This document shows, in pieces, positions 1 through 64,000 of a DNA stretch of 64,000 nt. Both the position numbers and the translations under genes were made by a program. Source of the stretch: Methanosaeta sp. PtaU1.Bin112. GTDB taxonomy: Archaea; Halobacteriota; Methanosarcinia; Methanotrichales; Methanotrichaceae. The notes beneath the pieces were generated by a model, which did not search any database, was not told where the DNA came from, and worked only from the letters and a program-made list of their open reading frames with translations. Every line of letters begins with the position of its first letter. The first letter of the stretch is position 1. The stretch is from positions 62,001-126,000 of the forward strand of contig MVRL01000086.1 in assembly GCA_002067705.1 (NCBI GenBank), in the 5' to 3' direction.

Positions 1-291
1 TTGGCCACGCAGGACCAGCGCGACCTGGAGAGCGCAGGAGTCACCCAGAGCATGGGGCTGTACAACGAGTCCCTGCCCATTTATGACAGGGTGATCGCTC
101 GCAATCAATCTAACTTCATGGCCTGGTACTACAAGGGCACAACTCTCTCGAAGATGGGCAGATATGACGAGGCGGTAGCCTGCTTTGACAGGGCCCTGCA
201 GATCAAGCAGAACCTCACGGCCGCGCAGGATGCCAGAAAGGAAGCGCTCCAGAAGCTGAACAGGACAGATCTCTATGATATCAAGGTCTGA
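1..291 (+). CDS. TPR-repeat protein, 5'-truncated by window edge
   Basis: This is the C-terminal end of a tetratricopeptide-repeat protein. About residues 39-72 form one good TPR unit (WYYKGTTLSKMGRYDEA, then FDRALQIK), preceded by a half repeat. TPRs are helical protein-interaction scaffolds, so no reaction can be assigned. The first base of the window is a TTG, which could be a start, but the missing first half of a repeat makes it more likely that the gene begins upstream. Its last 17 bases overlap the next gene. Confidence 0.6.
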   Translation: MATQDQRDLESAGVTQSMGLYNESLPIYDRVIARNQSNFMAWYYKGTTLSKMGRYDEAVACFDRALQIKQNLTAAQDARKEALQKLNRTDLYDIKV

Positions 292-709
292 CAGGATCTC
301 CCGGCAAGAGGAGGTTAACGAGCTGTTCGAGCAGCTCGGCCAGGTTCTGGAACATGGAGTCGAGGCCCTGCTCATCGGTGGAGCCGTTTTGCTGGAATTT
401 GGGCTCAAGGATGCCACCAAGGATATCGATGTCGTCTGCCGGAGCGAAGAGGACAAGGAGAGGCTGCTTGCTGCCGCCAAGTCCCTGGGCTTTGAGATCG
501 TCGGCCCGGAGAAGAGGCATGAGAGGCTGGGCGTTAGCTGGCTGGCTGTGAAGGGCGGGCGCAATCTGGACATCTTCGCCCAGCGGATCTCCTATGACTT
601 TGATCTCTCCGAGGCTGCTCCATCCAGGTCATGGCAGGCCTGCTTCTTTCCTTCCTGGGCTATGATGCATTCTTCCTGGCGATTGCGGGAATGGTTGCCA
701 TTGGCGTAG
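275..709 (+). CDS. Nucleotidyltransferase-like protein, truncated
   Basis: The N-terminal ~115 residues resemble the small DUF6036/AbiEii-like nucleotidyltransferase-fold proteins: GG at residues 35-36 followed by DID at 50-52, the usual GG...DxD metal-binding arrangement, then a strand-rich segment ending RNLDIFAQRISYDFDLSE. After that point the reading turns into Arg/Trp/Ser-rich nonsense lying in an alternative frame of the downstream membrane-protein gene. Family members normally continue for another ~50 helical residues, so the gene seems to have lost its 3' end. Probably non-functional; the substrate is unknown. Confidence 0.5.
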   Translation: MISRSDRISRQEEVNELFEQLGQVLEHGVEALLIGGAVLLEFGLKDATKDIDVVCRSEEDKERLLAAAKSLGFEIVGPEKRHERLGVSWLAVKGGRNLDIFAQRISYDFDLSEAAPSRSWQACFFPSWAMMHSSWRLREWLPLA

Positions 710-957
710 TTCTGGTCCGCCGCTGGAGAGCGGGCGATCAGCCGGAAAAGGACGAGAGGACGAATAAGCTGGGCGCATTCAGCCAGGCATATTCCTATCT
801 TGTGAGCCGTATCCTGGCACTGGCACTGTTCATCGCCGTATACCTGAAAATGATTGATAGCTATACAATAGCCGCCCTGCTGATTATCATTTATACTATG
901 GCGGCAAGCGCCATAGCCTTCCTGCTGATCTTCAGAAGCCGGGCAGACATCGAGTGA
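631..957 (+). CDS. Small membrane protein, DUF2178-like
   Basis: A 108-residue hydrophobic protein with membrane segments at about residues 3-27, 60-75 and 80-101. The soluble link carries [17 protein letters not shown], like the D-E-R-T motif of DUF2178 membrane proteins, which in archaea often sit directly upstream of a small Xre-type HTH gene, as here. Most such proteins have one more N-terminal helix; its absence, and the overlap with the broken nucleotidyltransferase frame, suggest a deletion joined the two genes. Stop codon overlaps the HTH gene start region (gtga). Confidence 0.55.
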
Positions 958-1173
958 ACATGAAAACGCGCATCAAAGAGCTGCTAGCAAGACATAAACT
1001 CACTCAAGAAGAGCTGGCCCGCCTGGTAGGGGTGCGAAGGGAGACCATTCTCTTTCTGGAGACGGGAAAGTACAACCCTTCCCTCAAGCTGGCTTACAAG
1101 ATCGCTCTGGCTTTGGAGGCCGACTATCAACGAGATATTCCTGTTTGAGGAAGAAGATCTGCAAAATTCATAA
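954..1173 (+). CDS. Xre-family HTH regulator with a frameshift near the C-terminus
   Basis: A short Xre/Cro-type DNA-binding protein: helix-turn-helix around [17 protein letters not shown], followed by the conserved [18 protein letters not shown]. Start is GTG 954 or ATG 960. In the main frame it ends at 1148 with an atypical tail (YQRDIPV). If the T at 1125 is skipped, the frame continues as [16 protein letters not shown] and stops at 1171-1173, which is the normal acidic ending of this family (usually 65-72 residues). So the sequence shows a one-base insertion or a base-calling error. Normally such a protein would regulate the adjacent membrane-protein gene. Confidence 0.65.
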
Positions 1174-1277
1174 GTATCATGGGGGCTTGCCCGAAGATCT
1201 TTCTTTTTTCGCAATATCGCAGACTTATGTCATTCTCGCCCTGCAGTCTCCCGAATCGCCCAAAAAAATCCGCAATC

Positions 1278-1290
1278 CTTATATCGTCTC
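1278..1290 (+). promoter_or_regulatory. Probable archaeal TATA-box promoter
   Basis: CTTATATC at 1278-1285 lies about 24-30 bases upstream of the GTG at 1308, which fits a leaderless transcript for the hydrolase gene. The 13 bases CTTATATCGTCTC are identical to those in the gyrB promoter region (42403-42415). Confidence 0.45.
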
Positions 1291-1307
1291 CTCTCACCAA
1301 TCGCCCT

Positions 1308-2690
1308 GTGAAGATCGGCATTGGACGGCCTAGAAAAAAGAATCCCGCCGGTATCGGCATCCTACTGCTCCTGATCATTGTTGCAGCCGGAGGAGCGTAT
1401 GCCTGGCATGAGTACGATGAATTCTTCTCCGTCCCGACCAGCCGCCTGGATGCCGGCGATTTCTACCAGGAGATGCCTCCGGATGAACACCATCACTATC
1501 TGCAAATCCCTCTGGATCATGGCAATCCGTCTCAGGGAAACTTCACCGCCTTTTACCTCCTCTCGCCGGGATTTTCCTCTGGAAGGGATGTGATCTTCTG
1601 GCTCTTCGACAACCAGCAGGAAAGGGTGGGGATGATCAACAGCTCCGCGGACTTCGAGTACTTCGAAGAGATCCTGAGAGGGCAGTCTTATGTCCTCATG
1701 GGAAACCGCGGCGTGAGTCCCACCCTCTTTCCCGAGGTCTTCAACAAAGATGGCTCCACGAATTATTCGCGGGCATTGAGGCTCTATGGCTCCCGGCAAC
1801 AGGTGGAGGACATCGAGGCAGTTCGACAGGATATGCAAAGAAAGGGGCTTCTGCCTGAAGACGGCAGAATCATGCTCTACGGAGGGTCAGGCGGCGGCTT
1901 TCTGGTTCAGCAGTACCTGGACAGATACGGCGAGCATGTATCCAGAGCTATGATTGAGTGCAGCGGCGCCCCCGATCTGGCGGCACTGCACAACACAACA
2001 TTCATGAAAGAGACATTTCTATCCGACGAGAGCCTGGCCAATTCCTATTTTTCCCTGATGCAGAATGGAAGCGATACCGCGTCTCTGGCCTTTATGCTCT
2101 ACAAAATAGGCCTCGCCGGAGATGTGCAGCTTCAAAATCTAATCGTAAGCATTAGGAGCGGCACACCTTCGCTTGAAGGAGAGCTGGCCTACATTACAGC
2201 CTGGCTTAATCCCGCCAATAATTTTCCCCTCGTGCGCCGGATGCTTGACGCACCCAGGGAGCTGGAGGTCAAGGTGAGAGTATACGAGCTTGTCGGAGAT
2301 GATCTTGAAAGCTACCATCCCGCCTCTGCTCAAAAGGTCTGTCTGGGCTATGAATGGATCAAGGTCATCCTGGCAGATTTTCTCAAAGCCCATGAGGGCG
2401 GCAAGATACCAGTAACGAAAATTCAGCTGAACCGTTCCAGCTATGACGGAGAGGTGATGATCTGGTCTGCTGCATTTGATCAGGTATTTTCTGAGCAGAT
2501 GGGGAAATGGATGCGCGAGTTATATCCTCACGCCAGGCTGGCGATATTCAGCGACAGCCACGAGCGCAGAAAAGACCCGGAATACCGGCGAGAGTTCAGA
2601 AAGGCTTTCTTTCAGCATGGTTTGTACTCTCCAGAGGTCCAGGCCTATTTTGATGATCCGAGACAGCTGAACGCTGCCGAAAAGGTTTGA
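1308..2690 (+). CDS. Membrane-anchored/exported alpha/beta hydrolase (peptidase-like)
   Basis: An exported serine hydrolase, perhaps an aminopeptidase of the S33/S37 type. From GTG 1308 it is 460 residues: basic start (KIGIGRPRKK), a membrane segment at about 13-33 (uncleaved anchor or signal peptide), then the alpha/beta-hydrolase domain. The region LQIPLDHGNPSQGNFTAFY recalls secreted tripeptidyl aminopeptidases. The nucleophile elbow is GGSGGG with Ser194; His418 (SDSHE) is a candidate catalytic His. The frame is open further upstream (to 1179) but that part has no hydrophobic or family-like sequence, and a TATA box just upstream of 1308 supports the later start. Substrate unknown. Confidence 0.7.
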   Translation: MKIGIGRPRKKNPAGIGILLLLIIVAAGGAYAWHEYDEFFSVPTSRLDAGDFYQEMPPDEHHHYLQIPLDHGNPSQGNFTAFYLLSPGFSSGRDVIFWLFDNQQERVGMINSSADFEYFEEILRGQSYVLMGNRGVSPTLFPEVFNKDGSTNYSRALRLYGSRQQVEDIEAVRQDMQRKGLLPEDGRIMLYGGSGGGFLVQQYLDRYGEHVSRAMIECSGAPDLAALHNTTFMKETFLSDESLANSYFSLMQNGSDTASLAFMLYKIGLAGDVQLQNLIVSIRSGTPSLEGELAYITAWLNPANNFPLVRRMLDAPRELEVKVRVYELVGDDLESYHPASAQKVCLGYEWIKVILADFLKAHEGGKIPVTKIQLNRSSYDGEVMIWSAAFDQVFSEQMGKWMRELYPHARLAIFSDSHERRKDPEYRREFRKAFFQHGLYSPEVQAYFDDPRQLNAAEKV

Positions 2691-2707
2691 TAGCGGCGGC
2701 CAGGAAA

Positions 2708-3799
2708 TTACAGCCTCGCCGCCCTCTGCCGCAGCAGGTGATCGGCCAGCACCAGTGCGCCCATCGCCTCGGCCACGGGCACAATCCTGGGAGGGATCGC
2801 CGGGTCGTGTCTGCCTTTGATCTCGATCTCCGCCTCTTCGCCCTGGACGAGGTCCACTGTCCGCTGCCGCTTGCCGATGGAGGGCGTGGGCTTGACCGAT
2901 ATTGTGCAGACAATGGGCGCTCCGCTGGAGATTCCGCCCAGGATGCCGCCAGCATTGTTGCTCTCAAATTCGACCATTCCATCCCGTAGGAGGAGCGGAT
3001 CGTTCATCTCGCTTCCCCGCATTGCGGCGCAACTGCGGCCAGCACCTATCTCCACCGCTTTGACCGCTCCGATGCTCATGAGCGCCTTGGCGAGGTCCGC
3101 GTCCAGCTTGTCGAAGACCGGCTCGCCCAGGCCAGCAGGCACGCCCGTGGCAGCTATCACCACCACTCCGCCCAGGCTGTCGCCCTCCCCTCGCACCTGA
3201 TCCAGCCGCTCCAGCATTCTCTCCGCAGCAGCGGCATCAGGACAGCGAACTGCATTGCTTTCCGCCTGGGCGGAAAGCACGGACAGATCTCTGGAGGGTT
3301 CAATCTCCGCCACGATCCCGCCCAGCTCAGTCACATAGGCGGCGACAGTAATGCCAGCTTCGCTCAGCAGCTTCTTGGCGACAGCCCCGGCGGCAACCCG
3401 GCCCACCGTCTCCCGCGCCGAGGCCCGGCCTCCGCCGCGGTGGTCACGCACCCCGTATTTCATCTGATAGGAGTAGTCGGCGTGCCCTGGCCTGGGTCTA
3501 TCTCTAAGAAGATCATAAGCGGAGGAGTTAGCATCCTTGTTCCTTACGAGCAAGGAGATGGGAGTGCCTGTGGTCCTGCCCTCGAAGATGCCGGAAAGAA
3601 TCTCCACCCGATCCTCTTCCTTGCGAGCGGTGGAGGCGCGGCTCTGGCCTGGCTTTCTCCGGTCCAGCTCCTTCTGAATATCCGCTGCGTCCAAGGCCAG
3701 GCCCGCCGGGCAGCCGTCCACGACCACGCCCACGGCTCTGCCATGAGATTCACCCCAGGTGGTGATGCGAAATAGTGTACCAAAGGTGTTTCCGGACAT
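2708..3799 (-). CDS. aroC: Chorismate synthase
   Basis: Converts 5-enolpyruvylshikimate-3-phosphate to chorismate, the last common step of aromatic amino acid synthesis, with reduced FMN as cofactor. The 363-residue protein has the family signatures in order: GESHG near residue 15 ([20 protein letters not shown]), RPGHADY (about 83-89), the GGRASARET block (about 105-113), and the C-terminal RHDPAIPPR block. Length is normal for the family. It converges with the upstream hydrolase gene. A degenerate copy of its central region lies at 5418-5553. Confidence 0.96.
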
Positions 3800-3808
3800 A
3801 ATTGAGCC

Positions 3809-4447
3809 TCAAATGCCAACTTTCGCCTTGAGCTTTGAGATATCGCTTTCTATCCGCCTTAACCGATCATCCAGAGACTCTTTCTTCTCAGAAATCTCAT
3901 CAATAATAGCCTCGCGATTCTCGTCTAACTTGAGGATCACCTCATCTCGGGAGGTTTTTATCTCCTGGACGAGATCCGCTCGGGTCTCCTCCAGCTTGGC
4001 AATTGTGGCGTCCTGCTTTTCCAGCATCTTATCCTGCTTTTCCAGCATCTTATCCTGCTTTTCCAGCATCTTATCCTGCTTTTCCAGCATCTTATCCTGT
4101 TTGCGATCAATGCGCAGGAGGGCAGGAATGCCTTTGTTAAGCTGGTCTGCCGAAAAATAATGCATGAACGCATCCAAGGACATAATCTGCCCACCGTAAT
4201 CCTCAAAAGCAATATCCACGACATCTGCGCCTTCGGGACTTTCGTTCTGGGCAAACACTTTAAATTCTGCCAGTTGCTGTTTCTCACCTTCGATAAATGC
4301 CAGTAGAACCTGATTGCCGCCATCGGACTGATTTCTAGCAAAAAACCTCTCGCAGCCCAATTCCATCGCTCTGGTGAAAAGGAAAAACCTGTAGCCCACC
4401 TCATGAACCCTATTGCCCTTAATGATCACCTTAAGCTTCATTAGCAT
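3809..4447 (-). CDS. Acylphosphatase-like domain fused to a coiled coil
   Basis: Residues 3-90 match the acylphosphatase fold: KGNRVHEVGYRFF, then ARNQSDGG. The catalytic Arg (R20) and Asn (N39) of acylphosphatases are kept, so hydrolysis of acyl phosphates is possible, though the usual GRVQGVGYR loop is altered. Residues 118-205 are a long charged coiled coil that begins with four copies of the heptad KQDKMLE, encoded by nearly identical 21-base DNA repeats. A standalone acylphosphatase is ~90 residues, so this is an unusual two-part protein of 212 residues. Start ATG 4447 or 4441. It stands between aroC and a long AT-rich gap; partner unknown. Confidence 0.65.
   Translation of the reverse strand: MLMKLKVIIKGNRVHEVGYRFFLFTRAMELGCERFFARNQSDGGNQVLLAFIEGEKQQLAEFKVFAQNESPEGADVVDIAFEDYGGQIMSLDAFMHYFSADQLNKGIPALLRIDRKQDKMLEKQDKMLEKQDKMLEKQDKMLEKQDATIAKLEETRADLVQEIKTSRDEVILKLDENREAIIDEISEKKESLDDRLRRIESDISKLKAKVGI
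4021..4104. repeat. Four tandem 21-base repeats inside a coiled-coil gene
   Basis: Units start at 4021, 4042, 4063 and 4084. The first three are identical on the + strand (ccagcatcttatcctgcttt plus t) and the fourth differs at its end; a partial unit lies just before 4021. On the minus strand each unit encodes one heptad KQDKMLE, so the repeat adds or removes whole coiled-coil turns without shifting the frame. Confidence 0.9.
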
Positions 4448-4616
4448 AATTTTGTAGCCTGCTCGTTAATAAGCTCTTCCAGCATACAGGGCAGTTAGCA
4501 GCAAGATAGCTCCCGTGCTCATTCCTATGCCCAGATTAATGATTAATAAAAAAAGAGATCAATACGAAGATTGTACACACTCAAGTGTCTGCCTTCTCCG
4601 CCCATCGATCTTCTGA

Positions 4617-5339
4617 TCACCCTTCCATCGATTCATCGCCGGCAATCCCTGTCTGGGGAAAGATGTAGTTCACCCAGCAGAGGGCCACCAGAGATGTCCC
4701 ATACTTCTTCTCCACCTGGAGATAGTCGATGGCATAGGTTGGTTCAGAGAACTCATACTCACTGGCATTATATCTCCTGTTCACCTCACCCATCAAGGAG
4801 GTATGCAATGCATCTTTTGCCGCCGACCTGGCTTCTTCTTCAGCAACGGTCTGGTTCTCATATCTCTTCTTGTACTCAGCAGCAAACCCGCCGACCAGAG
4901 ATCCATCCAGGTTATTTACCCATATCCTGCCAACGCCGGTACACAGGGTATCGCCCTGAACTCCATTGAGATCGGACATGATGGTCTCAATGGCCGCTCC
5001 ATGATGGAAGTACTCCCGGGCTTCGCTCAAGTTGATCTCCTTTGATTCGGGAGGTAACACAGAGGTATACTTAAGCACATTGAAGTTCTCAATGCTCGCA
5101 TTCATCAGAGCCAGGTCGTAAGATCCCGTCTCCCAAGGATCGTCGCCCGGGCCCAAATCGGTGTCATTGTGACCCATGGTGACGAAGTACTCGTAGGGTA
5201 TCCTGTTTCCCAGGACCAGGCCGTTCATCATGCCCGTGTTATCGTCCGCCTGGTCCTCGCTGGCAAGAGCCGGGCCGGCCAGGGACGGAGCAAGCAGTAC
5301 TGCCACAAGGATCAGTGGCGCAGAAGCTATTAGTCTCAT
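4617..5339 (-). CDS. Pyruvoyl-dependent arginine decarboxylase homologue with a signal peptide
   Basis: Homologous to PdaD (PvlArgDC), which makes agmatine from arginine using a pyruvoyl group formed by self-cleavage at a serine. The core matches: SYDLALMNASIENFNVLKY-TS-VLPPESKEI, with the cleavage pair T92-S93 (the pyruvoyl-forming Ser is kept; Ser-Ser in M. jannaschii) and a Glu (E155, in GFAAEYKKRY) at the place of the catalytic Glu. Unlike the ~165-residue cytosolic enzymes it begins with a clear Sec signal peptide (LIASAPLILVAVLLAPSLAG, likely cleavage after ALA26) and has an acidic, Asn-rich body, pointing to action outside the cytoplasm. It may be an exported decarboxylase or a repurposed fold. 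Family assignment is fairly sure, activity is not. Confidence 0.7.
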   Translation of the reverse strand: MRLIASAPLILVAVLLAPSLAGPALASEDQADDNTGMMNGLVLGNRIPYEYFVTMGHNDTDLGPGDDPWETGSYDLALMNASIENFNVLKYTSVLPPESKEINLSEAREYFHHGAAIETIMSDLNGVQGDTLCTGVGRIWVNNLDGSLVGGFAAEYKKRYENQTVAEEEARSAAKDALHTSLMGEVNRRYNASEYEFSEPTYAIDYLQVEKKYGTSLVALCWVNYIFPQTGIAGDESMEG

Positions 5340-5417
5340 AATATGTTCCCCTTTTTTCTAAAAAAGTTGCCTCCATATTATATAGCATTTCGGTAGCATG
5401 CCTTCATCTAATGGTTT

Positions 5418-5553
5418 TATGCCACTCAGCTCTGACATATAGCCCACGACTACCACAACCACGGCCAGCAGCCGCATCTCGGCGACCACTCCCGCAGCAA
5501 CGCAACCAATCATTTCCCGGGCCGAGGCCGGCCACCGTCCAGATACCTGATAA
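5418..5553 (-). pseudogene. aroC: Remnant of a second chorismate synthase gene
   Basis: Read on the minus strand this gap translates as YQVSGRWPASAREMIGCVAA, then GVVAEMRLLAVVVVVVGYMS and ELSGI. It aligns with the aroC segment [40 protein letters not shown] of the intact gene at 2708-3799. The piece has no start, is joined to nothing on either side, and the match starts after an apparent deletion (the KYGVRDHRG part is missing). It is therefore best read as a decayed duplicate. Confidence 0.6.
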
Positions 5554-5560
5554 AAAAGAA

Positions 5561-6415
5561 TTAAGATTTCAGAACGTCAGCGATCAGCGACGCTACCGAG
5601 ACGGTGCTTACACCCTTGTCCAGGGTGTCAGTGGCCAGCACAGCCTCAACTCCGGAGCGATAGAGCTTGATAACTGCAGACCCGGTGAGGATGGGATGGA
5701 CCGCTGCCAGATAGACGCGACTGGCCCCCTGCTGGCGCAGCAGAGCTATGGCCGTAGCCATGGTGCCTCCCGTAGCGATCATGTCGTCGAAGATGACCAC
5801 ATCCCTGCCTTTAACCGCGATCTCCTTGGGAGCCATGGAGACCTCGGTTCCCGATAGCCTGGTCTTTTGCAGATAGTCGGAGTCGCAGCCCAGGCAGGCT
5901 GCCGCCGTGCGGGCCATTGCCATCGCACCCTTATCCGGTGAGATGACCACGGGATCCGTGAGCCCAAGGCTAGCGACTCGCTCCGCCAGCAGGCTTGTCG
6001 CATCCAGATTCTCAATAGGGCACTGGAAATGCGCCATAATGGATGGAGCATGGATGTTTATCAGATGAACATTACCATTCTTCAAAAACGGATTCAAGGC
6101 AGCAGCTACAGCCCTCGCAGTCATGGGCTCTCCCGGCTTGAAGATCTTATCCTGGCGAGCATATCCGAAGTAGGGTATGACCAATGAGACATGTCGATCC
6201 CAGCAGACATCCAGAAGCTGCAGGAGATAGACCAGGTCCTGATCGGTGGGAGTAGACTGGATTATTGCGATCTCATCATCGAGAGGCGTTACAACTTGCG
6301 AGTACGATTCGCCATCGGGAAATGTCTTGTAATCACAAAGAGCAAGCGTTTCATTTAAAAGTGCTGCCACCCGGCCAGCGAGAAGCTGGGAGGCAGGCCC
6401 TCCAATAATCATCAA
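5561..6415 (-). CDS. prs: Ribose-phosphate pyrophosphokinase (PRPP synthetase)
   Basis: Makes PRPP from ribose-5-phosphate and ATP for nucleotide, His and Trp synthesis. The 284-residue protein has the family marks: FPDGESY near residue 33, PYFGYARQDK (about 80-89) for ATP, and the PRPP-binding loop VVIFDDMIATGGTM (about 209-222). The short length is that of archaeal (class III-like) enzymes rather than the ~315 residues of bacterial ones. It follows a PmbA-type gene on the same strand with 9 bases between, so the two may be cotranscribed. Confidence 0.95.
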   Translation of the reverse strand: MMIIGGPASQLLAGRVAALLNETLALCDYKTFPDGESYSQVVTPLDDEIAIIQSTPTDQDLVYLLQLLDVCWDRHVSLVIPYFGYARQDKIFKPGEPMTARAVAAALNPFLKNGNVHLINIHAPSIMAHFQCPIENLDATSLLAERVASLGLTDPVVISPDKGAMAMARTAAACLGCDSDYLQKTRLSGTEVSMAPKEIAVKGRDVVIFDDMIATGGTMATAIALLRQQGASRVYLAAVHPILTGSAVIKLYRSGVEAVLATDTLDKGVSTVSVASLIADVLKS

Positions 6416-6424
6416 AAATCACCT

Positions 6425-7768
6425 TTAGCTTCCTACTACCTTCATTCGGACCTTAACAGTGGGCGTGACAATTGCCCCCACGACCCGCACATCTCTGCCA
6501 ACCTTGATATCCTTCAAAAGCTCAAAGAAATTTCCAGCCAGCATCAAAGAGCCTATGGGCCTTGCCACTTCGCCAGGCGCTATCAAGAAGGCATTTTTGG
6601 CCTCCACCGAAAAGTCGCCCGATATGGGATTAGCAGTATGAGCCCCAATGAGGCTGCCAACTACTATGCCATTTGTCTCCGCCCGAAGATCCCGGCTCTC
6701 TCTGGAGCCTACAATGAGATTTCGAACACCTACACTGGGAAGGCCGGAGTATCCGGCCCGCACGGCATTGCCAGTGGATTTTGTGCCCTCTTTGCCGGCG
6801 GTATAGCTGTCATAGAGATAGCCCTTTAAGATGCCATCCTCAATTAGGACCGTCCTCTGGGATGGCACACCTTCGCCATCGAAGGCTGAAGAATCTACAC
6901 CCCCGGAAAGAAGACCATCATCGACGATCAGGAAGCTTTCGGCGGAGACGCACTCCCCCAACCGCCCTCGAAGAGACGACCGACCTTTTTGCACATTGTC
7001 GGCAGAGACTGCAGGCAGCAGGGTATAATCGAGCAGCTCGGCCACCGCCAGAGGGTTTAGGAGAACATCATAAGTTCCGCTCTCAGCCTTAACGGCACCC
7101 AGAGAGGAACAAGCCTGCTCCGCTGCCGCGCGCCCGACCCCCTCCAGCGATGGCTGGTAAGACCGGGAAAAAAGGAAATCACTTCCGGTAGCCACATCCA
7201 ATCCTTTGGCAATGGTCTCTATCGAAGCATGCATGAGTGTTGAGGTCTCTACAAGCTGCATTCCCAGCGAGTTTATGACAAAATGGCTGCCACAGGCGCA
7301 AGCGACACTGCCGGATACTGGCTCAGCTCCCCGGACAGCCCTGCAGCCGGAGAGCATGCTCTCCGCCATGTCAAGGCATTCCTCTGGGCCGATCTCCTGC
7401 AAGCGAGAATCGAAGATGCCCTCCGGGTGCAATACCTTTCCAGGCACCGGAAGAGACCGCCAGGATTCATCTCTGCCTCTGGCCCGAGCGGACAGCACGG
7501 CGCTATTGGCCACATATTGCAATAGAGACATATCGCTGGTGCTGGAAAAACCCACACCGCCCGCGATGGCTGCTCGAAGTCCCAGGCCATGATGAAAGCT
7601 CTCGCTGGCCAGATCCACAGCATCCTTGCGCAAATCAATATCTACAGAGCGGCCCACCATGCCGTAGACCTCCGCCTGCTCTGCGCCCGCCTGCAAGGCC
7701 AGGGAGATTAGCTTGTGTCCGAAATTCAGGAGATCATCAAGACTATCCGATGTATCTGAGATCTTCAT
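6425..7768 (-). CDS. TldD/PmbA family metalloprotease subunit (TldE-like)
   Basis: A 447-residue member of the TldD/PmbA (modulator of DNA gyrase) family. It has the N-terminal domain (about 10-110, AGAEQAEVYGMVGRSVDIDL) and C-terminal domain with GNAVRAGYSGLPSVGVRNLI and the ending LMLAGNFFELLKDI. TldD subunits carry the zinc HExxxH motif; none is visible here, so this is the non-catalytic TldE/PmbA type partner. No TldD gene is in the window. Its start overlaps the end of the PAC2 gene by 26 bases, indicating cotranscription. Confidence 0.85.
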   Translation of the reverse strand: MKISDTSDSLDDLLNFGHKLISLALQAGAEQAEVYGMVGRSVDIDLRKDAVDLASESFHHGLGLRAAIAGGVGFSSTSDMSLLQYVANSAVLSARARGRDESWRSLPVPGKVLHPEGIFDSRLQEIGPEECLDMAESMLSGCRAVRGAEPVSGSVACACGSHFVINSLGMQLVETSTLMHASIETIAKGLDVATGSDFLFSRSYQPSLEGVGRAAAEQACSSLGAVKAESGTYDVLLNPLAVAELLDYTLLPAVSADNVQKGRSSLRGRLGECVSAESFLIVDDGLLSGGVDSSAFDGEGVPSQRTVLIEDGILKGYLYDSYTAGKEGTKSTGNAVRAGYSGLPSVGVRNLIVGSRESRDLRAETNGIVVGSLIGAHTANPISGDFSVEAKNAFLIAPGEVARPIGSLMLAGNFFELLKDIKVGRDVRVVGAIVTPTVKVRMKVVGS

Positions 7769-8513
7769 CCCCTATCGCCTCATATGGTGCCTGGGATCGC
7801 TCCATCTCCTGCAACTTGCCTATGATCTTCTCCATCTCCTTGGCCCTCTCTTCCAGAGCCTGCATACCAACAGCAATGCCCAGAATGCGGCAGAGAATTC
7901 GCAGAACCTCGGAGGCTGCTTTTGGATCTACCAGATAGCCGGAGGTTACTCCCATCAGACAGACAACATCGATACCGCGCAATGCACCCATGCCCAGGAG
8001 CAATCCTGAGACGCCGATTATTCCACCGCCAGGCTCGTTCTCGTGAAAGATGACCTCTTTTTGTTTCATCTCTTCCACAAGCTCCACACTTGTGGCTGCA
8101 CCCATGACCGTCGGCTTGTCCACGAACTGTCCAGTGCCGTAACCACCCAGTGCATAGATCCTCTTTACATGGTAGCTCTGGGCAATATCCAGGAATATCT
8201 CGCAAAGCTCGTAATGTCCCTCATTGGTTGCGCTCTGATAGTCGCCGATGAGAATGAGCAGATCCGGCTCTCCCTCTTTGCCATGATAAGCGTAAATCTC
8301 ATTTCGGACCAGCTTGATGGTGCCGTCTGATTTTACCATCACCTGAGGAGGAAAATGAGGCGAATAGATCTCGATGATCTTCTCGGCTTTCAGCTCTTCC
8401 ACCATGTGATCGGCTACAAGCTTTCCCACGTGGCCCACACCCGGCAGACCTTCAACAAGAATCGGGTCCTTAAGGATTACTTCTTTGATACGGGAAACCA
8501 GGGTCTCTTTCAT
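7743..8513 (-). CDS. PAC2 family protein (proteasome-assembly-chaperone-like)
   Basis: A 256-residue PAC2-superfamily protein (PbaA/PbaB-like). The N-terminus LVEGLPGVGHVGKLVADHMV and the middle LLILIGDYQSATNEGHYELC are typical; GGGIIGVSGLLLGMGALRGI (about 165-185) is the conserved glycine-rich block. The last ~40 residues form a charged helix. In archaea these proteins assist or resemble proteasome assembly factors, though the exact role is unsettled. It overlaps Nop10 by ATGA and closes the L44e-S27e-aIF2-Nop10 operon, an arrangement common in Euryarchaeota. Confidence 0.88.
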   Translation of the reverse strand: MKETLVSRIKEVILKDPILVEGLPGVGHVGKLVADHMVEELKAEKIIEIYSPHFPPQVMVKSDGTIKLVRNEIYAYHGKEGEPDLLILIGDYQSATNEGHYELCEIFLDIAQSYHVKRIYALGGYGTGQFVDKPTVMGAATSVELVEEMKQKEVIFHENEPGGGIIGVSGLLLGMGALRGIDVVCLMGVTSGYLVDPKAASEVLRILCRILGIAVGMQALEERAKEMEKIIGKLQEMERSQAPYEAIGDEDLRYIG

Positions 8514-8671
8514 TTTGCCTCCAGGCCGAGAGCTCTCCGATACCTGCTGTAAGGGTCATCGGGAGAGAATCTGGCGGGCTTAGTAATGGCAGTATGGCCC
8601 CCACATACTGGACAGATATCCTTAAGGGTGTAGCGGCGGCAGGCCGTACACCTCAGGATTTTGCTTTTCAT
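8510..8671 (-). CDS. nop10: Ribosome biogenesis protein Nop10
   Basis: A 53-residue protein of H/ACA ribonucleoprotein particles, which guide pseudouridine formation in rRNA. The start MKSKILRCTACRRYTLKD, the zinc ribbon CTAC...CPVCGG, and FSPDDPYSRYRRALGLE are diagnostic. The start ATG (8669-8671) overlaps the aIF2-alpha stop by ATGA, and the stop overlaps the PAC2 start in the same way, so translation of the three genes is coupled. Confidence 0.95.
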   Translation of the reverse strand: MKSKILRCTACRRYTLKDICPVCGGHTAITKPARFSPDDPYSRYRRALGLEAK

Positions 8672-9441
8672 GCCTCTCGAAGGAAAGTGCCTTCCCCGCC
8701 GTGCTGTTCTATATATTTCACCACAGCCTGAGCTGACTTCTTGAGAACTGACTCGGCATGCTTGTAGTCCGGCGCAGTTACATGAATCCTATAGCGCGGC
8801 GCTCCAATATAGGTGATGAAGAGCGTAGCATCTTTGTCTTTTATGCGCTTGGCTTGTTTGAGGGCCTTCCTGATTACCTCTACACCGTCCGGAGCAGGAG
8901 AGGTAATATCCACATAGCCGCTTATATCAACCGATGGAATCTTGACATTATCCCTGGAGAGGCTCTCCAGAATCTTCAGGTCCTCTTCAGTCAGAACAGC
9001 ATCCTTAAGAGCATCGGCACCACTGATCGCCGCCTCTTCCATAGCCAGATAGAGGCTGTCGTAGGCTGCCACCAGAGCATCAGCGACACGCTTGACGTCC
9101 TCGGGGCGATCCTTGTAAGCCATCTCCAGCCATTTCCAGGCTTTCTGGTCTGCCTTCCACTCCTGAATCTTCTCGCGACGTTGATGCTCATTGACATCTT
9201 TAAGAGAAAGATCGATATGATGCCTGGAGGTATCCACATTCAATACCTTGCAGACTATCTTCTGCCCCTCTCGAACATGGTCGCGAATGTACTTGATCCA
9301 TCCGCTGGCCACTTCAGAGATGTGAATCAGGCCCTGCTTGCCGGCATACTCGTCCATAGAGACGAACGCCCCGAAGTCCACTACCTGAGTCACAGTGCAG
9401 ACGACCAGAGATCCGACCTCAGGCCAGCCCTCACGTTGCAT
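8668..9441 (-). CDS. eif2a: Translation initiation factor aIF2 alpha subunit
   Basis: The alpha subunit of the trimeric factor that delivers initiator Met-tRNA to the ribosome. Residues 10-85 are an S1/OB domain (VGSLVVCTVTQVVDFGAFVS, HISEVASGWIKYIRDHVREG), including the loop region where eukaryotes carry the regulatory Ser51. A helical domain (about 90-175) and the C-terminal alpha/beta domain (IRKALKQAKRIKDKDATLFI) follow. At 257 residues it is of usual archaeal length. Six bases separate it from S27e. Confidence 0.96.
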   Translation of the reverse strand: MQREGWPEVGSLVVCTVTQVVDFGAFVSMDEYAGKQGLIHISEVASGWIKYIRDHVREGQKIVCKVLNVDTSRHHIDLSLKDVNEHQRREKIQEWKADQKAWKWLEMAYKDRPEDVKRVADALVAAYDSLYLAMEEAAISGADALKDAVLTEEDLKILESLSRDNVKIPSVDISGYVDITSPAPDGVEVIRKALKQAKRIKDKDATLFITYIGAPRYRIHVTAPDYKHAESVLKKSAQAVVKYIEQHGGEGTFLREA

Positions 9442-9447
9442 TATTGA

Positions 9448-9615
9448 TCACTCTAAGACTTCTACGATGGTGGTCTTGATATCAGCCTTGCCGCCAGTGG
9501 GCTCAGCCAGAGTTCGCCCGCAGACCAGGCATTTGACAACCGTAGAGGCATGGGCGAATATTACCTGCTCGTTTTCGCAGTCGTTGCATTTTACTTTGAC
9601 GAACTTGCTTGGCAG
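9448..9615 (-). CDS. rps27e: 30S ribosomal protein S27e (probable CTG start)
   Basis: A zinc-ribbon protein of the small subunit: [20 protein letters not shown] with CNDC, then [18 protein letters not shown] and the ending VEVLE. In this frame there is no ATG, GTG or TTG anywhere upstream of the conserved core. The best start is CTG at 9615-9613, giving (M)PSKFVKVKC; it lies about six bases after GGTGGAGGG (9628-9620 region on the minus strand), an ideal Shine-Dalgarno spacing. ATA at 9621 is a second candidate. The 5' end overlaps nothing except two bases beyond the L44e stop. Confidence 0.9.
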
Positions 9616-9617
9616 AT

Positions 9618-9899
9618 CTATCCCTCCACCAGATCGAACTTGCCTGCCCTGAATCCCGGACGGTTATGGGCCTTCTTGCAGGTGCTGCAGCGGTAGCGCA
9701 GATTCAGCCTCTTGACCGGCTTGTCGCCACCGGGAACTTTAGAGAATTTGCCCTGATTTCCTATACCATTGGCCCGCGCCTTCTGCCTCGTGATATGGGT
9801 CAGCGAGGACGCCCGGCCTTTTCTCACTCTCTCCACAGTCTGAGGGGTATGCTTTTTGCAGAACGGACAATAAGCGTTAAGCTTTTTTGGCATCTTCAC
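9618..9899 (-). CDS. rpl44e: 50S ribosomal protein L44e
   Basis: A 93-residue zinc-binding protein of the large subunit near the E site. [20 protein letters not shown] contains the first CxxC pair; the second is [18 protein letters not shown]. Start is ATG 9899 (MKMPKK) or the ATG two codons later, which would match the usual MKMPKK/MPKK starts. It is the first gene of the L44e-S27e-aIF2-alpha-Nop10-PAC2 operon, and the end of its frame carries the purine-rich stretch that serves as ribosome-binding site for S27e. Confidence 0.96.
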
Positions 9900-9905
9900 A
9901 ATATA

Positions 9906-10472
9906 TCATCTCTTAATCTTCACTTCGGACGCTAAATTTTTGTTGCACAGATTTCTGGCGTGAACAGCCGGGAGCACAGCCACATCATCCTTCCCGAGAA
10001 GGTAATTTCTCCCGTCAACTCCCACGAACTGAGGAACACTATCCAGCAACCTCACAATCACGTATTCCCGAGGTATATCTTTCTTGCCCATTAAAGGCCT
10101 TTCGGTGTGAGCTACCTGAGCTAATATGGCCTCGCGTCCTGAGGCGATGGCCGAGAGCATCTGTCGGTAGATCTCCTCCTCTTCCTCGGTCATGCCTGGG
10201 AGGGCCTCCTCCCGGGAAGCTGATCTGGCGCTGCGCAGTGCTCTTCGGACTATCTTTTTCACCCTCTGGTCTATGAGCTTGCTAACGCTGTTCTTCTCGG
10301 CCTTGAGGGTATCCTGCAGAATCTGAGCCTCTACGCTGAATGGATCGGCGACCTCTGAGAGCTCCTGCCCGAGGCCAGCCAGATAGACACCTACCTGGTG
10401 GTAGAAGTCCCTATCCAGATGCTGAAGCTCAGCGGATTTGCGTTCCTCTCGGAGCGCATTGGCCATATCCAA
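9906..10472 (-). CDS. GINS complex subunit (Gins51/Gins15 type)
   Basis: Part of the archaeal replicative helicase complex (GINS with MCM and GAN/RecJ). The N-terminal helical A-domain covers about 1-110 (ERKSAELQHLDRDFYHQVGV is the typical beginning), and the small B-domain is C-terminal: REYVIVRLLDSVPQFVGVDG, then RNYLLGKDDVAVLPAVHARN. A C-terminal B-domain marks the Gins51 (Sld5/Psf1-like) type. It lies next to primase PriS, a conserved archaeal replication neighbourhood. Confidence 0.88.
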   Translation of the reverse strand: MDMANALREERKSAELQHLDRDFYHQVGVYLAGLGQELSEVADPFSVEAQILQDTLKAEKNSVSKLIDQRVKKIVRRALRSARSASREEALPGMTEEEEEIYRQMLSAIASGREAILAQVAHTERPLMGKKDIPREYVIVRLLDSVPQFVGVDGRNYLLGKDDVAVLPAVHARNLCNKNLASEVKIKR

Positions 10473-10537
10473 TTCTTACACCTTCATGCCTTGTGCGCCT
10501 GTGCGGGCCAGATATCTGAGATCAAATAATATATAGA

Positions 10538-11782
10538 TTAATGCTTTGTGCGAGCTTCTGCTACCCCCCGCGCCATGAGAAAGACCGCGACGCTAGAAGG
10601 AAGCTCCTCAGGCCCCTCCTCCAGATGGAAGCTCTCGCCCAGCATCTGAGTCTTGAATGGCTTAAGGATCTGCACGGGGACCGGCTCCCGCCCGAAGACC
10701 ACGGCATCTTGCAGGGGATCAAAGTCCGGGAGGTCGCGCATAGAGAGCGGCGTCACGCGCATTCCCGAGCCCCCATGCAGGCTGCCGGGACAGCGGATCA
10801 GCCGGCGGACGTCGGCGGTCACCGGCTCATCGGTTTCGCCGCGCTCGTCATCCAGATTGAAGCCCACCTTCACTCCCTCGCTGTCCAGGAACTCGACCAG
10901 AAGCAGCTTCCAGATCGCCGCACTGCCTTTGAAGAGATCCAGATTTCCCCTGGAGATCTCATCCAGGACTTTAGGGGCCTGCAGGCTTCTGTAAAAACTG
11001 GCTGACCTTTTCGGTCCGATGCCTTTCCGTTTTGATAGAACTGCGATTGCATCTGCTTCGTTCAGGCTGCGCAGGTCTTTCACAAAGGAGAGGATGGCGG
11101 AATTGATCCGTCCCCCCCAGCCTGCTGCGCCAGCTGAGGGCGCACGCAGCCGAAAAGCCCGATCCTTTCCCCAGTCGCCTTCCATAGGAGCCATGTGAAT
11201 GAACCGGTCCATTGCCAGGCCCCGGCCCGCCAGGTAGTCCACGATCTCACGCCGCTCGTCGCCGCCCAGACTGAAGATGCGCGGGTCCCGGACGTGAATA
11301 TGATAGCCTCTTCCCCCGGAAAAGACCACGCTCATTCTGTCCTCGGAAAATCCAAAATCGGCTGTAAGAAACCCCAGCAGCTTCTGCGTCTCCTTCTTTA
11401 CCAGGCTCAGCATCTCGCTGTAGCTCTTGGGCGCATTTCGGAGGTGATCGGCGTCCAGGTCGAAGATGAGGTCAGCGCCCTGCCAGAGCTTCTCTTTCAT
11501 GGTGGGCGCGCCGGGCCGCTGATAGTAAGCAGCAGAGTGGTAGACGTGACGCGGCACCATGGCCCGCACATAATCGATAAGCTCGCCCGGGGAGAAGAAG
11601 GACTTATGCCGGCGCATGCCGGTGTCGTCGAAGAAGAGAAAGCCCCACTCGCGCGAAGCGAGGCTGGGCGGCGCGTCCAGGGAGGAAGCGAGGTAATAGC
11701 TCCGGAACCTTGAGACCAGGAAGTTATAGGTCAGTGCGTTCAGGGTCCCACCGCCCGTAAACCTCTGGTCGGCGATCGGCAA
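10538..11782 (-). CDS. priS: DNA primase small (catalytic) subunit
   Basis: The archaeo-eukaryotic primase catalytic subunit, making RNA primers together with PriL. The catalytic acidic motif is LIFDLDADHL (about residues 103-112); SVVFSGGRGYHIHVRD (about 157-172) is the conserved SGGRGxH nucleotide-binding block; VRRLIRCPGSLHGGSGMRVT is a third conserved segment. From ATG 11782 it has 414 residues and overlaps the nitrilase gene by 59 bases. Homologues usually begin at about the residue here read as LNALTYNFLVSRFRSYY, encoded from a CTG at 11743, so the true start may be that CTG. Confidence 0.95.
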   Translation of the reverse strand: MPIADQRFTGGGTLNALTYNFLVSRFRSYYLASSLDAPPSLASREWGFLFFDDTGMRRHKSFFSPGELIDYVRAMVPRHVYHSAAYYQRPGAPTMKEKLWQGADLIFDLDADHLRNAPKSYSEMLSLVKKETQKLLGFLTADFGFSEDRMSVVFSGGRGYHIHVRDPRIFSLGGDERREIVDYLAGRGLAMDRFIHMAPMEGDWGKDRAFRLRAPSAGAAGWGGRINSAILSFVKDLRSLNEADAIAVLSKRKGIGPKRSASFYRSLQAPKVLDEISRGNLDLFKGSAAIWKLLLVEFLDSEGVKVGFNLDDERGETDEPVTADVRRLIRCPGSLHGGSGMRVTPLSMRDLPDFDPLQDAVVFGREPVPVQILKPFKTQMLGESFHLEEGPEELPSSVAVFLMARGVAEARTKH

Positions 11783-12494
11783 AGCAGGGAACTTCGCGAC
11801 GGAACTGATCCCGATCTGCCAGGTCTATGTCGGCCAGGATGGCCGCCTGCCCGGATCCGGCTTCAGCCAGTACCCGACCACGGGAGTCGATTATCAACGA
11901 TCCGCCCCCCGCTGCCCAGTTGCAGGCCAGATGCGGCATCTGATTCTCTATCGCCCGGGCTATGGCCAGGGCGCGCCATTGATCCCGGCGGAGCGCAGGA
12001 AACTGGGCCACCGTGACCAGGAAGTCTGCGCCCTGGAGAGCAAGGGAGCGCGCCATCTCTGGAAAGCGCAGGTCGTAGCAGATCTGTAGCCCCACCCGGC
12101 CCCACTTCGTGGCCACGGGTGAGATGAATTCTCCGCCATTAAAATGCACCTTCTCCTCACCAAAGGGGTGAATCTTGGGACGAATCTGCAAACGGTTTCC
12201 TTCAAGACAGAAGCCCAGGTTAAGCCGGCCATTGCGCAGCGAGCCGAGGAAAATGCAATTGTGCTCGCGGGTCAGAGCCCAGAAGGGATCAAACGAGGAA
12301 TAGGGCGGCAAGTCTTGTGCAGCTGGGGTGGATTGCAGGGCGGGCTCATAGCAAAAGCCGGTCAGAAATAGCTCAGGAAAGACCAGGATCTCCGCCCCTT
12401 TTACCAGGGCGGCGCCAGCCATCTGCAGCGCTCGGGAGAGGTTTTCTTCAATTTTACAGGGCTCAACCTGAAGCTGAAGGCATGCAGCTCGCAT
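11724..12494 (-). CDS. Carbon-nitrogen hydrolase (nitrilase superfamily)
   Basis: A 256-residue amidase of the nitrilase superfamily. The Glu-Lys-Cys triad is visible: E41 in LVFPELFLTGF, K107 in RPKIHPFGEEK, and C139 in VGLQICYDLRFPE. The size and the RFPEMARSLALQGADFLV motif resemble Nit2/omega-amidase and related metabolite-repair enzymes, so hydrolysis of a small amide such as 2-oxoglutaramate is a reasonable guess. It starts 67 bases from the divergent channel gene and overlaps priS. Confidence 0.88.
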   Translation of the reverse strand: MRAACLQLQVEPCKIEENLSRALQMAGAALVKGAEILVFPELFLTGFCYEPALQSTPAAQDLPPYSSFDPFWALTREHNCIFLGSLRNGRLNLGFCLEGNRLQIRPKIHPFGEEKVHFNGGEFISPVATKWGRVGLQICYDLRFPEMARSLALQGADFLVTVAQFPALRRDQWRALAIARAIENQMPHLACNWAAGGGSLIIDSRGRVLAEAGSGQAAILADIDLADRDQFRREVPCFADRRPEVYGRWDPERTDL

Positions 12495-12561
12495 AATAAA
12501 AATAGGGCAAGTTCGGATATATTAAGATAGACATTGCAGGACCAGATCGAAGAGTGGTTTC

Positions 12562-13362
12562 ATGGCCAAGAGCACCAAGACCCGCATTTACGAGATTCTC
12601 GAGCCGGACAATCCCTACGACAGGACCGCAGAGGCTGTAAACCTCTTCATGCTGGTTCTCGTAATCCTCAATGTCGCCGCCGTTGTCCTGGAGACGGTGG
12701 AGAGCATTTATTCGGCCCACCGAGAGCTGTTCCATCTCTTTTCCGATATATCGGTGATAATATTTTCCATAGAGTACATCCTTCGCCTCTGGTCCTGCGA
12801 TGTGGACGACAGATACAGCCGTCCGATCTCAGGAAGGATTCGCTTCGCTTTGGCGCCACTGTCCCTGATAGACCTCATGGTGATATTGCCCGCCTACGTT
12901 GCCCTTGTCTTTCCCGCAGATCATATTCTCCTGCGAAGCCTTCGCGTGCTCTGGACGATCCGGCTGCTCAAACTCAGCCGCTACTCAAAGTCCCTGCAGA
13001 CCATAATGGATGTGATCTCCGCCCAGAAGCGGGAGCTTTTCATGAGCTTTTCGGCAATCGGCTTTTTCATGGTGCTCTCATCGACCTTGATCTATTTTCT
13101 GGAGCACGATGCTCAGCCCCAGCACTTCCCAGACATCCCCGCGACCATGTGGTGGGCGGTCTTGACCATGACCACCGTAGGAGAGAATTACTATCCGGTG
13201 ACTCCGATGGGAAAGGTCGTGGGCGCATTGATCATCATCCTGGGAGTGGCCACCTTCGCTCTGCCCACCTCCATCCTCACCTCTGGCTTTGTAGAGGAGC
13301 TTGAGAAGCGTCGAGAGGAAAGGGAAGCTGCCAGGAGAGAAGAGACGGAGGATGGACCCTGA
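12562..13362 (+). CDS. Voltage-gated-type ion channel with altered selectivity filter
   Basis: A six-helix ion-channel subunit of 266 residues: S1 about 27-50, S2 about 58-76, S3 about 95-115, S4 with spaced arginines (LLRSLRVLWTIRLLKLSRYS), S5 about 155-178, pore loop, S6 about 215-240, and a basic C-terminal coil. The filter reads TTVGENYY (T204-Y211) instead of the potassium signature TVGYGD found in the paralogue immediately downstream. Loss of the second Gly and gain of Glu208 suggest changed ion selectivity. Both genes point the same way with 37 bases between, so they may form one operon or mixed channels. Confidence 0.85.
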   Translation: MAKSTKTRIYEILEPDNPYDRTAEAVNLFMLVLVILNVAAVVLETVESIYSAHRELFHLFSDISVIIFSIEYILRLWSCDVDDRYSRPISGRIRFALAPLSLIDLMVILPAYVALVFPADHILLRSLRVLWTIRLLKLSRYSKSLQTIMDVISAQKRELFMSFSAIGFFMVLSSTLIYFLEHDAQPQHFPDIPATMWWAVLTMTTVGENYYPVTPMGKVVGALIIILGVATFALPTSILTSGFVEELEKRREEREAARREETEDGP

Positions 13363-13399
13363 GAGGGCTCAGAAAAGAGCTTAAATCCATAAAAAGCGC

Positions 13400-14245
13400 T
13401 TGGCACGTTTTGAGATGAATACAAGCCTCAAGAAGCGGATCTTCGGCATATTGGAGCCGGGAGATGAAGACAGCAAGTACTTCGATCCATTCATAATGGC
13501 ATTGATATCATTGAACGTACTGGCTGTGGTCCTGGAGACAGTGGATTGGCTCAATGCCAGCTATGGATGGCTCTTTCATGCCTTTGATATCTTTTCCGTC
13601 GCCGTCTTCACGGTCGAATACATTCTGCGCGCCTGGAGCTGCACTGAGAATCCCAGGTTCAAAGCGCCCGTTTCCGGAAGGCTGCGCTACCTGATCACGC
13701 CCATGGCGATCATTGATCTGCTGGCCATACTGCCTTTTTACCTGCCGTTCGTCATCCCGGACCTGCGCTTCATTCGAGCCCTGCGCCTCTTCCGTCTCTT
13801 CCGGATACTCAAGCTGGCCAGGTATTCCGATGCCCTGAAGACATTTGCCGAAGTTCTGAATCTGAAGAGGGAAGAGCTGGGTGTGACGCTATTTGCCACT
13901 CTGATTATGCTCACTGTCGCATCCAGCATGGTTTATGAAGCTGAGAATGCCGTCCAGCCAGAGGCTTTTGCGAGCATTCCCGATGCCATGTGGTGGGGGG
14001 TGGTCACCCTGACCACGGTGGGCTATGGAGATATCTATCCCAAGACGCCCCTGGGAAAGTTCATCGGCTCTTTTGTGGTGATCGCAGGTGTCGGCCTGTT
14101 TGCCCTTCCCGCAGGCATTCTGGCCTCGGGATTCAATGAGGTGCTGCAGAGAAGAAAAGAGAAAAAGAGGAAGAGGATGATCTGCCCGCACTGCCACAGG
14201 TACATAGGCGATTATGTGATGATGAAGGAAGAGGAAGACGAGTGA
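13400..14245 (+). CDS. Voltage-gated potassium channel, six-helix type
   Basis: Paralogue of the preceding gene with the same beginning (KKRIFGILEPGDED) and a canonical filter TTVGYGDIYP (T205-G210 core). S4 is arginine-rich (LRFIRALRLFRLFRILKLAR). After S6 (about 225-245) a basic segment leads to CPHCHRYIGDYV, a single CxxC knuckle that the upstream paralogue lacks and that may bind metal with a partner subunit. The frame opens at TTG 13400; ATG 13415 is an equally possible start. An A/T stretch (ttaaatccataaaa, 13381-13394) could be a TATA element of its own. Confidence 0.9.
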   Translation: MARFEMNTSLKKRIFGILEPGDEDSKYFDPFIMALISLNVLAVVLETVDWLNASYGWLFHAFDIFSVAVFTVEYILRAWSCTENPRFKAPVSGRLRYLITPMAIIDLLAILPFYLPFVIPDLRFIRALRLFRLFRILKLARYSDALKTFAEVLNLKREELGVTLFATLIMLTVASSMVYEAENAVQPEAFASIPDAMWWGVVTLTTVGYGDIYPKTPLGKFIGSFVVIAGVGLFALPAGILASGFNEVLQRRKEKKRKRMICPHCHRYIGDYVMMKEEEDE

Positions 14246-14288
14246 GAATAATATATTGATAATAGTCCAATCCGTCTGAGGTGAGATA

Positions 14289-14465
14289 ATGAAGGCGTCT
14301 CAAGATATCGCTAAGATCCAGCTCACGGAAGAGTTCAGGATCTGCCCCAAATGCGGCTACGAGCTGGGATTTCACAGCTCTTTTCAGCGGGATGAGAACG
14401 GCTACAGGATCATCCTCATCTGCCCGGAGTGCGGAGCGAGGTACGATGTGGGATGGAGAATGTGA
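14289..14465 (+). CDS. Small zinc-ribbon protein
   Basis: A 58-residue protein with two CxxC knuckles: FRICPKCGYELGF and LICPECGARYDVGW, forming a zinc ribbon. A strong ribosome-binding site (GAGGTGAG, 14279-14286 region) precedes the ATG. Its stop codon overlaps the ATG of the HNH gene (TGATG), suggesting translational coupling. Function unknown; similar small ribbons often bind nucleic acid. Confidence 0.7.
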   Translation: MKASQDIAKIQLTEEFRICPKCGYELGFHSSFQRDENGYRIILICPECGARYDVGWRM

Positions 14466-15163
14466 TGGCTGCATTTACGACTGCTGAATACATGGCGGCC
14501 CTCAGCAGACTTCAGATAGCACCGCATCACTTGAAAATGCTACAAGCTAATTACTATGCGCCTGGTAAGACTATAACTGCAACGACGATGGCTAAAATAA
14601 TGGGGTATCAAAATTATAATGCCGCCAACCTGCATTATGGAAAATTGGGCAGACTCATCGGTCAAGAGCTTCATTGGATCCCGCTCCCAAAATTCGCGGT
14701 CAATGTCTTGGTAGACTTTGACAAGCCAGGACAGGAATGGCTGTGGATCATGAAACCAGGAGTATCTGAAGCTCTAGAGAAGCTTGGTCTTGTAGGCGAA
14801 GAAGTACCCACCATTCCTGAAGAGATAAATGAAGCAGAACCCATTTTTGAAGGTGCACTGAAAAAAGTTATCGTCAATGCTTACGAGCGCAGCAACGCGG
14901 CAAGAGCAAAATGTCTTCATCACTATGGCTGCAAATGTGTAGTATGCGGAGCGATCCTATCAGAGATTTATGGTGAGATCGCACAGGGTTTTATTCATGT
15001 ACATCATACAAAGCAACTTTCAGAAGTAAATGCCAAGTATCAAGTAGATCCTATATCTGACCTCCGACCTGTTTGCCCAACATGCCACGCAGTAATACAT
15101 CTAAGGAAAACTCCGTATTCAATAGAAGAAGTCAAACAACTTATGCAAGCTCAGAAAAAGTAA
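14465..15163 (+). CDS. HNH endonuclease domain protein (McrA/ScoMcrA-like)
   Basis: A 232-residue protein with a C-terminal HNH nuclease. The nuclease part has ARAKCLHHYGCKCVVCGAIL (zinc Cys pair), then FIHVHHTKQLSE (catalytic His pair) and SDLRPVCPTCHAVIHLRKTP (second zinc pair and final His), the usual layout of type IV-like methyl-directed restriction enzymes. The N-terminal ~110 residues are of unknown fold and could recognise DNA. The start ATG 14465 overlaps the stop of the zinc-ribbon gene; the frame also extends 12 codons upstream but into that gene. Its base composition is visibly more A/T-rich than its neighbours, suggesting transfer. Confidence 0.75.
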   Translation: MAAFTTAEYMAALSRLQIAPHHLKMLQANYYAPGKTITATTMAKIMGYQNYNAANLHYGKLGRLIGQELHWIPLPKFAVNVLVDFDKPGQEWLWIMKPGVSEALEKLGLVGEEVPTIPEEINEAEPIFEGALKKVIVNAYERSNAARAKCLHHYGCKCVVCGAILSEIYGEIAQGFIHVHHTKQLSEVNAKYQVDPISDLRPVCPTCHAVIHLRKTPYSIEEVKQLMQAQKK

Positions 15164-15209
15164 ACTACATCAAATCCAGTCTCAAATACGGATATTTCGG
15201 AGAATAAAC

Positions 15210-16184
15210 ATGGACAACAACTTGAAAACCCTCGCCGCGAAGGCAAAGACCTTTGCGCCCGAGATGATGCAGCCCCCTTACAGCGGCATCACCACCTTTT
15301 TCGGTGCACCATGCCAGCGGGAGACGAGCGGCCTGGACATTGCCCTGGTGGGCGTTCCCTTCGACCTGGGGGTCACCAACCGCAGCGGCACCCGCATGGG
15401 GCCGCGAGAGATCAGAAACCAGTCCCGTCTGGTGGGAGTCTACAACCATTACAGCCGCATGTCGCCCTTTGCCGACTGCCGCGTGGCTGATTTAGGGGAC
15501 GTTCCGTTTCAGACCACATATGACCTGAAAGAGGCCCAATCTGACATCGAATCATTCTACAGGAGGATCTCATCGGCCGGTGCGCTGGCCATCTCCGCCG
15601 GGGGAGATCACTCCATAACCTATCCCATTCTCAAGGGCCTCGCCCCAAAGGAGAAGGTCGGGCTCATTCATTTCGATTCTCATTGCGACACCTCTCCCCC
15701 CTTTCACGGAAGCGGATTGCATCACGGCTGCCCCATGAGAAATGCGGTCGAAGCGGGGCTTGTCGACCCGGAGCGCACCCTGCAGATCGGCATTCGCGGC
15801 ACAGCAGAGCTGCTCTGGCAGTTCTCATATGATAGCGGAATCAGGGTAATTCACATCGAGGAGCTTTACGAGCTGGGGATCAGGAAGGTCATCTCCGAAA
15901 TCAGAAACCGGGTGGGTGACGGTCCGGTCTACATCTCCTTTGACATCGACTGCCTGGACCCGGCCTTTGCCCCGGGCACAGGAACCCCGGTGGTGGGAGG
16001 CATGAGCAGCTTTGAGGCCTTGCAGCTCCTGCGGGGCCTGTACGGGCTGCGCGTCATCGGCGGAGATCTGGTGGAGGTTGCGCCGCCCTATGACTGCGGC
16101 GGGATTACGGCCCTGGCGGGGGCGACGATCATGTTTGAGATCCTCTGCCTGGCGGCGGCGTCCCGGTCAGGTGCGGCAAAGTAA
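15210..16184 (+). CDS. speB: Agmatinase/ureohydrolase family enzyme
   Basis: A manganese ureohydrolase of 324 residues, probably splitting agmatine into putrescine and urea. Metal ligands are complete: GGDHSITYPI (His), IHFDSHCDTSPP (Asp-His-Asp block) and SFDIDCLDPAFAPGTGTP (Asp-x-Asp). The long HGSGLHHGCPMRNAVEAGLV segment also occurs in guanidinobutyrase and guanidinopropionase types, so the exact guanidino substrate is open. The window also holds a pyruvoyl arginine decarboxylase homologue, but that one looks exported. Confidence 0.85.
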   Translation: MDNNLKTLAAKAKTFAPEMMQPPYSGITTFFGAPCQRETSGLDIALVGVPFDLGVTNRSGTRMGPREIRNQSRLVGVYNHYSRMSPFADCRVADLGDVPFQTTYDLKEAQSDIESFYRRISSAGALAISAGGDHSITYPILKGLAPKEKVGLIHFDSHCDTSPPFHGSGLHHGCPMRNAVEAGLVDPERTLQIGIRGTAELLWQFSYDSGIRVIHIEELYELGIRKVISEIRNRVGDGPVYISFDIDCLDPAFAPGTGTPVVGGMSSFEALQLLRGLYGLRVIGGDLVEVAPPYDCGGITALAGATIMFEILCLAAASRSGAAK

Positions 16185-16277
16185 TGCAAGCAATAGCGCG
16201 AAATGCAAGCGGCAAAAAAGCATGCGCTACGGCCCCGTTATCTCCATTTTTCCTTTTTCCTCAACTGATCGGCAGCG

Positions 16278-17129
16278 CTAATGCTTGGCCACGATGCCGG
16301 TGATATCCATCATGGGCAATATTCCTCCTGCATCGCCCATGATGATCTGGGGCATGGCCTGGCCATCCCACTTGGCGATCCAATTGTTGTAGGCTTCTAC
16401 CTTGCGAAGTTCTATAAGCTCAGGCGACTGCATCAGGGCGCTCTTCTGAAGCTCCAATGCCTTGGCCTCCGTCTCCTTCTTGGCCAGTTCTGCTTTCTGA
16501 TCGATTATGGTTTGCTCATATCGCTGCTGCGCTCTGAGCTTGTCCTGCATGGCCACGTTCTTGGCTTCAATGGCGTCGTTGAACTCCTTTGAGAACTCAA
16601 AGTTCTGAATGGGCGTGCCCTCCACAACGATATGGTATTCGGCCAGCTCCCGGCTCAGATTATCCTGAATGGATAAAGCCACATGCTCTCTATGAGTGAT
16701 CAGCCCCTCGGCAGTGAACTTTGCCGTGGTCGCCTTCACCACATCCTGCAGTTTCTTCTCAATTATGCTCTCATATGTGTATCCCAGCTCGCTGTAGACT
16801 TTGGCAACGTCGCCGGGCACTAGATGGTAGATCACAGAGATCTTGGTGTGAACAGTCTGCAGATCGCTGGAGGCGCTAGCAGCATCGGCGTCTAGCGTTT
16901 GGGTCCTCACATTATAGATATTGATTCCATTGGCAATAGGGACCTTGATATGAAATCCCGGATTGACTGTGCCGCTGATTTCGCCAAACCAGGTCACCAC
17001 CGCTCGCTCACCGGCATCCACAGTATAAAACGGATTCAGGACCCATACAGAAAGCAGTACTAATATTATTACACTTATTATCTTCCATTTTTGTAAAATG
17101 GGAATGTATCGGCCTCTGATTACTACCAT
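16278..17129 (-). CDS. SPFH/prohibitin-family membrane protein
   Basis: A membrane-anchored 283-residue SPFH (stomatin/prohibitin/HflC) protein. One N-terminal helix at about 15-36 is followed by FYTVDAGERAVVTWFGEISG, the normal opening of a prohibitin-type domain, then the band-7 body (about 50-200) and a long Gln/Glu/Lys coiled coil (about 195-245) for ring assembly. Such proteins scaffold membrane microdomains and restrain membrane proteases; the partner here is unknown. It is convergent with the agmatinase gene. Confidence 0.88.
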   Translation of the reverse strand: MVVIRGRYIPILQKWKIISVIILVLLSVWVLNPFYTVDAGERAVVTWFGEISGTVNPGFHIKVPIANGINIYNVRTQTLDADAASASSDLQTVHTKISVIYHLVPGDVAKVYSELGYTYESIIEKKLQDVVKATTAKFTAEGLITHREHVALSIQDNLSRELAEYHIVVEGTPIQNFEFSKEFNDAIEAKNVAMQDKLRAQQRYEQTIIDQKAELAKKETEAKALELQKSALMQSPELIELRKVEAYNNWIAKWDGQAMPQIIMGDAGGILPMMDITGIVAKH

Positions 17130-17245
17130 TTACAGGTCCCTCAAAGAGGGTATCATTTCCACCAGTATTCAACTTTGCGGACATTGCTAAACCCTTTTGT
17201 TTTCCGCCTTAATGGCTGATGGAATCAGCAAGAGGGAATCGTTAA

Positions 17246-17956
17246 CTATTTCGCCATCGCCTCTTTCTTCATCTCCGCCGGCATCTTTTCGATGGCATAC
17301 CGCAGGGCGGTTCTCGGCATCTTCGCCTTGCACCGCATCACATAATCGAAGACCTCAGCCCGGTGCGCCTTGCTCGCCTCCTTGAGCAGCCAGCCGTAGC
17401 CCTTCTGGACCATATCGTCCTTATCCATGAGAAGAATGTCTGCGATCCCGAAAGATTCCTTCAGAAATGCCCCCTTCCTGGCAGGAAGGATGAGCGTCAC
17501 CGCGGACGCGCGCCGCAGCCACCGGTTATCGGCATGAGCCCAGGCGATCAGCCTGTCGACGAACTGAGGATACATCTCCACAAAGGTCCCCAGGGTGTGA
17601 TTGCAGAGGGTGTCGCACTTGGCCCAGTTGTCCACGTACCGGTCCACCCACCTCTCAAAGACGGCAAAGTCCTCAGGCTCATACGCCCGGCGAAGCGAGT
17701 AGGACCATTCAAAGGCTATGAAGGCCTCCTCTCCGAAGCCCGTCTGGAGAAGATCCTCGCAGAGAGAGAAGATCTCTTTCTTATCCCGGCCTTTTATCTC
17801 CCGGAAATATTTGGAGGCGATCTTCCTCACGGCAGCGCTCTTCACGCCGTGAAATTTAACCTCCTCTTTGAAGAAGCGCTGAGCGCTCTCTTTTGTCTTC
17901 TCGTCAATGCTCTGCTGCAACTCCTGCCGCACCGCTGCCAGGACATCATTTGCCAT
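17246..17956 (-). CDS. alkD: DNA alkylation repair protein (AlkD family)
   Basis: A HEAT-repeat glycosylase of 236 residues that removes bulky or positively charged alkylated bases. Family features: [19 protein letters not shown] near the N-terminus, [20 protein letters not shown] (with the W-D-x-C-D segment near the active site), [15 protein letters not shown], and [19 protein letters not shown]. The length is normal. It runs divergently from the gene at 18003 with a short shared promoter region. Confidence 0.9.
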
Positions 17957-18002
17957 ATTTTGCCATAGGGTTTATCTCCATCAAAAATTCTTCGCCAATG
18001 AT

Positions 18003-18776
18003 ATGGCACAATACCTTCTCACCGTAGCCGCGGCTAAACGCCTCATAGGCCGGGCCCTGGCATCTCACCCGGCCATCAGAGCCGCCCTTTCCTCAGCCAC
18101 GATGGTCATCATCGCCGGAACCACCAACGGCTATGCAGCAGAGGAGATCCTGAAAGATCTTGGCCAGGGGGACGAGTTTTCCAGAAAGAGGTTCTTTCGC
18201 GGCATACTCCTGCCGCCGGGAAGAACGGACGAGACCGGAAGGCTTCCGGACGAAGGCGGTTTTCCCGGCGATGTGGTGATAGTAAGAGGTGTCTGGCAAA
18301 AGGGAAAGACCATCTTTGATGTTGCCGATAGCCTGAGAGAGGGCGACGTCATCCTGAAGGGAGCCAATGCCCTGGACCCGGCCAGAAAGCAGGCGGCGGT
18401 GCTCATCGGCCATCCGCATGGAGGAACGACCATCGCCGCCCTGCAAGCTGCAGCGGGCCGCAGGGTGCGGCTAATTCTGCCGGTGGGACTGGAAAAGCGC
18501 ATTCCAGGAGACCTCATGGAGCTGGCCGCCCGGACCAATGCGCCGGAAGAGAGCGGCTATCGGCTGCTGCCCCTGCCGGGGGAGGTCTTCACTGAGATCG
18601 ATGCCATCCGGCTGCTCACCGGAGCGGAGGCGGAGGTCATCGCCGCCGGTGGTGTAGACAGTGCAGAGGGAGCTGTCCTGCTGGCCCTGCATGGAAGCGA
18701 AGAGCAGCTGGCGAAGGCAGAGGAGCTGTTGAAGGAGGTTTCTCGAGAAATTTCACAGTCAGATGCAATTGCATAG
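18003..18776 (+). CDS. Conserved archaeal protein of unknown function
   Basis: A 257-residue soluble protein I cannot assign. The frame opens upstream at 17907, but that part overlaps the divergent AlkD gene; ATG 18003 ([19 protein letters not shown]) is the sensible start. It is glycine-rich and looks like an alpha/beta nucleotide-binding fold: [19 protein letters not shown] (about 35-55), [36 protein letters not shown] and [21 protein letters not shown]-terminal helix contains [17 protein letters not shown]. Base use and codon pattern match the neighbours, so it is a genuine gene. Confidence 0.7.
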
Positions 18777-18792
18777 AGAAGGAGGCTAGCCT

Positions 18793-19857
18793 TTACATGC
18801 CTCTTTCTTTCCTATTCTGGATTTCTTTGGCCATAATCCCGATCTTTTTCCACTTTTTCTTTTCGGCTCTCTGAAGATCAGGATTTTTCTTTCTCTCTAT
18901 TGCCAGAAACTCTCGCTGAAGTTTTCTGTAGCTCTCAAATCTGACTCCAGGAAGAGTTCCCTCTGCAATTGCCTTTTTGATCATGCAACCTGGCTCAGTC
19001 TCATGCTGGCAATCAGAAAATTTGCATTGTGCTGCAAGTTCCTCAATATCCCGGAACGTATTATGTAGCCCATCGCTGGCATCCCATAGTTGGAGTTCTC
19101 TCATGCCCGGATTATCAATTATGACTCCGCCCTTCTCAAGCAATATCAGCTCCCGCACAGTCGTAATATGCCGGCCTCGACTATCATCTTCCCTGATCTC
19201 ACCGACTTTTTGCCTTTCAACCCCGTCCAGTGCATTAATTATGGTGGACTTTCCGACACCGGATGAGCCTAGCAGCACAACGGTCTTGCCATCCTGAAGA
19301 TATGGTGACAGAGCACCCATTCCGATACCTGCTGTAGCGCTAATTGCATATACCGGCACATCCGGCGCGATTGCCAACACATCATTTATCCTTGAGTTGA
19401 TATCACTACAGATATCAGATTTATTTAATACAATGACTGGGTCAACGCCGCTCTGTTTTACAATGGCCAAGTACCTCTCCAGCCGTCTCATATTCAAGTC
19501 TCTGTTGAGCGATGTCATGATGAATGCGATATCGACATTCGTGGCGATCACCTGCTCTCCAGCCGCTCTCCCTGCATCTTTCCTTGAGATCTTGTTTTTC
19601 CTCGGCAATATGTCGTGTATGGTGAAGATGCCTGTATCATCCTCTGAAATTGCTACCCAGTCTCCGACCGCAGGATACTGGCCATCCCGGCGCAGCCTGC
19701 CGGAAACCCTGGCACTCACTTCGCCGTTCTTCGTATAAACATTGCAGCCATTTTTATTTACGCTGGAGATCCTTCCAGGCTCATGTCCTTCAACATGCTC
19801 TCGAAAATTTTCTCCAAAAAATGCGTTCCAGCCAAGCTTTCTCAACACATGATCCAA
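18793..19857 (-). CDS. rsgA: Ribosome small-subunit-dependent GTPase A
   Basis: A circularly permuted GTPase (YjeQ/RsgA) that in bacteria checks late maturation of the 30S subunit. The 354-residue protein has an OB domain (about 35-100), then motifs in permuted order: G4 VIVLNKSDIC, G5 AISATAG, G1 LLGSSGVGKSTI, G2 region RGRHITT, G3 IIDNPGMREL. The zinc knuckle is CKFSDCQHETEPGC, followed by a basic tail. It is a bacterial-type factor, rare in archaea, so probably acquired by transfer, although base composition no longer shows this. Confidence 0.93.
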   Translation of the reverse strand: MDHVLRKLGWNAFFGENFREHVEGHEPGRISSVNKNGCNVYTKNGEVSARVSGRLRRDGQYPAVGDWVAISEDDTGIFTIHDILPRKNKISRKDAGRAAGEQVIATNVDIAFIMTSLNRDLNMRRLERYLAIVKQSGVDPVIVLNKSDICSDINSRINDVLAIAPDVPVYAISATAGIGMGALSPYLQDGKTVVLLGSSGVGKSTIINALDGVERQKVGEIREDDSRGRHITTVRELILLEKGGVIIDNPGMRELQLWDASDGLHNTFRDIEELAAQCKFSDCQHETEPGCMIKKAIAEGTLPGVRFESYRKLQREFLAIERKKNPDLQRAEKKKWKKIGIMAKEIQNRKERGM

Positions 19858-19891
19858 ATTGTCATCTCCATTTAATCACGCTGCTTTGCGT

Positions 19892-20422
19892 CTACATGGC
19901 TTCATCGAACTCATTTCTGAATCTCGCAACGCCACACGCACCGAACAGTGCCTCCTCATTCAAAACCAGAATCATGAACGCCTCATCAGGTACTCCTTCC
20001 CACTGGCTGCCAATGCCGTAAAGCGATGCGCGTTCAAAGCCGAAGCGAGGATAATACTCTGGATGCCCGAGCACGATAATGAAAGGATCGCCCCGGGTTT
20101 TGAGCATATCAATGCCAACCTGGACCAGTTGGGAGCCGATTCCCTGATGCTGAAGCTCGGGCTGAACAGCTATAGGGCCCAGCCCCATGCCCTCTATTGC
20201 CTTATCCCCGTCAATCTTGACAGGACTTAAAAAGATATGACCCACGACATGATCATCTTGGATTGCCACCAAAGAAAGGATGTTTGCGCAGCTCTTACGC
20301 AGACTATCGATCAGATTTGCCTCTGGGGCTTGGCCGAAGGCCTGCATAAAAGTTTTTTCGTTCAGCTTCCTGATTTCTTCGATGTCCTTAGGTCCCTCTT
20401 CTCGAATGAAAATCACGCGCAC
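19892..20422 (-). CDS. GNAT family N-acetyltransferase (predicted YhbS-like)
   Basis: A 176-residue acetyl-CoA-dependent acetyltransferase. The fold is visible in order: EEGPKDIEEIRKLNEKTF (beta1/alpha1), DHVVGHIFLSPVKID, the GLGPIAVQPELQHQGIGSQL acetyl-CoA loop (Q-x-x-G-I-G), and FIIVLGHPEYYPRFGFERAS, the LGxPxYYxRFGF block typical of the YhbS subgroup. The acceptor substrate is unknown. Twelve bases separate it from the methyltransferase upstream, so they probably share a transcript. Confidence 0.88.
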   Translation of the reverse strand: MRVIFIREEGPKDIEEIRKLNEKTFMQAFGQAPEANLIDSLRKSCANILSLVAIQDDHVVGHIFLSPVKIDGDKAIEGMGLGPIAVQPELQHQGIGSQLVQVGIDMLKTRGDPFIIVLGHPEYYPRFGFERASLYGIGSQWEGVPDEAFMILVLNEEALFGACGVARFRNEFDEAM

Positions 20423-20433
20423 ACCTCTCTATT

Positions 20434-21198
20434 TTATCCATAACCCGAATCGAGCTGAGCCACATAGAATACGAAACCAAAGTATTCAGAATACCGCTTG
20501 AAAATGTCAATCTCTCTCCGATGATCCTGCAATACGGCAAGAGCGTCCGGAAGACCTTCATACTTCGGTCTTAGTTGAGAGATCTTTTCCTCCAATGGTG
20601 AATAATAGCACCACCACGCTGACTTTGGAAGGACGAAGTGACCGATATGGCGATAGCCTGCCGCTTGAATTATCCTGAGATTGCCTTCGATATCCTGCAT
20701 GCCAGGATATTCTTTTATAAAGTATTCTGTTATCTCTTCCGGAGCATCGGCTCGAAGCCAGGTCAGCTCCGAAGCGACAAGATATCCCCTGTCCTTCAGG
20801 AATGGTCGCCATTGCATAAATCCTTTTTCAAAGCCTATGATGTAAATGGAACCTTCAGCCCAGATAATATCGAAGGTTCCTTCTTCAAAATGCAGATCGC
20901 ACATATTTGCTAGAACGGGAGTTATCCTATCAGTTAGCCCGTTTTGCCTAATCTTTTGACCTAAATCCTCCAAAAACTGTGGGTGATTATCGATTGCTAT
21001 TATAGCTCCATCGGTTAAATGGCTTAGATCTATAGTCTGTGTGCCTGGTCCACAACCAATGTCCAGTATCCTGGGATGGGATGGCAAATCTTTGAGCATA
21101 TCAAAGGCCTTTTTTGTGAATTGAAACTCTCCGGGGCCTTCTCTTGGATTGCCGCTATGAATCTCCCAGAATAGATCCCCCATTTCTTGTCCATCCAT
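20434..21198 (-). CDS. Class I SAM-dependent methyltransferase
   Basis: A 254-residue Rossmann-fold methyltransferase. Motif I is ILDIGCGPGTQTIDL (about 43-57), motif II includes IIAIDNHPQF, and the post-I region is FEEGTFDIIWAEGSIYIIGF. The tail SAWWCYYSPLEEKISQLRPKY resembles small-molecule methyltransferases of the UbiE/YafE type. Its substrate cannot be read from the sequence. Confidence 0.85.
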   Translation of the reverse strand: MDGQEMGDLFWEIHSGNPREGPGEFQFTKKAFDMLKDLPSHPRILDIGCGPGTQTIDLSHLTDGAIIAIDNHPQFLEDLGQKIRQNGLTDRITPVLANMCDLHFEEGTFDIIWAEGSIYIIGFEKGFMQWRPFLKDRGYLVASELTWLRADAPEEITEYFIKEYPGMQDIEGNLRIIQAAGYRHIGHFVLPKSAWWCYYSPLEEKISQLRPKYEGLPDALAVLQDHRREIDIFKRYSEYFGFVFYVAQLDSGYG

Positions 21199-21293
21199 CT
21201 CGGATCATCTTCTAGAGCAATGTTATCGCATTTAGCCTTTCTCATCTCTAATGGGACTGTAGTTTTATTCGAGACAAGAGAAGGTTAAAGTGC

Positions 21294-21986
21294 TTACCTT
21301 GACAATGCTATTCTCACCTGCATCCAGAGGACCGCTTCCTCCCCATCTTCACCCTGCAGGAACATGGCCAGCTCCCTGCCCCGCCATGCCCTCTGCCTCG
21401 CCTCATCCAGGCCGCCCCGCTGCTCGTAATGGCGCCCTGTATCCTCAAGAATGCGATCATAGCTCAAATTTTTCAGGTCATCGCCCATGAGCAGCCTCTC
21501 CTCGGCCTCTCCCTTCAAAAAGACGCACTGCACCTCCGGCAGGCCCAGGAACCGCCGGATCTCCCGCGCCAGCTCATAGCCCTGCAAAGTCGGCACCACC
21601 AGATCATAATCCGGAAAATGCCGCCGCAATATCTGCAAGAGCTCTGTGAACAGATGGATATCGATGTCCGCGTACTTGAAGAGCTTGTCCAGCACAATAG
21701 CTCGCTTCTTCCTGTAGATCTGAATAGAGATCTCAAACGCCACCTCATCCAGGCCGCACTGAGCTTTACCCTCCTTCCCCAGGCAGTCGTATCCCTCCTG
21801 CAATTGGTCGAAGAAATGGAATAGCTCCCGGCAGAAACCAGAGTCTTCCGCCGATCCACAAGCTGTTGGCTGGCTGCAATACGCAACGGAGGCACGCACT
21901 GCCGGCCAGCGGCCTTTCTCTTTATCCGCTAAATCAAGCATCAGGATAGAAAAGAGTATGCAGAGCTTATGAAGACAACGCTTCAA
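21294..21986 (-). CDS. Hypothetical protein
   Basis: A 230-residue soluble protein without a motif I recognise. The N-terminal ~18 residues (CLHKLCILFSILMLDLADKE) are moderately hydrophobic; the start may be ATG 21986 or the internal ATG at residue 16. The rest is charged and mostly helical, with YADIDIHLFTELLQILRRHF, DYDLVVPTLQGYELAREIRR and LPEVQCVFLKGEAEERLLMG. The composition is protein-like and no competing frame is better, so it is probably real, but no function is inferred. Confidence 0.5.
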   Translation of the reverse strand: MKRCLHKLCILFSILMLDLADKEKGRWPAVRASVAYCSQPTACGSAEDSGFCRELFHFFDQLQEGYDCLGKEGKAQCGLDEVAFEISIQIYRKKRAIVLDKLFKYADIDIHLFTELLQILRRHFPDYDLVVPTLQGYELAREIRRFLGLPEVQCVFLKGEAEERLLMGDDLKNLSYDRILEDTGRHYEQRGGLDEARQRAWRGRELAMFLQGEDGEEAVLWMQVRIALSR

Positions 21987-22051
21987 AGCTCAGGTCAATT
22001 CATGTCAATGATACTATACTCAAATATACCCAAATGAAACTGCACCCATTC

Positions 22052-22552
22052 TCAGATCATCTTCTGCATCCAGACCACATCGAAATCCTGGCCCCATTTC
22101 CGACCGATTTTCTGGAAGCATCCGCACTCCTGAAATCCCCGTTTCTTGTGAAAGGCAATGCTTGCCGAATTGAGGGAGGAGATTGCTGCCAGGATGGAAG
22201 ATATGCCCTTCTCTCTGGCCTCGTGCAGGAGGACATCCTGCATCGCGCTTCCGATTCCCTTTCCGATATGCTCAGGAGCAATGAAACAGGCGATTTCCGC
22301 AGTCCGGTAGAAGACCGGCATGGGGTTATGGGGGCGGAGCAATGCAAAGCCCAGCACCTTTCCCTCTCCGTCCTTGGCCACCAGGAAAGGATAGCCTGCG
22401 GACAGATTCACCAGGAGATCAAAAGACTGAGGAGGAACCGGCCCTTCCGGATAAGCGGCAAAGCTGTTCTCCACGTAGTAGTTAAATATCCCAATTACCG
22501 CGTCTGCATCCTCTTTAGAGACAGGAACGATTGTATAGTCCATCTTATCCAT
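22052..22552 (-). CDS. GNAT N-acetyltransferase, phosphinothricin-acetyltransferase-like
   Basis: A 166-residue acetyltransferase. IVPVSKEDADAVIGIFNYYV followed by ENSFAAYPEGPV resembles the opening of the Pat/YncA/MddA group; IACFIAPEHIGKGIGSAMQD carries the acetyl-CoA loop (G-K-G-I-G), and the ILAAISSLNSASIAFHKKRG block, then GFQECG, is highly typical. Members acetylate amino-acid analogues such as methionine sulfoximine or phosphinothricin; the natural substrate here is unknown. Confidence 0.85.
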   Translation of the reverse strand: MDKMDYTIVPVSKEDADAVIGIFNYYVENSFAAYPEGPVPPQSFDLLVNLSAGYPFLVAKDGEGKVLGFALLRPHNPMPVFYRTAEIACFIAPEHIGKGIGSAMQDVLLHEAREKGISSILAAISSLNSASIAFHKKRGFQECGCFQKIGRKWGQDFDVVWMQKMI

Positions 22553-22562
22553 CCGTCTGGCA

Positions 22563-23270
22563 TCAATTCAGGGAGGAGATGACAGGATAATCATCCTTGT
22601 CAGGACCGCCCCCCATAATCCTTGGCTGGTCGCAGATCTTGTCCTGGTTGGTATCGTTGCAGCCTTCGGTCGCCTCATCGTAATCGCTGTAATGGTTTCC
22701 AAGTGGCTGCGAGCCGCCGATCATCGCCAGGAGGCCCTGCAATCCTCCTGATGGTGCGCTGGCATTCCATCGATTGTTAAAACCGCGGTCGCTCACTGCG
22801 ATATCATTATTTAGCAGGTCGTTGGAGAGGAAGGTGTTGTTTTCACAGCCGGATTCAATATAAATACCATATTTATTCTTATAAATAATATTTCCTCGAA
22901 CAATATTATTACTGGATTGAACCTTTATTCCAGCATTGCCGCAACCGCAACCGCCCGAGCCGGTTACGTTGAAACCCTCAACAATCGTATCATTGGAAGT
23001 TATGCTGATGACGCTTCCCGACCCACCGGCATCGACAACAGGAAGGCCGCTACCCGTATCGATTCCCTCCAAGGTAAGAGCCTTGTAGATAAAGACGTTC
23101 TCGCGATACAGTCCGCTCTGCACATCAATTATATCCCCCTGGCTGGAATTGTCTATTGCCTGCTGAATATGCGAATAATCCGCATCTTTCGGCCCCACTG
23201 TTACCTTAGAGGCATCGGCATAACCCAGGACCAGAATTGGGATTAGCATTAATATTAAGCATGCCCTCAT
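22563..23270 (-). CDS. Exported NosD-like parallel beta-helix protein
   Basis: A 235-residue exported protein. A signal peptide (ACLILMLIPILVLGYADA) precedes KVTVGPKDADYSHIQQAIDN and DIIDVQSGLYRENVFIYKAL, the usual opening of NosD/PbH1 right-handed beta helices. Several Asn-rich turns follow (NAGIKVQSSNNIVRGNIIYK, NKYGIYIESGCENNTFLSND). It ends with NHYSDYDEATEGCNDTNQDK and the closing CDQP segment common to methanogen surface NosD proteins. It is a shorter relative of the protein at 49651-51702. Likely location is the cell surface or pseudoperiplasm; the ligand is unknown. Confidence 0.8.
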   Translation of the reverse strand: MRACLILMLIPILVLGYADASKVTVGPKDADYSHIQQAIDNSSQGDIIDVQSGLYRENVFIYKALTLEGIDTGSGLPVVDAGGSGSVISITSNDTIVEGFNVTGSGGCGCGNAGIKVQSSNNIVRGNIIYKNKYGIYIESGCENNTFLSNDLLNNDIAVSDRGFNNRWNASAPSGGLQGLLAMIGGSQPLGNHYSDYDEATEGCNDTNQDKICDQPRIMGGGPDKDDYPVISSLN

Positions 23271-23476
23271 AATTGTCCCTACAGGATTCTTTCTATTAGA
23301 AGGTTTTCACTATTATTCTGCAAAAAAGGGATTGGAAGATCCAAAGAAAATCTGCCGCGTCTTGCCTTTTGATCATATACGCAGATCATATATACTATAT
23401 ACACTATGTACATACAATACCGCGGGGCTATTTCAGCTGTATATTCTGAAAGATATTTTAAGATGAGAGGCAAGCT

Positions 23477-23605
23477 ATGATAGATAGGAAGAAAACCACA
23501 GAAGATTTTACAGAAGCCCTGGGCGAAGAGGTTGACCCGGGCCTTCTGGAATCTGGTATCCTTAGCAATGAAAGACGGATCACTCTTGAACACATTTTTC
23601 AATGA
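23477..23605 (+). CDS. Small acidic protein, 42 residues
   Basis: An ATG frame preceded by GATGAGAGGC (ribosome-binding site) encodes MIDRKKTTEDFTEALGEEVD, then PGLLESGILSNERRITLEHI and FQ. Composition is protein-like, and it ends 17 bases before the zinc-ribbon/HTH gene on the same strand, suggesting a shared transcript. I do not recognise it. A minus-strand frame over the same bases looks unnatural and is rejected. Confidence 0.4.
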   Translation: MIDRKKTTEDFTEALGEEVDPGLLESGILSNERRITLEHIFQ

Positions 23606-23622
23606 TTGAGAGGTAGATTAGG

Positions 23623-24000
23623 ATGTCAGAAGGCATAAAATGCCAAAATTGCGGCAAAACAATATCAGAAGACGAAATATTTACAACAGACGGCAAGACC
23701 CTCTGTGAAGACTGCTACATCGACGTAGGCCACAGAATTCGCGTCTGCGATCCCTGGGGAGAGAGGTCAAAGAAGATATTCCGGAAAAGCCACGGCCTGG
23801 AAGGAACGGACGGCCTCACGGACCTGCAAAAAAAGATCTACGAGTACATCCAGGAGAAGGGCAAGGCCACCAGGGCGGAACTGATGGAAAACTTCAGTCT
23901 GCCCGCGGCAGAGATGGAGAACCAGTTCGCCATTCTCCGCCACTGCCAGCTCCTCAAAGGCAAGAAGGAAGGAGACACGGTTTACCTTGTCCTCTGGTGA
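23623..24000 (+). CDS. Zinc-ribbon/winged-helix protein, probable regulator
   Basis: A 125-residue protein in two parts. Residues 1-45 form a LIM-like/zinc-ribbon half: CQNCGKTISEDEIF and LCEDCYIDVGHRIRVCDPWG. Residues 60-125 form a winged helix: LTDLQKKIYEYIQEKGKATR, ELMENFSLPAAEMENQFAIL and the wing KGKKEGDTVYLVLW. This combination suggests a DNA-binding regulator with a structural zinc site. ATG 23623 follows AGGTAGATTAGG. Confidence 0.7.
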   Translation: MSEGIKCQNCGKTISEDEIFTTDGKTLCEDCYIDVGHRIRVCDPWGERSKKIFRKSHGLEGTDGLTDLQKKIYEYIQEKGKATRAELMENFSLPAAEMENQFAILRHCQLLKGKKEGDTVYLVLW

Positions 24001-24156
24001 TTGCCTTGTCCGCCACTACCTGAACAGCATTTCCGGCCAGCAGGATGGAGCGTTCTGAGAGTCACCTCTGATTGACAGAAAAAAAAGATGCCAAACCTTT
24101 CCCCGCGTCAGACTGCATGCCCTTACAAATGAGCATAGCATCCCTGAATATGAGCC

Positions 24157-25002
24157 ATGACCGTCGATCAGATTCCCATCACCAGGTTCTCAATTATTAC
24201 GAGGATCACCCCCAAGGCCCTGCGTTACTACGACCAGTTGGGGCTGCTGGTACCGGCAGCTAAAGACACATTAACCGGCTACCGCTACTACACAGCGGAC
24301 CAGCTGGAAAAGGGAGTGGCAGTAAAGACGCTGTGCTCTTTGGGCATATCGCTGGAAGAGGTAGCATGCTACCTTGATGCAGAGGCGAAAGGTGATCTGG
24401 ATGCTTTGCAGGCGATGAGAGAGAAATATCTCTACAAGACCAGAAGCCAGATCGCAAGGCTGCAAAGGATCGAGGCTCTGCTCAGGCAAAGCGATAAGGA
24501 GTTATTAAAGATGGCATTAAGCGATCCCGTCATCAAAGAGGTGCCCGCCATGCGGGTGGCGAGCAAGAGGGAGAAGGGAAACTATGGCGAGACCATCGGG
24601 CGTCTCATTGGAGAGCTTTGCGAAATGCTTGTCCGTCCGGTTAACCAGAAAAATCATGTGAAGGTGAGCGGTCCATGCATGGCGATTTACCACGACGAGG
24701 AATATAAGGAAAATGATGCCGATATCGAGGTGGCCATACCCATAACCGGAAGAATAGAGGTGGATGAAGGCATGGAAGTCAAGACACTACCTCCTGCCCG
24801 GGTTCTAGCGGTCGTTCACAAAGGAAGCTATGATACCCTCATTCTGACCTACAGAGAGATCTGGGACTATATGACAAAAAATGGCATGGAGCTAGCCGGA
24901 CCTGGCAGAGAGCTCTATCTGAGCGATCCCTGCAAGACCGCCCCTGAGGAGCTTTTAACTGAGATACAGCTGCAGATCAAAGAGGGACCGGTAAAAACAT
25001 GA
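24157..25002 (+). CDS. MerR-family regulator with GyrI-like effector domain
   Basis: A 281-residue transcription activator of the BltR/BmrR kind. The N-terminal winged helix is TRITPKALRYYDQLGLLVPA, then GYRYYTADQLEKGVAVKTLC. A coiled coil at about 85-125 makes the dimer, and the C-terminal ~155 residues (VPAMRVASKREKGNYGETIG to the end) form a GyrI-like ligand-binding domain with ARVLAVVHKGSYDTLILTYR. Such proteins sense small hydrophobic or cationic compounds and bend spacer-distorted promoters. No efflux gene is adjacent. Confidence 0.88.
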   Translation: MTVDQIPITRFSIITRITPKALRYYDQLGLLVPAAKDTLTGYRYYTADQLEKGVAVKTLCSLGISLEEVACYLDAEAKGDLDALQAMREKYLYKTRSQIARLQRIEALLRQSDKELLKMALSDPVIKEVPAMRVASKREKGNYGETIGRLIGELCEMLVRPVNQKNHVKVSGPCMAIYHDEEYKENDADIEVAIPITGRIEVDEGMEVKTLPPARVLAVVHKGSYDTLILTYREIWDYMTKNGMELAGPGRELYLSDPCKTAPEELLTEIQLQIKEGPVKT

Positions 25003-25068
25003 AGAAATGTACATATCAGGAATCCCAGACACAGAGAGGGGGCCGCAAGTCAGAGAAGGCGGCCCTAT

Positions 25069-25383
25069 TTATACAAGCACTATATCAGCCAGGCCAACCT
25101 TGCCGGCATTGGGCGTCATCCTGTAAATTGAGCCATCGATTCTGACCTCGACATAGTCGCCTTTCGGCACCGCATCAAAGTTGTGGGTGACAAGCAAGAA
25201 GGCCAGGTCCTCAGCATTTATTCGCGCATCCTCATTTGCATTGCAAAGGCTCAAAAGATCCTGATAGCCGATAGAAGCGCTGCCGCCGGGTACCATTGAT
25301 GCCATTATCCCCAAGAGGAGCAGAGCTATGAGACGGATGATGCCTCTCGCAGACATGCTATCACCAATAAACCTGATCCTCAC
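25069..25383 (-). CDS. Small exported protein with a DLAF domain shared with the 54 kb locus
   Basis: A 104-residue protein with a membrane/signal segment (IIRLIALLLLGIMASMVPGG) and a short mature part. The part INAEDLAFLLVTHNFDAVPK, then GDYVEVRIDGSIYRMTPNAG and LADI, aligns with the N-terminal domain of the transglutaminase-like protein at 54444-55118 (ITNKDLAFFLATHGFDAQPS, VYLTPNGASPRLAD). Its ATG overlaps the stop of the large pentapeptide gene upstream (4 bases), so the two are made together. Function unknown; it looks like a partner or adaptor domain for exported pentapeptide-repeat proteins. Confidence 0.7.
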   Translation of the reverse strand: MRIRFIGDSMSARGIIRLIALLLLGIMASMVPGGSASIGYQDLLSLCNANEDARINAEDLAFLLVTHNFDAVPKGDYVEVRIDGSIYRMTPNAGKVGLADIVLV

Positions 25384-27998
25384 GACCCCCTTCCCGATTG
25401 AATTTTATTGATCTCATTTTCCAGGTCAGGACTCATCCGAGTCCCATTGAGACGGCAAGAAGCGATGAAGAGAAGCGTTATCTGATCGTACTTGACTCCC
25501 ACCATATTGGCACCGCTCAGATCGACATCTGAAAGATATGTGATTGTAAGGTTAGCCCCGCTTAAATCTGCGCCTGTGAGGTTGACGTTCTCCAGCGCGG
25601 ACTTGCTGATCTCACAATTCATAAGGTCTGCATTGCTTAAATCAAGACCGTTCATGAGGACACCGCTAAATTTGGCTGAGTTGAGCGAAGCGTTATGAAA
25701 GGTCAAACCCTCTGAGCTTATTGCATAAAAGATGGCATCACTGAGATCTGCTCCTGAAAAATCGGCAGAGTTCATTTGATTGCCCTGGAAACTGATTCCT
25801 CTGAGATCGGCGCCTGAAAAATCCGCATAGGACATATCTGCATACTCCATTTTGCATCTGCTGAATATGCAACCGGATAGATTTGCCCTGGTAAGGTATG
25901 CTCTGGTAAAGTCTGACCCGCTCAGGTCCGACCGGCTGAGATCGGCAGCAAACAGCTCAGCCCTTCCGAACTGGCAGTTACGCAGCTGGCTATCACTCAT
26001 ATCGATCCAATTGAGTCTCGCTCCCAGTAAGCTGGAATTGATCAGTGATGCGTTCATTATTCTGGCGAGTGTGAAATCGGTCCCGACAAGCCTTGCCTGA
26101 CTCAGGTCAGCTCCGGAGAGATTGGCAGCATTCAGATGGGCACTGGTCAGGTCAGACTCACTCAGATCGGAACCAGAGAGATCCGAGTTGTTCAACTGGG
26201 AACCAATCAGCTTCGCGCCTTTCAGATTGGATCCTATGAGGCTGGACCGATCGATCCAGGTATCCTCAAGATTGCACCTCGATAGATTGGCATTTGATAG
26301 GTCTGATCCGGAGAGGCCTGATGCCAGGAAGCTCGAGCCGGATAGGTCTGCTCTGCTGAGATTTGCCGAAGTCAAATTGGCGAATATGGACCTGATGTGA
26401 TTCAACCGGGCAGCAGATAGATTTGCGCCCTTCATGCGTGACTCAGAGATATCGGCAAACGCCAGGCATGCGCCGGATAAATCGGCATCGATGATATTGG
26501 CTCCGATTAGGCTTGATCTGGATAGATTCGCACCATTCATTATAGAGTCCTGAAGCCTTGCCCGATTCATAAAAGCGCCTACAAATTGCGAGTCGCTCAT
26601 ATCGGACAGGCTCAGATTTGCAGCCTCAAATCGAGCTCCGCTGAGGTTTGTGCTTCTTAAAACAGATCCGGTTATCCGGGCTTGATCGAGATTCGATCCG
26701 CTCAGATCCGCGCCGCTTAGATTTGATCCGATAATATTGGCACCCGCCAGGTTAGCACCTTTGATCACGGCCAGATGCAGGTCGGCGCCGTGCAGGTCAG
26801 CCTCATCAAGATTAGCGTAACTGAGGTTGCTTCCTGCAAGTCGGGCATCGGATAGATTGGACCGCACAAGATTGGAATAACTCAGGTCTGTGCCCACTAA
26901 AACCGAATCCTGCAGATCCGACTGGCTGAGATCCTTTCTGCATAATTGCAGATGGCTGAGATTCTCGGATTCAAGAGAAGAGCGAGCCTGGAATGGCTGG
27001 TTGATGATGCTGCTGCCCGGCGGCAAGAGGTCGAGAGATATGCCGAAACGAGTCAAAACAAAATAGTCAAACATATAGCGATTTAGGCACTCATTCATCA
27101 CGGGAATCTTGTCAGCGGATTCGCCCTGAAGGATAGAAAGAGCCATATCTGCAGCCTCATCTCCCTGGAAATAGCTGCTGATCATCTTTCCGCCCACGAC
27201 TCCATAGCCCAGGTAGAAATCGTATATGCTGTAGAATGGAACTGGGCTTGCTTCCTGGACGAGCTGGGCCGCGTCCTCATAGGTCAGGAAGACCCCGGAT
27301 CGATCGCGGTTCATGGTCATGAGCAGCACAAGGCTGTCATTGGACAACGATTCAAGGCTCTGGCGAAGCTCCACGGAGGTGAGGTTGTCCAGATACTGGA
27401 AGGAGATATTGCTCTCAAAGCGAGGGATGACGGCATCCAGAACCTTTCGGGCAGACTGACCGGTTGCAGTCTGATCGGTTACTATGGCAATATGCCTGCT
27501 TTGAGGATGAAGATTGAGCATGAGGGAGATTGTGCTTTCCAGATCATACGCTTCCACCACACCTGTAAAGCCATTCATTCCGTTTAGCATCTCGTCCTCG
27601 AAGTACACTACACCGCAGAAGACCACAGGTGTTCCAGGAAAGAGATCATCCCTGTTTTTCAGCAGGAAATTAAACGCATCCGTATCTACAGAGATGATGA
27701 GATCAAAAGGCCGATTTTTATATTTCTTTTGATAGAGATCCTTCAGATCGGAAAGACGGGCTGGATCGGCGGCGATTCGCTTTGCGTCCATGTATTCCAC
27801 GGAAAAAGTCGCGGAGGGCATCTTCATCGCGAAATGCAGCTTGATCTCCGAGATAATGCTATCCTCCCAGGTCATGCCGGGATGATAGGAGGCAAGGATA
27901 AGGATATTTCTGGGAGTGCTTTCCGGGACTGCAAACGAAGGTCCGATGCTAAAATAGACGAGCATTAAAATCAGGCATATTTCAATGGCAATTCTCAT
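25380..27998 (-). CDS. Exported fusion: periplasmic-binding-like sensor domain plus long pentapeptide-repeat domain
   Basis: An 872-residue exported protein. After a signal peptide (about 1-23) residues 28-320 match the ABC_sub_bind type of periplasmic domain often found as the sensor of histidine kinases: RNILILASYHPGMTWEDSII, VEYMDAKRIA, DLIISVDTDAFNFLLKNRDD, and FPGTPVVFCGVVYFEDEML. From about residue 335 to 855 the protein is continuous pentapeptide repeats of the A(D/N)LSG pattern, roughly 100 units, which form a square beta helix. There is no membrane anchor, kinase or other output domain. The protein is probably extracellular; repeats may serve as a rod or binding surface. I know of no described family with this arrangement. 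Confidence 0.85.
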   Translation of the reverse strand: MRIAIEICLILMLVYFSIGPSFAVPESTPRNILILASYHPGMTWEDSIISEIKLHFAMKMPSATFSVEYMDAKRIAADPARLSDLKDLYQKKYKNRPFDLIISVDTDAFNFLLKNRDDLFPGTPVVFCGVVYFEDEMLNGMNGFTGVVEAYDLESTISLMLNLHPQSRHIAIVTDQTATGQSARKVLDAVIPRFESNISFQYLDNLTSVELRQSLESLSNDSLVLLMTMNRDRSGVFLTYEDAAQLVQEASPVPFYSIYDFYLGYGVVGGKMISSYFQGDEAADMALSILQGESADKIPVMNECLNRYMFDYFVLTRFGISLDLLPPGSSIINQPFQARSSLESENLSHLQLCRKDLSQSDLQDSVLVGTDLSYSNLVRSNLSDARLAGSNLSYANLDEADLHGADLHLAVIKGANLAGANIIGSNLSGADLSGSNLDQARITGSVLRSTNLSGARFEAANLSLSDMSDSQFVGAFMNRARLQDSIMNGANLSRSSLIGANIIDADLSGACLAFADISESRMKGANLSAARLNHIRSIFANLTSANLSRADLSGSSFLASGLSGSDLSNANLSRCNLEDTWIDRSSLIGSNLKGAKLIGSQLNNSDLSGSDLSESDLTSAHLNAANLSGADLSQARLVGTDFTLARIMNASLINSSLLGARLNWIDMSDSQLRNCQFGRAELFAADLSRSDLSGSDFTRAYLTRANLSGCIFSRCKMEYADMSYADFSGADLRGISFQGNQMNSADFSGADLSDAIFYAISSEGLTFHNASLNSAKFSGVLMNGLDLSNADLMNCEISKSALENVNLTGADLSGANLTITYLSDVDLSGANMVGVKYDQITLLFIASCRLNGTRMSPDLENEINKIQSGRGS

Positions 27999-28127
27999 AT
28001 CGATGGCATCCCTCTGTGAATATGCGGACCAGTTATTAATAATCTTTTGTATGTCTCTTCGTCCCTACAATAAGAGATAAATAGTCAGCAATCTAATATG
28101 CAAAGTTGCATCTCAGGTGATGAATCT

Positions 28128-28748
28128 ATGTCTGATAAAAAAATGTATTCTCTACCACAGCTTCCCTACGCCTACAATGCCCTGGAGCCATTTGTCTCAG
28201 AGCCGCAGCTGCGCCTACATCATGATAAGCACCACGCCGCCTATGTCAATGCAGCCAACGCCATACTGGAGAGGCTGGACAAAGCCCGCCAGGCGGGAGC
28301 GGATGTGGACATGAAGGCCACCCTCAAGGAGCTGTCCTTCCAGGTGGGAGGGCATGTTCTGCATAGCCTGTTCTGGGAAAATCTGGCTCCGGCGGCAAAG
28401 ACGGGAAAGGAGCCGGGCGGCGCTCTGGCGGAAGCTCTGAAGAACGAGTTCGGATCCTTTGAGCGCTTCAAGAAGGAGTTTTCCGCCGCAGCTGCAAGCG
28501 CAGAGGGCTCGGGCTGGGCGGCACTGGCCAGGTGCGGCCTGACCGGCAGACTGCTGATCATGCAGATTGAGAAGCACAATGTAAACGTCTTCCCTCATCT
28601 TCGCATCCTCATGGTCCTGGATGTCTGGGAGCATGCCTACTATCTCGACTACAAGAACGAGAGGCCCAAATTCGTGGAGGCCTTCTGGAACATTGTGAAC
28701 TGGGGGGAGGTCAACAGGAGGCTGGAGTCGATAATTAAACAGTCGTAA
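28128..28748 (+). CDS. sodA: Superoxide dismutase, Fe/Mn type
   Basis: Dismutes superoxide in the cytoplasm. From ATG 28128, behind AGGTGATG, it has 206 residues: [20 protein letters not shown], metal ligands in [13 protein letters not shown] and in [13 protein letters not shown], and the [16 protein letters not shown] block with the last Asp and His. The frame is open from 28098 but the added ten residues are not family-like. An A/T-rich region upstream (ttattaataatc, about 28033) could supply the promoter. Confidence 0.95.
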
Positions 28749-29044
28749 ATAATTAATAATTTTTTATATTATTATATTCAATATTACTACTACAATTCTG
28801 TGATGCAATTAGACTGCGAGACTACCTCAGCTCTGAGAAACACTTTCACCTCGCACACATTAAGATTATAGCCGCAAACCCAGAAGGTCAATCGCATTCT
28901 TTATTAATCAGGTCGGACATAATTGCTAAAAGATTTTGATGGAGTTAATGAGCGAAACTCGAATAAACCCAGGATGAAATACTGTATAATAAGTCGATCG
29001 CCGAGAGGATGAGTTATGTTGCTTTATGGTAGAGGGGATGGGCT
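28749..29044. other. A/T-rich intergenic region between sodA and nrdD
   Basis: No gene is visible. T-rich runs just after sodA (aataattttttatattatta, 28755-28775) look like an archaeal oligo-T terminator, and the second half should hold the nrdD promoter; tactgtataataag near 28980 is a possible TATA element. Confidence 0.4.
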
Positions 29045-32000
29045 TTGAGCAGCAGAATTGTGCAGCAGACCCTGGAAGGGCTGGCTGTCTCTGCCATGCC
29101 CAGGGTTAGGACCACAGACGGCCATCTGCTGGACTGGAATAGAGATGCCATAGCCAAGCAGCTGCTCAAGGAGACAAAACTCTCTGAGCAATTTTATAAA
29201 GAGCCAGGCATAACCCCAGAAGAGGCTCAGGATATCGCAAGAGAGGTGGAGCGCCGAGTGCGCTGGATGAACGTCCAGTACCTCAGCGGCCCACTTGTGC
29301 GCGAGATCATGAATGTGGTCCTCCTGGAGAGGCATCACACTGAATGGCGCAACATCTGCACGCGCGTGGGAACTCCGGTCTTCGATGCCCACCTCATCGA
29401 TATCGGCACGGGCTTTGAGTCCAAGGAGAATGCCAACCTCCAGGAAAATGCCGAGACCAGCCACAAGAAGAAGGCGGACAAGATCAGCAAGGAGCAGTAC
29501 CTGCTGCTTCTGCCGCCCCATCTCGCCGACCGCCACCTGGCCGGAGACCTGCACATCCACGATCTGGAATATTTTGGAACCAGGCCATTTTGCATCGATG
29601 GGTGCACCGCCGTGCCCGTGATCGATAAAGGCATAAGAGCCATCATAAGGCCAGACGAAATGCCATTTGATGGCGACTACTACTATCCAGAGGAACTCTA
29701 TGCCATATCGCCACGCGGACCCAAAAAGGTGATAAAAGTCTCACGCCGCCCGGCAGACAGAGATCTTCTGAAGATAAAAACCACCAGCGGCAAATCTTTG
29801 AAAGTCACGCACGAGCACAGGATACCAGTCATCGGCCAAGGCATAAAGAAAGCTGAAGATATCAATCCAGGCGATGTATTAAGTGGAGCATTTGAGAACG
29901 GACTGAACCTGCGCGCAGAGCCCATTGAGAGCTTGGACCTGATAAATGAGTTCGTGGATAAAGTGCCTGCATCAGATCTGGAATCCATCTTCGTGAGAGG
30001 CGCTCGCCCGCTCTTCCATAAGGTGATCGAGGAAGGAAGATGCCAGTCGTTCTCGGATATATCCCTATCATTGGGCGTCGAGCATCATAAAGAGTGGTAC
30101 ACCAGAGGCATAATGCCCATATCGCTCTTCAAGAGATTTGCAGATTATTTTGGCCTGGACAGCTGCGCAGAGCTGAGGATAGGCGCAACCGGAAGCGAAC
30201 ACGATCTGCCTTCCGTCTTCACCCTCACAGCAGATGTCGCGAAGATGCTGGGCTACTTCATCTCCGAGGGCAACTACAACATCCAGCAAGGCCATAACTA
30301 CAATCTGGTCATCACCGGAAGTAAGCACGCAGAAACGGTAAAATGCTGTGCAAATGGCGCACTCAATACTTATGCGACGACGACGGAGGGCAACCCTTCC
30401 ACCAGGACGATTTACGGCATAGAGGGCGAGTGGGAGAGAGCCAAACAGGTTTATTTCGGAGGCAAGCTCATTTTCCTGCTATTCCGGTACGTCTTTGGCA
30501 TAGCCGGAAAAAGCTACAAGAAGAGGATTCCCAGCATCGTCTACCAGATGAGCGACGGTCTCCTGCATCACTTCTTGAGTGCATTATTTACCGGAGACGG
30601 CTCCGCATTCTACCGGCCGGAAAAGTCCGATTGCATCGTCAATTACACTACCGCTTCAGAGATGCTTCGCCAGGAGCTATGTCTTCTCCTCACATCACTA
30701 GGAATGAATCCTCAGGTTGTGGAGCTGTACGAGGGAGAGGAGAGACGGACACTCTACAGGATACAGCTCAATGGATTCAGAAACATTTTGGCTTTCAGCA
30801 AGGTGGCCGGATTCCTTGACAGCCGCCAGGAGCACATCGATAGGTTCCTGTCCGAGGTCAAGGAGACTCACATGATCCCGAAACAGGAAGTGGTCAGAGA
30901 GATCGTCTCCGCAAAGCCGTCAGGCGAGTATGTCTACGACCTGTTCTTGGAAGGCGATGACGAAGAAAGCCATACATACTTCGCCTCAGACGGCTTGCTG
31001 ATACACAACTGTCAAGATTGGGATCTGCGCTATTTCCTCTACTACGGCCTGATGCCCGACGGCCTGGGCACCAAGGCCAGCGTTGCGGGACCGGCCAAGA
31101 AGCCGGAGGTGGCCATGCTGCACGCCGTAAAAGCCCTGGGAAGCGCCCAGACCAACTTCGCGGGTGGACAGGGCTTTTACAACTTCCTGACATTCATCGC
31201 TCCATACTTTGAGGGCAAAGATTACGGGGAGATAGTCCAGCTCATGCAGATGTTCGTCTACGAGATGACACAGATGATGGTCGCTCGCGGCGGACAGCTC
31301 GTCTTCTCCTCGGTGCAGCTGACGCCCGGAGTTCCCAAGCTGTGGAAGGACAAGCCCGCCGTCTTTGCCGGCAAGGTCTGGAACGGCTCATCGCCCGAGG
31401 CTCCGCTCAAGACCTACGGGCAGTTCGAGCGCGAGGTCCGTCTGGCCTTCAAGGCCCTCATGGAGGTCATGCTCGCCGGCGACTACTGGGGCAAGCCCTT
31501 CAACTTCCCCAAGCCGGAGATAAGCATCGAGCCGGACTTCATGAAGGAGGATGAGGCCTTCAATGCAGCGCACCCCGACCTGCCCACCTACCAGCAGCTC
31601 TACCTCATGACGTTCAAGCTGGCTGCTGAGTACGGCACGCCGTACTTCGACAATCAGCTCCCCGCATATCGCGGTGCAGGAGAGGGAATATCGTGCTATC
31701 AATGCTGTGCGTATCAATTTGCCGCCACCTACGACAGCGACAGCCTGTTTGAGGACAAGCTGTACTTCAAGGAGGGAAAGCACTTCTCAATGGGCTCCTG
31801 GCAGGTTGTATCCCTCAACTGTCCTCGCGCCGCTTACCTCGCGAGGGGCGACGACGAGCTTCTCTTCGAATATCTCCGAGAGCTGATGGACACATCGGTT
31901 GAGATCTTCAAGGTCAAGCGCCAGTGGATGAACCAGGTAATCAAGAACCACCGCATGCCCTTCGCCACCCAACAGCCGCGCGACCCGCGCACGGGCGAGA

Positions 32001-32740
32001 AAGGCAGCGTCGCCGTCGACCTGGAAGGGCTCGTCTATACCATCGGCGTGGTGGGCGTCAACGAGATGGTGCAATTCCATACCGGAAAACAGATGCATGA
32101 GTCTAAGGAGGCCTGGAAGCTGGCCGTGCGGGCTATGACCGAGATGGAGATCTACGCTAAAAAGCTCTCCATGCAGCACGGCATGACCATCGCCCTGGCG
32201 CGCACGCCTGCGGAGACCACCGCCCAGAGATTCGCGGTATCCGACCTCATCCATGAGGAGTATCGGGACTATGCCGAGAAGGTTGTCAAGGGCGACCTGT
32301 CAGCCGTAAATAAGAACCTGCACAAGACGCGCGATCTGCCGGTCTATTACACCAACGGCACTCACCTGCCGCCCAGCGCCGACGTGACCATATTCGAAAG
32401 GGCAAAACTCGAACATGTCTTCTTCCCGATAGTCGATGGAGGAAATATATTCCATATCTTCATGGGAGAAGCTACCCCTGATCCCCAGGGCCTGATGGAC
32501 TTCGGCATGCGCCTCTCCCGAGAGACACAGATCGGATACTTTACCTTCAGCCGAGATATGACGGTATGCCTGGGATGCTCTCAGGTATCAGGAGGATTGA
32601 AAGAGCAGTGCCCTAATTGCGGGTCGAGCGACGTGGACCACATAAGCAGAATTACCGGGTATCTCCAGGCGGTTAGCGGATGGAACAACGCCAAACGCCA
32701 GGAGCTGAAGGACCGAAAAAGGTACAACGAACTGGCATAA
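29045..32740 (+). CDS. nrdD: Anaerobic ribonucleoside-triphosphate reductase, intein-containing precursor
   Basis: Class III glycyl-radical ribonucleotide reductase; the 1231-residue precursor gives a 758-residue enzyme after removal of a 473-residue intein (residues 183-655). The N-terminal ATP-cone-like part is VRTTDGHLLDWNRDAIAKQL; the extein junction restores DLEYFGTRPF-CQDWDLRYFL. The C-terminus has a four-Cys zinc site (CLGC...CPNC) and the glycyl-radical motif RITGYLQ, Gly1205 in the precursor. Start is TTG 29045 behind GAGGGGATGG, or ATG 29096. It needs an activase (NrdG), which is not in the window. It provides dNTPs under the strict anaerobiosis of a methanogen. Confidence 0.95.
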   Translation: MSSRIVQQTLEGLAVSAMPRVRTTDGHLLDWNRDAIAKQLLKETKLSEQFYKEPGITPEEAQDIAREVERRVRWMNVQYLSGPLVREIMNVVLLERHHTEWRNICTRVGTPVFDAHLIDIGTGFESKENANLQENAETSHKKKADKISKEQYLLLLPPHLADRHLAGDLHIHDLEYFGTRPFCIDGCTAVPVIDKGIRAIIRPDEMPFDGDYYYPEELYAISPRGPKKVIKVSRRPADRDLLKIKTTSGKSLKVTHEHRIPVIGQGIKKAEDINPGDVLSGAFENGLNLRAEPIESLDLINEFVDKVPASDLESIFVRGARPLFHKVIEEGRCQSFSDISLSLGVEHHKEWYTRGIMPISLFKRFADYFGLDSCAELRIGATGSEHDLPSVFTLTADVAKMLGYFISEGNYNIQQGHNYNLVITGSKHAETVKCCANGALNTYATTTEGNPSTRTIYGIEGEWERAKQVYFGGKLIFLLFRYVFGIAGKSYKKRIPSIVYQMSDGLLHHFLSALFTGDGSAFYRPEKSDCIVNYTTASEMLRQELCLLLTSLGMNPQVVELYEGEERRTLYRIQLNGFRNILAFSKVAGFLDSRQEHIDRFLSEVKETHMIPKQEVVREIVSAKPSGEYVYDLFLEGDDEESHTYFASDGLLIHNCQDWDLRYFLYYGLMPDGLGTKASVAGPAKKPEVAMLHAVKALGSAQTNFAGGQGFYNFLTFIAPYFEGKDYGEIVQLMQMFVYEMTQMMVARGGQLVFSSVQLTPGVPKLWKDKPAVFAGKVWNGSSPEAPLKTYGQFEREVRLAFKALMEVMLAGDYWGKPFNFPKPEISIEPDFMKEDEAFNAAHPDLPTYQQLYLMTFKLAAEYGTPYFDNQLPAYRGAGEGISCYQCCAYQFAATYDSDSLFEDKLYFKEGKHFSMGSWQVVSLNCPRAAYLARGDDELLFEYLRELMDTSVEIFKVKRQWMNQVIKNHRMPFATQQPRDPRTGEKGSVAVDLEGLVYTIGVVGVNEMVQFHTGKQMHESKEAWKLAVRAMTEMEIYAKKLSMQHGMTIALARTPAETTAQRFAVSDLIHEEYRDYAEKVVKGDLSAVNKNLHKTRDLPVYYTNGTHLPPSADVTIFERAKLEHVFFPIVDGGNIFHIFMGEATPDPQGLMDFGMRLSRETQIGYFTFSRDMTVCLGCSQVSGGLKEQCPNCGSSDVDHISRITGYLQAVSGWNNAKRQELKDRKRYNELA
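29591..31009 (+). mobile_element. NrdD intein with LAGLIDADG homing endonuclease
   Basis: A 473-residue in-frame protein intron. It starts at Cys (CIDGCTAVPVIDKG, block A), has block B LKVTHEHRIPVI with the Thr-x-x-His, two dodecapeptide motifs of a LAGLIDADG nuclease (MLGYFISEGNYN and FLSALFTGDGSAF, both acidic residues kept), and ends VYDLFLEGDDEESHTYF...LLIHN before the +1 Cys. All splicing residues and both nuclease acids are intact, so it should splice and may still home into empty nrdD genes. Confidence 0.93.
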
Positions 32741-32760
32741 GGAAAAATAGCCTAACGAAA

Positions 32761-32768
32761 GGTATATA
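32761..32768 (+). promoter_or_regulatory. Probable TATA box for the ferredoxin gene
   Basis: GGTATATATC lies about 60 bases upstream of the ferredoxin ATG; transcription would begin near 32788, at the left arm of the hairpin in the leader. Confidence 0.45.
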
Positions 32769-32786
32769 TCAGATATACTAACAGTG

Positions 32787-32809
32787 AATTTGCCCTAGTA
32801 AGGCAAATT
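32787..32809 (+). promoter_or_regulatory. Perfect inverted repeat next to the ferredoxin ribosome-binding site
   Basis: AATTTGCC (32787-32794) and GGCAAATT (32802-32809) form an 8-base stem with a 7-base loop. The right arm ends directly at the GGAGGAG ribosome-binding site (32810-32816), so in RNA the hairpin could affect ribosome access; as DNA it could be an operator near the transcription start. Confidence 0.5.
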
Positions 32810-32823
32810 GGAGGAGTCTATTA

Positions 32824-33003
32824 ATGCCCGCAGTTGTTAACAGAGAAGAATGCGTAAGCTGTGGAACTTGCGTCGAGGAGTGCCCAGAAGAAGCCATCAC
32901 CCTGGACGACGAAGAAATAGCAGTTGTAAATAAGGAAAAGTGCACTGAGTGCGGAACGTGTGTTGAGGCTTGCCCATCCGAAGCAATCACCATGGAAAAG
33001 TAA
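32824..33003 (+). CDS. 2[4Fe-4S] ferredoxin
   Basis: A 59-residue low-potential electron carrier with two complete cluster motifs: [16 protein letters not shown] and [16 protein letters not shown], linked by an acidic loop ([14 protein letters not shown]). Strong ribosome-binding site GGAGGAG, own TATA box, and a short leader with a hairpin. In methanogens such ferredoxins serve CO dehydrogenase/acetyl-CoA synthase and hydrogenase-like complexes; here it follows nrdD, whose activase also needs low-potential electrons, though the link is only positional. Confidence 0.95.
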
Positions 33004-33046
33004 TTGCACATTCCGTGCCTTTTTTGTATTTTTTATCATATTCTTC

Positions 33047-33742
33047 TCAATTTCCTGCGCCATCCTTTTCGGGCAGCGACCTGCAATGCGGTTCTATCTC
33101 AGTTAGAGTCTCGTAGAACTGCTCCCAGTCCAGTGTCGTGGCCACACAGCCCGCCGTCAATAGCTGCACCCCTCGCGCCGGAATGCCGTAGCGATGGCAG
33201 AGATCAAGGCCCTCTTTTATCTCCATATGGCATCCTACGCCCACAATAGCTCGCGGCTGATATTTCTTGATGATCCTCTTTATAAAGCTGGATCCAGGAA
33301 CGATGAAGAATCGGTAACCTAACCCCTCTGCATATCTCTTGGCCTCGCCGACGCCACAGCGCCCGCAGTTCACGCACATTATACCCTCCGGCGTGAGCTT
33401 GGCAGGACACTCGGTACTGCGAACACACTGGGGCATGAAGATGAATCGCATGGAAAAAGGTACCCTCAAAAACTTCTTGCTGTTTATGTAATTGCGAAGC
33501 CGCACACCCACATCATCTACTATGGAATCATCGGCGCGAAAGATCCAGAAGAGGGCCGTGATTACATTTTCAAGAAGAACAATACCTAAAAGCATATATC
33601 TAGCCGCGAAGAAATTGCCCGTCTTGAAGGAATAAAGAACAAGCATCGATACGATAAGAGACAGTATCAAGATCAAAGCGGCCAGAAGTACTACGACCTC
33701 GCCCACCAGATAAAACAGCTGATTTACATACTCAGGAAACAT
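33047..33742 (-). CDS. DUF116 family membrane protein
   Basis: A 231-residue protein with two or three N-terminal membrane helices (about 8-38 and 47-67) and a soluble Cys-rich domain. The domain carries RFIFMPQCVRSTECPAKLTP, GIMCVNCGRCGVGEAKRYAE, FIVPGSSFIKRIIKKYQPRA and IVGVGCHMEIKEGL, the signature of DUF116, whose Cys set probably holds a metal cluster. The family occurs in methanogens and anaerobic bacteria; its function is unknown. It converges with the ferredoxin gene. Confidence 0.88.
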   Translation of the reverse strand: MFPEYVNQLFYLVGEVVVLLAALILILSLIVSMLVLYSFKTGNFFAARYMLLGIVLLENVITALFWIFRADDSIVDDVGVRLRNYINSKKFLRVPFSMRFIFMPQCVRSTECPAKLTPEGIMCVNCGRCGVGEAKRYAEGLGYRFFIVPGSSFIKRIIKKYQPRAIVGVGCHMEIKEGLDLCHRYGIPARGVQLLTAGCVATTLDWEQFYETLTEIEPHCRSLPEKDGAGN

Positions 33743-33882
33743 GACAGTAGCATAGAAAATCCTAATGCCTATAAATCAGTTGCCTACAGCCTGAAGCTCG
33801 CCGGGCGGCGCAAGTTTTTTATTCCACGTGGCAGTGAAGATTCACACCTTCGCCTTTATGAAATTTAATGAGGACTATTAAG

Positions 33883-34338
33883 ATGGCTAAAATTCATAGC
33901 AGAAAAAAGGGCTCCTCCCGATCCAGACCACCTGCGAACGCAAAGGTGCCAGCATGGTCTGATGTCTCCAAAGAGGAGTTAGAAAAGACAATCATGAAGC
34001 TGCACGAGAGCGGGATGGCTCCCAGCCGCATTGGCCTGACTCTGCGAGATCAATACGGAGTGCCCAGCACCAAGCTGCTTTTAGGCAAGAACATAACCGG
34101 CTTTTTAAAGGATAAGAACGCCCTGCCGGATATTCCAGAGGACCTCGCCAACCTGATGAGAAAAGCTCTGCATGTGCGCAGACACGTCAAAGCCAATAAA
34201 AAGGATATTCACAACAGGAGATCCCTGAATCTCACAGAGAGCAAGGTCCGCAGATTGGTAAAATATTATCATGACTCAGGAAGATTGGCACCGGATTGGA
34301 CCTACTCGCCTGAGACGGCTGAGATTCTCATCTCATGA
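33883..34338 (+). CDS. rps15: 30S ribosomal protein S15
   Basis: The archaeal S15 (eukaryotic uS15/S13 type) of 151 residues, which binds 16S rRNA helix 22. MAKIHSRKKGSSRSRPP is the normal opening, so ATG 33883 is preferred over ATG 33868. VSKEELEKTIMKLHESGMAP and RIGLTLRDQYGVPSTKLLLG are conserved, as is the ending VKYYHDSGRLAPDWTYSPET. First gene of the S15-DHH-Pcc1-SerRS operon; its stop overlaps the DHH start. Confidence 0.96.
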   Translation: MAKIHSRKKGSSRSRPPANAKVPAWSDVSKEELEKTIMKLHESGMAPSRIGLTLRDQYGVPSTKLLLGKNITGFLKDKNALPDIPEDLANLMRKALHVRRHVKANKKDIHNRRSLNLTESKVRRLVKYYHDSGRLAPDWTYSPETAEILIS

Positions 34339-35654
34339 AGCGGCTGGACAAAGCCGCAGAGGCCATTGCCAGGTCGATATTGCAATGTGACAGCATGCGT
34401 GTGATCTCGCATAACGATGCGGATGGGATCACCTCCGCAGGGCTGATCTGCAGCGCCCTCCTGCGCGCGGGCATACCATTCCAGGCGAGCCTTGTAAATC
34501 GGCTGGACGAGTCCGTGCTTGTCGAGCTTAAAGGGCCGGTGGTATTCTGCGATATGGGCAGCGGCAAGCCTGAGCTGGTATCTCGCATAAAAGATGAATG
34601 CTTTGTACTTGACCACCATCGGCCCATAGGGAAATTGGACTGCATGCACCTCAACCCCCATCTATTCGGCATAGATGGGGCCTTTGAGCTGTCAGCTGCG
34701 GGAACGGTCTATTCTGTGGTGCGTCATATGGGCGAGAACGCAGACTTAAGCGGTCTGGCACTGGTAGGGGCCATGGGGGACCGACAGGGCATGGTCGGTG
34801 CGAACAGGACCATTCTGCAAGAGGCAATAGCTTGCGGGGCCGTCGAGCTGAGGGACGGGCTGAAGATGTCGCAAGACGGCCCGGTCGAAGAGGTCTTTAA
34901 CAGCTGCATAGAGCCGCTCCTCGACTTTACCGGTGACGCAGAAAAGACCCGCCGATTTTTAGACGAATTAGATATCAAAGGCAATGTAGAGAGCCTGGCT
35001 GGCGGCGACCTGGCCAGACTGTGCACCGCCGTCACACTGAAATTGCTTATGCAAGGAAGCTTTGCGGCAGATTCAATCATAGGAGAGGCTATCCGCCTCA
35101 AGCACGAGGTGGTGGAAAACTCCCTGGAGATGGTGGAGCTGCTCAATGCCTGCGGCAACAGGGACGTTCCCGGATTGGGCCTCACACTCTGCCTGCGCGA
35201 TCAGGGAGCACTTGAGCAGGCAAGAAGCTTAGCTAGGGAATACAAAGCCCATATTCGAAGAGAGATCGGATTGCTCCGAGAGCAGAATAAAGTGCTGAAG
35301 AACATCCGCTACCTAAAGATGGAAAATCAGGAAGCGGGCGCAATTGTATCAGGACTGGGGATCAGGTATCTTTATGCCGATCTGCCGCTTGTCACCCTCA
35401 ATCACAAGGATGATATGGTCAAGATCTCTGCTCGCGGAACCAAGCCCCTCATCTCCCGCGGCCTCGACCTGTCCTTTGCCCTGAGAGAAGCCGCCGGAGC
35501 TGTCGGCGGCGTGGGCGGTGGGCATACCATCGCCAGCGGTGCTTCCATCCCGCCGGGCACCGAGGATCGGTTCCTGGCCATTCTCGATGGGATTGTAGGC
35601 GGGCAACTTCATAAGCCTGAAGAGGAGATCCCAGCGGCAGAGGATGCGCCGTGA
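34335..35654 (+). CDS. DHH-family phosphoesterase (archaeal RecJ-like exonuclease)
   Basis: A 439-residue DHH/DHHA1 nuclease of the archaeal RecJ group, which includes the GINS-associated nuclease GAN. Motifs: VISHNDADGITSAGLICSAL (motif I with DxD), VVFCDMGSG, CFVLDHHRPIG (DHH), a further LVGAMGDRQGM block, and the DHHA1 end GAVGGVGGGHTIASGASIPP. The position right after S15 is conserved in Euryarchaeota. It overlaps S15 by ATGA and Pcc1 by four bases (GTGA). A role in DNA replication or RNA end processing is likely. Confidence 0.9.
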   Translation: MKRLDKAAEAIARSILQCDSMRVISHNDADGITSAGLICSALLRAGIPFQASLVNRLDESVLVELKGPVVFCDMGSGKPELVSRIKDECFVLDHHRPIGKLDCMHLNPHLFGIDGAFELSAAGTVYSVVRHMGENADLSGLALVGAMGDRQGMVGANRTILQEAIACGAVELRDGLKMSQDGPVEEVFNSCIEPLLDFTGDAEKTRRFLDELDIKGNVESLAGGDLARLCTAVTLKLLMQGSFAADSIIGEAIRLKHEVVENSLEMVELLNACGNRDVPGLGLTLCLRDQGALEQARSLAREYKAHIRREIGLLREQNKVLKNIRYLKMENQEAGAIVSGLGIRYLYADLPLVTLNHKDDMVKISARGTKPLISRGLDLSFALREAAGAVGGVGGGHTIASGASIPPGTEDRFLAILDGIVGGQLHKPEEEIPAAEDAP

Positions 35655-35872
35655 TCCGGACATGTTTGACTTTTTGGGGTGAACAGGCCGAAACGGTGGC
35701 CGAGGCGGTGAGGCCCGATAACCTGCCCAACATGAGCTTGCAGATAGATGCCGACTGCTTTTGCCTGCAATTTTCAAACGAGAAGATAGGCACACTGCTC
35801 TCCACAGTTGACGATTTATTGATGAACATTAAAATAGCGGAAGAGATACATTCTTGCGCGGAGGAAAGATGA
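35651..35872 (+). CDS. pcc1: KEOPS complex subunit Pcc1
   Basis: A 73-residue dimeric subunit of KEOPS, which makes N6-threonylcarbamoyladenosine on tRNAs reading ANN codons. [10 protein letters not shown]-like [20 protein letters not shown] and the end [19 protein letters not shown] are typical. Starts with GTG inside the end of the DHH gene and overlaps the SerRS start by ATGA. No other KEOPS subunit is in the window. Confidence 0.88.
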
Positions 35873-37371
35873 AATTTCATTTGGAGGCCAGCTTTCGGCT
35901 CAGCGCGACCGCTGATAAGGCCGAGGCGGCCATTTCGGACTTCTTTAAAAACGCCGGCCCAATGCTGCAGAAAGGAGCGCCTGAGGGTCAAGGTGCCAGG
36001 ATTTCTGCCTGGAAGCTGGACGGCAACAGGATCGATCTGGTCATCGATAGTGACCGGTTTGTGCGGGCCCACGATGCACTGCTCAGGCTGCGCCGACCGC
36101 TGTCTGAGCTTTTAGGAAAGGGATTTCGCATCGGCGTGCGCGGCATGGATATCAGCAAATTCGAGATCGAAGTTGAATCGCAAAGGGCTATCGATCACAA
36201 GATACCCTATGTTCGAGATATAAAATTTGAAGATGGCTGGCTGCTGCTCTCTCTGGATGTGGGGCCAGAGGGAACTCTGGGCCAGTCTGAGATGGAAAAC
36301 CGCATCCCTGACAGGATAATCAGCCTTCTGGAAGAGAAGCTGCAAAGCGGCTACGGTGGCAAGACCGAGCACTGGGAGCTGCTCTGGCAGAGCCCTGATC
36401 GCCCGCCAAAGTTCAACCGCGATCCCACAGAGGAGATGCAAAAGGCTGGCTGGATCAAGCACGGATCGAGCCGCGGCCAATGGATCTACGGGCCTGAGGC
36501 GACGCACATATTCCGCACCTTCGAGAAGATTGTGCTGGAAGAGATCATAAAGCCGCTGAGCTATCGGGAGATGATCTTTCCTAAACTGGACACCTGGGAC
36601 GTCTGGAAGAAGAGCGGCCACGCTCAGGGCGTCTACCCGGAGATCTACTTTGTCTGCCCTCCCAAGACTCGCGATCCGGCCTTCTGGGAAGAGGTCATTG
36701 ATTACTACAAGGTCACCCATGAGGTGCCACTTGAACTGGTCAAAGAGAAGATCGACCTGCCCATTGGAGGCATGTGCTATGCCCAATGCCCCACCTTCTG
36801 GGGATTTCTGCAGGGCATGACGCTGCCTCGCGAGGAGCTGCCGCTCCGGGTTTTCGATCGCTCCGGAACCTCTCACCGCTACGAATCAGGTGGAATTCAC
36901 GGCATCGAGAGGGTGGATGAGTTTCACAGGATAGAGATAGTGTGGCTGGGAAGCAAGGAGCAGGTCCTGGAAGAAGCTGAGAAGCTGAAGGCCTGCTACA
37001 AGCACATCTTTGAGGATATATTACAGCTGAATTGGAGGACGGCCTGGGTCACACCCTGGTTCATGGCCCAGGAAGGAAAGACCGGCCTTGCCGAGATGTC
37101 AGGTGCAGGAACTGTGGACTATGAAGCAGTGCTGCCCTACAACGGCAACTGGATTGAGTTTCAGAATCTGTCGGTCAATGGTGAGAAGTATCCCAAGGGC
37201 TTCACAGTAAAGTCCCAGTCAGGCGAACCCCTCTGGTCGGGATGCAGCGGCGTGGGCCTGGAGCGCTGGGCCTCGGCATTTTTAAGCCAAAAGGGCCTGG
37301 ATGCATCCAACTGGCCGGAAGAATTCCAAAAACGCATAAAAGAGATGCCAAAAGGGATCAGGTTCCTCTGA
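35869..37371 (+). CDS. serS: Seryl-tRNA synthetase, type 2 (methanogen type)
   Basis: Charges tRNA-Ser. This is the rare SerRS2 form confined to methanogens: a distinct N-terminal tRNA-binding domain (about 1-165, [20 protein letters not shown]) followed by a class II catalytic core. The active-site zinc environment appears around [20 protein letters not shown]; motif 2 is [20 protein letters not shown]; motif 3 is [13 protein letters not shown]. 500 residues, normal for the type. Start ATG 35869 overlaps the Pcc1 stop; the frame is open 5 codons upstream. Confidence 0.96.
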
Positions 37372-37379
37372 ACCTGACC

Positions 37380-37955
37380 CTAAATTCCCTCTTTTCCGCT
37401 GGCAAGGTAATCCTCAACGGTCTTGCGCTGCGGCGCTTGCTTTACAGCAGTCTCTTTAGGCCCTGCTCTGGCGTAGGCTGCATCTGCCTTAGCAGTTTCT
37501 CCCAGCTCAGTGTAGACATCGCCGATGCTCTCCCAGGTATAGGTATTATCAGGATTCTGATCCAATGCCTGGGCTAAGATATCCAGCGCTTCATCATATT
37601 TGCCCAAACGGGTTAGAGTTCTGCCCTTGCTCGTCAGAATATTGGAGGAATCCGGCTTGAGATTGAGTGCCATCTCGTAATATACCAATGCCTGATAATA
37701 AAATCCAACATTGTTCATGACGTCCCCCTGACCAGCCCAGTCGTAGGCAGAGGTTGGGTCATCCTCTATTGCCCGCCCAAAGCAGCCAAAAGCTACATCG
37801 TTCTGGCCTGCGGTGACCAGATCGGCACAATCGACACCCTCGCTGCTCTCCAGGGGGAAATCATATGCAGTGCAAATGCTCACGCAAGATAGACATAAAA
37901 GACAAAGTATAATTCCCATTGAAAGAGACTTGATCCGGCTTTTCATTCCCAACAC
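37380..37955 (-). CDS. Exported TPR-repeat protein
   Basis: A 191-residue protein with a signal sequence (SLSMGIILCLLCLSCVSICT; a Cys-rich h-region) and about three TPR units: DWAGQGDVMNNVGFYYQALV, ILTSKGRTLTRLGKYDEALD and TWESIGDVYTELGETAKADA. Likely a surface interaction scaffold. It faces the SerRS gene tail to tail and diverges from the radical SAM gene. TPR proteins with this layout are abundant in Methanosarcinales. Confidence 0.8.
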   Translation of the reverse strand: MLGMKSRIKSLSMGIILCLLCLSCVSICTAYDFPLESSEGVDCADLVTAGQNDVAFGCFGRAIEDDPTSAYDWAGQGDVMNNVGFYYQALVYYEMALNLKPDSSNILTSKGRTLTRLGKYDEALDILAQALDQNPDNTYTWESIGDVYTELGETAKADAAYARAGPKETAVKQAPQRKTVEDYLASGKEGI

Positions 37956-38041
37956 CTTCAGCGATTTGTTCCTACAAATTGCTTTATACTATTTAGTGCT
38001 CTCTATATATCAATTCTCTCAAAGACCGAGAGGGATCTATC

Positions 38042-38944
38042 GTGGCCGGCTACAACCAGATGCCAGAGGATATTCTCCAGGATCGCACCCGCACCGCTCT
38101 AGCCCAGCTGGAGGCCTGCGAGATCTGCCCGCGGCGCTGTGGGGCCAACCGCTCCTCCGGAGAGGTGGGCTTCTGCCGCAGCGGGCGAAAGGCCAGCGTG
38201 GCCTGCTTTGCCCCCCACTTCGGCGAGGAAGCGCCCCTAGTCGGTGTTAGCGGCTCAGGGACCATATTCTTTTCCGGATGCAACCTCTCCTGCGTCTTCT
38301 GCCAGAACTACGAGATCAGCCAGGATGACCGGGGGACGGAAGTCGGCGCTCAGGCCCTCGCCGCCATGATGCTGGACTTGCAGGAGAGAGGCTGCCACAA
38401 CATCAATTTCGTAACCCCCACGCACGTCGTCCCTCAGATTCTGGAGGCGCTGGTCCTGGCCAGAGAGGCGGGCCTCGCCTTGCCTCTGGTCTACAACAGC
38501 GGCGGCTACGACTCGGTGGAGACTCTGCGCCTGCTGGACGGAATATTCGACATCTATATGCCCGATGCAAAGTACGGTTCAGATGGGCCGGCTCTCCTGT
38601 ATTCTAGCAGCCCTGGCTACACCGCCGTAATGAAAGCGGCAATCCGGGAGATGCACCGCCAGGTGGGCGACCTGGTCATAGATAAGGACGGCATCGCCCG
38701 GCGCGGTCTGCTGGTGCGCCACCTGGTTCTGCCCGAAGATGCTGCGGGATCCGCCGAAATTATCCGATTTCTCTCCGAGGAGATCTCCACCCAGACCTAT
38801 CTGAACATAATGGACCAGTACCGCCCCGAGTACCACGCCTGCCGCTTTCCCGAGCTGTGCAGACCCATCAACCGACAGGAGTATGCGCGGGCTCTGCAAA
38901 TGGCAGCAAAGGCAGGACTGATCCGGGGATTGGCAATGCTTTAA
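38042..38944 (+). CDS. Radical SAM protein, PflA-like (COG1313)
   Basis: A 300-residue radical SAM enzyme. The cluster motif is FFSGCNLSCVFCQNYEISQ (Cx3Cx2C). Upstream lies a four-Cys block CEICPRRCGANRSSGEVGFC, a second metal site typical of this group, and VTPTHVVPQILEALVLAREA follows. The relatives resemble pyruvate formate-lyase activating enzyme, but no glycyl-radical partner is known for the group; NrdD at 29 kb is too distant to assume a link. GTG 38042 start after GAGAGGG. Confidence 0.87.
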   Translation: MAGYNQMPEDILQDRTRTALAQLEACEICPRRCGANRSSGEVGFCRSGRKASVACFAPHFGEEAPLVGVSGSGTIFFSGCNLSCVFCQNYEISQDDRGTEVGAQALAAMMLDLQERGCHNINFVTPTHVVPQILEALVLAREAGLALPLVYNSGGYDSVETLRLLDGIFDIYMPDAKYGSDGPALLYSSSPGYTAVMKAAIREMHRQVGDLVIDKDGIARRGLLVRHLVLPEDAAGSAEIIRFLSEEISTQTYLNIMDQYRPEYHACRFPELCRPINRQEYARALQMAAKAGLIRGLAML

Positions 38945-38972
38945 GTCCTGGCAGCACCAATACTCCTGGCAG

Positions 38973-39398
38973 ATGATTGCTTTCGAGTACCTGGAGCACA
39001 CTGCCGACATAAAATTTCGAGCCTACGGAAAGACACCGGAGGAGATGCTCTGTAACGCCGCCGCAGCACTTTTTAACTCCATGGTCCAGCCGGAGACAAT
39101 TGCCGCAAAAGAGAGCTGGAGGGTAGAGCTAGAGGCCGACGATCTTGAGGATCTCGCCTATAAGTGGCTCTCCGAGATTGTATTCCTCTTCGAGACGGAA
39201 TCCAGTGTATTTTCCGCCTTCTCAGTCAAACTGGATCAAGATGCAGCGGGATTATGGCGTCTTCAGGCAGAGATTGGCGGGGAGAGGATTGACCTTAAGA
39301 GGCATGCCTTTGCAAATGAGGTCAAGGCCATTACCCGGCACAAGTTCGGCATCAAGAAGAATGAGGTGTGGTGCATTCAGGTTATTTTGGACGTGTGA
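38973..39398 (+). CDS. Archease
   Basis: A 141-residue cofactor that lets RtcB RNA ligase turn over by helping guanylylation. FEYLEHTADIKFRAYGKTPE, LEADDLEDLAYKWLSEIVFL, the FLFETESSVFSAFSV block and the end IKRHAFANEVKAITRHKFGI-like segment with final WCIQVILDV are diagnostic; acidic metal ligands in EHTAD and at the C-terminus are kept. Three bases separate its stop from the rtcB start. Confidence 0.95.
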   Translation: MIAFEYLEHTADIKFRAYGKTPEEMLCNAAAALFNSMVQPETIAAKESWRVELEADDLEDLAYKWLSEIVFLFETESSVFSAFSVKLDQDAAGLWRLQAEIGGERIDLKRHAFANEVKAITRHKFGIKKNEVWCIQVILDV

Positions 39399-39401
39399 TT
39401 T

Positions 39402-40829
39402 ATGGCAGATATCAGCAAGATCGACGATAACATTTACGAGGTGCCCATTGGCTACCGACCCGGGATGCGCGTTCCAGGGCGAATCTATGTCTCTTCAGTG
39501 CTCAAGGAAATGGTAGAGCCGGGTACAATCGACCAGGTGGCCAATGTTGCCTGCCTGCCAGGCATTGTCAAGTACTCCATGGCCATGCCCGATGCCCACC
39601 TGGGCTACGGCTTTCCCATCGGCGGAGTAGCTGCCTTCCGGGAGGAGGGCGGAATAATCAGTCCGGGAGGGGTGGGCTTTGATATCAACTGCGGTGTGCG
39701 CCTGCTGCGCTCCAATCTGCGGGCCGAGGCGGTTGAGCCGCGTATAAATACCCTCATCGATGCCCTCTTCGAGGCCATCCCATCCGGCCTGGGTGCCACT
39801 GGCCGGCTGCATGCCACCGACCAGCAGCTCACCGAGGCCTTTGTGAATGGCTCACGATGGGCGGTGGAGGAAGGCTACGGGGTGGAGGCCGACCTCACCC
39901 ATTGCGAGGAGAGCGGATGCATGCCAGGGGCGCAGCCTGCTCAGATAAGCGCGAAAGCAAGAAAGCGAGGCAGGCCCCAGCTGGGAACCCTGGGCAGCGG
40001 CAATCACTTCCTGGAGATTCAGAGGGTAGAGGAGATCTATGATGAGGCCAGAGCAAAGCAGTTCGGCCTCTTCAAGGGCCAGATAACAGTCATGATCCAC
40101 TGCGGCTCACGGGGAGCCGGCCATCAGATCTGCACCGATCATCTGGAGGTTCTCAACAAAGCAGTGAAAAAGTACGGCATCGATATTCCTGACAAGCAGC
40201 TGGCCTGCGCGCCTCTGGGCTCGCCCGAGGCGAACAACTACTTCGGGGCTATGGTCTGTGCAGCCAATTATGCCTGGGCCAACCGGCATATCATCGCCCA
40301 CTGGACGCGAGAGGTCTTCGAGAGATACTTCCCAGGCTCAAAGCTCGACCTGGTCTATGATGTGGCCCACAATGTGGCCAAGATCGAGGAGCACCTGGTG
40401 GATGGAAAGCGCGAGCGGCTCTATGTACACCGCAAAGGAGCCACCCGGGCCTTCGGACCCAGCAGAAGCGAGGTCCCCCAGGCCTATGCGGATGTCGGCC
40501 AGCCGGTGCTCATACCGGGCAGCATGGGAACGGCGTCCTACGTTCTCTGCGGATGCGACCGGGCGCTGGAGCTGACCTTCGGATCTGCCTGCCACGGTGC
40601 CGGCCGGGTCATGAGCCGAAGCCAGGCCCTGAAACAGTTCACCGGTCAGAATGTGAAGGCTGCCCTGAACCGGGACGGCATTGTGGTCAAGGCGACATCG
40701 CCGGGAATGCTGGCCGAGGAGGCCCCCCAGGTCTACAAGCCCTCCGGAGATGTGGTGGATGTGGTGCATAACCTGGGCATTGCCAGCAAGGTAGCAAGGC
40801 TGGTGCCGATGGGCGTGTCAAAGGGATAA
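39402..40829 (+). CDS. rtcB: tRNA-splicing ligase RtcB
   Basis: Joins 2',3'-cyclic phosphate and 5'-OH RNA ends after tRNA intron removal. 475 residues without an intein, which many archaeal RtcBs have. Manganese ligands: Cys in GVGFDINCGVRLL, His in MIHCGSRGAGHQICTDHL (usually HTGSRG) and DVAHNVAKIEEH; the guanylylated His is in SACHGAGRVMSRSQA. Operon with archease upstream and a TrmJ-like methyltransferase downstream. Confidence 0.96.
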   Translation: MADISKIDDNIYEVPIGYRPGMRVPGRIYVSSVLKEMVEPGTIDQVANVACLPGIVKYSMAMPDAHLGYGFPIGGVAAFREEGGIISPGGVGFDINCGVRLLRSNLRAEAVEPRINTLIDALFEAIPSGLGATGRLHATDQQLTEAFVNGSRWAVEEGYGVEADLTHCEESGCMPGAQPAQISAKARKRGRPQLGTLGSGNHFLEIQRVEEIYDEARAKQFGLFKGQITVMIHCGSRGAGHQICTDHLEVLNKAVKKYGIDIPDKQLACAPLGSPEANNYFGAMVCAANYAWANRHIIAHWTREVFERYFPGSKLDLVYDVAHNVAKIEEHLVDGKRERLYVHRKGATRAFGPSRSEVPQAYADVGQPVLIPGSMGTASYVLCGCDRALELTFGSACHGAGRVMSRSQALKQFTGQNVKAALNRDGIVVKATSPGMLAEEAPQVYKPSGDVVDVVHNLGIASKVARLVPMGVSKG

Positions 40830-40839
40830 GTGATAAGTT

Positions 40840-41601
40840 CTGACGAACCTGCGCGTCGTCCTGGTAGAGCCCCTCTACGATGGCAATGTGGGCTCCGTCG
40901 CCCGTGCCATGAAGAACTTCGGCTTTTCTGAAATGGTGCTGGTCAACGCATGCAAGATAGAAGACTTCGGACTGGCCATGGCTTCACACGCCGGAGATGT
41001 CCTCATGATGGCCCGCAGGTGCGCCGGCCTGGACGAGGCCCTCGATGGAGCCGACCTGGTGGTGGGCACTACCGGTAAGAGGCTGGATCTGGCCCAGCAT
41101 CACCTGCGCCTGCACCTGCGGGTGCCCTGCCTCACCCCCAAGCAGCTGGCGAAAAAGCTCGCGGGAAAAGAGGGGACAGTGGCCCTGCTCTTGGGCAGGG
41201 AGGACTGCGGCCTCAATTCCGAGGAGCTGGCTCTCTGCGACATGCTGGTCTCCATTCCCACGAGCAGCGACTACCCGGTAATGAACCTCTCCCACTCCGC
41301 TGCCGTGCTCTTTTACGAGCTGGCCCAGATTGAGAGCGAGCACGCGGATGGCTGCAAAGTGGAGATGGCCAGCGGAGAAACACAGGCTCTGCTGCGGGAA
41401 AAGAGTGTGCAGCTTCTCAGAGAGACAGACTACCCGCCGCACAAAGTGGATTTTACATTGATCATGCTGCGCCGAATCCTGGGACGGGCTGAGCTTACTC
41501 AGAGGGAAGCGCGCACATTGCTCGGATTGATCAAGAGAATACTATGGAAAATAGTCAGCGAAAGAGAAAAGAATGAAGGGTCAGGACCGGAATGCGATTG
41601 A
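40840..41601 (+). CDS. trmJ: tRNA (cytidine-2'-O)-methyltransferase, TrmJ-like (probable CTG start)
   Basis: A SPOUT-class methyltransferase, in archaea modifying C32 of tRNAs. The trefoil-knot motifs are GNVGSVARAMKNFGFSEMVL, LLLGREDCGLNSEELALCDM and IPTSSDYPVMNLSHSAAVLF. The first ATG/GTG/TTG in frame is GTG 40888, but that would remove the conserved first strand LRVVLVEPLYDGN. Between the stop at 40834 and that GTG the best start is CTG 40840 (LTNLRVVLVEP), five bases after AGTGAT (40829-40834), a match to the anti-Shine-Dalgarno. About 253 residues; the C-terminal ~80 residues are a helical extension. Follows RtcB by ten bases. Confidence 0.87.
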   Translation: MTNLRVVLVEPLYDGNVGSVARAMKNFGFSEMVLVNACKIEDFGLAMASHAGDVLMMARRCAGLDEALDGADLVVGTTGKRLDLAQHHLRLHLRVPCLTPKQLAKKLAGKEGTVALLLGREDCGLNSEELALCDMLVSIPTSSDYPVMNLSHSAAVLFYELAQIESEHADGCKVEMASGETQALLREKSVQLLRETDYPPHKVDFTLIMLRRILGRAELTQREARTLLGLIKRILWKIVSEREKNEGSGPECD

Positions 41602-41616
41602 GAGATTATTAAAGAG

Positions 41617-41877
41617 TCAGCGTCTGCCGCACCTGCCAGCCTTCCCCTCCAGAGCATGATCGTATGCTTTGAGAGCTTCCTGCCCCTGCCCGCTGTTGCA
41701 CAGCTCATTTCCTTTCTCCAGCCAGTAGCCCGCATTCGAAGTCTCGCCTGCGGATGGAATCATGAGAACGGAAAAGCCAGAATTGAAGAGAACGTAAAAA
41801 TAGAACCAGTTGGGCGAGGGCACGGGCATGACGCCCAGGGCACCGAAGCGCGGAAGGTCTGCGGGCGATACGATCAC
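41617..41877 (-). pseudogene. Fragment of a TPR protein
   Basis: An 86-codon frame containing a hydrophobic segment (NWFYFYVLFNSGFSVLMIPS) and one clean TPR start, AGYWLEKGNELCNSGQGQEA then LKAYDHALEGK, broken off by a stop where TPR proteins go on with further repeats. Methanogen TPR proteins often open with just this sequence, so it is probably the stump of a larger gene. Confidence 0.35.
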
Positions 41878-42145
41878 CGCATGAGCAATCGGATCTCTTG
41901 ATAATCGTCATTTTTTCTATGAGAATTTGCCACAAAACAATATAAGACTTCTGAAGTCTCATGGTTGGACAAAAAATTTTTCATTATGTGAGCAGAAGAG
42001 TTTCTAGCAAACTCAAAGGGAGATGGATGGTGCGTAGACATCTTGCAGCATTCTTGCCCTCTGCCAGGATTGCCGCGCAAGGTATGCACTCAACCGATAA
42101 AGGTTTAAATCAGATCGACAATGTTACCGGACGCCAACATGGCTT

Positions 42146-42217
42146 GCCAAGGTGGCGGAGCGGCTACGCAAATGCCTGCAGAGCATTACCACTCCGGTTC
42201 GAATCCGGACCTTGGCT
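42146..42217 (+). tRNA. tRNA-Cys (anticodon GCA)
   Basis: Acceptor arms GCCAAGG (42146) and CCTTGGC pair perfectly; the discriminator is T, as expected for Cys. Anticodon arm AATGC-CTGCAGA-GCATT gives GCA; T arm TCCGG-TTCGAAT-CCGGA. No intron and no encoded CCA. A TATA-like TTTAAAT (42104-42110) lies upstream and a run of seven T (about 42224-42230) follows as terminator. Confidence 0.95.
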
Positions 42218-44354
<2,137 letters not shown>

Positions 44355-44361
44355 GGTGGCC

Positions 44362-46755
44362 TTGACAGAAGTTTTGGTTAACATCACTGAGGAGATGAAA
44401 TCCTCCTACATTGATTATGCTATGAGTGTAATCGTGAGTCGAGCCTTGCCTGACGTTCGCGATGGCCTCAAGCCCGTTCATCGGCGCATACTCCATGCCA
44501 TGAATGAGCAGGGCATGACCCACGACCAGCCTTACAAGAAGTCGGCTCGCGTGGTGGGAGATGTCATGGGTAAGTACCATCCCCACGGAGATGCGGCTAT
44601 CTACGAGACCATCGTGCGTATGGCCCAGCCGTTCTCCATGCGATATCCTCTCATCGACGGCCAGGGCAACTTCGGTTCCATAGATGGAGACCCGGCTGCT
44701 GCCATGCGTTACACCGAGGTTCGCCTCTCCAAGATCGCCGGGGAGCTGCTGGCAGACATCGAGAAGGACACGGTGGACTTTGTTCCCAACTACGACGGCT
44801 CTCTGAAGGAGCCCGTTGTGCTGCCGGCCAAGCTGCCCGCTCTTCTCCTCAACGGCTCAACTGGCATCGCGGTCGGAATGGCCACCAATATTCCGCCCCA
44901 TAACCTCACAGAGCTGTGCAGGTCCATCATCCACCTGATAGACGAACCCCAGGCGCCACTCTCCGATCTGATGCGCATCATGCCGGGGCCGGATTTTCCC
45001 ACAGGGGCCTATATCGTTGGCCGGGCGGGAATCGAGGCTGCCTATCAAACCGGTAAGGGCAGCATCTTGATAAAGGCCAGGTCTGAGATTGAGGAAGGGA
45101 CGAGAAGCACTAAGATCGTGTTCAAAGAGCTGCCCTACCAGGTCAACAAGGCCAAGCTCATCGAGGATATGGCAGAGATGGTCAAGGGCGGTCGTCTGGA
45201 GGGCATATCCGATCTGAGGGACGAATCGGACAGAGACGGCATTCGCCTGGTGGTGGAGGTTAAAAGCGGATTTAATGTTCATGTGGTACTAAACCAACTG
45301 TACAAACACACCTCTCTTCAGACCAGCTACGGAATCAACAATATGGTCTTGATAGACGGCCAGCCCAAGACTGCCTCTCTGAAGGAGACCCTCGAGCAGT
45401 ACATACACTACCGTTCCCTGGTCATTGAGAGGCGCACCAGATTCGAGCTAGATGCAGCTGAAAAGAGGGCCCATATCCTGGCCGGTTTGCTCATTGCTCT
45501 GCGGAACATCGATGAGGTAATAAGAATAATCAAATCGGCGCGCTCTCCAGTGGAGGCAAAAGATGGCCTGATATCTGCCTTCGCGCTGAGCGATGAGCAG
45601 GCCAAGGCCATTTTGGATATGCGGCTGCAGCGGCTGACCGGACTCGAACAGGAGAAGATAGTCTCCGAGGCCGCTGACCTCGAAAAGCTCATTGCCAAAC
45701 TGAGGAAGATCCTCTCCAGCAACCTGGAGATCCTGAGCATAATCAAGGAAGAGCTGACATATCTCATCAAGACCTACGGGGATGAGCGGCGCACGGAAAT
45801 CATCGAGGCAGAGGGCGAGGTCTCACGGGAGGATCTCATACAGGAGGAGGAGGTAGCAGTGACCATCACCTCTTCCGGCTACATCAAACGGCAGCCTCTC
45901 ACCGCTTACCGCAGCCAGCGGCGCGGCGGGCGTGGAGTCATCGGCGCTGAGACCAAGAGCGAGGAATTTGTAACCGACGTCTTTACCGCTTCCACCAAGG
46001 ATTATCTGCTCTTCTTCACAGACAAGGGCAAGGCCCACTGGCTAAAGGTCTACGAGGTTCCTTCCCTGGGAAGGGCAACCAGGGGCAAATCCATAGTCAA
46101 TCTTCTGCAACTGGAGCCGGACGAGAAGATCACCGGCGCAATACCGGTGAAGAGCTTTGAGTCCGGCTTCATAGTCCTGGTGACCCGGAGCGGAAGCATT
46201 GTAAAGATGCCTTTGCAGGCATTTTCCAACCCCAGGAAGGGAGGCATTAAAGCCGTAAACCTCAAGGGAGACAGCCTGGTATCCGCCAAGCTTACGGACG
46301 GAAGCAAGGAGCTGCTCGTGGCCACAAAGTTCGGCAAAGCCATCCGCTTCAAGGAGGATGATGTTCGTGCCTCCAATCGCGGCACTATGGGCGTAAAGGC
46401 AATAAATCTGAACATGGGAGACGAACTCATCAGCATGGACGTAATCCAGCCCAATGCAAATTTTACTCTGCTCACCATTACCAATCAGGGCTACGGTAAA
46501 AGAACAGAGCTGGAGGAATACCCCCCCCAGAGGCGCGGTGGCAAGGGCGTCAAGAATATCGATGCCAAGAAGGGCTTCGTCTGCTGCACGACCACGGTCT
46601 CTGAAGACGATGAGCTGCTTGTCACCACCAAGGAGGGGGTGGTGATCCGAATTTCGGCCAGCGAGATACGGGTGCAGGGCCGTTCCACACAGGGCGTACG
46701 CATCATGAATGTTAAGCAGGGCGATGAGGTCTCGGCAGTGGCCAGAATTACCTGA
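44362..46755 (+). CDS. gyrA: DNA gyrase subunit A
   Basis: The DNA-cutting subunit. The catalytic Tyr is in [17 protein letters not shown]; the breakage domain opens [40 protein letters not shown]. The C-terminal pinwheel contains QRRGGKG (in [16 protein letters not shown]), the GyrA box that separates gyrase from topoisomerase IV. I take TTG 44362 as start ([12 protein letters not shown]) because GAGG at 44353-44356 is suitably placed; TTG 44344 or ATG 44347 would overlap gyrB. About 797 residues. Confidence 0.97.
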
Positions 46756-46765
46756 GGCGATGAGA

Positions 46766-47023
46766 ATGCAGAGGCGGGACAAACTGGATATCATGAAAGA
46801 CATTCTTTCTCTATGCCTGGGACAGGACATGAAAAAGACGCAGATAACCTATAGATCGAACCTGAATTTCCAGAAGGCCAGCGAATTCGTAGAATGGCTG
46901 AAATTTCACAGCCTTGTCCAGGAAGCAAAGAAAGGCATCTACAAGACGACACCGGCCGGTGAGAGATTACTTCACAGGCTTGAAGAACTGACTGCACAAT
47001 CCCATGAATGCGGAAAAAAGTGA
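46766..47023 (+). CDS. Winged-helix DNA-binding protein
   Basis: An 85-residue archaeal winged helix (HTH_45-like): KLDIMKDILSLCLGQDMKKT, QITYRSNLNFQKASEFVEWL and wing KGIYKTTPAGERLLHRLEEL. It begins 10 bases after gyrA, with GAGG eight bases before ATG 46766 (ATG 46760 is also possible). It is probably cotranscribed with gyrase; a role as regulator of supercoiling-related or neighbouring genes is only a guess from position. Confidence 0.78.
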   Translation: MQRRDKLDIMKDILSLCLGQDMKKTQITYRSNLNFQKASEFVEWLKFHSLVQEAKKGIYKTTPAGERLLHRLEELTAQSHECGKK

Positions 47024-47081
47024 GGCTAGAATCGATTGCTTTTTATCCATCTTGGTCTTCATAGCAAGAGGTTGATCATCA

Positions 47082-48386
47082 ATGTCTGGTTACTGGGATC
47101 CGCATATTGAGCGCATGCCTCTTGAAGACTTGCATGCTCTTCAAGAGGATCGGCTCAAATCCGTAGTAAGATACGTTTACGATCATTCTGCATTCTACAG
47201 ACAGAGGTTCAAAGAGGCCGGCGTGGAGCCGGGCGACATCCGCACTCTGGCCGATGTCACCAAGCTGCCCTTCACCAGGAAGGTGGACCTGCGAGACAAC
47301 TACCCCACAGGCATGTTCAGTGCTCCCAAGAGCCAGGTGGTGCGCTACCATGTATCCAGCGGAACAACAGGAAAGCCCACCGTGGTCGGATATACCAAGG
47401 GCGACATCGAGACCTGGTCCGAGTCGCTGGCTCGGGCCCTTACCTCTGTTGGCCTGGGTCGAGACGATGTAGTGCAGGTGGCTTACGGCTATGGCCTTTT
47501 CACTGGAGGCCTCGGCCTGCACTATGGCGCAGAGCGCATCGGAGCGGCAGTTCTTCCGATTGGCACTGGCAACACAGAGCGCCAGATCGAGCTGATGCAG
47601 GACCTGGGCACTACAGCCATCGCCAGCACTCCCTCATACTTCCTGCATATCATGGAGGTAGCGGAGAAGATGGGCATATCCATCAAGAAGGATACAAAAC
47701 TCAAGGCAGGCATCTTCGGGGCTGAACCCTGGTCTCTGGAGACCAGGAAGCGGATCGAGGATGCTACGGGCATCAATGCCATCGATATCTATGGCACCAG
47801 CGAGATTTCCGGCCCACTGTTCACAGAGTGCTATCTCAAGAAAGGCATTCATGTCTGGGCGGACATGTTCCTGATAGAGGTGCTTGATCCCAAGACGGGA
47901 GAGCCTGTCGAGGACGGTGAGACCGGCGAGCTGGTCTTCACCACCTTGCACAAGTACGCCCTGCCACTCATCCGCTACCGCATCGGCGATCTGACAATCA
48001 TGGACAGCGAGCCATGCGAGTGCGGTCGAACGCACCCCCGGATCATGAGAATTCTGGGCAGAACGGACGATATGCTGATCATTCGCGGCATCAATGTCTT
48101 CCCCAGTCAGGTGGAGTCGGTCTTGATGAATATACCGGAAGTTGGTGACCACTGGGAGATCCTGGTGGATCGGCAGGGGCCGCTGGACAATATGACCGTG
48201 CGCGTCGAGCTGACGCAGGCAGGCTTCTCCGATAAGATCGGGGACCTGATGAAGCTCAAGAAGAAAATCTCCAAGCAATTGAAAGGCGTGCTGAACATTG
48301 CCGCAGAAGTGGACCTGGTCGAGCCGGGCACCATTCCTCGCTCCATGGGCAAGGCCAAGAGAGTAACAGATAACCGAAAGGTATAG
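47082..48386 (+). CDS. Phenylacetate-CoA ligase family protein (PaaK-like)
   Basis: A 434-residue adenylate-forming ligase joining an aryl or acyl acid to CoA. AMP-binding signature SSGTTGKPTVVGYTKGD (about 88-104), YGTSEISGPLFTECYLKKGI, and the C-terminal domain RTDDMLIIRGINVFPSQVES followed by the catalytic-Lys end GTIPRSMGKAKRV. In methanogens such ligases accompany indolepyruvate ferredoxin oxidoreductase and work with aryl acids from amino acids; that enzyme is not in the window. The ACT gene follows by 12 bases. Confidence 0.92.
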   Translation: MSGYWDPHIERMPLEDLHALQEDRLKSVVRYVYDHSAFYRQRFKEAGVEPGDIRTLADVTKLPFTRKVDLRDNYPTGMFSAPKSQVVRYHVSSGTTGKPTVVGYTKGDIETWSESLARALTSVGLGRDDVVQVAYGYGLFTGGLGLHYGAERIGAAVLPIGTGNTERQIELMQDLGTTAIASTPSYFLHIMEVAEKMGISIKKDTKLKAGIFGAEPWSLETRKRIEDATGINAIDIYGTSEISGPLFTECYLKKGIHVWADMFLIEVLDPKTGEPVEDGETGELVFTTLHKYALPLIRYRIGDLTIMDSEPCECGRTHPRIMRILGRTDDMLIIRGINVFPSQVESVLMNIPEVGDHWEILVDRQGPLDNMTVRVELTQAGFSDKIGDLMKLKKKISKQLKGVLNIAAEVDLVEPGTIPRSMGKAKRVTDNRKV

Positions 48387-48398
48387 GAGGCATTTAAG

Positions 48399-48833
48399 AT
48401 GTCGGAGATCAAACAAATATCCCTTTTTGTGGAGAATAGACCGGGCAGAACCGCCAAAGTTGCCAAGACACTATCCGATGCGGGCGTGAATATCAGAGCG
48501 CTGACCATCGCCGAGGCCGGCGACTTCGGGGTCATCCGCATGGTTCTGGATGATCCGGATAAGGGATACAAAGTACTCAAGGAGAATGCTTTCACGGTCT
48601 CAATGACCGATGTCCTGGCGGTGGAGATGAAGGATACTCCCGGCGGGCTTTATGAGATTGTGAATACTCTCGGGCAGAATGAAATTAACGTGGACTATGC
48701 TTATGCCTTCGTCACTGCCAAGGCACAGAGTGCTATGCTCATTGTGAGAGTAGACGATATTGCCAAGGCCAGGCGTGTGCTGAGTGAAAAGAAGGTCAAG
48801 ATCGCCACAAAAGAAGAGATCCAGGCGATTTAA
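48399..48833 (+). CDS. Tandem ACT-domain protein
   Basis: A 144-residue protein of two ACT domains: KQISLFVENRPGRTAKVAKT (1-70) and VEMKDTPGGLYEIVNTLGQN (73-140). ACT pairs bind amino acids and act as allosteric sensors. Its place directly after the PaaK-like ligase is a known pairing and suggests feedback control of aryl-acid or aromatic amino acid metabolism. Confidence 0.9.
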   Translation: MSEIKQISLFVENRPGRTAKVAKTLSDAGVNIRALTIAEAGDFGVIRMVLDDPDKGYKVLKENAFTVSMTDVLAVEMKDTPGGLYEIVNTLGQNEINVDYAYAFVTAKAQSAMLIVRVDDIAKARRVLSEKKVKIATKEEIQAI

Positions 48834-48900
48834 GACCGCATGTACCTATTTTTTGATGCTATATTTGCCAGGATCTTTTCGCATTTGCAGTTTCGCTCTC

Positions 48901-49575
48901 TCAGGCCACAGGCTGACTTGAAGCGGCTTGCTGTGCCACTACAGTCTGAGCAGCCGGAACGGTATGCTGGGCAGAAGCCGTGACCGGCAGCGGTGACAGA
49001 AGGCTGCCGAAGGCTATGCCTGGTTGGGTTATTCCCGGTGCTGTGAAGACGTACTCTCCATCCATGGAGCCCGGCTTAATAGTAAGGCTGAAGCGATACA
49101 TATTTTGACTGCCGGTCGGTACCACAAACAGCGCCAGCCTGTCACCCAGAATGCTGCCACCTGCGGTAACGGGCGTGACTGCGCCGCTCGCCGCCAGCTC
49201 TCCAGATCCGAATACTGCATCAGTGGTCTGGTAAAGATCCAGCTTGAGGTAGCTCTTGACAACATCGTTAAGGGTAAAAGCCCAGCTTCCTGCAGCCGAT
49301 GCAATGCCCACTGCGACCACCGGGGTCCTCACGCCTTTGCCAGGAACGTTGGGGCTCATCCCTGTATCCTTTCGGATCACAAACAGGTCCTCATTTCGAA
49401 AAGACAGATCGGAACCTAACGAGTTATCATTAGTCCCTTCTCCCTGAACATCCTGAGAAATCTGGTTTCCAGACATATCCTGCGTAGAATAATCCGCCTC
49501 AACGCCCAGGGCGAAGGCAGTCAGGCAGAGAGATGCCATAAAAGCCAGAGCTATTACTGAACACTTAGATCCCAT
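48901..49575 (-). CDS. Exported protein of unknown function
   Basis: A 224-residue protein with a signal peptide (VIALAFMASLCLTAFALGVE) and a low-charge, Thr/Ser/Gly/Ala-rich body ending in an Ala/Gln-rich tail. Conserved-looking piece: VRTPVVAVGIASAAGSWAFT, LNDVVKSYLKLDLYQTTDAV. No domain recognised. It is the last of the run of minus-strand exported genes, 75 bases from the beta-helix gene. Confidence 0.6.
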   Translation of the reverse strand: MGSKCSVIALAFMASLCLTAFALGVEADYSTQDMSGNQISQDVQGEGTNDNSLGSDLSFRNEDLFVIRKDTGMSPNVPGKGVRTPVVAVGIASAAGSWAFTLNDVVKSYLKLDLYQTTDAVFGSGELAASGAVTPVTAGGSILGDRLALFVVPTGSQNMYRFSLTIKPGSMDGEYVFTAPGITQPGIAFGSLLSPLPVTASAQHTVPAAQTVVAQQAASSQPVA

Positions 49576-49650
49576 TCTCCTAATACCTCCGCATCCTAAA
49601 GCAAGCGCCGAGGTCTTAAAGTTTGCCCCTCTATTTCGAAAATGAGAGGA

Positions 49651-51702
49651 TCAGATTATCTCGTAATGATCCACAGGCTCCATCAAAGGTTTTTCATCGA
49701 TATCGGTGCCTATGTTGTGACGCAAATCGCTGATGCCGTCATTATTGTCGTCCAGCATTCGTGTCCCATGCCAATGATTTCCCAGGATGCTCTTGAAGAT
49801 TTTACCCTGGAATCGATAGGAAAGTGCCTGAAGAGTGTTCCAGGAGTTGGTGGAAATAAATGAACTGACATCACGAGAGTTATTTATAAACGAATTTAAG
49901 TATATTTCATTTTTACTGGATTGCTGAGGATATATTCCCTCATCCAGATAAAGACCTTCCGTGTTCTGGCGAATATCATTGAAGAATAGCCGATTTAGGC
50001 TGCAATTGACCAATTTTATGCCCTGACGAGAGTCATGGACACGGTTTCCGGTGATATTGCAGCTTTTGGAGTCAATTAGTCTGATGGCCGTATCCTTGCT
50101 CGAAGCTATGTTATCCTCCAAAGTATTTTGCATGGACGAAACAATGATTATGCCATCGTTACTCTCAGACAACTCATTTGATTGCAAATTATTATAAGAT
50201 GACCGGTCCAGATTTATGCATTTATTGCTGCGGAGAATTTTATTTTCCCGGAAGTTGTTGCGGTTTGAGCCCTGGAGCAGGATTCCATTGTCATTATCAT
50301 GCAAGTGATTGAGGGAGAGGCTGGTATTCATGCAATGCTCCAGGAAAATGCCCACGGCGCAATCAAAAATATGATTTTTTAGAAGGATATTGGATTGGGC
50401 GAAGTTTAGATATATGCCTCGAACATTACTGTTACTGACCGCATTCCCTGCAATGGTATTGTTGCATGACCCAATGACAAAGATGCTTAAATTGCCGCCG
50501 CTAACCGCATTCCCTAAAAGCTGATTTTCTTCGCCGGTGCCTGTGATAATAATTCCCGTGGGATTATTCAGGATAATGTTATTTCGTAATATATTTAGGC
50601 CAGAATTGGTGATCTGCGCCCCAATATAATAATTGGAGAGAATCTGGTTTTCAGTAAAGTTATTCTGAGATGATTCTTCAAAGTATGCACCGCTGCCGGT
50701 AGTGATATTGCAAAAGGAATTTCTTGAAATGAGGTTGTTATTGGACGAGATAAGGTGAATTCCGTATTGCTTGTTGAGGTCTGCATCATTATTTTCCAGG
50801 CAATTGCCATGAGAATAATATAATGTGATTCCGCTGCCATCATTATTTTCCAGGTTGTTGCCATTGATCCTATTGCCGAGGGAGTCCCAAAGGTAGATGG
50901 CATAATCGTTTTTAAATGCGATGTTATCGGAGATCTCATTGCCCTGGGATAGATACGGATAAATGCCGTAGTCGTTATTAACCGCGGTGTTGTTATGTAT
51001 TGAATTATTATCTGCGTTTGATAAAACAATCCCATAGTCGTTGGTGATCACCGCATTGCATTCCACCAGATTGTCTCTGGACTGGTACAATTTGATGCCT
51101 ATTCCCATGTTTTCGCTGGCATTATTCCCAATGATTATATTATTGAAAGAATTGATTAGCATAATGCCCACCTGATTGTTCTCGAAGAGGCTGTTATGCG
51201 AGATCGTGTTATTCGCAGCTGAAAATACTATCAACCCGCCCAGATAGTTGTCATCCATCTCATTTGAGTCGATTGTATTATTTTCAGAAAATACAAGAAT
51301 GCCGATTGCATTGCCATTCAACGTATTGTTTGCTATTATATTGTCTCGAGAGTGTACCTGGACGGCAGCCATCGACCAGTCTTTGGCACCGGTCAGGTTC
51401 AGGCCGTCCAAACGCGATCTATTCGCAAGAATTTCTACCGTGCTGCCCCCCTCTCCTGCAACCAAGACGGGCCGGTCCTTTCCCGGAACACCCCTTATGA
51501 TCAGGCTCTTGGAAATAATGATGCTCTCATTATAGGTTCCGGGCAGTATCTCAATTATATCTCCCGCAGATGCGTCATCGATTGCTTTTTGGATGCTCTG
51601 GCCAGGCTGCAGAGAGATGAGCGATGCCTGGGCGAAAGCGACAAGCATAAGCGCTGCCAGACACCCGGAAAATATGCAAATCCGCGACCTGTTTTTCATC
51701 AT
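49651..51702 (-). CDS. Long exported NosD-like parallel beta-helix protein
   Basis: About 683 residues from ATG 51702 (51714 and 51756 are alternative starts). Signal peptide RICIFSGCLAALMLVAFAQA, then SLQPGQSIQKAIDDASAGDI and IEILPGTYNESIIISKSLII, the NosD opening, and some 20 turns of a right-handed beta helix rich in N-N-I/N-x-I-x-x-N ladders (NTIDSNEMDDNYLGGLIVFS, NIIIGNNASENMGIGIKLYQ). It ends GNHWHGTRMLDDNNDGISDL with a Ca-binding-like acidic loop. Probably a surface protein; it ends next to pentapeptide-repeat genes, another class of beta helix. Confidence 0.85.
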   Translation of the reverse strand: MMKNRSRICIFSGCLAALMLVAFAQASLISLQPGQSIQKAIDDASAGDIIEILPGTYNESIIISKSLIIRGVPGKDRPVLVAGEGGSTVEILANRSRLDGLNLTGAKDWSMAAVQVHSRDNIIANNTLNGNAIGILVFSENNTIDSNEMDDNYLGGLIVFSAANNTISHNSLFENNQVGIMLINSFNNIIIGNNASENMGIGIKLYQSRDNLVECNAVITNDYGIVLSNADNNSIHNNTAVNNDYGIYPYLSQGNEISDNIAFKNDYAIYLWDSLGNRINGNNLENNDGSGITLYYSHGNCLENNDADLNKQYGIHLISSNNNLISRNSFCNITTGSGAYFEESSQNNFTENQILSNYYIGAQITNSGLNILRNNIILNNPTGIIITGTGEENQLLGNAVSGGNLSIFVIGSCNNTIAGNAVSNSNVRGIYLNFAQSNILLKNHIFDCAVGIFLEHCMNTSLSLNHLHDNDNGILLQGSNRNNFRENKILRSNKCINLDRSSYNNLQSNELSESNDGIIIVSSMQNTLEDNIASSKDTAIRLIDSKSCNITGNRVHDSRQGIKLVNCSLNRLFFNDIRQNTEGLYLDEGIYPQQSSKNEIYLNSFINNSRDVSSFISTNSWNTLQALSYRFQGKIFKSILGNHWHGTRMLDDNNDGISDLRHNIGTDIDEKPLMEPVDHYEII

Positions 51703-51759
51703 GGCTGTTAGCATCTCCTGTATGACATCATCTCTGCCGGCAATATCTGCTAGCAATTA

Positions 51760-52950
51760 TTATGAGGATACCGAAGACGAATCTTCCTGGATAGAAGAGA
51801 GGTCCGCCTTCAAATCATCGGATATCTTTGCCCCATCCATCCTGGCGTTAGAGAGCGAGTAGAGCGTAAACTGATCATACTTGATTCGCTGTAGGTTGGC
51901 TCCGGTAAGATCTGCACCTGTCATCTCCACCCTGTCCAAGGTGGCATCTCTCAAATCGGCCCCATTCATTTTAGAATTGGCCAGATACACAAGATCCAGA
52001 TTCGATCCCATGAATGAGGCCCCTGTAAGATCCACCCCTCTCAGATCCATCTCAGATAGCCTGGTTCGATCGAACTTGGCTCTTCTGAGGATTGAACCGG
52101 TAAGCCTGGCCGAGGTCAAGTCTGCATCGGAAAGATCGGCTCCCGTGAGGTTTGCACGGCTAAGGTCTGCAAAAGACATCTTGGCGGAATTCATGTTTGC
52201 GTTCATGAGCTTTGCCTCTGTCAAATCAGCATAAGAAAGGCTGGTCCACTTCATGTTGGCCCCGGTTAGGTTGGCACTCATGAGGTAAGCTCGGGTAAAA
52301 TCAGCCTCCGAGAGATCGGCGTTATGCAGGTTGGTGCTGTATAGCTCAGATCGGGAGAATTGGCCTTTCGACAGATAGCTCTCGCTCAAGTCTGCCCAGC
52401 TCACATGAGCGCCAATCATGTTTGCTCCAATCAGATAGATGCCTGTAAGATTGGCACCGGAGAGGTCGGTTCGAAACAGTCTGGCATCGGTCAGATCCGC
52501 TTCCGCCAGATTCGAATCGGAGAGATCTGCTTCTGTAAGGTCAGTCATCTTCAGGACGGCATTATTGAGTTTGGAATTGGGCATTAGAGAATAAGCTAAA
52601 ACCGCTAAAGAGAGATCAGCGCCGCTCAGATCAGCGCCACTCAGAACCGCTCCGGTTAAATCCGCATTGGCCATCTTTGTTCCCTGAAGACAGGAGTTTA
52701 AGAGCCATGCAGAACGCATATAAGTGCCACTTAGATTAGAACCGGACAGATTTGCGCCGGATATATTCGATTGATTGAGATGCATGCCGGCGAGGTTCAT
52801 CCAAGAGAGGTCCGCATTGGCCAGATCAGCTCGATCTACTACCCTGTTTAGACTGTCCAGTGGCTGGGCCGCAGAGAGGCAGCATACCGCCAACAATGCG
52901 CCGAGCATCAACATGCCAAATACATGCCAAACCATGAGATCGGTTTTCAT
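51760..52950 (-). CDS. Exported pentapeptide-repeat protein
   Basis: A 396-residue protein: signal peptide (VFGMLMLGALLAVCCLSAAQ) then about 65 pentapeptide repeats from residue 36 to 372 (DLANADLSWMNLAGMHLNQS, GANLSGSNLSGTYMRSAWLL), and a polar, Ser-rich end (SSIQEDSSSVSS). It forms a quadrilateral beta helix. Known intracellular members mimic DNA (gyrase protection); an exported one cannot do that, so a structural or binding role outside the cell is likely. The last repeat block RIKYDQFTLYSLSNARMDGA recurs in the other two pentapeptide proteins of the window. Confidence 0.88.
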   Translation of the reverse strand: MKTDLMVWHVFGMLMLGALLAVCCLSAAQPLDSLNRVVDRADLANADLSWMNLAGMHLNQSNISGANLSGSNLSGTYMRSAWLLNSCLQGTKMANADLTGAVLSGADLSGADLSLAVLAYSLMPNSKLNNAVLKMTDLTEADLSDSNLAEADLTDARLFRTDLSGANLTGIYLIGANMIGAHVSWADLSESYLSKGQFSRSELYSTNLHNADLSEADFTRAYLMSANLTGANMKWTSLSYADLTEAKLMNANMNSAKMSFADLSRANLTGADLSDADLTSARLTGSILRRAKFDRTRLSEMDLRGVDLTGASFMGSNLDLVYLANSKMNGADLRDATLDRVEMTGADLTGANLQRIKYDQFTLYSLSNARMDGAKISDDLKADLSSIQEDSSSVSS

Positions 52951-52985
52951 ATATTACCTTTAATTATCATGTGTTGCCTTTATTA

Positions 52986-54413
52986 CTATTCTCTGCCTAA
53001 TGACATTTCTAGTTTCTGGTGATACTCTTTGGAGCTATTGAGCCTCAGATCAAGTGCCTTGTCGATGGTGGCCCCATCGAGCGGAGATGCGGCCAGATAG
53101 GGCATAGTGAATTGATCGCACTTTATTCCCTCTAGATTTGCTCCCCTCATATCTGTGTCGGAGATCAGCACGATGTCCATGCTGGCATCTCTCAAGTCGG
53201 CTCCTGATAGATTCACATTCTCCATTAGGGATACGGATATAATTGCATCTCTAAGGTCGGCTCGGCTCAGGTTCGTATCCCGCATGGCCACACGACTTAT
53301 GGTAGCTCTTTTCATTATTGCTCCATGCAGGTCGGTTCCGATCATCTCCGTAAACATCAGCGAGACTCCAGTCAGATCCGCACCAGATAGATCGGTTCTT
53401 GTCAGATCCAGGTTGGGAATCACTGCTCCTTTTAGGGAAGCAGATGAGAGATTGGCTTCGGTGAGATCTGCATACGCCAGATCTGCTCGATCCAATTTGG
53501 TTCCGCTCAAGTTAGACATCATCATGTAGGCTCTGGTGAAATCCGAACCGCTCAGGTCGGAAACACTAAGATCGGCTCGATAGATCTCAGCTCGCGAGAG
53601 TTGGCTGTAAGACATTTTACATTTTCTGAGATCTGCTCCGCTCAAACGTGATGCAATCAGATTTGCACCATCCAGCAATGCGCCCCTCAATCTGGCGTTC
53701 ATGAGGTTCGCAGAGAACAGAAGGGACCCGGATAGATCTGCTTGCTCTAAATCTGCGGAGTCCATATCCGCACCGGTCAAATCCGCATTGGCAAGGTTAG
53801 CACCCGTCAGAGTAGCACCCATCATCCGTGATCCTGCCAGCGAGGCTCGGCTCATATCCGCATCGGTAAGATCTGCGCCGGTAAGGTTGACATTATTCAT
53901 AATCACACCCCTTAGATTTGCGCCGGTCAGATTTGCGCCAGACATTCTGGATTCCTGCAGAATCGCATTAGAGAGATCTGCACCGCTGAGATTTGCATTC
54001 ATTATATTTGATCCTCGGAGGTCGGCACCGCAGAGGTTTGCATGGGAGAGGTCTGAACCATACAAACGAATCCGATTCATCTTAGCGCTGGAAAAATCAG
54101 CACCCTTTGCAATGATTGATGTTAAATCGGCACCGATCATCTGGGATAGAGATAGGTCTGCTCCCTGGAGATTCGAGTAGCTCAGATCAGAGCGGTTGAG
54201 ATGAGATCGAGAGAGATTTGCACCTTGCAGATCCGAATGGGTGAGGTTTGAGCCATCATGCAGTTCATTTATCAGGTCGGATGCAATCAGATCGGCTGAG
54301 GCGACAGCTGCTAAGAGGGCCAAGACCGCGAATGTCGATATAAAATATCTGACAGTATCGCATACCACCTCATTGATGCTCATATTCTGCAATCTCCCTA
54401 TTCGCTCAAGCAT
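52986..54413 (-). CDS. Exported pentapeptide-repeat protein
   Basis: 475 residues with a hydrophobic signal/anchor at about 25-41 (FISTFAVLALLAAVASADLI) and about 80 pentapeptide repeats (GANLSRSHLNRSDLSYSNLQ ...). The C-terminal capping block is GIKCDQFTMPYLAASPLDGA, equivalent to KYDQFTLYSLSNARMDGA and KYDQITLLFIASCRLNGT in the two paralogues. Start ATG 54413, or the ATG at residue 11. It lies between the transglutaminase-like gene and the second pentapeptide gene, 35 and 30 bases apart. Confidence 0.88.
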   Translation of the reverse strand: MLERIGRLQNMSINEVVCDTVRYFISTFAVLALLAAVASADLIASDLINELHDGSNLTHSDLQGANLSRSHLNRSDLSYSNLQGADLSLSQMIGADLTSIIAKGADFSSAKMNRIRLYGSDLSHANLCGADLRGSNIMNANLSGADLSNAILQESRMSGANLTGANLRGVIMNNVNLTGADLTDADMSRASLAGSRMMGATLTGANLANADLTGADMDSADLEQADLSGSLLFSANLMNARLRGALLDGANLIASRLSGADLRKCKMSYSQLSRAEIYRADLSVSDLSGSDFTRAYMMMSNLSGTKLDRADLAYADLTEANLSSASLKGAVIPNLDLTRTDLSGADLTGVSLMFTEMIGTDLHGAIMKRATISRVAMRDTNLSRADLRDAIISVSLMENVNLSGADLRDASMDIVLISDTDMRGANLEGIKCDQFTMPYLAASPLDGATIDKALDLRLNSSKEYHQKLEMSLGRE

Positions 54414-54443
54414 GATTTCAACTCCAAGACAATACAGCGCAGA

Positions 54444-55118
54444 TTAAGCGAGCCTCCATTGCGGATTGATCGCATCGAGGTACTGAAATTCGTCGAAGCT
54501 GTAGGGTGCAAAATAGTACTCAGGGTCCTTCATTACCCCATAGTAGCTATCAATTGCAAGCCAGGCATTGAGATGGTCTTTATCCTCTACAGCTACCCAG
54601 ATATGACCCTGTGAGTCAAATCCGCTGGGATTATAGAGGAATATTACCCGATATCCAAAATCCCTATAGGTGCTATCGAGCTTTTGGGAACCGTCATAGC
54701 ACATTCCCAGAGGGGTCACAGGAAACATGGTATATCTGCTTATCTTCTTGATAAAATCCGCATTATCGGTCATGTTATAGGTAACATTGATGCGGATGGC
54801 ATCGCTGGAAATCACCTGGACCGGTCCGGCCTTGGCGGTGGGAGCAGTCATCCACAGATCAGCAAGTCTTGGCGATGCGCCGTTAGGTGTTAGATAGACT
54901 TCTTTGCCAGCCTTCAGCTTGACGATGACATAGGATTGATCCGGCGAAGGCTGTGCGTCAAAGCCATGTGTTGCAAGAAAGAATGCCAAATCCTTATTAG
55001 TGATGCCCATATCCTCATAACTGGAGAGCAGCAGCCAGAGATCATTTTCTTCAGACGCCTGGCAGGCTGAGGGGAGGTGAATCAGTATCAATGATATCAG
55101 AAGAAGATATCTTCTCAA
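54444..55118 (-). CDS. Exported transglutaminase-like protein with a DLAF domain
   Basis: A 224-residue exported protein. After the signal peptide (LLLISLILIHLPSACQASEE) residues 27-90 form the domain shared with the small protein at 25069-25383 (NKDLAFFLATHGFDAQPSPD, KEVYLTPNGASPRLAD). Residues 100-224 look like a transglutaminase/cysteine-protease fold with a possible Cys-His-Asp triad: C140 in TPLGMCYDGSQ, H172 in SQGHIWVAVED, D190 in NAWLAIDSYYG. It could cross-link or cut surface proteins. First gene of the run of exported minus-strand genes, so it may act on the pentapeptide proteins made from the same operon. The triad is my reading, not proven. Confidence 0.7.
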   Translation of the reverse strand: MRRYLLLISLILIHLPSACQASEENDLWLLLSSYEDMGITNKDLAFFLATHGFDAQPSPDQSYVIVKLKAGKEVYLTPNGASPRLADLWMTAPTAKAGPVQVISSDAIRINVTYNMTDNADFIKKISRYTMFPVTPLGMCYDGSQKLDSTYRDFGYRVIFLYNPSGFDSQGHIWVAVEDKDHLNAWLAIDSYYGVMKDPEYYFAPYSFDEFQYLDAINPQWRLA

Positions 55119-55372
55119 ATCTACCTCTAATTGCCTATATCATGGCGGCGCTCTTTTGTTTTCTTGGTTTATGTATGGGTCCGCGTCTATAAAGATTTAT
55201 TGATTTTCCATCAAGAGAGAAAATTGGCGGACTGGGGGAGTTAGTCGATGAGCGCACCAGAAATTCGGGGATGATATAAGAATTTTTGCCACTTATAAAT
55301 TCGCAGGCAAATCAATATCTACAAGCAATGCTATTAAAACTAACTGAAAAATAAAAATGCCTTGCGGCACCC

Positions 55373-55474
55373 TTAGACATTGAACAAGCTAGTCAAGAAG
55401 GTGAGAGGCACTAAGAAGAGTACTACGAATCCAATTATCATCAAACCGATTGCCAGCCCATTTCCACCTGCCAT
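55373..55474 (-). CDS. Small membrane protein, 33 residues
   Basis: An excellent ribosome-binding site (AGGAGGAT, four bases before ATG 55474) introduces MAGGNGLAIGLMIIGFVVLF, then LVPLTFLTSLFNV and a stop. It is one membrane helix with a glycine-rich N-terminus and no charge except the ends. Too short for the usual gene finders. Unknown function; small helices of this kind often stabilise larger membrane complexes. Confidence 0.6.
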   Translation of the reverse strand: MAGGNGLAIGLMIIGFVVLFLVPLTFLTSLFNV

Positions 55475-55631
55475 GAAGATCCTCCTACTGCATATTCGTT
55501 GGTAACTCCTTGGAAGAGGTAATATTAATTACTATCGGACATCGCCAGCGGACTTTGCAGGCCGAGATTACAATCGGACCGCAGGCATAAGGCCAATAGA
55601 TTTAACTATCAATACCGGCAAGATTTATACC

Positions 55632-56732
55632 GTGCGATCGATCCAAAAGAGCCAGAGCAAGGCGCAGGGAGCCAAGCAAGAGAAACGGAAAGCAATCGGC
55701 GCAAGGTTTGTGCTCCTGCGCCCGGCGGGCTATCCGCTGAAGAGCGTCTTTCAGGAGCATCCCGTCGTCTCTGATTCCAAGCTTTTCGAGCGTTATGCCC
55801 AAGAACAGTGGTACGGAGAGAAACTGCTCACAGGCAGCTATCTATTTGATAGCAGGCTCTATCCGGACTTTGCCTTCCAGGTGGTCAAGGTCTATCCCAG
55901 GCATTCGGTGATGGGCTCACAGACGGCCGTCAAGGTGGAGCAGAAGCCGGAGCCCAAGAATTCTGTTGTCTACGACGTCAGCTTTGATGATATTGTAGGC
56001 CAGGAGATAGCCAAGCGCAAGGTCAAGATTGTGAAGAGATTTTTAGCTGATCCGGAGAAATTTGGGCGATGGGCACCGCGCAATATCCTCTTTTACGGCC
56101 TCTCCGGGACCGGAAAGACCATGATCGCAAAAGCGCTCTCAGCCGAGACAGGTGTGCCGATGCTGGCGGTAAAGTCCACCAGCCTCATTGGAGAGTTCGT
56201 GGGAGAAGGTGCCAGGCAGATTCACAGCCTGTATGAAAAAGCTGCGGAAAGCGCACCGTGCATCATATTCATCGATGAGCTGGATGCGATAGCCCTCGAC
56301 CGAAGGTATCAGGATCTGAGAGGCGATGTCTCGGAGATAGTCAACTCTCTGCTCACAGAGATGGACGGCATATCCAATCGAAAGGGCGTCTGCACCATCG
56401 CGGCCACCAACCAGATCGAATTTCTGGATGCATCGGTCCGTTCCCGTTTCGAGGAGGAGATCGAGTTCAAGCTGCCGAGCCACGAGGAGCGGCTGGCCAT
56501 TTTGCAAAAGAACGCCGCCACCATGCCTCTGAAGATGGAGACTGTGTCTATGAGCGAGGTCGCCCGCCAGACCGAGGGCTTCTCCGGACGGGACCTGGTG
56601 GAGAAGGTTCTCAAGGCAGCGCTGCACCATGCCATCATGGATGATTGCAATATCACACAGAGACATCTGGAAGAGACCATTTCCAGGGCCAGAAAGGAGT
56701 ATCGTCAGCCTCCCAAAGAGATGTTCTCCTAA
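55632..56732 (+). CDS. AAA+ ATPase, archaeal PAN/FtsH-like
   Basis: A 366-residue AAA ATPase. Residues 1-105 are an N-terminal domain unique to the group (ARFVLLRPAGYPLKSVFQEH); the AAA module follows: VSFDDIVGQEIAKRKVKIVK, Walker A GLSGTGKT, Walker B IIFIDELDAIALDR, sensor 1 TIAATNQIEFLD, arginine finger SVRSRFEEEIEFKLPS, and a C-terminal helical lid. Likely a hexameric unfoldase or remodelling factor of the PAN/CDC48 clade; substrate unknown. GTG 55632 start. The HTH-ACT gene follows by 20 bases. Confidence 0.88.
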   Translation: MRSIQKSQSKAQGAKQEKRKAIGARFVLLRPAGYPLKSVFQEHPVVSDSKLFERYAQEQWYGEKLLTGSYLFDSRLYPDFAFQVVKVYPRHSVMGSQTAVKVEQKPEPKNSVVYDVSFDDIVGQEIAKRKVKIVKRFLADPEKFGRWAPRNILFYGLSGTGKTMIAKALSAETGVPMLAVKSTSLIGEFVGEGARQIHSLYEKAAESAPCIIFIDELDAIALDRRYQDLRGDVSEIVNSLLTEMDGISNRKGVCTIAATNQIEFLDASVRSRFEEEIEFKLPSHEERLAILQKNAATMPLKMETVSMSEVARQTEGFSGRDLVEKVLKAALHHAIMDDCNITQRHLEETISRARKEYRQPPKEMFS

Positions 56733-56752
56733 TTTGGGGAAGAGGACCAACC

Positions 56753-57256
56753 ATGTGGCAGGAGATTTTAGATAAGTTCAAGAGGTTCCCCGCTCAGGAG
56801 AAGGTTATCCGTCTCATCCTGCAGAGGGGCTTTCAAATCAATGATGATTCTCGCGTGGTATCGGGAGGGATAGAGATTGCCCATGCCCAGATCGCCAAGG
56901 AACTGGACGTGGACCGCCGGGTGGTGGACACCACTGCGCAGGCCATTCGCGATGACGAAAAATTGTGGCGGGTCTTTAAAAACGTCCGCTCCATGACCTT
57001 TCTGGGGGATGTGGCTCCCATCCTGGGCCTGGGTGTGATAGAGATCACCCCCGTCAACGCTGCCAAGACCGGCCTGCTCGGCGCAGTGGCCAGCGCTGTA
57101 GCCAACAGCGGCCTGTCCATCCGCCAGGCTGTTTCCGACGATCCCTATTTTGTGGAGAGCCCAAAGCTGACCCTCATCACCGAGGGCAAGATTCCCGGTG
57201 ACCTGGTGCGCCTGCTCATGGAGATTGATGGCGTGAAGAGGGTAACGGTGTATTAG
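56753..57256 (+). CDS. HTH-ACT regulator of amino acid metabolism (COG2061-like)
   Basis: A 167-residue regulator: helix-turn-helix in IEIAHAQIAKELDVDRRVVD (about 41-60) and a C-terminal ACT domain from about 95 (GLGVIEITPVNAAKTGLLGA to VRLLMEIDGVKRVTVY). The frame is open further upstream into the AAA gene, but ATG 56753 after the AAA stop begins the conserved MWQEILDKFKRFPAQEKVIR. ACT domains bind amino acids, so it probably senses one and represses or activates biosynthetic genes. Confidence 0.88.
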   Translation: MWQEILDKFKRFPAQEKVIRLILQRGFQINDDSRVVSGGIEIAHAQIAKELDVDRRVVDTTAQAIRDDEKLWRVFKNVRSMTFLGDVAPILGLGVIEITPVNAAKTGLLGAVASAVANSGLSIRQAVSDDPYFVESPKLTLITEGKIPGDLVRLLMEIDGVKRVTVY

Positions 57257-57323
57257 CGAGGCTGGTGGCAAATCCATTCACGATTCCCCAAGCATATTCT
57301 CAAGATCATTGCAGACAACTGTT

Positions 57324-58238
57324 TTACTGGTTTGATCCTGACCTCAGGCTTCCAAGAAGCTCGCAGGCCTTGCACAGCTCCTTGACACAGGGCTCGCCGC
57401 ACCTCTGGCAGGCGGCCAGATCCATCTGGGAATAGCTGCCCTGCGCCATCGCCACGATCTTTTCAAATCCCTGCACCGCCGACAGCTTCGTTCCGGGAGC
57501 CTCTCTCTCCAGGCCGCTGAGCATGTCCCTCACATCCGCTCGCAGAGACAGGTTGGCATAAGGGCACTCTCTCGACTGGACAAAGACATCATTTACCATG
57601 CAGTAGAGGGCGATCTCCTTCTCAGGAATCTCTTGCAGAGGCTTGATGCGGGGCACAAGACCCTTCTGGGCCCGCCAGGGACGGAAGCGGAGGAGCCTCT
57701 CAATGTCGCCTTTAAGATAATTCATCATCACTGTCTGGGCTTCATCGTCCAGGTTGTGGCCGGTGGCGACCTTGTCTGCGCCTAGCCTTTTGGCAGCCCG
57801 GTTGAGGGCGCTCTTTCGAAAGACACCACAGTAGGTACAGGGTGCGACCCTCTTTCCTGAAACCATCTCGTCCAGATCAAGACCATACTCCTCGCGAAAG
57901 GAGACGATATGATGCTCGAGGGAAAGCTGCTCAGCGATCGCTTTTGCGGCAACTATTGTATCATCCCGGTATCCGGCGATGCCCTCATCAATGGTCACCG
58001 CCACCAGCTCGACGTCTATTTCCACCAGCACCCGGCTCAGGCTGAAGAGGAGGGCGGTGCTGTCCTTGCCGCCGCTCACAGCCACAGCAATACAATCGCC
58101 CTCCCGGACCATGTTTCTTTTCTGCAGAGTCTCTGCCACTCGTCTCTCAAAATCCTGGATGAAATGCTCCCGGCAGAGATGCAGCCCGGAATAGCGCTGG
58201 GAGAGGATGGCCCTCTCGCCGCATAATGAGCAGATCAT
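57324..58238 (-). CDS. tRNA 2-thiolation protein, TtuA/NcsA family
   Basis: An ATP-pyrophosphatase that activates a uridine of tRNA for thiolation (U34 by Ncs6/NcsA or U54 by TtuA). Features: N-terminal zinc finger MICSLCGERA...LHLCREHF, PP-loop AVAVSGGKDSTALLFSL, CxxC in APCTYCGVFRKSALNRAAKR, GHNLDDEAQTVMMNYLKGD, and C-terminal zinc finger CQRCGEPCVKELCKACE. I use ATG 58238 (58256 is possible; the frame opens at 58310). About 304 residues. It is the last gene of the sulfur cluster, behind fdhD. Confidence 0.9.
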   Translation of the reverse strand: MICSLCGERAILSQRYSGLHLCREHFIQDFERRVAETLQKRNMVREGDCIAVAVSGGKDSTALLFSLSRVLVEIDVELVAVTIDEGIAGYRDDTIVAAKAIAEQLSLEHHIVSFREEYGLDLDEMVSGKRVAPCTYCGVFRKSALNRAAKRLGADKVATGHNLDDEAQTVMMNYLKGDIERLLRFRPWRAQKGLVPRIKPLQEIPEKEIALYCMVNDVFVQSRECPYANLSLRADVRDMLSGLEREAPGTKLSAVQGFEKIVAMAQGSYSQMDLAACQRCGEPCVKELCKACELLGSLRSGSNQ

Positions 58239-58352
58239 GCTCGTCCCGGAAGCCATTGATGCCGCCTGCCAGGCTTTGCCTTCCTGCTGCGTCTCATTGA
58301 CCCTGCGCACTTGCGGCCTGCTGCATCGCGGCCTTCCTCCCAGGGGCTGCCT

Positions 58353-59108
58353 TCAATCAATGACAAATCTCTCCCGGCAGGTATAGACGGTGAGCCTCTT
58401 TCCCCGCAGGAAACCGATGATGCATAGACCAGTCCTCTCGGCAACGGAGATGGCAAGGCTTGTAGTGGCTCCCCTGGAGACGACAACGGGAATTCCGGCC
58501 ACCGAGCACTTGAGAGCCATGTCTGAGGATACCCGTCCCGTGCAGGCGAGAAAGGCCCGGCTGAGGTCCTGCTTCGGCCTCTGGAGAAGCGCAAAGCCGA
58601 TGGCCTTGTCGAGAGCATTATGCCTGCCTATGTCCTCAATAATCGTGATCGGACCGTCTTCTGCAAAGAGTCCTACGGAGTGCACACCACCCGTGGCTAT
58701 GTGCGTCTCGGATAGAGAGATGGCTCCCATGGCCTGCTGGGCCTGACTTCTGCGGATCGTCAGATCCGAGATGATCTCGGAAAGCTTTGACTCATCCAGA
58801 AATGAGGCAATACCTCCGCAGCCGCTCACAATGGGCCGGCGGGGGATCGCACGCATGGGATTGGCGACGATCGCCCGAGCCACATTGCCCTCGATCTCCA
58901 GGGACTCGATCTCCTGCGGACCGGCAATTATCCTCTCGGCAAAGAGGTGGCCGAAGACGAACTCCTTTCTCATATGGGGGCTGGTCATGGCAGTAGCGAA
59001 ATGCCTGCCATTGATGAAGATGGAGAGCGGCACCTCTTCTGCCACCGGGCAGCTCTCTTCCCTGGCATCGCTTCCATCCAGCTTGAGACAGCTGTACTCT
59101 TTGATCAT
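58353..59108 (-). CDS. fdhD: Formate dehydrogenase accessory sulfurtransferase FdhD
   Basis: Passes sulfur from a cysteine desulfurase to the molybdenum/tungsten cofactor of formate dehydrogenase and related enzymes. 251 residues: VPLSIFINGRHFATAMTSPH, GHLFAERIIAGPQEIESLEI, the active-site loop IVSGCGGIASF with one Cys (the E. coli protein has two), EDIGRHNALDKAIGFALLQR and CTGRVSSDMALKCSVAGIPV are all typical. The neighbour SufS would supply the persulfide. No formate dehydrogenase gene is in the window. Confidence 0.94.
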   Translation of the reverse strand: MIKEYSCLKLDGSDAREESCPVAEEVPLSIFINGRHFATAMTSPHMRKEFVFGHLFAERIIAGPQEIESLEIEGNVARAIVANPMRAIPRRPIVSGCGGIASFLDESKLSEIISDLTIRRSQAQQAMGAISLSETHIATGGVHSVGLFAEDGPITIIEDIGRHNALDKAIGFALLQRPKQDLSRAFLACTGRVSSDMALKCSVAGIPVVVSRGATTSLAISVAERTGLCIIGFLRGKRLTVYTCRERFVID

Positions 59109-59131
59109 CGCAATTCCGTTTCCCGCTTCGC

Positions 59132-60319
59132 TCAGGCCATCCTGGCAATCTGCTCCAGACTCGTCAGCAGCTTTTCGATATCTTCCTCGGTGTTATAAAG
59201 GTAAAGCGAAGCGCGCACTGTGCCGTTTTTCAATCCAAGGTGCTTCATCAGGGGGATGCAGCAGTGATACCCGGAGCGAACGCAGATGCTGCTTGCCTGG
59301 TCCAGCATGAGGGCCACCTCATGAGGCAGGAGGCCTTCCACTGCAAAGGATACCACACCACCCCGTGCCATTCCGCACGATCCCGGGCCATAGACCACCA
59401 CACCCTTGATCTGCTCCAAGCCCGCGAGCAGCCTGGCAGTAAGCTTCTGCTCGTGGCGGTGAATCTCCTCCATGCCCACCTGGCTGAGGTAGTCTGCAGC
59501 TGCGCCCAGGCCAATTCCAGCAGAGATGTCGGGAGTGCCGGCTTCAAAGCCCTCATAGCCCTTCTTAATCTCATATCCATCTTCGCCGACATCTGCCACC
59601 ATGCCTCCCCCAACCAGTAGCGGCTCGACCCCCTCTTCCTTTCTCATCCAGAGGACGCCGCTGCCCATGGGCGCGAGCATCTTGTGACCGGAGAACGCGA
59701 GAAAGTCGCAATTTATGTCCTTGACATCTATGGGCATATGGGGCACCGACTGGGCGCCGTCAACCAGCAGGGCGGCTCCCTTTTCATGACAGATCTTGCA
59801 GATCTCCTTTACAGGTAGGACCGTCCCCAGGGAATTGGAGAGCTGGGTTACTGCCACCAGCCGAGTCTCTTTGGTTATTGCCTTTTCAAAATCAGCCGGA
59901 TCGATCATCCCCATCCTATCCGGCGTTAAGATCTGCAGGTCCAGGCCTTTTTCTCTCAGCCTCATCCAGGGCAGGAGATTGGAGTGATGCTCCAGAAGGG
60001 TGGTGACGATGCTCTGGCCTTTCTTCCAAGTGAGGCCGCGGGCAACTATGTTGATGGATTCGGTGGAGTTTCTGGTAAAGATCGTTACACCTTCCTGGCT
60101 GCCTATGAAATTGGCAGCTTTGCGATGAGCATCACGATAGCGCTGGTCGGCCATCTGCGCCATGCGATAGACTCCCCGGCCCACATTGGCCTTGTAGCCA
60201 TGATAATAATCGGAAATCGCATCCAGAACGGGCTGCGGAGTCAGGCTGGTGGAGGCGCTGTCCAGATAGGTTACATCCTTCAGAATGGGAAAGTCCGCTT
60301 TTATCTTTTGGACGTTCAT
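59132..60319 (-). CDS. sufS: Cysteine desulfurase, SufS/CsdA type
   Basis: A PLP enzyme (395 residues) that takes sulfur from cysteine. DSASTSLTPQPVLDAISDYY opens the fold; the PLP Lys is in CDFLAFSGHKMLAPMGSGVL; the persulfide Cys lies in SICVRSGYHCCIPLMKHLGL (RSGxHC). Many methanogens lack such an enzyme and use sulfide directly, so its presence together with LarE, FdhD and TtuA is informative. It overlaps larE by four bases (ATGA). Confidence 0.93.
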   Translation of the reverse strand: MNVQKIKADFPILKDVTYLDSASTSLTPQPVLDAISDYYHGYKANVGRGVYRMAQMADQRYRDAHRKAANFIGSQEGVTIFTRNSTESINIVARGLTWKKGQSIVTTLLEHHSNLLPWMRLREKGLDLQILTPDRMGMIDPADFEKAITKETRLVAVTQLSNSLGTVLPVKEICKICHEKGAALLVDGAQSVPHMPIDVKDINCDFLAFSGHKMLAPMGSGVLWMRKEEGVEPLLVGGGMVADVGEDGYEIKKGYEGFEAGTPDISAGIGLGAAADYLSQVGMEEIHRHEQKLTARLLAGLEQIKGVVVYGPGSCGMARGGVVSFAVEGLLPHEVALMLDQASSICVRSGYHCCIPLMKHLGLKNGTVRASLYLYNTEEDIEKLLTSLEQIARMA

Positions 60320-61143
60320 AATGCTTCCTTTGCAGCAGCCTCTTTCTTAAGGCTCTCGTTCATGCTACCGCTGCGAAAACCCACCAGGTCCAGAGCCACA
60401 TAGTCAAACCCGATGGCTTTGAGCTTTCCAGCGATCTCATCTCCGCAGATCACTGCCCGGCTCATATCCTGCTTTTGCAGCTCTATTCTGGCCAGGCATC
60501 CATGGGATCGCACCCGGATCGGCAGGAATCCCAGGCTCATCAGGTATTGTTCCGCCTCATCGACCATTTTCAAGCGCTCCCCAGTAATCGGCTGGCCGTA
60601 GGGAATTCGGGAAGCCAGGCAGGCCGCAGAAGGCTTGTTCCAGACGCGCAGGTCCAGCTCTTTTGCCAGGGCGCGAATATCTTCCTTAGTGATGGCGGCA
60701 TCCACGAAGGGGTGCCAGATCCCTTCTTCATCGCAGGCGGCGATTCCGGGCCGATAATCATCATAATCGGAGAGATTTACACCATCAGCGATGCAGCTGA
60801 TGCCTTCCTCTAGAGCGATGCTTTTCAAAATCGCGGCAGACCTTTTCTTGCAGATGTAGCAGCGCGACGCCGGATTGCTGCAAAATTGCTCGTCCTTCAG
60901 AATCGAGAACTCTGCCACTCGATAATTGAGCCCCAGCAGGTCCGCCAGCGCTCTTGCATTCAATAGCTCGCTTCTGGGCAAGGTCTCGCAGTCCAGTATA
61001 ACCGCCAAGGCATTTTCGCCCAAAGCATCCTGCGCTACTGCCGCAAGAAGGCTGCTGTCCACACCACCAGAGTAAGCTACCAGAATTCTTTTCTTGTCTG
61101 AAATACGTTTCTTAAGATATTCCAGTTTGTCAGGCAGATTCAT
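60316..61143 (-). CDS. larE: LarE-type ATP-dependent sulfur transferase
   Basis: A PP-loop enzyme of 275 residues. In lactate racemase maturation LarE sulfurates a nickel-pincer nucleotide precursor. Signatures: ILVAYSGGVDSSLLAAVAQD, RCYICKKRSAAILKSIALEE, ADGVNLSDYDDYRPGIAACD, KPSAACLASRIPYGQPIT and VALDLVGFRSGSMNESL. Extra Cys residues in RCYIC suggest the cluster-using rather than self-sacrificing form. No larA, larB or larC is nearby, so the role may be general sulfur insertion. ATG 61143 abuts the HTH regulator (stop at 61145); the frame is open to 61233. Confidence 0.92.
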   Translation of the reverse strand: MNLPDKLEYLKKRISDKKRILVAYSGGVDSSLLAAVAQDALGENALAVILDCETLPRSELLNARALADLLGLNYRVAEFSILKDEQFCSNPASRCYICKKRSAAILKSIALEEGISCIADGVNLSDYDDYRPGIAACDEEGIWHPFVDAAITKEDIRALAKELDLRVWNKPSAACLASRIPYGQPITGERLKMVDEAEQYLMSLGFLPIRVRSHGCLARIELQKQDMSRAVICGDEIAGKLKAIGFDYVALDLVGFRSGSMNESLKKEAAAKEAL

Positions 61144-61144
61144 C

Positions 61145-61483
61145 TCACAGACCTTTGCATTTGGTGGAAATACAAGCCGATTCATCATCCTGCAGCATTC
61201 TACAGATCTGGCAAATCCTCGGCACGAGTGCATTGCCTTCCACCTTTTCTGCGATCAGGTCCTCTGCCAGCACTGCTATGCACTGGCGGATGTCTTCCCT
61301 GAATTCTATATTGTAGCCTCTTTTCTTGGATACATACTGGGACACGGCGGGAGGCGTGATGCCCAGCATCCTGGATATTTCCTTTTGGGTTATACCTCTC
61401 TTGACCAGCTCTTCGGCGATTGCCGCCCTGATGCTGGGCAGGACATCCCATACGATCTGCTCACATGGCGATTTCATTATCAT
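61145..61483 (-). CDS. Cys-rich HTH transcriptional regulator (COG2522-like)
   Basis: A 112-residue regulator: helix-turn-helix VKRGITQKEISRMLGITPPA then VSQYVSKKRGYNIEF, and a C-terminal four-Cys tail CQICRMLQDDESACISTKC. Cys spacing suggests a metal or iron-sulfur site that could report iron or sulfur status. It is the first gene of the LarE-SufS-FdhD-TtuA operon and ends two bases before larE, so it probably controls that operon. Confidence 0.85.
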   Translation of the reverse strand: MIMKSPCEQIVWDVLPSIRAAIAEELVKRGITQKEISRMLGITPPAVSQYVSKKRGYNIEFREDIRQCIAVLAEDLIAEKVEGNALVPRICQICRMLQDDESACISTKCKGL

Positions 61484-61729
61484 TTGGCCCTCAAGTTCAT
61501 TACCATTCTTCTAATATCACAATCGTTAATTTGGTACTATGTGCATATAAATCTTGCCGCGATCATATGAATCTAATCCTTCAGAAATTCGCGCGGGAAT
61601 GGATACTTATGCATTTCCCGAGATATTTCGTTTCTAGCGAGAGCATAGTCGACAACGACTCTGCAGATGCTAAATCATTCTTGCCGAAAAATCCATGAAC
61701 AAAGAAGTGAATATTAATAAATGATATAT

Positions 61730-62053
61730 ATGAAGGAACTAAACCAAAAGGACATCTCGATACTAAGGAAGCTGGCGCCATGCAGCGATTCTGAGACCGC
61801 AGGGGGCATTCTTACAACGCTCTCAAGATACTGCATAATCGATAAGGATGACTTCTTGTCCCGACTCAAGAAGCTGTCCGATGAAGAACTGAAATATCTG
61901 GCTGAGCGAGCCATGGACGGATCGGAATGCCTGCTTTGCATTGCCCCCCAGTGCGCAGAGACATTTCTTGATGCGATCGAAAAGAGGCTATCCCCTCGGA
62001 CGGCTGGAAGGCTGCGAGAGATATTTGAGAGCACAACAGGCCACGAGAAGTGA
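61730..62053 (+). CDS. Hypothetical archaeal protein
   Basis: A 107-residue acidic, helical protein (MKELNQKDISILRKLAPCSD, HFRDDFL-like IIDKDDFLSRLKKLSDEELK). Two Cys near the middle (CLLCIAPQC) could bind metal. ATG 61730 is preferred to 61721 because ATATATG upstream looks like promoter sequence (tattaataaatgatatatat). No family recognised. Confidence 0.65.
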   Translation: MKELNQKDISILRKLAPCSDSETAGGILTTLSRYCIIDKDDFLSRLKKLSDEELKYLAERAMDGSECLLCIAPQCAETFLDAIEKRLSPRTAGRLREIFESTTGHEK

Positions 62054-62189
62054 GCATTTCGCATAACTGCAAGGCAGTAGGAAAGATGCGTGATGATAAG
62101 ACAAGAGTCGCTTGATCTGCAGCAGGCTTCAGGATACCGAAGAGTGATTTCGTTACAATAGTTTAATAGATCTACTGCAATGAAATGTA

Positions 62190-62294
62190 TCATATCAGCT
62201 TCAAAATGCTCACCAGCATCAAAATCGAACCGATCAGACAGCCGATCAGGCCCATTAATGCTAGTGCATTTTCTGCGTAAATTGATAGCCCCAT
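62190..62294 (-). CDS. Small membrane protein, 34 residues
   Basis: MGLSIYAENALALMGLIGCL, IGSILMLVSILKLI, stop. It has one long glycine-containing helix and ends with a Lys. A TATA-like ATTTAAAT (about 62338-62345) and GGGTGTT before the ATG give it a plausible promoter and a weak ribosome-binding site. It resembles in style, not in sequence, the 33-residue protein at 55373-55474. Confidence 0.45.
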   Translation of the reverse strand: MGLSIYAENALALMGLIGCLIGSILMLVSILKLI

Positions 62295-62299
62295 ATAAC

Positions 62300-62729
62300 A
62301 CCCACATAATTTTTTGAAATACATACTCCGCCGCACTATTTAAATCTTTTTACTGCAAGAAGTAGTGACATAGATCCCAACCAAGTCTCTGTCGCTAAAC
62401 AGCAAGAGATCCACGACGTTGATTGCTCCGTCCCATCTAATCCAAGTAGTACGGGATTTGCATGCGCTCTGGCAAAGATGCCTGAATGCGTATACTTAGC
62501 GAACATGAACTACGTCTCCGATCCCCTAGCTGCAGGAATGGCGGGAGTTCCCGGAACGGAAGGCCCTCTTGTGGTTAGTGTTTTTGTTAGGGCATCTGAC
62601 TGCTCATCCTAGGGTATTTTGCGCTTTATCTCGGGCATGTCCTGAGAATGCCCCTCATTTCGGTTAGCCTTATATTTTATCAATGAAGTACACTCCGCCG
62701 CACGAGGTTTAAGATATGGAGAGGATTAG
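62300..62729. other. Gap without a clear gene before the caspase-like gene
   Basis: About 430 bases. No ATG-started gene is convincing. Yet a central part (about 62365-62610) stays open on the + strand for ~78 codons without a start and on the minus strand for ~56 codons (MFAKYTHSGIFARAHANPVL then LGLDGT), which is unusual for a spacer in this window. It could be a decayed gene or a structured RNA. The last 60 bases hold the promoter and GGAGAGG site of the next gene. Confidence 0.3.
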
Positions 62730-64000
62730 ATGGTAAAGTTATTTAATGGGTTTGTTGTTTTATTACTGATAGCCATAATTAGCGTCTCGGCAGCATCTGG
62801 TATAAGTATCACAGCTTCTATCGGCGCCAATGGTGATAGTTCCTATGCTTTTACACAGCACGGCGCAACGACCAATGACCACGTAAAAGAACAGATACAA
62901 CTGAAACCTGAGGATAACACGTTATCCGACATTATTTATGGAACGGGCCCTCTGCCTTACAAAGCCATTGCTATCAAAGATTCTAAAGGAAATTATGCAC
63001 AAGTCTATCGGAGCGTCACTGGGACAGAAAAGACAACATATAACTATGATTGGAATACACAAAAGGTCTCTTCTGCATCAGGTTCCGGCGTAAGTGCTTC
63101 TTTAACCCTAAATGCAAACAACGCGAATACTATAACCGGTGGGTCATCTTCTTATAATCGTGAGGGGGATAAAGCTAGTGCTGATATCGAAATCAATTCT
63201 GACTCATCCGAATCAATCCTTGATAATTATCAAACAGTAGCTACTGCATTTGGCAATTCTGCAAATGCTTATCAAAGTCTGGGCTTTGCAGCTGGTGATG
63301 TGGTGGATGTTAAATCTCATGCCCAAAACACTATGTTGGCAAATGAATACTTATCTTATTCTAACGGACGAATCCTAAATATCCGCACTAAGTATGGTGG
63401 AGCAGATTTTTGGGTTCAAAAAGGATCATTATCTAACATAGAAACAACAGCAACAGCAACATCAAACAATGCTGTTATTGCTCCGATCCTGCCCCAAGAT
63501 ATTAAAACTGCGATTATATTAGAACCCTATAAAAATGCTTTTGTTCTCGCTGGGGCAACTGATTTAGGTTCTACTGTTTTCCCTGACTTGGTGGCAAGCG
63601 GGTATGCTACATTGCGTTACACGGATTCAGGTGCTTCAAGTGATAAGTTCCAAAATTTAGGCGGTTATGACGTCGCGCTGGTCAATTCTCACATGAATTC
63701 TGAGTTTATTGGCTTGAGTACGGGGTCGGGGTATATCTCTGCAGACCAGCTGAATTACGCGAAGAATCCTTTAAAGGGTACTTTAGTGATCCTTAGTGGA
63801 TGCGGGAGTTTCGCGGGAATTGATTCTAATTCTGGTCTCTCTGCCGCCGTAAGCGGTGCAACTCTCAGCGGAGGATTTGAATCAACAGTTGGTACTCTTT
63901 GGTCCAGCGATTACATTTCATATTTCATTGATGCGCTAAGCCAAGGCAAAACCGCACAAGATGCCAATGAATATGCAGAATCAACGGCATCGAGCGAATA
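62730..64000 (+). CDS. Exported caspase/CHAT-like peptidase, 3' end beyond the window
   Basis: An incomplete gene (423 codons seen). Signal peptide LFNGFVVLLLIAIISVSAAS; residues 25-260 are a Ser/Thr/Asn-rich beta domain; residues ~265-420 look like a caspase-fold (CHAT/C25-like) peptidase: YDVALVNSHMNSEF with His321 and GTLVILSGCGSFAG with Cys358, followed by ATLSGGFESTVGTLWSSDYI, the GA-x-x-V-G-(T/S)-L-W motif, and FIDALSQGKTAQDANEYAES. ATG 62730 follows GGAGAGG. It is strikingly A/T-rich (codons such as TTA, ATA, AAT) compared with the rest, suggesting recent arrival. Possibly a secreted protease; the substrate is unknown. Confidence 0.72.
   Translation, partial: MVKLFNGFVVLLLIAIISVSAASGISITASIGANGDSSYAFTQHGATTNDHVKEQIQLKPEDNTLSDIIYGTGPLPYKAIAIKDSKGNYAQVYRSVTGTEKTTYNYDWNTQKVSSASGSGVSASLTLNANNANTITGGSSSYNREGDKASADIEINSDSSESILDNYQTVATAFGNSANAYQSLGFAAGDVVDVKSHAQNTMLANEYLSYSNGRILNIRTKYGGADFWVQKGSLSNIETTATATSNNAVIAPILPQDIKTAIILEPYKNAFVLAGATDLGSTVFPDLVASGYATLRYTDSGASSDKFQNLGGYDVALVNSHMNSEFIGLSTGSGYISADQLNYAKNPLKGTLVILSGCGSFAGIDSNSGLSAAVSGATLSGGFESTVGTLWSSDYISYFIDALSQGKTAQDANEYAESTASSE

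Follow-up and report, generated by a model that had tools for sequence, protein, structure and literature searches.

The window, meaning the whole 64,000-nucleotide stretch of DNA analysed here, carries a gene for a pyruvoyl-dependent arginine decarboxylase (PvlArgDC)-like proenzyme that begins with a predicted Sec signal peptide (Table 1). Our main reading, to which we give a probability of roughly 0.6, is that the product is a horizontally acquired, bacterial-type PvlArgDC that is exported through Sec, self-cleaves outside the cell, and decarboxylates arginine there. The gene occurs in 5 of 26 Methanothrix genomes, and these five sequences are called the members below. Taken together, the conserved active site, the signal peptide, and the gained glycosylation sequons suggest that a class of enzyme with a self-made cofactor has been moved outside. 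If so, agmatine would be produced and protons consumed at the surface of Methanothrix, a major acetate-consuming methanogen in digesters and wetlands. Amino acid decarboxylases are regarded as cytosolic enzymes served by antiporters, and we are aware of no report of a pyruvoyl decarboxylase that is exported. Among the papers listed by literature searches on arginine decarboxylase, including the pyruvoyl-dependent form, no title or abstract opening mentions an exported enzyme.

Table 1. Positions in the window of the PvlArgDC-like gene, its predicted parts, and its upstream signals.
Feature	Position	Strand	Remarks
CDS of the putatively exported PvlArgDC-like proenzyme	4617..5339	minus	240 aa, ATG start
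Predicted Sec signal peptide, residues 1-26, ending in ALA	5262..5339	minus	no lipobox Cys, no twin Arg
Acidic linker, residues 27-37, fast-evolving	5229..5261	minus	
PvlArgDC core, residues 38-226	4662..5228	minus	strict conservation from M38 on
Insert, residues 61-72 (DLGPGDDPWETG)	5124..5159	minus	same insert in the Lichenicola homologue
T92-S93, predicted self-cleavage site yielding the pyruvoyl group	5061..5066	minus	
E155, counterpart of M. jannaschii catalytic E109	4875..4877	minus	
Ribosome-binding site, purine-rich GGGG/GAGG, 8 nt 5' of the ATG	5348..5351	minus	same position in 5/5 relatives
BRE/TATA promoter element CCGAAATGCTATATAATA	5376..5393	minus	kept in all 4 relatives whose contig is long enough

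Predicted fold and active site

The protein matches the Pfam PF01862 profile with 84.8 bits (E 8.2e-24; curated cut-off 22.7 bits), and the match spans residues 47-222 and profile positions 1-160 of 161. It misses the NCBIfam equivalog cut-offs of TIGR00286 (42.9 vs 106.95 bits) and NF009064 (43.9 vs 207 bits), as do its homologues from Lichenicola and Parabacteroides. A sequence search against solved structures returns PvlArgDC of M. jannaschii as the sole match of weight (E 0.0007). In the alignment to that enzyme, D75, N87, T92, S93, and E155 fall on D35, N47, S52, residue 53, and E109. The initial annotation had named T92-S93 as the cleavage site and E155 as the catalytic-type glutamate, and both align as it proposed, with S52-S53 and E109. 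S93, whose conservation it had singled out as a check, is invariant together with N87 and E155 in two 17-row alignments, the second of partly different rows, and D75 is present in all five members.

Structural modelling points to the same family. An AlphaFold2 model built from a 17-row alignment has a mean pLDDT of 81.0 (34.9 when only the five close sequences are used), with most of the core above 90 and values below 50 at residues 1-40 and 234-240. Foldseek places the model with 1n2m_A at E 6.6e-13; rows past rank 10 (haemagglutinins, a baseplate protein, and others, E 0.015 or worse) were discarded as chance. By VIA-align, the model superposes on 2qqd_H with a Z of 19.3 and an rmsd of 2.0 over 152 aligned residues and on 1n2m_F with a Z of 19.0, and the next family after PvlArgDC is histidine decarboxylase (1pya, Z 8.3). 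The predicted structure contains the alpha-beta-beta-alpha sandwich of solved PvlArgDCs. As modelled, this is a protein of PvlArgDC fold with the cleavage serine, catalytic glutamate, and asparagine in place, and the homology that the initial annotation proposed is borne out by both the profile match and the Z of 19 to the M. jannaschii enzyme.

The best-surviving alternative, which we consider unlikely, accepts export of this fold and gives it another job: the protein would self-cleave and act on a different amino acid, or would be a non-catalytic surface protein. An identity of only 20% to the solved arginine enzyme and a score under the TIGR00286 cut-off leave room for such a role, as does the lack of an adjoining agmatine gene in the five carriers; in the window, the nearest agmatinase is 10 kb off. 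Against it stand the invariance of S93, E155, and N87, the presence of D75 in all members, a core dN/dS of 0.02-0.20, and the location of the nearest homologue in an agmatine operon.

Evidence for export

The N-terminus, MRLIASAPLILVAVLLAPSLAGPALA-SEDQ, contains one arginine, a hydrophobic core, and ALA at residues 24-26, after which (following A26) the signal would be cleaved. Its best 12-residue Kyte-Doolittle mean is 2.76, ranking 7 of 47 among the N-termini of long ATG open reading frames in the window. An ATG, a clean hydrophobic core, and an AxA-type site occur in four of the five members, including that of the window. The exception, L040 (from the same genome as L003), reads ATC for ATG, lacks an AxA site, and has an aspartate within the hydrophobic core; its gene starts 22 bases from a contig end, and either a loss of export in that lineage or a sequence error is possible.

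Upstream signals are conserved at the leader ATG. The promoter element follows the pattern CCGAAAT then CTATATA, or a near variant, 5' of this codon; the pattern, which was defined after the site had been seen, occurs once in the window at up to 2 mismatches, with 0.02 occurrences expected by shuffles. The ribosome-binding match to the AAGGAGGTGATC consensus covers only 4 bases, a length reached by 35% of all window ATGs, so that this site counts mainly by its fixed position.

The leader also changes in a characteristic way. In pairwise comparisons among the members, non-synonymous differences amount to 15-43% in the leader and 0.7-8% in the core, with dN/dS values of 0.25-0.76 and 0.02-0.20, respectively. 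The frame upstream of M38 is open in all five, and the only indel spans a single codon. Judged from these alignments, leader and core diverge as expected of a translated signal peptide plus linker. No such leader is present in the other PvlArgDC homologues read. The initial annotation had held the leader to be genuine and had named a start downstream of it as grounds for doubt; the promoter and ribosome-binding site lie at the leader ATG, the frame is open in every member, and a fast leader precedes a frozen core, all of which favour its claim. It had also described an added acidic segment. An acidic stretch is indeed present, but it is not a single segment: it comprises the variable linker at 27-37 and the separate 61-72 insert, which is common to a bacterial homologue.

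An independent sign of export comes from N-X-S/T sequons, which carry N-glycosylation in archaeal surface proteins. The core contains 5 in the window protein and 4, 4, 5, and 6 in L037, L038, L039, and L040, respectively. Leaderless homologues (26 rows) carry fewer: 11 rows lack sequons, 13 have a single one, and the remaining two rows have two and three. N58-D-T60 and N191-x-S193 are present in all five members, as is an N-x-T around 160-162. The excess would be a sign of export drawn from sequence, and the five members, as close kin, represent one evolutionary event rather than five. C133 and C221 are likewise invariant in the five members and could form a disulfide.

Two further alternatives concern the leader itself. 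The protein might be exported without being released, the hydrophobic segment being retained as an N-terminal anchor that keeps the enzyme at the membrane's outer face. Some other N-termini in the window are anchor-like; here, the short hydrophobic core, the AxA-type site in four of five members, and the fast-evolving linker behind it make this improbable. Least probable is a cytosolic enzyme that starts at M38 behind an untranslated frame, for although M38 is invariant and aligned near the start of a leaderless bacterial homologue, and L040 has lost the ATG and signal character, such a start would leave a 5' untranslated leader 111 bases longer than the promoter position suggests, and it sits poorly with a frame that is open with a codon-sized indel in all five members, a clean hydrophobic signal in four, and the sequon excess in the core. 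M38 could instead be the old start codon.

Distribution and bacterial affinity

PF01862 proteins are found in most genomes of the phylum (351 of 392) but in only 6 of the 50 genomes of the family: the five of the window type and one ordinary archaeal type (L002, in genome G002), which clusters with archaeal rows in the tree. A search of the 392 phylum genomes with a profile of the five members finds its nearest other protein at E 8e-10. The nearest relatives by search are plasmid proteins of Lichenicola cladoniae (WP_171837733.1, 33% identity) and Parabacteroides distasonis (WP_005856730.1, 30%). The former is matched by tblastn at E 2e-19, a value on a different scale from the profile E of 8e-10.

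In a 30-row tree, the five members group with the Lichenicola protein (support 98/94), and these together with bacterial and viral rows form a group (100/99) separate from the archaeal rows; the Lichenicola branch is long (1.8), which makes the exact sister uncertain. By this placement, the gene is a bacterial-type PvlArgDC and not, as the initial annotation had implied, an archaeal PdaD with an added leader. The second, leaderless pdaD for which that annotation suggested a search is not found in the genome, where the exported-type gene is the sole PF01862 match.

A cytosolic bacterial enzyme thus seems to have been acquired by horizontal transfer and to have received a leader ahead of its old start, as indicated by the T-S pair, the 61-72 insert, the FHHG motif, and a start near M38 in the Lichenicola protein. 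The leader may also have been present already in a bacterial donor missed by the one scan of whole bacterial genomes, which used exact short patterns.

An origin in a virus or plasmid was considered and rejected. There is no relative in phage records and none with A1 in viral contigs, and only 2 of 72,556 plasmid records match, both of them distant. Separately, PF01862-type homologues of both archaeal and bacterial type (L086 and L089-L105) lie on 17 putatively viral IMG/VR contigs, and one of them (L101) has a frame that is broken where the PF01862 match begins.

Genomic location

The gene occupies at least three sites among the carriers. Three share the order PAC2-pmbA-prs followed by the gene (L114, L115, and L117). 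The next gene is aroC in G034 and an acylphosphatase-like gene, itself followed by aroC, in the window; the contig of the third carrier ends inside the PvlArgDC-like gene. Of the 21 non-carriers, 11 have a post-prs stretch that is readable up to a hit to the following gene (acylphosphatase-like or aroC), and all 11 lack the PvlArgDC-like gene there. In carrier G024, the post-prs site is empty (L120), and the gene lies elsewhere, before what by sight is an aspartate carbamoyltransferase-like gene; carrier G038 has different neighbours, including a gene named by sight as histone-deacetylase-like. No agmatine gene adjoins the gene in any of the five carriers and no antiporter is found among its neighbouring open reading frames; an MFS transporter lies by it in L039.

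Several other genes in the window are of separate note. The acylphosphatase gene (3809-4447, minus strand) has a C-terminal tail in which a 21-base tandem repeat recurs in 4.2 perfect copies (4011-4099); several relatives have this gene between prs and aroC, at variable identity, and others lack it. On the plus strand, two adjoining six-helix-type ion channels (12562-13362 and 13400-14245) differ in their filters, the second having the usual TVGYGD and the first TVGENYYP instead. An anaerobic ribonucleotide reductase (NRDD; 29045-32740, plus strand) is split by an intein with a LAGLIDADG domain, and its intein-splicing profile scores just under the cut-off. In the 872-residue product of 25380-27998 (minus strand), a signal-like N-terminus is joined to an ABC substrate-binding-like part and to a very long stretch of pentapeptide repeats.

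Agmatine and decarboxylase setting

TiaS, which requires agmatine, is encoded in all 50 family genomes. No AdoMet_dc-type decarboxylase is found in these 50 genomes, and a PF02784 decarboxylase is present in 49 of them. In the window genome, a PF02784 protein of 649 aa passes the SpeA cut-off (681 vs 624 bits), which gives cytosolic agmatine a PLP-dependent source. By this assignment, SpeA can supply housekeeping agmatine, and the idea that the exported-type enzyme is the sole agmatine source for TiaS was rejected. Two agmatinases of the window genome score above the TIGR01230 cut-off, and one of them (15210-16184, plus strand) has no leader and is the nearest agmatinase, 10 kb from the exported-type gene. 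This high-scoring type occurs in 7 of the 26 genomes of the genus. Neither an extracellular agmatine user nor an arginine source was found.

Of the two OKR-type decarboxylases in the window genome, one (L081:2803-5157) is nearest to an AdiA-type model and falls under its cut-off. Across the 26 genus genomes, an OKR decarboxylase is present in 4/5 carriers and 6/21 non-carriers (Fisher p 0.055), the window-type agmatinase in 3/5 and 4/21 (p 0.10), and AA_permease_2 in 2/5 and 14/21 (p 0.34). None of these tests is significant, relatedness is uncorrected, and several of the genomes are incomplete, so the acid-stress reading of these co-occurrences is a hint only. An AA_permease_2 antiporter is absent from three of the five carriers, including the 99% complete window genome, where PF13520 has no match anywhere, and from 7 of the 21 non-carriers. 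Three of 50 genomes, the carrier G024 among them, have a glutamate decarboxylase over the cut-off.

Two observations stand apart from these comparisons. In the Methanothrix carrier G024 (contig C186; L082), a glutamate decarboxylase, two OKR-type decarboxylases, and a C69 peptidase form a cluster, and in G034 (C311) and G035 (C159), two AA_permease_2 domains share a single open frame, of 952 and 981 residues.

Proposed mechanism

On our main reading, the gene would be transcribed from its own promoter just 5' of the leader ATG, as the conservation of that element shows. The Sec signal peptide, about 26 residues long, would then be cut off after ALA. The core would fold outside the membrane into the predicted PvlArgDC sandwich, and the sequons suggest that it would be N-glycosylated. 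Self-cleavage at T92-S93, expected from the conserved residues, would yield a beta chain (27-92) and an alpha chain (93-240) with an N-terminal pyruvoyl group. By homology, the mature enzyme would act on arginine outside the cell, forming agmatine and CO2 and consuming one proton.

It would serve to buffer acid or to supply agmatine. Most probably it would be an accessory system that consumes acid or makes agmatine independently of an antiporter, rather than a provider of housekeeping agmatine. Known acid-resistance decarboxylase systems need an arginine/agmatine antiporter. More tentatively, we propose an extracellular self-maturing decarboxylase that leaves the cell unfolded through Sec, becomes active outside, and consumes protons at the surface with no such antiporter. 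The class is unusually suited to work outside the cell because its cofactor is made from its own chain and no PLP is needed; a PLP enzyme would presumably be less easily moved outside than one with a self-made cofactor.

Comparison with known systems

The passages of PMC9992855 and PMC10407285 consulted deal mainly with pyruvoyl decarboxylases derived from AdoMetDC, which have a different fold, and those of PMC8674449 do not assign the enzyme to Methanothrix. Passages of PMC2720952 describe AaxB of Chlamydia as a PvlArgDC that self-cleaves at Ser53, has a role for Glu109, and was acquired horizontally. From that description, the window protein is likened to it as a horizontally acquired PvlArgDC. 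In the AaxABC arginine:agmatine exchange described there, an antiporter and a porin bring arginine in and agmatine out (PMC2720952); unlike that system, the window gene has no adjoining antiporter.

The window protein resembles M. jannaschii PdaD (PDB 1n2m, 1mt1, 2qqc, and 2qqd) in its predicted fold (Z 19) and in having counterparts of N47, S53, and E109. It differs from PdaD in being only 20% identical, in its leader, its 61-72 insert, and its 4-6 sequons, in having threonine for serine ahead of the cleavage serine, and in being bacterial-type by tree. With Lichenicola WP_171837733.1, it shares the T-S site, the 61-72 insert, and the FHHG motif, whereas that protein and Parabacteroides WP_005856730.1 lack a leader and have 1 and 0 sequons, respectively. 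The Lichenicola gene has a basic amino acid/polyamine antiporter on one side and aguB-aguA, an agmatine-using operon, on the other; the Methanothrix gene has no such neighbours. Set beside these relatives, the Methanothrix protein would represent an enzyme that was bacterial and cytosolic before transfer and archaeal and exported after it, with a leader placed just ahead of the old start.

Follow-up and report, generated by a model that had tools for sequence, protein, structure and literature searches.

A Methanotrichaceae gene unit joins a divergent transglutaminase-like protein to pentapeptide-repeat and beta-helix proteins with export-type N-termini

A very divergent member of the transglutaminase/papain superfamily was found to be encoded in Methanosaeta sp. 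PtaU1.Bin112 next to two pentapeptide-repeat proteins and a NosD-like beta-helix protein, and the pairing of the enzyme gene with a pentapeptide-repeat gene recurs across 8 genera of Methanotrichaceae. The best explanation of this unit is a conserved, Methanotrichaceae-specific operon of the cell envelope, an explanation which, taken in all its parts together, we advance tentatively. The window, that is, the whole stretch of 64,000 nucleotides that was analysed, lies on contig C86 of a 3.4 Mb genome that is 99% complete, and contains the following features.

54444..55118, minus strand: TG, exported two-domain transglutaminase-like protein, 224 aa, TTG start (open reading frame; alignment of 34 homologs; AF2 model; profile match to Transglut_core; Foldseek)
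54699-54701, 54603-54605 and 54549-54551, minus strand: codons of the TG triad residues Cys140, His172 and Asp190, respectively (34-homolog alignment)
52986..54413, minus strand: P1, exported pentapeptide-repeat protein, 475 aa (PF00805, E 6.9e-83; N-terminal hydrophobic segment)
51760..52950, minus strand: P2, exported pentapeptide-repeat protein, 396 aa, about 17 uninterrupted 20-residue coils at residues 41-380 (PF00805, E 4.8e-89; alignment; coil register)
52216..52530, minus strand: conserved exposed patch of P2 (residues 141-245) on one solenoid edge (alignment and coil register; intact in TG-unlinked homologs)
49651..51702, minus strand: NosD-like exported right-handed beta-helix protein (PF05048, E 5.8e-74; PF13229, E 3.9e-53)
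48901..49575, minus strand: X224, exported protein of unnamed family, final gene of the unit in near relatives (no Pfam or NCBIfam match; same-position orthologs)
25380..27998, minus strand: exported 872-aa protein with an ABC_sub_bind-like domain fused to pentapeptide repeats, a related module elsewhere in the window
25069..25383, minus strand: stand-alone Nd protein, 104 aa, overlapping the 872-aa pentapeptide-repeat gene by 4 bp (Nd HMM, E 1.5e-12)

The open reading frames form a run of five minus-strand genes from 55118 down to 48901, in the order TG, P1, P2, NosD-like and X224, with intergenic gaps of 30, 35, about 57 and about 75 bp. The original prediction had described an operon of TG and two pentapeptide-repeat genes with gaps of 30-35 bases, followed some 60 bases further on by a NosD-like gene. 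These genes, families and distances were all recovered, with in-frame ATGs of the NosD-like gene at 51702 and 51699, about 57-60 bp past P2, but the unit proved larger than the three genes, since the NosD-like gene and the gene at 48901-49575 belong to it too. Orthologs of X224, a protein with zero matches in Pfam and NCBIfam, hold the same position in loci L036, L038, L039, L040, L041 and L044, and a NosD-like or beta-helix gene follows the TG/pentapeptide-repeat pair in many loci. The NosD-like protein scored over the cut-offs of PF05048 and PF13229 and thus belongs to the NosD/right-handed beta-helix proteins, whereas it stayed under the TIGR04247 cut-off (172 vs 300 bits) for the NosD of nitrous-oxide reductase maturation. 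A review of the beta-helix fold is cited in PMC11532034.

Hydrophobic, signal-like N-terminal segments were present in TG, P1 and P2, in agreement with the export signals first noted, and export was called throughout by a hydrophobicity scan and reading by eye, with no trained signal-peptide predictor. The same type of N-terminus was seen in 50 of the 60 pentapeptide-repeat ORFs of the examined loci, and several of the remaining 10 had wrongly extended or truncated starts. No C-terminal membrane anchor was found in proteins of the P1/P2 type, and none of the locus genes matched a named sheath family in a comparison made without an SH profile. A check for a viral origin found no relative in viral contigs.

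Homologs of TG were sought in 61 genomes, 37 of Methanotrichaceae and 24 from other families of the class, and were confined to Methanotrichaceae, with none in the 24. A search with the TG profile retrieved named records labelled Methanothrix, Methanosaeta or Methanotrichaceae, barring a few with vague or doubtful labels. A comparison of gene order in other genomes, which had been proposed as a check on the original prediction, placed a pentapeptide-repeat gene directly downstream of TG on the same strand in 28 of 36 TG loci from 8 genera (27 scored loci plus L037, whose P1 is cut by the contig end) and in 10 of the 13 TG clusters at 70% identity; the loci lacking this neighbour were L044, L045, L046, L064, L065, L066, L068 and L069. 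Over the 37 family genomes TG and P2 were both present in 25 and both absent from 9, with TG only in 2 and P2 only in 1 (Fisher p = 4e-6, a value that overstates independence because the genomes are related). The original prediction withstood the test of co-occurrence in other genomes that it had set itself. In one TG-only genome (G024) the TG gene sits at a contig end, and in the other (G028) the sole remaining TG has neither Cys nor His. P2 was kept in G015, a genome that yielded no full-length TG, which shows that P2 can do without TG. The window's own genome holds only 6 pentapeptide-repeat genes (places grouped by hand) and about 11 Beta_helix genes; with so few of them, and with the arrangement recurring across genera, the TG/pentapeptide-repeat order is beyond chance.

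TG consists of a signal segment, an N-terminal domain (Nd, approximately residues 22-95) and a papain/transglutaminase-like C-domain (residues 100-224). Among the 34 aligned homologs, Cys140 and His172 were conserved in nearly all and Asp190 in all, and Cys140, already singled out in the original prediction, is the likely nucleophile judging from this conservation. The AF2 model of the C-domain (pLDDT 89, pTM 0.84) showed the Cys opening a helix, followed by strands bearing the His and the Asp, which is the Cys-His-Asp order on a papain-like core that defines the transglutaminase-like superfamily. In hhalign, the alignment of TG with Methanothrix Transglut_core proteins of related genomes brought all three triad residues into register, in the same order and spacing, with a score of 32.3 (at most 19.7 for 20 column shuffles and 12.0 for a reversed profile) at a probability of only 62%. 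Foldseek matches were weak, none of them reaching E<=1e-3 (best E 4.5e-3 and 4.2e-2; TMq at most 0.51), and the lists contained mostly papain-like Cys proteases, LapG included (TM 0.42-0.44). TG itself matched nothing in Pfam or NCBIfam, and its profile brought up only chance hits when run against PDB sequences. Unlike the Transglut_core proteins, none of the 34 homologs gave a significant match to the Pfam model (PF01841), and TG carries a lineage-specific N-domain; the motif around the Cys is GMCYDG in TG and GDCED in the Methanothrix Transglut_core proteins. Because of the triad, the C-domain model, the profile alignment and the fold-search lists, TG was concluded to be a very divergent branch of the transglutaminase/papain superfamily, which upholds the enzyme type first proposed. 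Both Cys and His were lost from the TG of L064 and L065, and Cys from the second copy at L063. A rule equating loss of catalysis with loss of the pentapeptide-repeat neighbour was rejected: it holds for L064 and L065, but the second L063 copy keeps its neighbour without the Cys, while L066 and L068 keep the triad without a neighbour.

P1 and P2 scored 272 and 292 bits against the PF00805 cut-off of 20.2 and are pentapeptide-repeat proteins by the measure of 8 or more A(D/N)LXX repeats in a row. They fall outside the gyrase-protecting Qnr/MfpA class, with a best NCBIfam score of 115 bits, where the cut-offs start at 240 bits, and an export-type N-terminus. The earlier statement that described pentapeptide proteins act inside the cell was too strong, since Rfr32 and At2g44920 of the thylakoid lumen and the lumenal domain of SV2C are known (PMC8145042). 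With Qnr/MfpA, HetL, Np275/276, Rfr32 and At2g44920, the proteins share the repeat and the expected quadrilateral beta-helix, and with the lumenal ones also export, but P2 is longer at about 17 coils, P1 has more coils, and both have a signature of their own and linkage to TG and NosD. This signature, Q[FL]SR[AS]E[LF]Y followed 20 residues on by DFTRAY[LM]M, was missing from 8 control pentapeptide-repeat proteins of other families of the class. The alignment of P2 also revealed conserved cap-like segments at the start (DR.DL) and at the end (YDQFTLYSL..A...GA..S..L..DL), and both ends of the solenoid look capped.

At the outward positions of P2, two faces were variable and one edge (residues 141-245) was highly conserved. 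The conserved residues R157, R160, Y172, N177, H182, W185, Q197, R200, E202, Y204, R220, Y222, Y240 and E245 formed a compact patch and not a lattice surface on all sides, with a mean entropy of 0.43 compared with 1.39 elsewhere, and 0 of 20000 permutations gave an equally conserved block. Part of the patch is present in P1 as R274, E276, R294, Y296 and Y314. A role of the patch as a mere docking site for TG was rejected, as nearly every patch residue was kept in most P2 homologs that do not adjoin TG, including that of G015. Since it persists away from TG, the patch is taken to serve a function independent of TG, the simplest being ligand binding, and the rod itself probably uses it as a binding surface. 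In genome G011 (L199), a P2 homolog was followed with a 4-bp overlap by an exported-looking gene of 604 aa, suspected from its position alone to be NosD-like, and the TG of that genome lay elsewhere without a pentapeptide-repeat neighbour.

Nd belongs to no named Pfam or NCBIfam family. Besides its place in TG, the domain was found on its own in exported proteins of about 100 aa, with several such proteins in a genome. Many of the stand-alone genes immediately followed an exported pentapeptide-repeat gene, in some cases overlapping it by 4 bp; at L072 the gene upstream of Nd encodes a beta-helix protein, and the upstream gene at L086 looks alike. In the window's own genome 4 of the 5 Nd-domain genes abutted a pentapeptide or beta-helix gene, with a rough chance of about 6e-8 if some 17 solenoid genes are assumed among an estimated total of some 3300 genes. 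This adjacency suggests that Nd is tied, physically or functionally, to exported beta-solenoids.

Several known systems resemble the operon in part. The closest working analogue is the protease LapG, which is transglutaminase-like and trims adhesins at the surface (PMC13090378). LapG and DvhG, both proteases, are the best studied exported transglutaminase-like enzymes acting on exported repeat proteins (PMC13090378), and the LapG/BTLCP systems with their LapA-type adhesins, like the operon, encode an exported transglutaminase-like Cys-His-Asp enzyme together with large exported repeat-rich surface proteins. In contrast to those systems, neither a LapD-like receptor nor genes for type I secretion were seen at this locus, the solenoids are pentapeptide and beta-helix proteins rather than giant adhesins, and TG, with GMCYDG, has neither the GDC(E/D)D calcium-site motif nor any similarity detectable by Pfam. 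Since TG lacks the Asp that precedes the Cys in GDCED-type motifs, it need not behave like LapG. Adhesin-like proteins of Methanobrevibacter and Methanosphaera, also found on the surface of archaea, contain right-handed beta-helix domains and, in other members, TG-like domains, but these are domains inside single membrane-anchored proteins without pentapeptide repeats, and those of TG type have no beta-helix. The sheath proteins of Methanothrix and Methanospirillum (SH/MspA) are likewise exported to the envelope, in the same organisms or in similar ones, but they form amyloid-like antiparallel beta sheets without pentapeptide repeats; P1 and P2 were rejected as known sheath proteins on this difference of fold. 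The sheath survey made no mention of pentapeptide, NosD or transglutaminase proteins.

In the arrangement proposed here, P1, P2 and the NosD-like protein would be exported, capped beta-solenoids outside the membrane, probably between the membrane and the sheath or on the sheath. The Arg/Tyr/His/Glu/Trp patch of P2 would most likely bind a ligand, for example an envelope glycan or glycoprotein. TG would act as an exported Cys-His-Asp thiol enzyme from the papain/transglutaminase superfamily; Nd would most likely dock it onto solenoid-bearing complexes, where it would most likely work as a peptidase, processing a surface protein associated with the solenoids or setting it free, as LapG does with adhesins, and not as a Gln-Lys cross-linker. 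We infer this scheme with limited confidence and place it slightly short of an even chance. Because the solenoids are compact and have few obvious cleavable linkers, the substrate of TG may be something else.

It is also conceivable, though on balance unlikely, that the patch and the NosD-like beta-helix together bind or modify an envelope glycan and that TG is a PNGase-like deglycosylating or glycoprotein-processing enzyme. Beta-helices frequently bind glycans, and such a role would suit the independence of the Arg, Tyr, Trp, His and Glu patch from TG, the NosD/beta-helix partners in many loci and the overlapping gene pair of L199, but no glycosidase or lyase signature was found.

A cross-linked assembly of rods, as originally suggested, was not borne out and seems improbable. 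TG would then be a true transglutaminase that joins P1 and P2, and the NosD-like protein with them, into a covalent surface mesh or to the sheath, for which the superfamily triad, the export and co-encoding of the repeat proteins and the conserved outward-facing Gln60 (21/21) and Gln197 (19/21) of P2 could be cited. However, no Lys was conserved at >=90% across the P2 homologs and only K431 across those of P1, and the conserved cap-like segments and compact patch do not favour a lattice. Microbial members of the transglutaminase superfamily are mostly thought to be peptidases. Amyloid-like hoops and disulfides are held responsible for the toughness of the Methanothrix sheath (PMC11576556, PMC6242892), which can thus be explained without a cross-linking enzyme. 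Processing by TG is favoured over cross-linking because P2 has no conserved Lys, the rods look discrete and capped, and LapG and DvhG are proteases; trimming, the other half of the original alternative, fits better.

Quite improbable, too, is a helper function in which TG/Nd aids the export or folding of the beta-solenoids instead of acting enzymatically at the surface: although Nd accompanies solenoid genes without a catalytic domain and catalytically dead TG copies exist (the second L063 copy, L064 and L065), the triad is conserved in most copies, and L064 and L065 have no pentapeptide-repeat neighbour. Adjacency of unrelated exported proteins by descent only, with no functional link of TG to the solenoids, is disfavoured as very improbable. 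In its favour, the neighbouring AAA and ACT regulator genes upstream are also syntenic in the window's genus. Against it, the TG-pentapeptide pair stays together in several other genera whose flanks are different, and diverged TG paralogs are again found beside other pentapeptide-repeat types (L060-L063, L067); moreover, TG and P2 are present or absent together, and Nd independently adjoins other solenoid genes.

The original interpretation was thus partly supported, with the peptidase reading of TG favoured over cross-linking. The protein families are known, while the arrangement, the Nd domain and this branch of TG are not covered by any named Pfam or NCBIfam family. The pairing of an exported transglutaminase-like enzyme with repeat proteins that are themselves exported has precedents; what is judged new here is the lineage and the class of the repeat proteins. 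The literature search, with most subscription journals outside its scope, found no paper joining "pentapeptide repeat" with Methanosaeta or Methanothrix, in keeping with the original remark that no description was known. A wider proposal of a new extracellular system of Methanotrichaceae, in which Nd would be a general docking module for exported beta-solenoids and Nd-TG a new enzyme class that processes or covalently fastens pentapeptide rods which bind the sheath or its glycans through a conserved face, is rather doubtful; if true, it would define the first functional class of extracellular pentapeptide-repeat proteins. The function of such proteins, largely obscure, is testable here, as the patch and the catalytic Cys name the residues to mutate. 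Methanothrix is a major biological source of methane and lives in an unusually tough protein sheath, the building and remodelling of which are poorly understood, and a lineage-wide operon of an exported enzyme and solenoids offers a concrete entry point to the biology of this sheath.

In the window, the gene for an exported protein with a long pentapeptide-repeat region fused to an ABC_sub_bind-like domain overlaps by 4 bp the following gene for Nd, the N-terminal domain of the transglutaminase-like protein TG, in stand-alone form, and comparable pairs of a pentapeptide-repeat gene and an Nd gene recurred in L073, L082, L095 and L101. Two further features lie next to or within the operon.

25069-27998, minus strand: ABC_sub_bind-like/pentapeptide-repeat fusion gene, then stand-alone Nd gene
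55376-55474, minus strand: ORF for a hydrophobic 33-aa microprotein (MAGGNGLAIGLMIIGFVVLFLVPLTFLTSLFNV), between TG and the divergently oriented AAA gene
48901-49575, minus strand: X224, exported protein at the operon end

Copies of the microprotein were found at 15 other loci at at least 77% identity, with weaker copies in L053 and L070. X224 was followed by weaker tandem paralogs in L038-L041 and L044.

In L060-L063, a diverged TG paralog was located together with pentapeptide proteins of 559-663 aa, divergently from genes for exported-looking proteins of about 397 aa and 350-376 aa.

Alignment of the TG homologs revealed copies that have lost one or two of the catalytic residues.

L063, 9115-9789: TG copy without the catalytic Cys
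L064, 9424-10104: TG copy without the catalytic Cys and His
L065, 8482-9162: TG copy without the catalytic Cys and His

The three copies are apparent pseudoenzymes.
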